Under the pieces are notes generated by a model, which saw only the letters and a list, made by a program, of their open reading frames with translations, searched no databases and had not been told where the DNA came from. This document shows positions 1 to 27,811 of a stretch of 27,811 nucleotides of DNA, in pieces; the stretch's first letter is position 1; every line of letters begins with the position of its first letter. A program made the translations under genes and the position numbers. Source of the DNA: a virus; IMG/VR virus record IMGVR_UViG_3300030085_000150, positions 1-27,811 of that record; one strand, given 5' to 3'.

Positions 1-1
1 A

Positions 2-877
2 GACAATCATTACAATATTGTTATATGTGATGAGGTACACCTTGGCTTGTCACCTGAGTATCGTAAGTTCTTTGAGAATAATACATACGACAGAATACTA
101 TGTATGACTGCTACATTGCCAGAAGAGAATGAGTACAAGTTGCATTTGTTTGACATTGCACCTACAGTGTACAAAATATCTCTAGATCAGTGTGTAGCTA
201 TGGGCCTAGTATCGCCGTATGATATTGTTTGTGTACCTATCAAGCTTACAGATGAGGAGCAGAAAGAGTACAAAGCAATCAATAACAAGTTTGTGTATTG
301 GAAGTACAAGCTAGGTCAGTTTGGTGCATTTGATGCTGCCAAAGCTATCATGGCTAACAAGAATGCTACACCACAAGACAAACAAGCAGCTGCTAGATTC
401 TACGCATGTATTAGAGAGCGTAAGAAGGTAGTAGACTTTGCATCTAACAAAGTAGCACAACTACAAAAGCTTGTGATACAGAACTTGGATAGCAAGATGC
501 TTGTGTTTGGTGGTGCTAATGCTTTTACAGACGAGCTCTGTGAAGCTACACAACCTTTTAGCGTTGCATACCACAGTGGTAAGACTAAAAAGCAACGTGA
601 GAATGCACTAAAAGAGTTTAAAGACGGAGTCAAGAATGTATTGTGCTCTACAAAAGCTCTTAACCAAGGTCTAGATGTACCAGATGCATCAGTTGGTGTA
701 GTATGTGGCCTTACCAGCAAAGCTCTACCTATGATACAGCGTATCGGTCGTTTGATACGTTTCCAGGAAGACAAGAAAGGTAAGATATACATACTGTATG
801 TCAAGGATAGCCAAGAAGAAAAGTGGCTAAAAAGTAGTGTTAAAGGACTGAAGAATATTACGTGGTTACCGAGCTAA
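2..877 (+). CDS. SF2 DNA/RNA helicase, 5'-truncated by the window edge
   Basis: The frame is open from base 2, so the N-terminus, including the Walker A motif, lies outside the window. Visible SF2 helicase motifs in order are: motif II as ICDEVH (bases about 26-43), motif III as MTATLP, a second RecA domain with YHSGKTKKQR, motif V as STKALNQGLDVPDAS, and motif VI as QRIGRLIR with its arginine finger. These identify an ATP-dependent helicase/translocase of the UvsW/SSL2/SNF2-like group. The role in replication, fork remodelling or recombination is inferred from the DnaB-like helicase and RecA-fold NTPase downstream. The TTG at 47 is only an internal leucine codon. Which SF2 subfamily it belongs to cannot be settled without the missing N-terminal part. 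Confidence 0.88.
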   Translation, partial: DNHYNIVICDEVHLGLSPEYRKFFENNTYDRILCMTATLPEENEYKLHLFDIAPTVYKISLDQCVAMGLVSPYDIVCVPIKLTDEEQKEYKAINNKFVYWKYKLGQFGAFDAAKAIMANKNATPQDKQAAARFYACIRERKKVVDFASNKVAQLQKLVIQNLDSKMLVFGGANAFTDELCEATQPFSVAYHSGKTKKQRENALKEFKDGVKNVLCSTKALNQGLDVPDASVGVVCGLTSKALPMIQRIGRLIRFQEDKKGKIYILYVKDSQEEKWLKSSVKGLKNITWLPS

Positions 878-919
878 ATGCTTGGTAATCAGGTATGTTT
901 TTCGTAAATTGTATAGCTT

Positions 920-1468
920 ATGCAAATAGAAATTGACATCAATTTACTTCTGGATAACGACATCAGTGCAGACGATTATCTTGCATTGTATGCGTTGTAC
1001 AGAAAGGGCTACAAAATCATGAGTAGACTAAATCTGTCACCTAACTGGGACGATTTGCAAGACAAAGGTTTTGTTAAGCTCGGAGAAAGTATGCAAGAGC
1101 ATATTGTTAGACAAAAATTTATAGACTTGTTCTCATCAGACTTTGATCAAATGTTTGTAGAGTTGCTAGGTAGGTACCCTATGAAGGTACAGACTAAAAG
1201 TGGTGTGCGTGTATTGCATGCTGCAGATCCTAACGCAAAGGCAAACAAACGTGCAAAAGACAGATACCGTAAAGTTGTAGGCAACAAGCGTTTTATACAT
1301 GATAAGATTATGAAACTGCTTGACGTGCAACTTAAGGTAGAGAGAGGGCGTCTAGAATATTTGCAAAACCTAGAGGTATGGATTAACAACCATACTTGGG
1401 AAAAGTATACCAACATAGACAGCACACATGGAACAGAATCAGAAACCAGAATTACAAGAAAGCTCTGA
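920..1468 (+). CDS. Unknown 182-residue protein of the replication block
   Basis: I do not recognise this family. It begins 42 bases after the helicase and its last 41 bases overlap the start of the DnaB-like helicase gene in another frame, an arrangement compatible with translational coupling. The protein is mixed and soluble, with no signal peptide or membrane segment. The N-terminal third (DNDISADDYLALYALYRKGYK) looks helical. The middle is basic (ANKRAKDRYRKVVGNKRF, about residues 108-125), and a charged helical stretch follows (KLLDVQLKVERGRLEYLQNLE, about residues 130-152). The basic centre and the position directly before a DnaB-like helicase would suit a DNA-binding or helicase-accessory role, but that is only context. 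Confidence 0.7.
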   Translation: MQIEIDINLLLDNDISADDYLALYALYRKGYKIMSRLNLSPNWDDLQDKGFVKLGESMQEHIVRQKFIDLFSSDFDQMFVELLGRYPMKVQTKSGVRVLHAADPNAKANKRAKDRYRKVVGNKRFIHDKIMKLLDVQLKVERGRLEYLQNLEVWINNHTWEKYTNIDSTHGTESETRITRKL

Positions 1469-2378
1469 CGTATTTGCAGACAGAGGTTTCCAGCGTATCG
1501 ACAAAGCTGTTAAACAATCTATCGTAATTGTTAAACAAGCTAAGCTCGGTCAGCGTGACGTATTGCCTACGTCGTGGAAACGTCTTAACAGAAACCTACT
1601 AGGTGGATTGCAAAAAGGCAAGCTTTATGTAGTTGCAGGCCGCCCCGGTGTGGGTAAGTCTGCGTTTAGCAACCAACTAATATTTGACGTACTTGACACT
1701 AACCCTGACAAGAACATTAGAGTATTATATTGGACTTTCGAGATGCCAGGTTACCAGCAGGTAATGCGTAGCGCATCGAAAGATGTAAGAAAAGAGATTG
1801 GTCAACTACTATCTGTAGACACACCACTCTCTGATGTAGACTTCAAGACGTATGCAAAGAAGGTACAGAAGTATGGGAACTATCCTATATACTTCAACAA
1901 TGTGCCTCGTACTATGGAGTTTATTATGAATACTAATGAGGAAGTGTTTAACAAGCACCCTAACGACACTGTGATCAACTTGTTTGACCACTCTCGTCTT
2001 GTTAGAGGTAATGAGGACACAGAACTGAAACGCTTGAACACGATTTCCAAAGGCTGCATGTGGCTGCAGTCAAAGCTAGGCACAATCAACATATTGTTGT
2101 CGCAGCTGAATCGTAACATCGAGCAAGAGCACCGTGCTAAAAACCAATACCAACCGTTACTAACTGACTTGTTCGGTGGTGACAGTATTGGTCAGGATGC
2201 GCATGTGGTTATGATACTTAACAGGCCTTACGACCTGTACGGTATTACAGAATCATACTGCAACGAGGATCCTAGAGGTTTGCTAGCTGTGCATGTCGAG
2301 AAGAACCGTGATGGTTTGCTAGGCATGATTGGCTACGAGGCAGACATGAGCACATTTACAATCAAAGAACGTACGTGA
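1428..2378 (+). CDS. dnaB: DnaB-like replicative helicase (ATPase domain only)
   Basis: 316 residues matching the RecA-fold C-terminal domain of DnaB-family helicases. Walker A is GRPGVGKS at residues 71-78. The next segment, WTFEMP, matches the DnaB FSLEMS region. Walker B is NLFDH, with D187. The LSQLNR motif follows, then DLFGGDSIGQDAHVVMILNR, which corresponds to the conserved SxxIEQDAD-VVM segment, and EKNRDGLLG near the C-terminus corresponds to the KxRNGP arginine-finger/DNA-loop region. The protein is about 130-150 residues shorter than cellular DnaB because it lacks the N-terminal hairpin domain that binds primase. Its likely role is unwinding at the phage replication fork with the primase encoded at 5160. 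The 3' end overlaps the next start in a GTGA arrangement. Confidence 0.92.
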   Translation: MEQNQKPELQESSDVFADRGFQRIDKAVKQSIVIVKQAKLGQRDVLPTSWKRLNRNLLGGLQKGKLYVVAGRPGVGKSAFSNQLIFDVLDTNPDKNIRVLYWTFEMPGYQQVMRSASKDVRKEIGQLLSVDTPLSDVDFKTYAKKVQKYGNYPIYFNNVPRTMEFIMNTNEEVFNKHPNDTVINLFDHSRLVRGNEDTELKRLNTISKGCMWLQSKLGTINILLSQLNRNIEQEHRAKNQYQPLLTDLFGGDSIGQDAHVVMILNRPYDLYGITESYCNEDPRGLLAVHVEKNRDGLLGMIGYEADMSTFTIKERT

Positions 2379-3229
2379 TAGACAAAGTCTTGCGAAAGAC
2401 TTTTATTGTCAGACCCTCTGGTAGGTCTACTGACTTTATTAGTCCTAGCTTTGGCTATGGTTGTCTGTTTGACTGCAGTTATTGTTACATGAAACGACAT
2501 AGACCTGATGGTTTATCAGTTGCTACTAACACTAACGACATTCTTACAGAGATTAACAATCACGCCTTCTTTACTCCTGTAGACAAGCCGAATCAGACAC
2601 ATCCTAGATTTACTACTTATGACATTAGTTGCAACGAGGACTTTGCATTGCATGCAAAATACCACGAGTGGGAAAAGATCTTTGAGTTTTTCAGAGACCA
2701 TCCTATTGCTATGGCAAGTTTTGCTACTAAGTATGTAAACGATACATTCCTGAGCTACAATCCGCAGTTCAAGGTTCGTATCAGGTACAGTTTGATGCCA
2801 CAGAAAATGGCTGATGTACACGAGAAGAACACATCTACAATCATAGATAGGATACAAGCTATCAACAGATTTGTAGATGCGGGCTATGATGTTCACATAA
2901 ACTTTAGTCCTGTCATTGTATATGACGGTTGGCTAGATGACTATGCAGAACTATTTAGTCTTATTGATGACAATGTTAGATGGAAGGAGCAGGTATTTGC
3001 AGAGGTTATATTCTTGACACACAATTTCAAGAAGCATATTGTAAACCTTGGCAAACATCCTGATGCAGAAGTCACATTGTGGACGCCAGACATACAAGAG
3101 GATAAGAACTCTGAGTATGGAGGTAAGAATATTAGATATAATCACGAGCTAAAACGTCAGTTTATAGCCGAGTTTATAGAGTTACACGATAAAATAATCC
3201 CTTGGAATAAAATCCGTTACATTTTTTAA
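2375..3229 (+). CDS. Radical SAM protein resembling spore photoproduct lyase
   Basis: 284 residues starting at a GTG that overlaps the helicase stop codon. The radical-SAM iron-sulphur motif is GYGCLFDCSYC, a CxxxCxxC with C30, C34 and C37. About 49 residues later YDISCNEDFALHAKYHEW carries C86. In spore photoproduct lyases a cysteine about 43 residues after the cluster (C141 in Bacillus subtilis, from memory) donates the hydrogen atom, within a similar S/A-C-x-S/E-D context. The following SFATKY also resembles the lyase FVTKF segment. I therefore favour a SplB-like photolesion-repair or nucleobase-radical enzyme over a generic radical SAM protein. Its place inside the replication operon fits a DNA substrate. 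The substrate itself is unknown, and the protein is shorter than SplB (about 340 residues). Confidence 0.78.
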   Translation: MIDKVLRKTFIVRPSGRSTDFISPSFGYGCLFDCSYCYMKRHRPDGLSVATNTNDILTEINNHAFFTPVDKPNQTHPRFTTYDISCNEDFALHAKYHEWEKIFEFFRDHPIAMASFATKYVNDTFLSYNPQFKVRIRYSLMPQKMADVHEKNTSTIIDRIQAINRFVDAGYDVHINFSPVIVYDGWLDDYAELFSLIDDNVRWKEQVFAEVIFLTHNFKKHIVNLGKHPDAEVTLWTPDIQEDKNSEYGGKNIRYNHELKRQFIAEFIELHDKIIPWNKIRYIF

Positions 3230-3231
3230 CT

Positions 3232-3930
3232 ATGGAACTACCAAAAACAGTGGTTAAGGCGAGCCGTAAATCGCCAAAGAACATGATTATCTACGGTCCA
3301 CCAAAGATCGGCAAGACAACAGTACTATCGCAGCTCAAAGACTGCTTGATTATCGATCTAGAGGCAGGCTCTGACATGGTCGATGCACTAAAAGTCAAGG
3401 TTAACAGTTTGAAAGAGCTTGGTGAGGTTGGCAAAGCTATTATCAAAGAGGGCAAGCCGTACAAGTATGTTGCTATCGACACTATCTCAAAGCTAGAAGA
3501 GTGGTGTGAGGAAGATGCAAAGAAGTTGTACATGGCTACACCTATGGGTAAGAACTTTGAGACCAAGAATCCTGGCATGTCTGTGCTTGCATTGCCTAAC
3601 GGCGCAGGCTATTTGTACTTGCGTATGGCATACAAGAAGTGGATTGATAGACTAAACTTGCTAGCAGATCACGTCATCCTTGTCGGTCACCTAAAAGACA
3701 AGATGCTTGAGAAGAAAGGCAAAGAGGTTGCAGTCAAAGACTTGGACTTGACAGGCAAAATCAAACAGATTACATGCGCAAATGCAGATGCTGTGGGCTA
3801 TGTCTACAGAGAAGACGACAAGACTATGGTCTCGTTCAACTCTCTAGAGGATGTAACTGCAGGTAGCAGATGCGATCACTTAAAAGGTCAGACCATGCCT
3901 TTACAATGGTCAAATATATTTATTGATTAA
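3232..3930 (+). CDS. RecA-fold phage NTPase, AAA_24/Sak4-like recombinase
   Basis: 232 residues. Walker A is IIYGPPKIGKTT (residues 19-30, K28 and T29). The following DCLIIDLEAGSDMVDAL is the strand-and-acidic segment typical of AAA_24 phage nucleotide-binding proteins. Walker B is YVAIDTIS with D83, and a later VILVGHLKDK segment resembles the sensor region (VxHxxxK) of that family. Known relatives such as Sak4 promote single-strand annealing or RecA-like recombination and usually sit beside an SSB, and a candidate SSB lies one gene downstream. The gene starts 2 bases after the radical SAM stop. The strand-annealing role is inferred from family and context; the NTPase fold is directly visible. 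Confidence 0.85.
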   Translation: MELPKTVVKASRKSPKNMIIYGPPKIGKTTVLSQLKDCLIIDLEAGSDMVDALKVKVNSLKELGEVGKAIIKEGKPYKYVAIDTISKLEEWCEEDAKKLYMATPMGKNFETKNPGMSVLALPNGAGYLYLRMAYKKWIDRLNLLADHVILVGHLKDKMLEKKGKEVAVKDLDLTGKIKQITCANADAVGYVYREDDKTMVSFNSLEDVTAGSRCDHLKGQTMPLQWSNIFID

Positions 3931-3950
3931 CTGCTTTAAAACGAAAAAAA

Positions 3951-4322
3951 ATGATTGAAGCAAGAACACAGAACCCTGGCGAGGCTACGCAAAATGAAAC
4001 TCCACAGACCATCACAGTATCTATGATACTAGAGGACTTGGACAACGGCATTGACCGTAACGGTATCAAAGAGAAGTACAACCTACAAGCGTGGGAGGTA
4101 AAGCAAATGTTTGAGCACCCATCACTGAAAGGCAAGAAAGCGAAGAAAGTGAGAAAGCTCTCGTTTAACTTTGTTGATGACACTGCGTTGGATAAGCCTC
4201 TTACTGATCCTGCACAGACTAGTATTCCTATGCCGGATGAGACTAGCTCTTACGATCAAGCTGTAGATCATGGCACTCCGTTAGGTAATACTAATGAAGA
4301 CTGGAAACACTCTTTTGAATAA
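3951..4322 (+). CDS. Small protein with a helix-turn-helix-like middle
   Basis: 123 residues, start preceded by an A-rich stretch (ACGAAAAAAA) typical of Bacteroidota translation starts. Residues of about 25-55 (LEDLDNGIDRNGIKEKYNLQ, then AWEVKQMFEHP) look like a homeodomain-type helix-turn-helix, followed by a basic patch (SLKGKKAKKVRKL). The rest is low-complexity and acidic, ending NEDWKHSFE. It lies between the RecA-fold NTPase and the candidate SSB, so a DNA-binding accessory role in replication or recombination is likely, but I do not recognise a named family and a transcriptional regulator is possible. Confidence 0.65.
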   Translation: MIEARTQNPGEATQNETPQTITVSMILEDLDNGIDRNGIKEKYNLQAWEVKQMFEHPSLKGKKAKKVRKLSFNFVDDTALDKPLTDPAQTSIPMPDETSSYDQAVDHGTPLGNTNEDWKHSFE

Positions 4323-4342
4323 TTTTAAAAACAGAAATAGTT

Positions 4343-5092
4343 ATGGCTATTAAAAGTAATCAATCAACCGATGAGGTTGTAGGCGGTGGTATAAAACTAT
4401 ACTCAGGCCTTAGTAATTTCAATGTAATTGCAGTAAACCCTACATTGGATGAGTTGCATGATCTAGGTATCATGCTAAAAAGCGAACCTAATTACTATGT
4501 AGAATTTAGCGGAGAAGAATACTTCAAGCTAACATTCTGGATTAAGAATGAGGACTTGACAACTCGCTTTGAGATCTTGATGAACAACAAGCCCCGTGTA
4601 TCACAGAGCGGCAAGCATCAGTATCTAAACAATGCTGGTCAGTCTACGTGGTCTAACGATGCACCTACCTATGACTGGTGGAAGACAGAGGGTACTCGTC
4701 ATGCATTTACAGGCGAGGAGACTTTGGTAAACTTTGTCAAAGCGTGGGCTAATGTTGCTAACGGTGATGATGTATACTTTGAGTCTATCGACAAGATCGT
4801 ACGTGGTGATGTAGCAGAGGTCAAAGCTCTTGTAAAAGTGCTAGCCTCTAACCAGGTTCGTTTGTTGATCGGTGTCAAAGATGGCAAGTATCAGAGTGTC
4901 TACACAAAAGTGTTTGGCCGTATCAAGCCACAGCGTGATGATGTATTTGTTAAGAATCTAAACGATGATTACGGTGCATTCAACGCAGAGTTTGATACAA
5001 CTCTTGCATGGGGTCCATTTAGTCCTCAGCTTGCCCTTGTTACTCCTGACGCAGAAGACGACAGTCCTGCAGAGAGTGACGACTGGGTTTAA
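4343..5092 (+). CDS. Candidate phage single-stranded DNA-binding protein
   Basis: 249 residues, rich in aromatic and beta-strand-like segments (YYVEFSGEEYFKLTFWIKN around residues 52-70), with alternating basic surface residues later. It ends in an acidic tail, DAEDDSPAESDDWV, resembling the protein-interaction tails of SSB and T7 gp2.5. It is the last gene before a terminator hairpin and follows a Sak4-like NTPase gene, a pairing known for phage annealing systems. No OB-fold motif can be proven by eye, so the assignment rests on tail, composition and neighbours. The alternative is another abundant replication accessory protein. Confidence 0.5.
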   Translation: MAIKSNQSTDEVVGGGIKLYSGLSNFNVIAVNPTLDELHDLGIMLKSEPNYYVEFSGEEYFKLTFWIKNEDLTTRFEILMNNKPRVSQSGKHQYLNNAGQSTWSNDAPTYDWWKTEGTRHAFTGEETLVNFVKAWANVANGDDVYFESIDKIVRGDVAEVKALVKVLASNQVRLLIGVKDGKYQSVYTKVFGRIKPQRDDVFVKNLNDDYGAFNAEFDTTLAWGPFSPQLALVTPDAEDDSPAESDDWV

Positions 5093-5113
5093 CTATGTAC
5101 TTAACTAGATGAA

Positions 5114-5143
5114 GAGGGGAGCTGAGAGGTTCCCCTTCTTTGT
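5114..5143 (+). terminator. Hairpin after the candidate SSB gene, intrinsic-terminator-like
   Basis: GAGGGGAGC pairs with GTTCCCCTT around the loop TGAGAG (stem about 9 bp with two G-U pairs), followed by the T-rich CTTTGTTTA. It lies 21 bases after the candidate SSB stop and before the preferred primase start, so it probably ends the first plus-strand unit. Confidence 0.65.
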
Positions 5144-5144
5144 T

Positions 5145-5152
5145 TATATTTG
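5145..5152 (+). promoter_or_regulatory. Possible Bacteroidota-type -7 box before primase
   Basis: TATATTTG matches the Bacteroidota -7 consensus TAnnTTTG and lies just after the hairpin and 7 bases before the preferred primase ATG. No clear TTG -33 element is seen at the expected spacing (CTG is at 5122-5124), and the region is AT-rich, so this is weak. Confidence 0.25.
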
Positions 5153-5159
5153 TTGGCTT

Positions 5160-6245
5160 ATGATTAAAAGTAGACAGAGTGAGGACCACCTATCTAAGGA
5201 CATGATATTGTCTAGGATTAGGGAGATAGACATCTTTTCTTACTATTGTCCAAGTTTCAGAAAGCTAGGTGTTAAGTTTTGCAGTGAGTTGCGTGAAGAC
5301 AGATCGCCTTCTGTTTCTATTGTTATATGGCAGAATAGATTATTGTACAAAGACTTTGGTTATCCTGAGCACACGTTTGATTGTTTCTCCTATGTGATGA
5401 AGAAATACAACTGTGGTTTCTACGATGCATTACGTATAATTGATAATGACTTTGGTCTAAATCTATCGTCTTTCAAGGACACTATAGGATTCTCTATGGG
5501 TGCCCGTGCTGTTAAGACTGATAGAAAGGTAGAACAAAAGCGTGTTGTTATTATTCGTAAGAAGCGTCGTAAGTGGATGCAAAAAGATGCGGACTTCTGG
5601 TCTAAATTCTTTATCAGTAAAAAGACTTTGATTAAATTTGACGTCTGTCCAATCAGTCATTACTGGATTAACGAAAAGCGATTTAGTTGCAATCTTAGTT
5701 ATGCATACAGGATAGGTAAGAAATACAAAATCTACTCACCTTATGAAGATGTTAAATGGATTAGTAACACTACTCGCCGGCATGTGCAAGGCTATTTACA
5801 ACTACCTAGTGTTCACAATATATGCGTGGTCACCTCCAGTCTCAAAGACGTCATGTCACTGTACGAGCTTGGGATCCCAGCAATCGCACTCCAGTCAGAA
5901 ATGCAAATGCCAGAGAAAGCCCTTGTACACGAACTGCAAGAGCGATTTGACGTAGTTGCACTGTTTTATGACAACGATTTTGACAATGTAAATAACCCTG
6001 GCCAGACAATGGCAAACAAAATTATTAAGGAGTTCCCAAATTTTGTTAATATTGTACTGCCAGAGCAATATGGTGTCAAGGACTTGTCAGATTACATTGC
6101 TAAGTACAAATCTCCTGCTGTAATTAATGCTCTAGTGCTAGAGACATTGATACGTGAGACTGAAAAGAAGAAAGAAAAAGCCACAGAACAAGAAAGTACA
6201 GAACGCAACAGCGAAGACCTACAAGGGGATCAAGTTCCGTTCTAA
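5160..6245 (+). CDS. dnaG: Divergent DnaG-like primase
   Basis: 361 residues from the preferred ATG at 5160. The in-frame ATG at 5109 is less likely because its first codons are the terminator hairpin. The N-terminal part keeps the outline of the DnaG zinc-binding domain (FCSELREDRSPSVSI, then LLYKDFGYPEHTFDCFSYVM), but the CxxC ligands are missing. The C-terminal half is a Toprim domain: VVTSSLKDVMSLYELGIPA is the first motif, with the usual glutamate absent (TSSLKD), and LFYDNDFDN carries the acidic DxDxD at about residues 271-275. KDLSDYI resembles the later DxxD segment. It should make RNA primers for the DnaB-like helicase fork. The C-terminus, QGDQVPF, resembles an SSB-type tail. The next gene overlaps its last 92 bases. 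Confidence 0.82.
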   Translation: MIKSRQSEDHLSKDMILSRIREIDIFSYYCPSFRKLGVKFCSELREDRSPSVSIVIWQNRLLYKDFGYPEHTFDCFSYVMKKYNCGFYDALRIIDNDFGLNLSSFKDTIGFSMGARAVKTDRKVEQKRVVIIRKKRRKWMQKDADFWSKFFISKKTLIKFDVCPISHYWINEKRFSCNLSYAYRIGKKYKIYSPYEDVKWISNTTRRHVQGYLQLPSVHNICVVTSSLKDVMSLYELGIPAIALQSEMQMPEKALVHELQERFDVVALFYDNDFDNVNNPGQTMANKIIKEFPNFVNIVLPEQYGVKDLSDYIAKYKSPAVINALVLETLIRETEKKKEKATEQESTERNSEDLQGDQVPF

Positions 6246-6606
6246 ATTAGAAGTATTTACTTACAGAAAACTAGAAGAGGCAGGCATTGTGTCTGACTAC
6301 GAAAAGCATAAGTATGTACTACAGTCTGGGTTTTACTACACTTCTGAGGTGTACGAGCCTCACAAAACACACGGCTATGTCACAACTACAACTAAGATTC
6401 GTGACATAACTTACACACCTGACTTTGTTGATCCTCATGGAAGATGGATTATAGAAGTAAAAGGGTATGCTAATGACGTCTTCCCAATGAAGTGGAAGAT
6501 GTTTAAGAACCATCTTATGCAGCAAGAAGAACCTCCTGTTCTTTTTCTGCCTAAGAATCAAAAGCAAGTTTTACAAACAGTAGAACTTATTAAAGAGAAA
6601 TTCTAA
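6154..6606 (+). CDS. PD-(D/E)XK endonuclease, DUF1064-like
   Basis: 150 residues from a GTG inside the primase gene; no later ATG lies before the conserved core. The N-terminus is very basic (KRRKKKPQNKKVQN). The core reads TYKGIKFRSKLEVFTYRKLE, as in DUF1064 phage proteins, whose E supports the active site. ITYTPDFVD follows with D90, then WIIEVKGYAN with E101 and K103: a complete PD-x10-ExK nuclease signature. Relatives are small phage endonucleases thought to act on branched or replicating DNA, similar to Holliday-junction resolvases. The 92-base overlap with the primase gene and its position in the replication unit fit recombination or DNA-end processing. The exact substrate is not deducible. 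Confidence 0.8.
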   Translation: MRLKRRKKKPQNKKVQNATAKTYKGIKFRSKLEVFTYRKLEEAGIVSDYEKHKYVLQSGFYYTSEVYEPHKTHGYVTTTTKIRDITYTPDFVDPHGRWIIEVKGYANDVFPMKWKMFKNHLMQQEEPPVLFLPKNQKQVLQTVELIKEKF

Positions 6607-6616
6607 ACTAAATTTT

Positions 6617-6934
6617 ATGGATTATTCTAAAGATCTCCTCATAGAGCTTGAGGGGCTAGGGATTGACACGTCTAAAAGTCCCGATGACACAAAGCGTCAG
6701 ATTACTGCGCTTTACGATAAGACAAAGCATGACACCTTTGGCTATATCGAAGATTTTGAGTACTACGATAGAGTATTCGAGCCTGTATACGGCATCGAGT
6801 TCTTTATCCTAGTTAAGAACGCACGCAATAATTTTATGCGTGAGTATCGTGCAACACAGTATAACATTTTAAAAGACACTTTAGATGAGATTGTCGAAAA
6901 TTCAAAAGTGGCAAAACAATCTAAAGAAAGGTGA
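6617..6934 (+). CDS. Unknown 105-residue protein
   Basis: Not a recognised family. It starts 10 bases after the nuclease and overlaps the next gene by 50 bases. The sequence is charged and probably mostly helical. The first part has LLIELEGLGIDTSKSPDDTKRQI, the centre is aromatic (FGYIEDFEYYDRVFEPVYG, about residues 41-59), and the C-terminus is a charged helix (ILKDTLDEIVENSKVAKQSKER). No signal peptide, membrane segment or cysteine motif is present. Confidence 0.65.
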   Translation: MDYSKDLLIELEGLGIDTSKSPDDTKRQITALYDKTKHDTFGYIEDFEYYDRVFEPVYGIEFFILVKNARNNFMREYRATQYNILKDTLDEIVENSKVAKQSKER

Positions 6935-7199
6935 TTATATCCGTGTCCTTTACAGCCATACCGAAGTACATGGTGTGTTTGTAAGATGGACAGGTTCTCA
7001 CTACAACAGTTTCCATTACGTCGCTGTAAATTGGTGGGGTCATCCTAATCCAGAGGACTACAAAGATTCAAGTAAAATCTGGAGGATTGACCACGTTAAT
7101 AGTAACGGTGCAAATCGTGTAAAGCCTATAGATGAGCGATACATGGAAAGTGAATTATTAGAATGTTTAGCTAACCTAAAAAAACTTGTATTAAAATGA
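6885..7199 (+). CDS. Unknown 104-residue protein, possible SH3-like barrel
   Basis: It starts inside the previous gene and ends in an ATGA overlap with the rIIA-like gene, so it is probably translationally coupled to both. After a basic lead (KIQKWQNNLKKGDYIRVLYS), the sequence alternates short strands: GVFVRWTG, FHYVAVNWWGHPN, KIWRIDHV. This pattern suggests a small beta-barrel of SH3/KOW-like type, which often binds nucleic acid or protein. That is a fold guess from the hydrophobic pattern, and no named family is recognised. Confidence 0.65.
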   Translation: MRLSKIQKWQNNLKKGDYIRVLYSHTEVHGVFVRWTGSHYNSFHYVAVNWWGHPNPEDYKDSSKIWRIDHVNSNGANRVKPIDERYMESELLECLANLKKLVLK

Positions 7200-9931
7200 G
7201 TATCAAAACAATTGACAAACAGATCAAAGGATCTGAAGGCCTTGCTAAGAAGATTAACAAGGGCGCAGAACGAATGGTGTTCGACATTTTGCAGTCGACT
7301 CAGTATTCTACACCGATACCATCTACGATCCGTGAGCTTGCAACCAATGCATGTGACTCACAGCGTGAGAAGGAGATTGCTATAGAGATACTAGAAGGCA
7401 GAGCAAAGCCAGAAGACTATTACATTACTCGCAATGGTGCGCAGTATGAAGACAGTAACTTTGATGAGAGTTACTATGACCTAGAGTATTTGTCTAGACA
7501 CTTGAAGCACATTGACATTGTGTATCAAGAAGGCGAAGGTACTGGGTATTGCGACACTGTTAGTATTACAGACTATGGTGTTGGTATTGGTGCACGTCGT
7601 CTAGAGGGTGTGTTGGAGCTCGGTTATTCTACCAAGCGTAACACATCAGAGAACTTCGGTGCATTCGGTCTAGGTGCCAAGGTTGCATTGTCTACTGGTG
7701 TAGACTTTTACACTATTGACACTGTGCACAACGGTAGAAGGTTTAAGATGAACTGCTACAATTACAAGACAGACTTTATTGTACCGTCTTTTAATCCTAA
7801 ATTAGGACAGCCTAATCCTCACATTACACTAAGCGATGGAACGAAAGTGTTTTATGAAGAGGCTGACACTAGAAACCGTACTACTATATCGTTTGGTGTA
7901 AAACGTCACCACCGTAGAGACTATCGTAATGCTGTAGAAGAGCAGTTGATGTACTTTGACAACGTTAGATTTAAGCGTATTAACGAGTCTGGGTATGAAG
8001 ATACTATGCCTTTTCAGCCAGAGATTCTTTACAACTCTGACAACCTAATCATCTCAGACACATACCTGTTTGCTAAACCTCACATTGTACTTACAAAGGA
8101 CAAAGGTGGTAGCACAGGTGTTAACTACGGCTTTATTGATTTCCGTGAGTTGGAGATGGAGCAGATGTGGGGCCCTATTGCATTCAAGTGTCCAGCCCGT
8201 CAAGTTATGACTGACGATGATGGTAACGAGATTGTATTGCAAGAGGGTGTCGATGTGACTCCGTCACGCGAGAAGGTGATATGGAATGAGCATACCAAAG
8301 AGTACATTTTGTCTGTTATCAAAGCAGCTGCAGAAGAGGCTACAGAAATGGTACAGGATAGCTTGCAGCAAGAAGATTTTGTATCATGGATACTTGCATG
8401 TCAAGAGGTCTTGAACAAAGCTGACAGCGGTAGTGCACTAGGTCGTATTGCTAATATTATTGACAGAGATGCTTTGAAGCCAGCTTTTGCGCCAGATCCT
8501 ACTATCACAAATGGTTCTGTTAGCAAGGTGTTTGAGAAGATGACTGTTATGCATATTACTAAGCTGCGAGACTACAAGACTGGCAAAGATGAGGTAAAGC
8601 GTGAGGATGCTAAAAGCTATGCAGGTTTCTCAGAGACTAGTATCTACCTGAAGACTGATGAGAACTTTAACAAGATGAAAGACATCTATCTTAATCATCT
8701 TGCAGGTGGTCCTATCATTGTTATTAGCAAAGACAAAGCAGAGCTGCCTGAGAAGATTCGTAACATGGCACCAGGTGACTACAAGAAGAGTGCAATTGCT
8801 GCATACAACAAGATTATTGCTAAGCGTAATCGTGTGTGGGAATTGTTGGAAGAGTCTCAGTACACTAATAGCTATGACGATGTAGTTGTTGATCCTGACT
8901 GGCTAGAAGAGTACAAGCAAGATGCTAGTGCTGCAGAAGAGATTGCTAAGTTTGACAATCTATCTCCAGAGGATCGTCGTAAGATAGAAGAGCGCATGGT
9001 TGCGTATACTTTTAGACACAATGCTAACTACTGGCGTGATCCAAACAATAGAAAGCGCTATACTCTAGACAAGATCGAGCCAAAGGTCAAAGACTTGATG
9101 AAGACTGAGCGTACTACTTACTATGGTACGAAAGCAGACGAAGAGCTTTTGACAGTTGCTTGTGGTGTTTTGCATGAGTATGCCCCAACTCGTAAAAAGG
9201 TTTATCCTAATATAAGCTATTGGCATAAGGATGCAGACAGTCCAGTGTATTTCTTTGACACACCACCTGTGAGTCATAGAGACCACAATGGCAAATGGTA
9301 TTCATGGTCTATAGATGATGAAGTCAATGTTGACTTTGATACGCCACAGCTTATTAGAGTTTCACAGTCTAATGTTAAACACATTACTATGAATCCTAAT
9401 GTCAAGCACATCAGCGAATTCTTTTTACAACTAACAGATAACGGAGGATATACTATGGACAACTATGCAATTAAATGGTACACTGGTCAAAAAGTTAAAG
9501 CGATCAGAAACAAGACGTACCTATACTGTCTAAAAGACATCAACAGAGACTTGTTTGATAAGTATGCTAAAGTTTATGAAGCTGCGTCTGCAGACCAGGG
9601 CGCTAGCAGCTGGGTTCAGAACAGTGAAATCTATGGAACTATGGACAAGATTATGCAGTTCCAAGAGTTTGTAGAGAATACAGATGATGCTGATGCTATC
9701 AAACAAAAGTCTAGAGAATTGTTTGTTCTTGACATACCGGAGTCGGTTGCTCAAGACAAAGAAGTGATCGATGCATTCAACGAGCTCGAAGAGTTCAGCG
9801 GAGGCATACATGTAATGCTTAATAGCATTCATGGAATTGACTATGCTCCTGATGATAACCGCAACTTAGATGCGGATCTTATCAAGGAGATTATGGTCTA
9901 CCTTGAAGCCAAGGATAGACTAAATTGGTAA
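7196..9931 (+). CDS. rIIA: GHKL ATPase, rIIA-like protein
   Basis: 911 residues. The N-terminal GHKL (Bergerat) ATP-binding fold is complete: N-box IRELATNACDS with E47, N51 and D54, G1 box ITDYGVGI with D126, and G2 box GAFGLGAK at residues 155-162. GHKL folds occur in Hsp90, MutL, gyrase B and phage rIIA. The spacing and the large uncharacterised remainder fit rIIA-like phage proteins. The later two thirds are charged and aspartate/asparagine-rich without a recognised domain. T4 rIIA acts near the membrane and blocks the RexAB exclusion system; the mechanism here is unknown. It is the last gene of the primase unit. A hairpin follows 9 bases after the stop, and the rIIB-like gene lies next. 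Confidence 0.85.
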   Translation: MSIKTIDKQIKGSEGLAKKINKGAERMVFDILQSTQYSTPIPSTIRELATNACDSQREKEIAIEILEGRAKPEDYYITRNGAQYEDSNFDESYYDLEYLSRHLKHIDIVYQEGEGTGYCDTVSITDYGVGIGARRLEGVLELGYSTKRNTSENFGAFGLGAKVALSTGVDFYTIDTVHNGRRFKMNCYNYKTDFIVPSFNPKLGQPNPHITLSDGTKVFYEEADTRNRTTISFGVKRHHRRDYRNAVEEQLMYFDNVRFKRINESGYEDTMPFQPEILYNSDNLIISDTYLFAKPHIVLTKDKGGSTGVNYGFIDFRELEMEQMWGPIAFKCPARQVMTDDDGNEIVLQEGVDVTPSREKVIWNEHTKEYILSVIKAAAEEATEMVQDSLQQEDFVSWILACQEVLNKADSGSALGRIANIIDRDALKPAFAPDPTITNGSVSKVFEKMTVMHITKLRDYKTGKDEVKREDAKSYAGFSETSIYLKTDENFNKMKDIYLNHLAGGPIIVISKDKAELPEKIRNMAPGDYKKSAIAAYNKIIAKRNRVWELLEESQYTNSYDDVVVDPDWLEEYKQDASAAEEIAKFDNLSPEDRRKIEERMVAYTFRHNANYWRDPNNRKRYTLDKIEPKVKDLMKTERTTYYGTKADEELLTVACGVLHEYAPTRKKVYPNISYWHKDADSPVYFFDTPPVSHRDHNGKWYSWSIDDEVNVDFDTPQLIRVSQSNVKHITMNPNVKHISEFFLQLTDNGGYTMDNYAIKWYTGQKVKAIRNKTYLYCLKDINRDLFDKYAKVYEAASADQGASSWVQNSEIYGTMDKIMQFQEFVENTDDADAIKQKSRELFVLDIPESVAQDKEVIDAFNELEEFSGGIHVMLNSIHGIDYAPDDNRNLDADLIKEIMVYLEAKDRLNW

Positions 9932-9939
9932 GACAAAGG

Positions 9940-9975
9940 GTGGGGGTTTATCCCCCACAATTTGTATATGTTCTT
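9940..9975 (+). terminator. Hairpin after the rIIA-like gene
   Basis: GTGGGGG pairs perfectly with CCCCCAC (7 bp, bases 9940-9958) around TTTAT, followed by AA and the T-rich tail TTTGTATATGTTCTTTTTA. The T-run is interrupted, so termination may be partial. The 82-base gap 9932-10013 holds this hairpin and an AT-rich leader for the next gene. Confidence 0.65.
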
Positions 9976-10013
9976 TTTATTTTTTATATTAACCACTTAA
10001 TTATCAACCAATT

Positions 10014-11183
10014 ATGATTACAATTAATGTGATTGAGGATCAGATCTCTGGTTCTTACGGCGACACACCGTTTTGTGTCAACTACACTGAAAGCACATAC
10101 AAAAGTATGATGGCTTTGTACGACAGACAAGATGATGTTGAGTCGATGGAGGAGTACAATCAGCTCATGGAAGAGTTCGCTGCACTCACGGTTCAGGACT
10201 ACAAGTCTACTGTCGAAACAGAATGTCCTTACATTCATGTCAACGAGTTTACTAACGAGTTCTTTCTTAAGCACAATGGAGTAGTCTCTAGCGTGCCTAT
10301 GCCACAGGCTCTTGTAGATCGTATTCTTGCGTCTATAGACAAAGGTGTAGACTTTATGCCTTTGGTAAAGATGTGGATTCGTTTCTTGCGTAACCCTATC
10401 TTGTCAGAAAAGATGGACGATGGTAAAGGTGAAGAATTTGCTAAGCGTTTCTTCAACTTTATTAACCTAGAGTATGTGCACCCACAACTCAAGGAGCAGC
10501 TTATGGAAGATCATGGCTTGAGCGAAGAAGTTGCTGAGCAACGCGCTACTATGTACCAAATGAAGATTACTAAAGAGGGTCTTTTGAATGGCTACAAAGT
10601 GTCTCGTGAGATTTTACATGAGTACAACAGAGAGACAGGTGAGGAAGTTCCTCGTTACAAGCGTACATTCAACCCTGATACAGGTGAGATTGAGAGCGAT
10701 GGTCTGCCACAACATGTAGAGCATCGTTTGTTTGAGCCTGCAGTTATGGGTAGCCAAGGTGACGCATTCTCTTGTGAGGGCCCTAACGGTTTCCCTGGCA
10801 ACGGACACTTTATCAAGGTAGGTTGTACACACCGTCTACCAGATTGGTCTTATGTCAACACTAACGACATGCAGTCTTGTGTTAAGGGCTTGCACTTCGG
10901 TGGCCTTAAATACATTGCATTCTACTCAGGTGAGATTCACAACATCTTTGTAGATCCTATGCATATCGGTGCCGTGCCTGACGATGAGACAGGTGCAATT
11001 CGTTGTTTGCAATACTTTGTGCACTCTTCTCTTGCAGGTGTTAACGGTTCTATCTACCATAGTTCTACTTATGCAGCTAAGACTGACGAAGAGTGGGAAG
11101 AAATGCGTAAAGAAGCTGTCCAAGCGTTTAGCGAAGAGAAGCTTAGCATCGATAAGATGACTGCAGAGATCAACGCTCTGTAA
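10014..11183 (+). CDS. rIIB: rIIB-like protein
   Basis: 389 residues. The central segment has MWIRFLRNPILS and then a short linker to ITKEGLLNGYKVSRE (from I185), matching the T4 rIIB pattern of a small helical domain followed by 'T-x-D-G-x-x-x-A/G-Y-K'. Later, QSCVKGLHFGGLKYIAFY (C289, H294) corresponds to the conserved C-S-x-G-L-H-V segment of rIIB. The intervening region (about residues 225-285) is glycine/asparagine-rich. T4 rIIB works with rIIA, and here the GHKL rIIA-like gene is directly upstream, supporting a functional pair. It sits alone between two hairpins, so it may be transcribed separately from rIIA or by readthrough. The C-terminus is a charged helix (EEWEEMRKEAVQAFSEEK). Confidence 0.75.
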   Translation: MITINVIEDQISGSYGDTPFCVNYTESTYKSMMALYDRQDDVESMEEYNQLMEEFAALTVQDYKSTVETECPYIHVNEFTNEFFLKHNGVVSSVPMPQALVDRILASIDKGVDFMPLVKMWIRFLRNPILSEKMDDGKGEEFAKRFFNFINLEYVHPQLKEQLMEDHGLSEEVAEQRATMYQMKITKEGLLNGYKVSREILHEYNRETGEEVPRYKRTFNPDTGEIESDGLPQHVEHRLFEPAVMGSQGDAFSCEGPNGFPGNGHFIKVGCTHRLPDWSYVNTNDMQSCVKGLHFGGLKYIAFYSGEIHNIFVDPMHIGAVPDDETGAIRCLQYFVHSSLAGVNGSIYHSSTYAAKTDEEWEEMRKEAVQAFSEEKLSIDKMTAEINAL

Positions 11184-11192
11184 TAATTTATC

Positions 11193-11219
11193 GGGGGGTC
11201 CTTGTGGCCCCCTATTTTT
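11193..11219 (+). terminator. Intrinsic terminator after the rIIB-like gene
   Basis: GGGGGTCC pairs with GGCCCCC around TTGT (one bulged T) and is followed by TATTTTTC. It lies 9 bases after the rIIB-like stop and before the exonuclease gene, closing a single-gene unit. Confidence 0.75.
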
Positions 11220-11242
11220 CCTAACTCTTAAAATATATTACT

Positions 11243-12019
11243 ATGAAAACAATTGCACTAATAGACGCAGATAGCTTAATGTATTATGAGATGGGAGCTA
11301 ATACTTTGGAGGAAGCAATAGAAGGCCTGAATAACAGAATCTTTACAATCTTGAATGAGGTTGGAGCAGATGAGTACATGGGCTTTCTTACACTAGGTAA
11401 ATGCTTTCGCTATGATGTAGCAGAGACTATTGCATACAAATACAATCGTAGTGGTTCTATGAAGCCACCAATTTTCTATGCTCTTAGAGCTTACTTGCAG
11501 CAGAATCCTTACCACTTTATTTCTGTAGATGGTTTGGAGGCTGACGATTGTGTATCTGTATACAGTAAACTATTGTCAAACAAGGATACAAAAGTTGTTA
11601 TCTGCAGTCCTGACAAAGATGTGCTACGTCAAGTTGTTGGTAAACATTTTAATTACCAGAAACTAGAATGGGTAGAAACTGATGAGAAAGCAGCTACAGA
11701 ATTCTTGTGGAAACAAACCCTGATGGGTGATTCTACAGATGGCATACCTGGCATACCAGGACTAGGCCCTAAGACTGCTGACAAGATCATTGATACACTT
11801 TCTAGCGAGTTTACCTACAATTACGAAGGGGTTGTTATAGAAAAGTACATCGAAAAGTTTGGTCTTAAGGACGGAATTTGTAGATTTACAGAGACATTCA
11901 ACCTTGTGTATTTACTGCGTACTCCTGAAGAGGTAGAAAAGTATACAGGATCTTCACTACCAGATTTAAAACTAAATGTAATATTTGATTTTACGGTAGA
12001 TTATGAAGGTAAAAACTAA
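11243..12019 (+). CDS. 5'-3' exonuclease / flap endonuclease (FEN/PIN fold)
   Basis: 258 residues, similar in plan to T4 RNase H, T5 FEN and the Pol I N-terminal nuclease. Acidic metal ligands are visible in order: IDADS with D8 and D10, GLEADDC with E99, D101 and D102, SPDKD with D124 and D126, and MGDSTDGIPG with D163 and D166. The last passes into the helix-hairpin-helix DNA-binding motif GIPGLGPKTADKII. It should remove RNA primers or 5' flaps during lagging-strand synthesis, working with the primase and helicase in the upstream units. It is the first gene of the last plus-strand unit, and its final 17 bases overlap the next gene. Confidence 0.92.
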   Translation: MKTIALIDADSLMYYEMGANTLEEAIEGLNNRIFTILNEVGADEYMGFLTLGKCFRYDVAETIAYKYNRSGSMKPPIFYALRAYLQQNPYHFISVDGLEADDCVSVYSKLLSNKDTKVVICSPDKDVLRQVVGKHFNYQKLEWVETDEKAATEFLWKQTLMGDSTDGIPGIPGLGPKTADKIIDTLSSEFTYNYEGVVIEKYIEKFGLKDGICRFTETFNLVYLLRTPEEVEKYTGSSLPDLKLNVIFDFTVDYEGKN

Positions 12020-12740
12020 ACATCACATAATGACTCCCAAGAATGCCAGAAGTTTTACAATAATTCCTGGCAGGGAGGGAGTTACTCCTACAGAGTTACA
12101 TGGCAAGATAATAGCTTTGGACTTAGGGACGCATATGATATTTACTGGCAGTACAGTTACTGTCAATAAGAAACCTTACAAGGTAAATCATATAACTAGG
12201 AGCATTATTAGCAATAAACTTGTTTACACGTTGACTTCAGACTATCTGACTAAGTCATCTATGTTTGTTATGCCTATGCTAACAGGTAACAGGAGACTAT
12301 TTATGTTTGATAGTCTCTTTGTTAACTGTTTTATAGGTATAAAAGACTACGAAAACAAGATTGTTTTGGTGTATAGGTTCTCCGGGGATACAACTTTTCT
12401 TAAGTTTGAGAATGCTCTTCAGAAGTTTCCAACTTTTGTAGACACTTTTGACCCTTCTCCGTATTTTGTTGCCTTTGTGTTCGACATTCCTGAGCGCTAC
12501 ATGGATAACTATGTGCATTTCTTGAATGGCAAGTACTCTAAATTTAGTCCAGACTACAAAGAAAGTATACTATACTTCCACGGGTTTGATGCTGAAGGCG
12601 AGCTTGGCCAGATTCTATTTAGATCTCCTGAGAAGAAAGAGAGGCTAGAAATGCAACTAGATGTAGAGCTTGATGAGGATGCAGAACTGTACAGCAGACC
12701 TGACGAGAAGGAAGTATTTAATCCAGAAATTTATATCTAA
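12003..12740 (+). CDS. Unknown 245-residue protein between exonuclease and UDG genes
   Basis: Not recognised. It starts inside the exonuclease end and its stop shares a base with the UDG start (TAATG), so the three genes are translationally linked. An in-frame ATG at 12030 is an alternative start. The N-terminal third is strand-like and basic. The middle is hydrophobic and aromatic (FMFDSLFVNCFIGI, YFVAFVFDIPERYMDNYVHF) without a clear transmembrane helix. The C-terminus is acidic (QLDVELDEDAELYSRPDEKE, ending FNPEIYI). The basic front, acidic tail and repair/replication neighbours make a protein- or DNA-contacting factor plausible, but no function can be named. Confidence 0.7.
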   Translation: MKVKTKHHIMTPKNARSFTIIPGREGVTPTELHGKIIALDLGTHMIFTGSTVTVNKKPYKVNHITRSIISNKLVYTLTSDYLTKSSMFVMPMLTGNRRLFMFDSLFVNCFIGIKDYENKIVLVYRFSGDTTFLKFENALQKFPTFVDTFDPSPYFVAFVFDIPERYMDNYVHFLNGKYSKFSPDYKESILYFHGFDAEGELGQILFRSPEKKERLEMQLDVELDEDAELYSRPDEKEVFNPEIYI

Positions 12741-13432
12741 TGAGCGGTATTAAAAACCAGGTAGGGGATTGGTATCCCCTGCTTCAGCCGTTGCTAGAGT
12801 CTAAGGGTTTTGATAATATTAGAACACAGATTAAGACGTACAAAGCAAACGGCGTACGAGTTCTTCCTGATACTAGGATGACTTTTAGGGCATTTAAAGA
12901 ATGTCAATACAAAGATACGCAGATTGTAATACTAGGCCAAGATCCCTATCACGACGGTAGGGCTAATGGTCTAGCATTTGCTAACAGTTCATCTCTAGGC
13001 CACGTAAGTCCTAGTTTACGAAACATATGGAAATCACTAGAAACAGATTTTGATGTGCTAGAAGTAGACTTTGACCACTCGCTAGAGAGCTGGGCTAGAC
13101 AAGGCGTATTGTTACTTAACACAGCACTGACTGTAGAGAAAGGCAAAGCAGGATCTCACCTGAACTTGTGGCGCCCGTTTACAGAAAGGTTTATTACTGC
13201 CCTTACAGAATCTAAAGACGGACTAGTCTTTATGTTGTGGGGCAAGAAAGCTCAAGACTTTGAGAAGTTTATCAAGGGTAATCAGCATGTGCTAAAAGCA
13301 GCGCACCCTGCAGCGGAGTCATACTCTGGCGGCAAGGCTGGTTTCTTTACTTGTAAACATTTTACTCAAGCTAATGAGCTTATTGATAAGCCTGTTAGAT
13401 GGTCAGATAGATGTGTTACTGTACCATTTTAA
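12740..13432 (+). CDS. ung: Uracil-DNA glycosylase, family 1
   Basis: 230 residues, normal family length. The catalytic water-activating loop is ILGQDPYHDG with D68 and H71. ANGLAFANS follows, then SLRNIWKSLETD and SWARQGVLLLNTALTV, all close to bacterial Ung. LMLWGKKAQ-like strands (VFMLWGKKAQ) precede the Leu-loop region HVLKAAHPAAESYSGGKAGFF, with the catalytic histidine H189; the usual HPSPLS is here HPAAES. The enzyme removes uracil from DNA, arising from cytosine deamination or dUTP incorporation, and starts base-excision repair. Its presence argues that the phage DNA does not normally contain uracil in place of thymine. It is the last plus-strand gene before the convergent terminator. 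Confidence 0.95.
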   Translation: MSGIKNQVGDWYPLLQPLLESKGFDNIRTQIKTYKANGVRVLPDTRMTFRAFKECQYKDTQIVILGQDPYHDGRANGLAFANSSSLGHVSPSLRNIWKSLETDFDVLEVDFDHSLESWARQGVLLLNTALTVEKGKAGSHLNLWRPFTERFITALTESKDGLVFMLWGKKAQDFEKFIKGNQHVLKAAHPAAESYSGGKAGFFTCKHFTQANELIDKPVRWSDRCVTVPF

Positions 13433-13434
13433 TG

Positions 13435-13462
13435 AAAGAGGGGGCTTATGCCCCCTTTTTTT
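13435..13462. terminator. Bidirectional terminator between convergent gene blocks
   Basis: GGGGGC pairs with GCCCCC around TTAT, flanked by AAAGA on the left and TTTTTTT on the right. It sits between the UDG stop (13432) and the stop of the minus-strand 70-residue gene (13461), so it can stop transcription from both directions. The plus-strand side has the stronger T-run. Confidence 0.85.
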
Positions 13463-13673
13463 ATTCTTCTTCTTCTGGGAACCACTCATCAATTTCAGAT
13501 AATGTACTCATTTCTGACTCGTAGTTAGGATGAGCTTTTATAGCAAAATCTGTTCTATTGACATGTTCTATTACGCTAGCCCATTTTATAGTATGCACTC
13601 CATCGTATTCTTCTCCTTCAGTAACGATAGTGTTATATTCTTCACACTGCTTTTTAGTTCCTTTGTAGTACAT
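13461..13673 (-). CDS. Small acidic protein, unknown
   Basis: 70 residues (MYYKGTKKQCEEYN at the start, EIDEWFPEEEE at the end). It is the last gene of the minus-strand block, 3 bases after the arabinofuranosidase-like gene, and its stop abuts the bidirectional terminator. It has no membrane segment, signal peptide or known motif. The compact composition and conserved-looking start suggest a real gene. Position among virion genes suggests a minor structural or accessory role, but nothing in the sequence proves this. Confidence 0.6.
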   Translation of the reverse strand: MYYKGTKKQCEEYNTIVTEGEEYDGVHTIKWASVIEHVNRTDFAIKAHPNYESEMSTLSEIDEWFPEEEE

Positions 13674-13676
13674 AAT

Positions 13677-14537
13677 CTATCCTACGTAATAATTTTTTAA
13701 ATCTGTTTCTATGGCTACCCTAGAGGATTGAATAGAGTTATAAAATATCAACTCTTGAACATCTGAGTTAAGAAACAATGCATTGCCTCCTGCTTGATTC
13801 CTACCTAATAATCTAAAGGCAGGCCAATCATCTGATTTAGTGCCTGTGCCTACAGCACTTCCAGCATTAATAAATTGACTAATATTATCGCTTCCATCTC
13901 TTTGAACAGCATATATAGCTCCTGTTCCATTAGTAAGAGCGCTAGATGCTGTAAATGATGCACCTCCAAAAATTCTAACTTGAGTATCACCTCCTGATGT
14001 AATTCTTATCCTATCATTTTCATTTGAATTACTGTTAATTAAAACACCAGTGCTACTGCTAGTACCTTGATTTGACTCAATAGCAGAAACAAAGTACCAA
14101 TCATCAACACCTGTTATAGTAGTGCCAAAATCCATTTCATTGGTTTCTGATTTTACAAAACGAAGAGCAGGCTTTCCTTGAGCACCTGCTGTAATTACAG
14201 AGGTGGAGCTACCAATATATATTTGAGGTTGCTTAGAAGCACTACCCTGACTAAATCTTCTGTTATTACCGCTTTGATCGTACCAATCTGTTACAAATCC
14301 GTCATTGCTTCCGCAAAATGATTGTATTGCGGCAGTGTCTAGATCTCCATTAGCATCAAATCCTATATCTTGAGGAGATCCTCCTCCAGCTGATCTAACA
14401 GTAATAGCAGGCCCAGAGTACGAGGCAGTAAGTCTCCTTAAAGAAACTGCTGCTTCTGCCCCTGAATACGTGTCAAGCAAACCGACAAACGCTTCACCTT
14501 CAAAAGGTTTTGTTATGCCTAGACCTAGTCCTAACAT
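13677..14537 (-). CDS. Arabinofuranosidase-like tail/receptor-binding candidate
   Basis: 286 residues. The stretches AVSLRRLTASYSGPAITVRS, QDIGFDANGDLDTAAIQSF, and GSNDGFVTDWYDQSGNNRRF match the concanavalin-like domain found in the alpha-L-arabinofuranosidase B family and in many phage tail proteins. The rest is small, serine/glycine-rich and beta-type (DDWYFVSAIES, SDVQELIFYNS), as expected of a jelly-roll. The short start MLGLGLGITKPFEGE is common in phage structural proteins. It is more likely a carbohydrate-binding tail or decoration protein than a secreted enzyme. There is no signal peptide. The start codon shares a base with the stop of the 95-residue gene (TAATG). Confidence 0.72.
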   Translation of the reverse strand: MLGLGLGITKPFEGEAFVGLLDTYSGAEAAVSLRRLTASYSGPAITVRSAGGGSPQDIGFDANGDLDTAAIQSFCGSNDGFVTDWYDQSGNNRRFSQGSASKQPQIYIGSSTSVITAGAQGKPALRFVKSETNEMDFGTTITGVDDWYFVSAIESNQGTSSSTGVLINSNSNENDRIRITSGGDTQVRIFGGASFTASSALTNGTGAIYAVQRDGSDNISQFINAGSAVGTGTKSDDWPAFRLLGRNQAGGNALFLNSDVQELIFYNSIQSSRVAIETDLKNYYVG

Positions 14538-14824
14538 TATATACGATATGCGATTACTTTACCACTATCTAACTCAATAGACTGGAAGGTACCGTAGATA
14601 GTCATGCCTTTTGGTAATGTAAAGTCTGCTACGTCTTCTATAAAAGACATGTCACACTCACTTATATCAATTGCTGCATCTTCTAGCGCGCTAATTGCGA
14701 AGAAAGGTCCAGCATGTGCGTCAGTGTCATCAATTAAGATAGCTGATTTAGGACGTACTGCGTCTACTGTTCTGTTTCTAATTTCATCGAGCATTCTTTC
14801 CTGCTCTGTATGATATGTTCCCAT
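14537..14824 (-). CDS. Small virion-type protein
   Basis: 95 residues. The C-terminal segment FTLPKGMTIYGTFQSIELDS followed by GKVIAYRI is a pattern I associate with small structural proteins of marine phages (a strand-rich 'x-IPAGMTIYGxFTSI-L-SG-VIAY' ending). The N-terminal half has MLDEIRNRTVDAVRP and an acidic middle (DISECDMSFIEDVADF). It directly precedes, in transcription order, the arabinofuranosidase-like protein, so a small tail or head-fibre component is likely. A TATATTTG box lies 4 bases upstream of its ATG. Confidence 0.62.
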   Translation of the reverse strand: MGTYHTEQERMLDEIRNRTVDAVRPKSAILIDDTDAHAGPFFAISALEDAAIDISECDMSFIEDVADFTLPKGMTIYGTFQSIELDSGKVIAYRI

Positions 14825-14828
14825 TTTA

Positions 14829-14836
14829 CAAATATA
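14829..14836 (-). promoter_or_regulatory. Possible Bacteroidota-type -7 box
   Basis: On the minus strand this reads TATATTTG (TAnnTTTG), 4 bases before the ATG of the 95-residue gene in the 25-base AT-rich gap after the giant metallopeptidase-like gene. No -33 TTG is clear. The same octamer precedes the primase start. Confidence 0.22.
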
Positions 14837-14849
14837 TTAAATTATTTTT

Positions 14850-17800
14850 TTATTTATTAAACCACTTGGTTGCTTCTTCTGGAGTTCTAGATCTTTGTAT
14901 ACCTTTTACAACTGGTAACAAATCTTCAATATTCTTTCTAATTTTTCTGTCACCTTTGTTAAACCTAGAAGTTCTTCTTTGGTAGTATATATGTTTAGGG
15001 TCTATAGGCATACCAACTGCGTACGGCAGTTCATAAAATGCTATTTGCTCTACTAACCCTAATCCATTTTCCATAGGTCTTATAGTTGCTGCAGGTGATT
15101 TTGCCATCCTGACAATATCTTTGTACCCAAATACAGGGTTCCACTGCATCATCTCTGTTTGATAACGTTTAGCCTGGTACAACATAAAGTTGCTTACCCA
15201 AGTTTCATCGTCGTCATCTATCTTAGACAGTGCTGCTACTATAGCCATAGCTGCTACAATAGATCCTAACTCCATTAACGTACGCTTGACATTTTGTTTT
15301 TCTACTTCTGTCATGTCATCGTAAACAGCTTTTACGTTTATAGATTTAGCATCGTATGCCTCTTGTAACATTGTTATAAATGACATGTACATACCCTGTG
15401 TAACAGTTCCAAGCTCTTCATCTACATGCACAGGTTCACCGTGACCAAATCTTCTACGGAATCCAGGATTAAAGTATCTCCTAAACAGCATTATTGCTTT
15501 ACCGTACCAACGTCTCTCTAACATAGATCTGTCAAAGTTCCCTTTTGTCTGGTTAGTACGTCTAGATATACCACCTAGCTGCATAGTAATATCATTCTTG
15601 GTTACATTTGCTACTCTAGGGTCGATACTCATCTTACCTCTTTCATCAATAATTAGCATATCCCACAAGTTTGCAGGCTTACCATTATCATTCATTATAG
15701 CTTTGCCATTACTATCTAGTGCTTCTGTTGCATGTAACAGTGCAAGCATTCTAGTTCCAGCCATTTCGTGTTCTGCAGCTGCCTGTAACGACATAAGGTT
15801 GCCTACGTCTGCTAGTTTACGGCCTTTACCTCCTACGATTCTTTTACCTTCTCTGTCTGTAACTTCTACCAACGCATCAAATAACTCTATAGCTTTACCT
15901 AACTTGCTCTCAGGTACAAACTTTCCTATGTCACGTATACCTGCTCCTTCTGATAGGTAGGTTGATTTTGCCCACGCAATGTCTTTTGCGTTGTAGAACT
16001 CACCGGCTATCCCTTCTTGCAGGTTAGTCAAGTTATCCAGGATAGTTTGGTTAGCTGCTTGTAAAAAGTTAAACGATAGACTACTAATTGCTGTAAATGT
16101 GTTTAGGCTATTTATTGCCTTGTTCATATCTACACCACCTAAGTTTACTTTTATTTCTTGTTGCCCAAACAGTTGCTGATCTATAAACTCTGTTAAATGT
16201 TTTACTGTATTAGATTCTCCTTTTTGAAGCTGTGGTGTTTTTATACCTAACTGCTTTGCAAGTTGACTCATTATCATACCTCCAGAAGACCCAGTTGCTA
16301 ACACTTCTCTGTTTAACATAAGGTCACGCATTACCATTGCAGTACCTACTATCTGTGACTTTTCTGCAAAGTTGTGTGCCATGTCACGGAACTGATATAA
16401 ACTACTAGCTACATCTCTAGATATATCTTTTGCGTCGACTATGTTAGTGTAATATACAGGGACACTTTTCTCTAGCTCTCCAGATATACTGTTGTACTTA
16501 CCGTACATGTCATCAGTTGCTTGTAATGTAAATGCTTCTGATAATGCATCTTTAGCTGACTTCCAAACTCCTTGTTCCTTAAGTCTATCTATACCCTCTT
16601 TACGAATACTAGGCATTAGGTAAGAGTATTTGTCCCAGGAGTTTTTGTGCATCCTATCTCTACCTATCATGTCCTGAGCTTTTCTATGCTCTTGTATAAC
16701 AAAGTCGTAGTATTTTTTTAGTCTAGGGTCTGCTTGTATTTTAGCCCACTTAGGGTTTGTATACAAAGACATTTTAGGTTTAGCCAATGGACCTCTAGGA
16801 GTTCCTTTAGGTGTAATATTCCTAGCTCTCTCTTTTACCATTGCCTCTAACTTACCAAATGCAAGTTCGTACTGCACTGTATTATCAGAACCTTTTAGTT
16901 TTGCAACTAGAGCTTTTTGTCTTCCTATAGCAGAGTCCATACTTTTTAACTCTTGTCTCCAGCCTTCTATACCTTCTGAGTTATTTGAGAACCATGCGTC
17001 TACTGCATTATTATACAGTTTAACTGTATCAATATTCTTTGACCAATTTGTTTTAGCAGCATCAAAATCTTCTTGACTTTCATAATCTGCTCTTTGTGGC
17101 TTACCATACTTCTTAGCTAGAGATTTGTACATTTCTCTTTCTGCAGCGTTATATTTTGCTAAATCTGTAGGCTGTACAATTGACAACACTTTTACCGGTT
17201 GTTTTTTACCATCTTTGTATGCAGCTATTTCTATCTCCTCTACTAGGTCATCGTTAAGAGCTTCTACATTAAACTGGCCTTGTCCTTGTGCAAATTCAGT
17301 GTAAGCTTCATTTAGATCTGTTTTAAAATCTAACGTTCTGTCATTCTTTTTAATGTTTGCAGTTCTTAACAACTTAGCAAATAACTGTATGGCCTGATCG
17401 TTAGAGTATATAAGCGGGTCAAGCATGTACGAGTAACCAGACTTATCTTTGTAGGCAGCGCTTAGTTCGTTTATCAAGTGTTGACGAGTAGGTATCATTT
17501 TGTTTTTAACCTTTTGTACTGCCAACTTAGTACGTTCTTCGACAAACTCTTCTTCACTTAGTTTACCTTCATCTCTTCTGTTTCGTAACTCTCTAAGGTC
17601 AGGATCTGTAGAAGATAGTGCACTTCTCCATCTACCTTTATTTTCTATGTTGTCTATTATAGACTGTAGTTCTGTATCTACATTAACATTGTGGTGCTCG
17701 ATTAAGCTGTCAGCCATCATAGGTATAATGTCTTTTTGATACCTATACTCTAACTCATCTGCAACATTTAACATTGCAGCTATGCGCTCTTCCATAGTAG

Positions 17801-19307
17801 CTAGCCTCTTTACATCTAATGTAGGTTGCTTTATAGGACTAGCTTCCGCTTCTCTTTGCTTCTCTTTTATAATACCTCTTAATGATTTTAGAGTGTCTAG
17901 TGCGTCTAGATCTCTTTTCATCTGGTACATCTCTGATAATAGCCCTGGCATTTTGCTTACGTCATTTTCGCTAGCAGCTTTTATCAAATTATTATACTTA
18001 CCTTCTAGTTTAGATATGTGTTCTGCATTATACTTTACAAAGTTTACAAGGTCTTCTACTTTTTTTATTTTAGTTAGTGACCTTTTTAGTGCTTCTTGTC
18101 TCTCTAGGGCGTCTTCTTTTGCTTTTCTCTGATCTGCAGTTTCTTCAGGCATATTTTTTATAGACCTAAGCTCTGCTTCTACTCTTACACGTATTTCGTT
18201 TCCTAGTTTTACAATGTTTTGCTCTCCTTTACTTTGCTGTCTGTAAGAACTTATAGGATTTATCATTTCAGAAGAACGTAGCTGTCCTAAGAACATTTCT
18301 TGTGCTAGTATTTCTGCAGTAGAAGGTGTTGCAGTTATACCTAGGCGGTTTAACATCTTTGCAAACTCTCTAAATATCTGATTTATTATTACTTGCAATC
18401 TGCTAGGATTTTTTCTAGTAATCTTAGCTCCTTCCATACCTATAGCTGTAGCAAGTACCTCTTTATCTAGCCTTTCACCTGACAACTCAGGGTACTTTTG
18501 TTGCACCTGACTGTATAAATCTGTGCCCCGTAGCTCTGAAATTGCTCTAGCAACTACAGGATTCTCTACGCCGAGCATGTCTATGTATATGTGACCGAAC
18601 TCGTGGTACACTGTATCTTCCTTAACTCCTTCAGCATTAAGTCTTACCGTTACGGGCTTACCTGCCACTTTAGCATCTACCTGACCTAAAACCTCTAGAG
18701 TTTCATCCATCACAGTTTCTACTTGTATACCTGCTTTTGCAAATGCATTTTGTAGATGTGTAACTTTTTCTTGTGTTGCCTGCTCTTCTTCTTGTAACAT
18801 ATCAGACATACGGCTTTGGTCTGATGTGTTTTCTGATAAAGCTATTAGACTAATCAACTCTTCTTCAGTCATAGTCTTTTCATAGTCTATCTCTCTTTCT
18901 AGTAAATAGTTCTCTAGCTCTTCTCTTTTTGTAAAAGATGCTTCAGGTTTTATTGTACCATTTGCAGGTATTGACTTTAGTATCTCTTCATTTATCTCAA
19001 AAGAATGCAACTTGTTAGCCTTTGTACTAAACGTTGGTGGTGTCTTTTTTATAAACTTGTACGATACTAGTCCTGGGTATTGCTTGTCTATCCTGTCTAG
19101 TTCTCGTAGCCTAGGCATTTGATTTCTCATGTCAGGACCTTGTACTACATAAAGCTTGTTGTTGTACTGCAGAACTAATCCATTATCTCGCAGTATTTCG
19201 TAAAACTTTCTTGCAGTTCTTTTTTCTGGAGCTGTATCATCTATGTACCCGTATAACTCTGTATACAGTTTACTTACTTTACCGTTTAAATAATATTTAC
19301 ACGCCAT
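14850..19307 (-). CDS. Giant virion-type protein with HEFGH zinc-peptidase motif
   Basis: 1485 residues. VYHEFGHIYIDML carries HEFGH at residues 235-239, an HEXXH zinc-peptidase signature (H235, E236, H239). DKEVLATAIGMEG follows about 44 residues later, with E283 a candidate third ligand, as in gluzincins. Residues of about 370-420 are a long charged helix. A hydrophobic segment IVAAMAIVAAL (about residues 1346-1360) could cross a membrane or bury in a capsid assembly. The C-terminus is basic (QRSRTPEEATKWFNK). Giant proteins of this type in crAss-like phages lie beside the virion RNA polymerase and are packaged. It starts 3 bases after the polymerase stop (TAA TCA ATG) in the same reading frame. 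Its N-terminus shares a motif with the polymerase. A catalytic peptidase role is likely but unproven. Confidence 0.85.
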   Translation of the reverse strand: MACKYYLNGKVSKLYTELYGYIDDTAPEKRTARKFYEILRDNGLVLQYNNKLYVVQGPDMRNQMPRLRELDRIDKQYPGLVSYKFIKKTPPTFSTKANKLHSFEINEEILKSIPANGTIKPEASFTKREELENYLLEREIDYEKTMTEEELISLIALSENTSDQSRMSDMLQEEEQATQEKVTHLQNAFAKAGIQVETVMDETLEVLGQVDAKVAGKPVTVRLNAEGVKEDTVYHEFGHIYIDMLGVENPVVARAISELRGTDLYSQVQQKYPELSGERLDKEVLATAIGMEGAKITRKNPSRLQVIINQIFREFAKMLNRLGITATPSTAEILAQEMFLGQLRSSEMINPISSYRQQSKGEQNIVKLGNEIRVRVEAELRSIKNMPEETADQRKAKEDALERQEALKRSLTKIKKVEDLVNFVKYNAEHISKLEGKYNNLIKAASENDVSKMPGLLSEMYQMKRDLDALDTLKSLRGIIKEKQREAEASPIKQPTLDVKRLATMEERIAAMLNVADELEYRYQKDIIPMMADSLIEHHNVNVDTELQSIIDNIENKGRWRSALSSTDPDLRELRNRRDEGKLSEEEFVEERTKLAVQKVKNKMIPTRQHLINELSAAYKDKSGYSYMLDPLIYSNDQAIQLFAKLLRTANIKKNDRTLDFKTDLNEAYTEFAQGQGQFNVEALNDDLVEEIEIAAYKDGKKQPVKVLSIVQPTDLAKYNAAEREMYKSLAKKYGKPQRADYESQEDFDAAKTNWSKNIDTVKLYNNAVDAWFSNNSEGIEGWRQELKSMDSAIGRQKALVAKLKGSDNTVQYELAFGKLEAMVKERARNITPKGTPRGPLAKPKMSLYTNPKWAKIQADPRLKKYYDFVIQEHRKAQDMIGRDRMHKNSWDKYSYLMPSIRKEGIDRLKEQGVWKSAKDALSEAFTLQATDDMYGKYNSISGELEKSVPVYYTNIVDAKDISRDVASSLYQFRDMAHNFAEKSQIVGTAMVMRDLMLNREVLATGSSGGMIMSQLAKQLGIKTPQLQKGESNTVKHLTEFIDQQLFGQQEIKVNLGGVDMNKAINSLNTFTAISSLSFNFLQAANQTILDNLTNLQEGIAGEFYNAKDIAWAKSTYLSEGAGIRDIGKFVPESKLGKAIELFDALVEVTDREGKRIVGGKGRKLADVGNLMSLQAAAEHEMAGTRMLALLHATEALDSNGKAIMNDNGKPANLWDMLIIDERGKMSIDPRVANVTKNDITMQLGGISRRTNQTKGNFDRSMLERRWYGKAIMLFRRYFNPGFRRRFGHGEPVHVDEELGTVTQGMYMSFITMLQEAYDAKSINVKAVYDDMTEVEKQNVKRTLMELGSIVAAMAIVAALSKIDDDDETWVSNFMLYQAKRYQTEMMQWNPVFGYKDIVRMAKSPAATIRPMENGLGLVEQIAFYELPYAVGMPIDPKHIYYQRRTSRFNKGDRKIRKNIEDLLPVVKGIQRSRTPEEATKWFNK

Positions 19308-19310
19308 TGA

Positions 19311-22300
19311 TTATAGTTTACAAAGTTTTGTAGGCTGTTCTATGCTTTCTGGCACTTCTTGTATTGCATTAGCTACATCTGTATATCTTTTCATAGTTGC
19401 TCCAATAGCAGGCTGTTCTACAACGCCAAGATTGCTAGATACTAAACTTTCAGAATTACTTCTATTGCTAAGAATTTCGTGCACTCTATTTCTTTGCCCT
19501 AAAGGTTGTAGTTTCTTGTATGTAGAGCTATTTTCTGTGGAACTTTCTAGCATGTATAGTACAGGACCATTGGGAGAGTAAGATACAAAATATGAAGGAA
19601 CTCCTAAATCATTAGCAATTGCTTTATTGCTCATAACGATTGTATCGTTAAAAGATTTTAGTTTCTGTGTTTGTAGTAAGGGTGCTCCTCCAGGGCTAGC
19701 TGTACCAAACTGTCTTACAAAGTCGTTTTCAAATCCTTCAAAATATCCCATTAGATTCATACTCTTCTGCTCTTGTGTAAAAAATTCTAGAGGAGTAATG
19801 TCTGACTGATCTGCCGTCATTATTCTTGTATCAAATACTTCTATCGGCACTAAGTCTATATAAGCACCTGGCCCAGGAGCAAATCCAGAACTTAGCAGTT
19901 GGTTAGATACTAACATTCTACCAAACTTTTTAATATCGTCTACTTCATCAACACTATTAGGATCATTAGCAAACTTTCTAGGACTCCTTAGAAGGTCTAG
20001 CAATCCTTCTGTAAACATGTTTTTGTCTGCAGATGTAGTCTCATAGGTGGTGTCAAAGTCTATTGTAAATATAGTCTGACCAACATCATGATTGGCTTTG
20101 CTAGGTCTTAGCTTTTGCACAAATGGATTGTTTGCAAGTTTAGGATACTGACGTTGCATTCTTTCTAGCCTTGTGCCTATATTGTTTAAACGATTAGTGT
20201 ACATAGCGTTAAATGCTTCCTGTGACATGTAGCTTGCAAGAGGACTTTTAGGACTAGCCATTATTTTTAAAACTAGCGCAGTGTCTATAAACTTGTGCTG
20301 TGCAGCAGTTAGTTTAGTTTTACCAAGCCTTAGTTTTAGCTCCTCTTTAAATGTATAGAAAGCTACGCTGTTATTTATAAATCCTGCCTCTGCTGCTGCA
20401 TTTAATGATGTTTGTCTAATACTATCATATGCAGTTGATGTTGGATATATGTTTAGTTCTAAGAAAGCCTCTGTTCCGTCTATAAATCCTGCTGCATTTT
20501 TTAGAAACTCTCTTCTATTTTCATTGTAGGCTACTATACTAGACATCTCATTTACATTTTCTAGTGTATCAGGAGTTATGAGCTGGTTAAAGTTTTGAAG
20601 TTCTTGCCCCTGCTTATGTAATATTTCAAAAGTATTTAAGTATTCTATTTGTTGCAGTGCTTGTTGCTCTGTAAGATCTTTATAGTTTAGCTGTGCATCA
20701 TCTTGTAACTGCATACTTTCCATACTAGATATACCTTTTCTAGCAGCTTTTACTTTAGCTACTGTTCTAAGTTCAGCTAAAGCTTTATTTACTCCTTTCC
20801 TTATAGAAATCTCCTCGTTTTGTGCTATTTCTACTGCTCTTTTTATACCAGGCTGGGCAACAAAGTGCACTGCATCTTCTATTCTAGCTCCCATACTCAA
20901 CATTAACCCTGATACCGGGGCAGTCATAAAGTTGTCATTTATGTCTACGTGTATAGGTTTCTTACCAGCATCTACTGCAGCATTTAGATATATAGACATC
21001 ATCTGATCAATAAATCTACCTTCTATATCTTTTATTACTCCTACTTCGTTGTATCTAAATTCATCTATTTCAAAACTGTTTATTACAGATAGGGGCTGTG
21101 TAGTTAGAACATTGTGTCCAGCTAAGAAATTAGCCCATGTACCTGTTTGCCTTTGACCAGTCTTGTTACGTTTTTCCATTTGTATTTCTACAAGTGGGTG
21201 GTTTATACCATACTCTGTAGATGTTGTTCTTAGCTTATTTGCTAAATTTTCTAACACAGGATTATCTAGAGGATTTAGAACTTCTACTAAGTGTTCTTTA
21301 GACGTTAGAACAGTATCTAGCATATCATAGATTCTAGCGTCTCTTTGAGCTCTGTTAGGATTTTTATCGCTATAGTTAGGTTTAACTATTTGCAGTTTAC
21401 CATCTACAACTTCTGTCTCAGGCTGTATAATGTACATTTTATCGACATCAAAATCCGATCCCATTTGTTTTGTAACACCCCCAGGAACCATAATTGCTTT
21501 ATCGTGTGACTCAGGTAAGAATCCTACTACCTTAACAGGCAAAGAAGAGTTCTTTCCTTGGTGTGGTACACGATACCCAATAGCTTCTAGTAGTTTAGGA
21601 TCTACGTCTTCTATGTTTGTATCAGCAGGTAGTCCTAGCAGACTAGCTTTGATTCTAACTTCTGCTCTATCTGTACCATCGTACATCTTAAGCTCGCTGT
21701 CAACAATGTGTCCTCCAGCTTCTGCAATTTGTACAAGCTCTTTACCTCTTATACGTTGGTTAAATATGCCATTTTTAAACGTGCTTAAGAATATTTGTTG
21801 GAACTTACGCTCATAGCTAGGGAAAGATAACGGTGCTCTAAATCTCCAGTTAAATTTACCATCAGGTACAATGTCTAGAGCTTTTACATAGTTGTTAGAT
21901 AGTTGCTTATCTTTTACCTGTTCGTATATTCTCTTTCTAACCTGCTGTAGATAGTTGTATTTAGCTTCTGCATATTCTACAGTTCCAGGATTTTGCTTTC
22001 GTAGCTTTGTAATTCCTAATTCGTTTTCTAACTTTTTAGTATCTTCTACAATGTTAGCAGATATAGATTCGTGGTAAGTATCAAATATCTTTTTACCAGG
22101 CATTCCATTTTCATACGCTGTATTCATCTTAATGTTTGCAAGAGAGTTCTTTCTAACTTGTCTAGACATTAAAATAGTTTTTGATTTTTTTCTAGGTATG
22201 ATTTGTGGTATTCTAAGTTTGTTAGAATCCATTACCATAGGATTGCTGACATCTAATTCTTCTACAGCTAGTACATCTTGCACATTAATCTTAGATCCTT

Positions 22301-25300
22301 TTGTTGCAGTTTTAGGATTAATTACATGTACACCTGCTTCAAACGCATTGTGCATCTTTTTAAACTCAGGAAACTCGTTTGCTATAGCATTTGTAATAGT
22401 CATATACGAATTCTTATTCATTGTAAGAGTCATTGTGCCATTACGCAATGTTAGCTCTTCGTGATAAGGCTTTATAGGATAAATAGGCCTAGCATTTCCA
22501 TTGTTATCTACATAGCCTAAACCTGCTTTTTCGTTTTCATATGCCTGCTCATCTAACGCCGTCCAGCTTCCTAACCCCATTTGAATGCCACGGTACATGT
22601 CAATGCTTATAAATCCTTGCGCATCTGTTTTATCAAGTCCTTCTCCCTTAGGACTTAATGTAGCAGGTAGATAGCTTTCAGATATTTCTGAAGATATTTT
22701 TTCTGCTATTCTTTCTGCGTTTTCTTCTGCTACATTATCTCTTTTTAGGTCTGTTTTAATTGCAGCTTTTAAATTAGCTTTTTGTCTAACTACAACGCTC
22801 TTTGCCAGTTCTGTGTCTACAAAGTCAAAGTCTTCAACTGTTAACTCGTTATACGTAGGCATCATGCCGTAGTCAGACTCTGTATTATTGTTTAAGTACA
22901 GTTTCTGCCCAGGCGTTGTCAAAAGCGCCATACGTTTGTAGAAGTCTGCTTTGTTTTTTGCAAACGTAAATCCACCACGTAATAGTTTTACCATCTCCGC
23001 TCTACCTACAAAGTCGTTAAATACAAAGTCTTTTATAAAGGTGGTTTTTGTGGACATATCACTATGCACCTCTTGCTGCAGATTTATCTTAGTGTCAGCT
23101 ATTTTAGCTTTTATATCTTTTTCTGCCTTTTCTAAGAATCTATCTACTTTTTCTATTTGGTTTTCAAAGTAGTTATCAAGAATCTGCATCTCTTCAGGCT
23201 TGAGTACAGGATTACCTTGACTATCTTTTGATAGATATTCTTCTATTAAGTCAGATACTCTCAGTGGTCCTATGATTTCTGGGTCAGATAAATTATCTAT
23301 CTGTGACATTTTTAGCGTAAATGCATTACCTCTTCTATCAAAAGGGGTCTTGTCAAAATGATAACCTTCTATTAGCTGACTTGTATCGCCTGTTTCTTCT
23401 GCTTTGCTTACCTGTGCTTCTGCCTGAGTTTTACGAATATAGTCTTGCACCATCAGGCCTTTTATTATATCTTCTCTACTTACCTCTAGTTTATCATACC
23501 TAGGCTGCGTAATAAAGTGTAGCACACCTCTGTCTGCTTCTGTAGGCACAGCAAGTTTAGTATATTTTTGATTTGCATTATTTGCAAAAGCATTTAGTCT
23601 AAGTATTAATGACACTCTATCAGACTGGCTGTCGTAGTCATTTGTTTTACCTGGCTCTTTTATAGAGTCTAATGTCTCTACTTTAAATATGTTGTTCCTA
23701 AATTCAGGATCAGCTAGTGCAGCTAGTAGTACAGAATGATTCTTGTATGTTCCTGGAGGATTGTAGAAAGGATCTTGTCGCATCTTTTCTAACATTGCAG
23801 TTCCATCTGTGCTTCGTAGAGACAGTGCTATTTCATCTAGTTGTGTAGCTTGATTTACTGGCCAATATTGTTTGTTTGTACCACTAATAAAAGCTCCTAC
23901 CTGTTGAGGGTCAAACAATGGTGCGTAGTCAGCAATTCGTGTAATAGTCTTGCCTTCTTCATCGTATATGTTTATACCCTTTTTAGCTATATTTACTAAA
24001 TTTGATATAGGCTTTTTAGTTCTATCAATAGTAGGGTTTATAAAAGTTTCAAATAAACTTCTACCATTTACAAGTTTATTGTCTACAAAAGTTCCTTTTT
24101 CAAATAGTTGCTGTAAATTGTTTTTTGTAGTGTCTAGTGTAGGACCATACTCCATACCTAGTGCCCATATGTATTCAGCTAGTGCGTCAGTCATCTCTGC
24201 AGTTACTTCATTTCGTGCAGCACGGTTTCTAGCTGTTTGCATTCTTCCTATTGCAGTTTCTGCATCTCGTATCTTAGATTCTATAGGGGTTATAGACCCG
24301 TCTTCAGCTTGTTTATACAGAGCTCTAGGGTTTTTAGCCTGTCTTTCTACAGAGTTTTCTTTGTATCGACTTCTATACCTTCTAGCAATTGACCCTTCAT
24401 TAGGGTTAAACATACTTGTTTTTGTTTTTACAGAAATTTCTCCTTCAGCAGGACCAGGTATAACCTCTCTTTCTATTTTAAGCATTAAGAAATCTTTGTA
24501 CGCAAGTGAAAAGTTTGCAAAGATTGCTGCTTTTTGTTGGTCTGTAGCACTATTAAGTCTCTCTACTATAGGTGTAACTTCTGGTCTGTATGCAGCCATG
24601 TAAGATAACTTAGCTAGCATCTGATTAAAATCTTGTGAGTCTACTACTGCTTCTGTCATTAGACTGTATACTTTATCCACAGTCATGCTAACCTCTGCTT
24701 TCAATATAGAGTTAGGATCTCTATACTTTATGCCTGCTAGTGCACTTTTTGCTTGTGCAGACAGTTTGTTTCTAGGGTTTTCTTGCAGTCTAGATATGCC
24801 GTAAATTCTTACAGGTGTGTCGTCTTCCTCTACAAGCTCTTCTGTATCCTCTTTAAACTGTATATTATGTGCTTCTAGCCTATCTCGTAGTTTAGATCTA
24901 TATCCAAACACAACGACATTACCATTAGAGTCTACCTGGTCATTCCAGTTGTCGTACATTTTAAAGAATATCCTGCCATAGTTAGCAAGTGCAAGGCCTT
25001 GTTCAGCTGCATCTTGTTTAGCTCTAGCAAAGCCAAAGTTTTTGTACACGTTATATATGTCAAATGCTATTGCCTGCGCTGACAAATCTGTAGTCCGTAA
25101 ATTAGGAAAGCTTTTGGTAAGCATAATCATTGCTAGCGGACCATTGTCTACAACCTTACCATCTACAATTGTAGGAGACAACAAAGATTTTGCTTTAAAC
25201 TGATCATTTCTTCTAAGAGTATCTGTAACTATATCAGATGCTATGTCTAGTATTTCTAGCTCTAACTTAGGATCCATGCCCTGAGAAGATTTTACAAAGT

Positions 25301-26147
25301 CAGACAAAGGTCTAATTTCTCCTTTTAGGTTCATTACCTCAAGTTTCCCGTCACCAGATATAATTTTAGGCTCACCGTTTTTATCTGTAAATATGCTGCT
25401 TTGCGAACTAGCTTGCTGTGCTGCTTTATTAATTTCAGATAGTTTAGAATCAATAAATTCTGAAAGCCCAGGTTTACCATTAACTATATTTAAATCTTTA
25501 ACTCCGTACAGTTCGTTATTAAAATCTTCAGTGCTGTTAGCTAGTTTAAGAACTTTGTAAAAAGGGTGATCTTCAACTTGTCCTTCATCTAAACTATGAT
25601 CCCAGTTTAATGTGCTATTAAGTATATCTGTAACTTCTTTTATTGCTTGACTGTTGTAGTTTACATTTATTTGGTTTTTAACATTACCTTTTATTAGCCA
25701 AGTATTTCCTGCTAAATTTTCACCAAATCCAAACATTGGTGTCCAAGCTCCTTTTTGTTTACCATCTGTTCCAGCAGAGCTTCTATAAAAGCCTACTTTT
25801 ACACCGTTAACATTTACTATGATAGGAAACCTTTTACCTACATTAAAGGTTGTATCTGATGCCATTATACCCGATTCTATAAGAGCTGGTATTCTTTCTT
25901 CAAAAGGGAGATTAGATATTTTATCAACCTCACTAGCTTGTATTGATTGCGTACTAGGAGTATCCCATTTTGCACCAAACCAGTCTGTAAACTTTTTAAG
26001 TCTTAACTCTGCGTAAGTTTGATACGCAAGAGCAGGACCTAATTTTTTTTCGTTAGATAAAGAGTCAAAGAGTTCTGACCGCTTTCCGTTAGCAGCAGTT
26101 ATACCAGTAATTTGTCCTTCTTTATTTTTTATTGGTCTACAAGCCAT
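19311..26147 (-). CDS. Giant two-barrel virion RNA polymerase, crAss-like
   Basis: 2278 residues. KQMGSDFDVDKMYIIQPE places DFDVD at residues 1565-1569. This DxDxD in a DFDxD context is the magnesium-binding catalytic motif of the YonO/QDE-1-type two-barrel RNA polymerases, including the crAss-like phage phi14:2 virion polymerase (about 2180 residues, from memory). A lysine-rich stretch (PRKKSKTILMSRQVRKN, about residues 1317-1335) lies upstream where the second double-psi barrel would be expected. The protein should be packaged, enter the host with DNA and transcribe early phage genes. An in-frame TAA lies just before the ATG at 26147, fixing the start. Upstream is another giant gene; downstream is the metallopeptidase-like giant. 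No single-subunit T7-type polymerase motifs were seen. Confidence 0.9.
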   Translation of the reverse strand: MACRPIKNKEGQITGITAANGKRSELFDSLSNEKKLGPALAYQTYAELRLKKFTDWFGAKWDTPSTQSIQASEVDKISNLPFEERIPALIESGIMASDTTFNVGKRFPIIVNVNGVKVGFYRSSAGTDGKQKGAWTPMFGFGENLAGNTWLIKGNVKNQINVNYNSQAIKEVTDILNSTLNWDHSLDEGQVEDHPFYKVLKLANSTEDFNNELYGVKDLNIVNGKPGLSEFIDSKLSEINKAAQQASSQSSIFTDKNGEPKIISGDGKLEVMNLKGEIRPLSDFVKSSQGMDPKLELEILDIASDIVTDTLRRNDQFKAKSLLSPTIVDGKVVDNGPLAMIMLTKSFPNLRTTDLSAQAIAFDIYNVYKNFGFARAKQDAAEQGLALANYGRIFFKMYDNWNDQVDSNGNVVVFGYRSKLRDRLEAHNIQFKEDTEELVEEDDTPVRIYGISRLQENPRNKLSAQAKSALAGIKYRDPNSILKAEVSMTVDKVYSLMTEAVVDSQDFNQMLAKLSYMAAYRPEVTPIVERLNSATDQQKAAIFANFSLAYKDFLMLKIEREVIPGPAEGEISVKTKTSMFNPNEGSIARRYRSRYKENSVERQAKNPRALYKQAEDGSITPIESKIRDAETAIGRMQTARNRAARNEVTAEMTDALAEYIWALGMEYGPTLDTTKNNLQQLFEKGTFVDNKLVNGRSLFETFINPTIDRTKKPISNLVNIAKKGINIYDEEGKTITRIADYAPLFDPQQVGAFISGTNKQYWPVNQATQLDEIALSLRSTDGTAMLEKMRQDPFYNPPGTYKNHSVLLAALADPEFRNNIFKVETLDSIKEPGKTNDYDSQSDRVSLILRLNAFANNANQKYTKLAVPTEADRGVLHFITQPRYDKLEVSREDIIKGLMVQDYIRKTQAEAQVSKAEETGDTSQLIEGYHFDKTPFDRRGNAFTLKMSQIDNLSDPEIIGPLRVSDLIEEYLSKDSQGNPVLKPEEMQILDNYFENQIEKVDRFLEKAEKDIKAKIADTKINLQQEVHSDMSTKTTFIKDFVFNDFVGRAEMVKLLRGGFTFAKNKADFYKRMALLTTPGQKLYLNNNTESDYGMMPTYNELTVEDFDFVDTELAKSVVVRQKANLKAAIKTDLKRDNVAEENAERIAEKISSEISESYLPATLSPKGEGLDKTDAQGFISIDMYRGIQMGLGSWTALDEQAYENEKAGLGYVDNNGNARPIYPIKPYHEELTLRNGTMTLTMNKNSYMTITNAIANEFPEFKKMHNAFEAGVHVINPKTATKGSKINVQDVLAVEELDVSNPMVMDSNKLRIPQIIPRKKSKTILMSRQVRKNSLANIKMNTAYENGMPGKKIFDTYHESISANIVEDTKKLENELGITKLRKQNPGTVEYAEAKYNYLQQVRKRIYEQVKDKQLSNNYVKALDIVPDGKFNWRFRAPLSFPSYERKFQQIFLSTFKNGIFNQRIRGKELVQIAEAGGHIVDSELKMYDGTDRAEVRIKASLLGLPADTNIEDVDPKLLEAIGYRVPHQGKNSSLPVKVVGFLPESHDKAIMVPGGVTKQMGSDFDVDKMYIIQPETEVVDGKLQIVKPNYSDKNPNRAQRDARIYDMLDTVLTSKEHLVEVLNPLDNPVLENLANKLRTTSTEYGINHPLVEIQMEKRNKTGQRQTGTWANFLAGHNVLTTQPLSVINSFEIDEFRYNEVGVIKDIEGRFIDQMMSIYLNAAVDAGKKPIHVDINDNFMTAPVSGLMLSMGARIEDAVHFVAQPGIKRAVEIAQNEEISIRKGVNKALAELRTVAKVKAARKGISSMESMQLQDDAQLNYKDLTEQQALQQIEYLNTFEILHKQGQELQNFNQLITPDTLENVNEMSSIVAYNENRREFLKNAAGFIDGTEAFLELNIYPTSTAYDSIRQTSLNAAAEAGFINNSVAFYTFKEELKLRLGKTKLTAAQHKFIDTALVLKIMASPKSPLASYMSQEAFNAMYTNRLNNIGTRLERMQRQYPKLANNPFVQKLRPSKANHDVGQTIFTIDFDTTYETTSADKNMFTEGLLDLLRSPRKFANDPNSVDEVDDIKKFGRMLVSNQLLSSGFAPGPGAYIDLVPIEVFDTRIMTADQSDITPLEFFTQEQKSMNLMGYFEGFENDFVRQFGTASPGGAPLLQTQKLKSFNDTIVMSNKAIANDLGVPSYFVSYSPNGPVLYMLESSTENSSTYKKLQPLGQRNRVHEILSNRSNSESLVSSNLGVVEQPAIGATMKRYTDVANAIQEVPESIEQPTKLCKL

Positions 26148-26161
26148 GTTTTATATTTTAC

Positions 26162-27811
26162 TTAAAATAATGCGCAATCCTGATCTAACTCATCTTTTGA
26201 TATATCTCCTAAAGGATCTTCTCCTAAAAGATTGTCTAGCTCAGAGTTAGATATGTCAGTCATAATTTTATTTTCTCCTATTTCTGATGCTACTTCTGCA
26301 GCATCGTCTTGTATATCTCCTAAACTAAACTCTACAGTAGGATTGTTAAAGATACTACCATTTACTAAACTTACATCTGTTGCTACAATAGAACTGTGGC
26401 CAAACCTTCCGTTTATAGTTCCTGTTTCTGTAGGACTAAATAGATAGTCTTGATATGAACTGTATTCTGTGTTAGTAATTCTAGAAGTATATGGAGCATC
26501 TAGGTTTGCTCTATCTACACTTACTTGGAATTTTTTAGTTTTTAAGAAATTCTTAAAGTCTGCTAGCATACCATCTTTTGCCATGGTTTCATACAGCTTT
26601 TTGTTATTAGGTATTACTGCAAACTTACCAGTGTCAGGATTAAATTTTACAAAGCTAAACGCAGGACTACCGTTGTTAGCTGCTTTAGCTATGTTCTCAG
26701 CATTTATACGTACCAGCTCTCCCGTTGCAGGGCTTTTGTATACCAAGTATTGTTGTCCATCTTTAAATTCTCCAAAGCTCAAGTAGGAAGGATTAGCTAT
26801 AGAGTCGTCAGCTTTACTGTGTGCCACAATCTCTTTAGCATTATCAAAGTTATTGTTCTTTAGATTATCTAGTACAGCATTTTGTGCCGCAGGTGTTAAC
26901 GCTGCTGTGTTACCTACTATAACCTTTGTACCATTATCACCACTATCTGGCGACTGTACAACAAATCCTACTTGACCAGAAGCTAGGTTGTTAAAGCTCT
27001 TAGGCCCTCTACTACTTGCAATGTCAGAGTCTAAGCTTGGGTCACCCGATAGCCATGATTTTTCACCTAGTGCATCACTTACTACTGCTATCTTTAACGG
27101 CTCTCCTTGCAATACATCGTTATTAAATATCTCTGCAGGGTTATTAAAGTAAGGTGCAGGGCTGTCTACGCCTTCTGTAACTCTTGTGTGGTTAACAGAT
27201 GCAGCACCTACTAGTTTGTCAGATATAGTAGAGGTTACTCGTTCTCCAGCAGCTAGCTTTCTTACAATGTTTGCTCTGTCTGTAGAGTCAGATGCTTCTA
27301 GCTTACCTATTCTTTGTCCACCTATCTTAACATACACAGGCACATCAGTTACATGGTCTAATGGACTTGCGTCTTCTCCATACTTCTGTACAAAGAAACT
27401 GTTTTCTATGATCTCAAACTCTACTTCTGTTCCTATAGGAGCATGTACAGCTAAGTTAGTGTCTGATATTAAGGGTGTGCCGTTAAAGTCATCATAGTTA
27501 GTTTCTGCTATACCGTTAGGAGTAACTACTAAAACGTATCTTTCGTTACCCTGTCTATCTATAATTTGCTGTATACCTGCTTCTGCAGAGTCTTTTGCCA
27601 TTTTAACAGATAAGCTTGGCCCTACATTCTTGTCAGGTGGAGGAACTGCAGTTGCAGATCTTATTTCTCTAAATCTATCTTGTGTTTCTTTTTCAAAAAC
27701 TAAAGCTTTACTAATTATTCTATTACCTCCATTAGGATCATTACCAACCGGTCTTGTACCTCGTATCTTGAAGATATTATCGTATAAAATTTTACCTGTT
27801 TTTTTGTTTTG
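26162..27811 (-). CDS. Giant virion-type protein, 5'-truncated by the window edge
   Basis: At least 549 residues. Reading minus-strand codons from the right edge gives an uninterrupted frame (…TGKILYDNIFKIRGTRPVG, then NDPNGGNRIIS…) that continues through the methionine at 27601, so that methionine is probably internal. Visible parts include DVPVYVKIGGQRIGKLEA, a strand-rich segment followed by IVRKLAAGERVTSTISDKLVG, and a long glycine/asparagine/serine-rich region. The C-terminus is acidic (SELDNLLGEDPLGDISKDEL, ending DCALF). It ends 14 bases before the polymerase start, in a different frame, and belongs to the same transcription unit. It is probably one of the large packaged proteins of the crAss-like module. 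The function is unknown. Confidence 0.85.
   Translation of the reverse strand, partial: QNKKTGKILYDNIFKIRGTRPVGNDPNGGNRIISKALVFEKETQDRFREIRSATAVPPPDKNVGPSLSVKMAKDSAEAGIQQIIDRQGNERYVLVVTPNGIAETNYDDFNGTPLISDTNLAVHAPIGTEVEFEIIENSFFVQKYGEDASPLDHVTDVPVYVKIGGQRIGKLEASDSTDRANIVRKLAAGERVTSTISDKLVGAASVNHTRVTEGVDSPAPYFNNPAEIFNNDVLQGEPLKIAVVSDALGEKSWLSGDPSLDSDIASSRGPKSFNNLASGQVGFVVQSPDSGDNGTKVIVGNTAALTPAAQNAVLDNLKNNNFDNAKEIVAHSKADDSIANPSYLSFGEFKDGQQYLVYKSPATGELVRINAENIAKAANNGSPAFSFVKFNPDTGKFAVIPNNKKLYETMAKDGMLADFKNFLKTKKFQVSVDRANLDAPYTSRITNTEYSSYQDYLFSPTETGTINGRFGHSSIVATDVSLVNGSIFNNPTVEFSLGDIQDDAAEVASEIGENKIMTDISNSELDNLLGEDPLGDISKDELDQDCALF

Follow-up and report, generated by a model that had tools for sequence, protein, structure and literature searches.

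Lone cysteines at the facing ends of a crAss-like virion RNA polymerase and its two cargo neighbours, and a likely disulfide-joined cargo train

In a fragment of a crAss-like phage and in its relatives, three giant proteins, here called A, B, and C, carry lone cysteines at the ends that face one another, and these cysteines are absent where the genes are fused. The middle protein, B, is identified as a single-chain, two-barrel RNA polymerase of a crAss-like phage; that it is carried in the virion, ejected, and used to transcribe early genes is taken from homology. Taken alone, the polymerase adds one more member to a known family. The cysteine pattern, its directionality, and its exchange with gene fusion are established here as features of the sequences. 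Their likely meaning is that the polymerase belongs to a disulfide-joined cargo train, A-B-C, but that disulfides form, when they do so, and what part they play in ejection are all inferred from sequence alone.

The window analysed is an IMG/VR fragment of 27,811 bases; the remaining genome, including the structural block (capsid, portal, and tail genes), lies beyond it. The left part of the window holds plus-strand replication genes (a helicase, a DnaB-like helicase, a Sak4-like protein, a primase, an exonuclease, and a uracil-DNA glycosylase), and the right part encodes the three giant minus-strand proteins C, B, and a partial A (Table 1). None of the three gave a convincing match in Pfam or PHROGs. 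C is homologous to gp65 of phage phi14:2 (E=9e-45), and A is homologous to the proteins in the gp67 position of relatives.

Table 1. Positions of the cargo proteins, polymerase motifs, and terminal cysteine codons within the window
Feature	Position	Strand	Remarks
C: gp65-like cargo protein P0002, 1485 aa	14850..19307	-	sole Cys is residue 3
C-side Cys codon, B/C junction (Cys3, TGT)	19299..19301	-	
B: virion RNA polymerase homologue P0001, 2278 aa	19311..26147	-	Cys at residues 3 and 2276 only
B-side Cys codon, B/C junction (Cys2276, TGT)	19320..19322	-	
Polymerase core, residues 1000-1850	20598..23150	-	model pLDDT 88.8; best PDB match 6VR4
D1726..K1729 (DAGK), candidate bridge-helix residues	20961..20972	-	alignments
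DFDVD catalytic metal-binding motif, residues 1565-1569	21441..21455	-	alignments
K1245, conserved Lys, candidate second-barrel lysine	22413..22415	-	alignments
K1226, candidate second-barrel lysine, conserved, upstream of DFDVD	22470..22472	-	alignment
Domain of ~180 aa inserted in B (about residues 64-247)	25407..25958	-	absent from nearest relative L023
B-side Cys codon, A/B junction (Cys3, TGT)	26139..26141	-	
A-side Cys codon, A/B junction (TGC)	26174..26176	-	
A: gp67-position cargo protein P0003, C-terminal 549 aa	26162..27811	-	5' end beyond window

An earlier sequence-only reading had picked out DFDVD in a 2278-residue protein as the mark of a crAss-like virion polymerase, citing its place about two thirds along the chain and its giant neighbours, as in phi14:2. 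The motif, its coordinates, and the protein size all held on minus-strand translation of the open reading frame. The relative position is 1565/2278 = 0.69 versus 1361/2180 = 0.62 in phi14:2 gp66, and the gene order gp67-gp66-gp65 is the same in both. Within its context, MGSDFDVDKMY, the motif aligns with DFDID 1361-1365 of phi14:2 gp66, and G1563, D1565, F1566, D1567, and D1569 are invariant in alignments of 18 and of 44 viral relatives; it is not a chance pentapeptide. The same alignments show K1245 and K1283 to be near-invariant in both, K1226 to be near-invariant in the larger one, D1726 to be invariant, and K1729 to be near-invariant in the smaller one. The candidate role of K1226 as a second-barrel lysine is assigned by analogy to two-barrel polymerases.

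The identification as a crAss-like virion polymerase also held, since both a profile search and structure prediction point to phi14:2 gp66. When the sequence of B was compared by phmmer with all solved structures, the sole significant match was phi14:2 gp66 (PDB 6VR4, E=1e-19), and a core profile built from 18 viral relatives matched 6VR4 end to end (profile positions 26-891, E=6e-170). In Foldseek, the top match of an AlphaFold2 model of the core (mean pLDDT 88.8) was 6VR4 (E=9e-31, TM 0.73 on query), followed by QDE-1, a two-barrel polymerase (E=5e-5). The presence of two double-psi barrels in B is supported indirectly, by the fold match and by conserved residues that include K1226, K1245, and K1283; the barrels were not traced, and the Asp-Asp distances were not measured. 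As for the phage group, the window groups with crAss-like loci, phi14:2 and crAss001 among them, on a tree of the polymerase. The remaining claim of the sequence-only reading, host-independent early transcription, is carried over by analogy from phi14:2 only, for which a polymerase that is present in virions and transcribes early genes, and early transcription resistant to rifampicin, have been reported (review PMC10136315).

What sets the three proteins of the window apart is where their cysteines lie. Together, the visible parts of A, B, and C contain 4 cysteines in 4312 residues, versus about 45 expected from the 1.04% Cys of the other genes in the window (P=7e-15 for 4 or fewer). The only visible cysteine of A is residue 546 of 549, 4 from the end; B has one at residue 3 and one at residue 2276, 3 from its C-terminal end; and C has one at residue 3. 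Thus, each side of the A/B boundary and each side of the B/C boundary has a single cysteine, and the one outer end that is visible, the C-terminus of C, has none. The N-terminus of A is outside the window, so that the outer end on that side is not covered.

The same arrangement was found among 68 non-redundant loci with a polymerase core, taken from viral contigs and named phages and sharing less than 70% core identity with each other. Terminal cysteines were scored in the last 10 residues for the end of B and in the first 10 for the start of C, and A was defined as the large open reading frame just upstream of B. Where the B and C genes are split, a C-terminal cysteine of B is present in 56/56 cases and an N-terminal cysteine of C in 52/53, the exception being a broken C gene (L001). 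Where A and B are split, the N-terminal cysteine of B is found in 30/30, a count that becomes 33/33 after three proteins with long N-termini proved to be separate from A, and the C-terminal cysteine of A is found in 21/23. The outer ends lack cysteine (A start 0/16, C end 0/50). Among control open reading frames of 300-1000 residues from the same loci, terminal cysteines occur in 4/91 and 7/91, and internal cysteines make up 0.055% of B and C versus 1.1% of the controls. The position of the terminal cysteine varies (3-8 residues from the start, 1-9 from the end), as do the residues beside it (MSC, MTFC, MAKKC, MKRC) and the codon, TGT or TGC; the cysteine alone is kept.

An independent sample of 63 more loci, drawn from contigs of viruses and of bacterial genomes and not used in forming the rule, agrees with it wherever there is a C module and the genes are unbroken. 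In this sample, cysteine is found at the end of B in 34/40, at the start of C in 36/40, at the end of C in 0/39, and at the end of fused proteins in 0/8. Three of the six misses at the end of B fit on closer inspection: in L125 and L126, the B gene is interrupted and its second part ends in cysteine, and in L151, the only cysteine lies 14 residues from the C-terminus. Short fragments account for the other three. The four misses at the start of C consist of three short fragments and one gene with a misplaced start (L152). The pattern is absent from some homologues that are in part MAG-derived, fragmented, or recoded (L196, L200, L205, L210, and L211), beside which no C module was found. A profile of C modules proved too diverse for scanning. 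As a separate observation, the polymerase genes of L125 and L126 have an interruption of several kilobases near the catalytic motif, possibly an intron or an intein.

Relatives often fuse A to B, B to C, or all three, and the fused boundaries have no terminal cysteine. The outer ends of the fusions lack it as well: B-C fusions end with cysteine in 0/9, and A-B fusions start with it in 0/22, with L018 unresolved. The fully fused marine-type proteins of 5.2-5.7 thousand residues contain no cysteine at all, save that L040 has a single one ahead of the start Met; a more distant fusion of 5005 residues (L081) has two internal cysteines. In Carjivirus communis, in which B and C are fused, only the A/B pair of cysteines is kept at the protein ends. 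On the polymerase core tree, fusion and cysteine switch together in 13 independent pairs (5 for the B/C boundary, 8 for A/B), with 0 opposing and 1 tie. This was a quick tree, and some of its branches are long. A short-profile search for a remnant of the terminal motifs at fused junctions found none. Cargo genes were also seen in two bacterial assemblies, a Chitinophaga sp. YR573 assembly (L217) that encodes a 5491-aa fusion without cysteine and a Spirosoma oryzae assembly (L215) with split cargo genes and terminal cysteines, and thus cultured Bacteroidota harbour phages or proviruses of this kind.

C of the window also has a zincin-type motif, HEFGH, at residues 235-239 (18591-18605, minus strand), and HExxH is present in 22/53 split C modules versus about 1% in shuffled sequence. 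The idea that this motif is a protease that processes the fused forms was rejected: with only 3/9 fused C modules and fewer than all split ones carrying it, the mechanism does not generally include it.

The rule holds at the level of the protein; as a sequence pattern, it survives both inversion of gene A and replacement of the polymerase. Gene A is encoded on the opposite strand in crAss001, DAC15, and cr112_1, yet the end of A and the start of B still have their cysteines. In phi17:2 (L106, 10997-24501), a profile search of the three proteins in cargo position found no polymerase of this kind. Its gp36 is recognisable as C (E=4e-62) and has cysteine only at residue 3, and the sole cysteine of gp39, in the A position, is the last residue. 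The middle place is taken by gp38, an unrelated protein of 517 residues with cysteines only at 4 and 516, and gene 37 sits between the genes for gp38 and gp36.

A lone cysteine beside every separable joint, none at the free ends, avoidance elsewhere, and absence on fusion are most simply caused by a covalent end-to-end bond, that is, a disulfide. In this model, A-B-C would be a three-protein cargo train with the polymerase as its middle link, in which the C-terminal cysteine of A would pair with the N-terminal cysteine of B, and the C-terminal cysteine of B with the N-terminal cysteine of C. The bonds would form after lysis or in an oxidising virion. The separately made proteins would then go through the narrow tail as a single covalently linked thread, in a fixed order and ratio, and the host cytoplasm would reduce the bonds so that the proteins separate. 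In lineages with fused genes, which lack the cysteines, peptide bonds would give the same thread. For crAss001, gp47, gp49, and gp50 have been detected in the virion by mass spectrometry, tail parts are disulfide-linked, and cargo must thread, partly unfolded, through constrictions of less than 50 A (PMC10172136). A bolder reading, more likely than not, is that crAss-like phages as a group join separate injection proteins by terminal disulfides into a thread of about 5,500 residues, a reversible chemical substitute for gene fusion whose middle link is exchangeable (the polymerase, or the unrelated protein in phi17:2).

However, no disulfide between these proteins has been observed here, and it remains possible that the ends pair with themselves or bind another partner. 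In addition, phages of the anaerobic gut keep the terminal cysteines even though oxidation is slower there, and some of their cargo proteins carry 10-30 internal cysteines. Polymerases with 17-30 cysteines were seen in L018, L019, L095, L097, and L128, which are possibly from rumen or gut samples, with the terminal cysteine kept in most; the relaxed avoidance may reflect oxygen-free habitats.

Other explanations can be considered. B might be an ordinary crAss-like virion polymerase and the terminal cysteines merely a trait of the family, for instance a signal that marks each separately made cargo protein for packaging. In favour of this, many B and C proteins begin with MAC(K/R), and ejected proteins generally avoid cysteine: N4 gp50/51/52 and T7 gp15/16 have none. 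However, A needs packaging too, yet it has an N-terminal cysteine in none of the 16 cases, nor does C have one at its C-terminus in any of the 50. Furthermore, the cysteines flank inner boundaries only and are absent where the genes are fused, and the flanking residues are variable, with only the cysteine conserved. This reading is unlikely, though still possible. Also unlikely but possible is a metal bound by the terminal cysteines of several copies (for example, a Cys4 zinc site made by two A-B pairs), which would bundle the chains without covalent bonds. Thiols on both sides of the boundaries and a cargo that is probably multi-copy (6 copies each, as an example, PMC10172136) would suit such a site, but there is one cysteine per end and no CxxC, and the positions shift by several residues, which fits a flexible disulfide better.

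The least likely alternative is that the terminal cysteine codons have a cause in the DNA, whether translational coupling, a recombination site, or intein relics of a split fused gene. Most of the split genes are indeed adjacent, with B-C gaps that are mostly -13 to +27 nt, and some crAss-like phages commonly carry inteins (PMC7886860). However, gene A on the opposite strand keeps its cysteine in the three phages named above, phi17:2 has another gene between those for gp38 and gp36, and both codons are used at variable positions. In addition, the proteins stop a few residues from the cysteine, and so there is no room for intein halves. This origin was rejected on the basis of the inverted gene orders and the variable positions.

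The proposed disulfide-joined train has close counterparts to be compared with. The nearest is phi14:2 (Akihdevirus, Crassvirales), whose gp66 (6VR4), like B, is a single chain with DFDxD and the same fold (2180 versus 2278 aa), differing in that the two are only about 23% identical. Its cargo cysteines fall as in the window: gp67 has only 1797, the last residue; gp66 has 3 and 2179 of 2180; and gp65 has only 3. In crAss001 (Kehishuvirus), gp47, gp50, and gp49 are likewise three giant cargo proteins with cysteines at the same inner ends, whereas gene A (gp47) is the inverted one and gp50 has one extra internal cysteine. Carjivirus communis gp44/gp45 and the fusions of 5.2-5.7 thousand residues share the order of the B and C modules, which they make as one or two chains. 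The ejection proteins of N4 and T7 are also large virion proteins that pass the tail and are almost free of cysteine, but they lack the terminal-cysteine pattern. The N4 polymerase belongs to a different family. Inter-protein disulfides are known in mature particles, in the tail of phage Milano and in the tail barrel and fibre hubs of crAss001, and in Milano, function requires that some of them be reduced (PMC10811340, PMC10172136). These bonds hold a standing structure, whereas the proposed ones would stand in for gene fusion by linking ejected proteins end to end. No mention of the terminal-cysteine rule was found in the open literature searched, which did not cover the Nature paper on phi14:2 gp66.

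It is not settled how giant proteins are transferred in order from the phage head to the cell, and few viruses of the human gut are as abundant as crAss-like phages. Should the terminal cysteines form a bond between proteins, the three would leave as one covalent thread that is opened by the reducing chemistry of the host. The pattern makes a sharp prediction for the cultured phages phi14:2, crAss001, and DAC15. It also provides a simple sequence rule by which cargo proteins in unannotated phage genomes can be spotted and put in order.

Several other features of the window may be mentioned. The inserted domain near the N-terminus of B is 51-64% identical to domains in phi14:2 gp67, where the counterpart of about 180 residues sits in that phage, and in L092, and it has a weaker match in phi17:2 gp39. 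It is far more alike than the rest of these proteins, and thus it has probably been exchanged recently. A search of viral contigs with this domain found no relatives, the known ones coming from the collected loci and phage records, and its structure prediction was of low confidence (pLDDT 46). Within the replication block, 2375-3229 (plus strand) encodes a radical-SAM protein that resembles spore photoproduct lyase (PF20903, E=9e-26). Adjoining rIIA- and rIIB-like proteins are encoded at 7196-9931 and 10014-11183 (plus strand; PHROGs E=1e-19 and 1e-6). Finally, 13677-14537 (minus strand), adjoining the cargo genes, encodes a small protein of virion type that contains an arabinofuranosidase-like domain (PF09206, E=4e-7).
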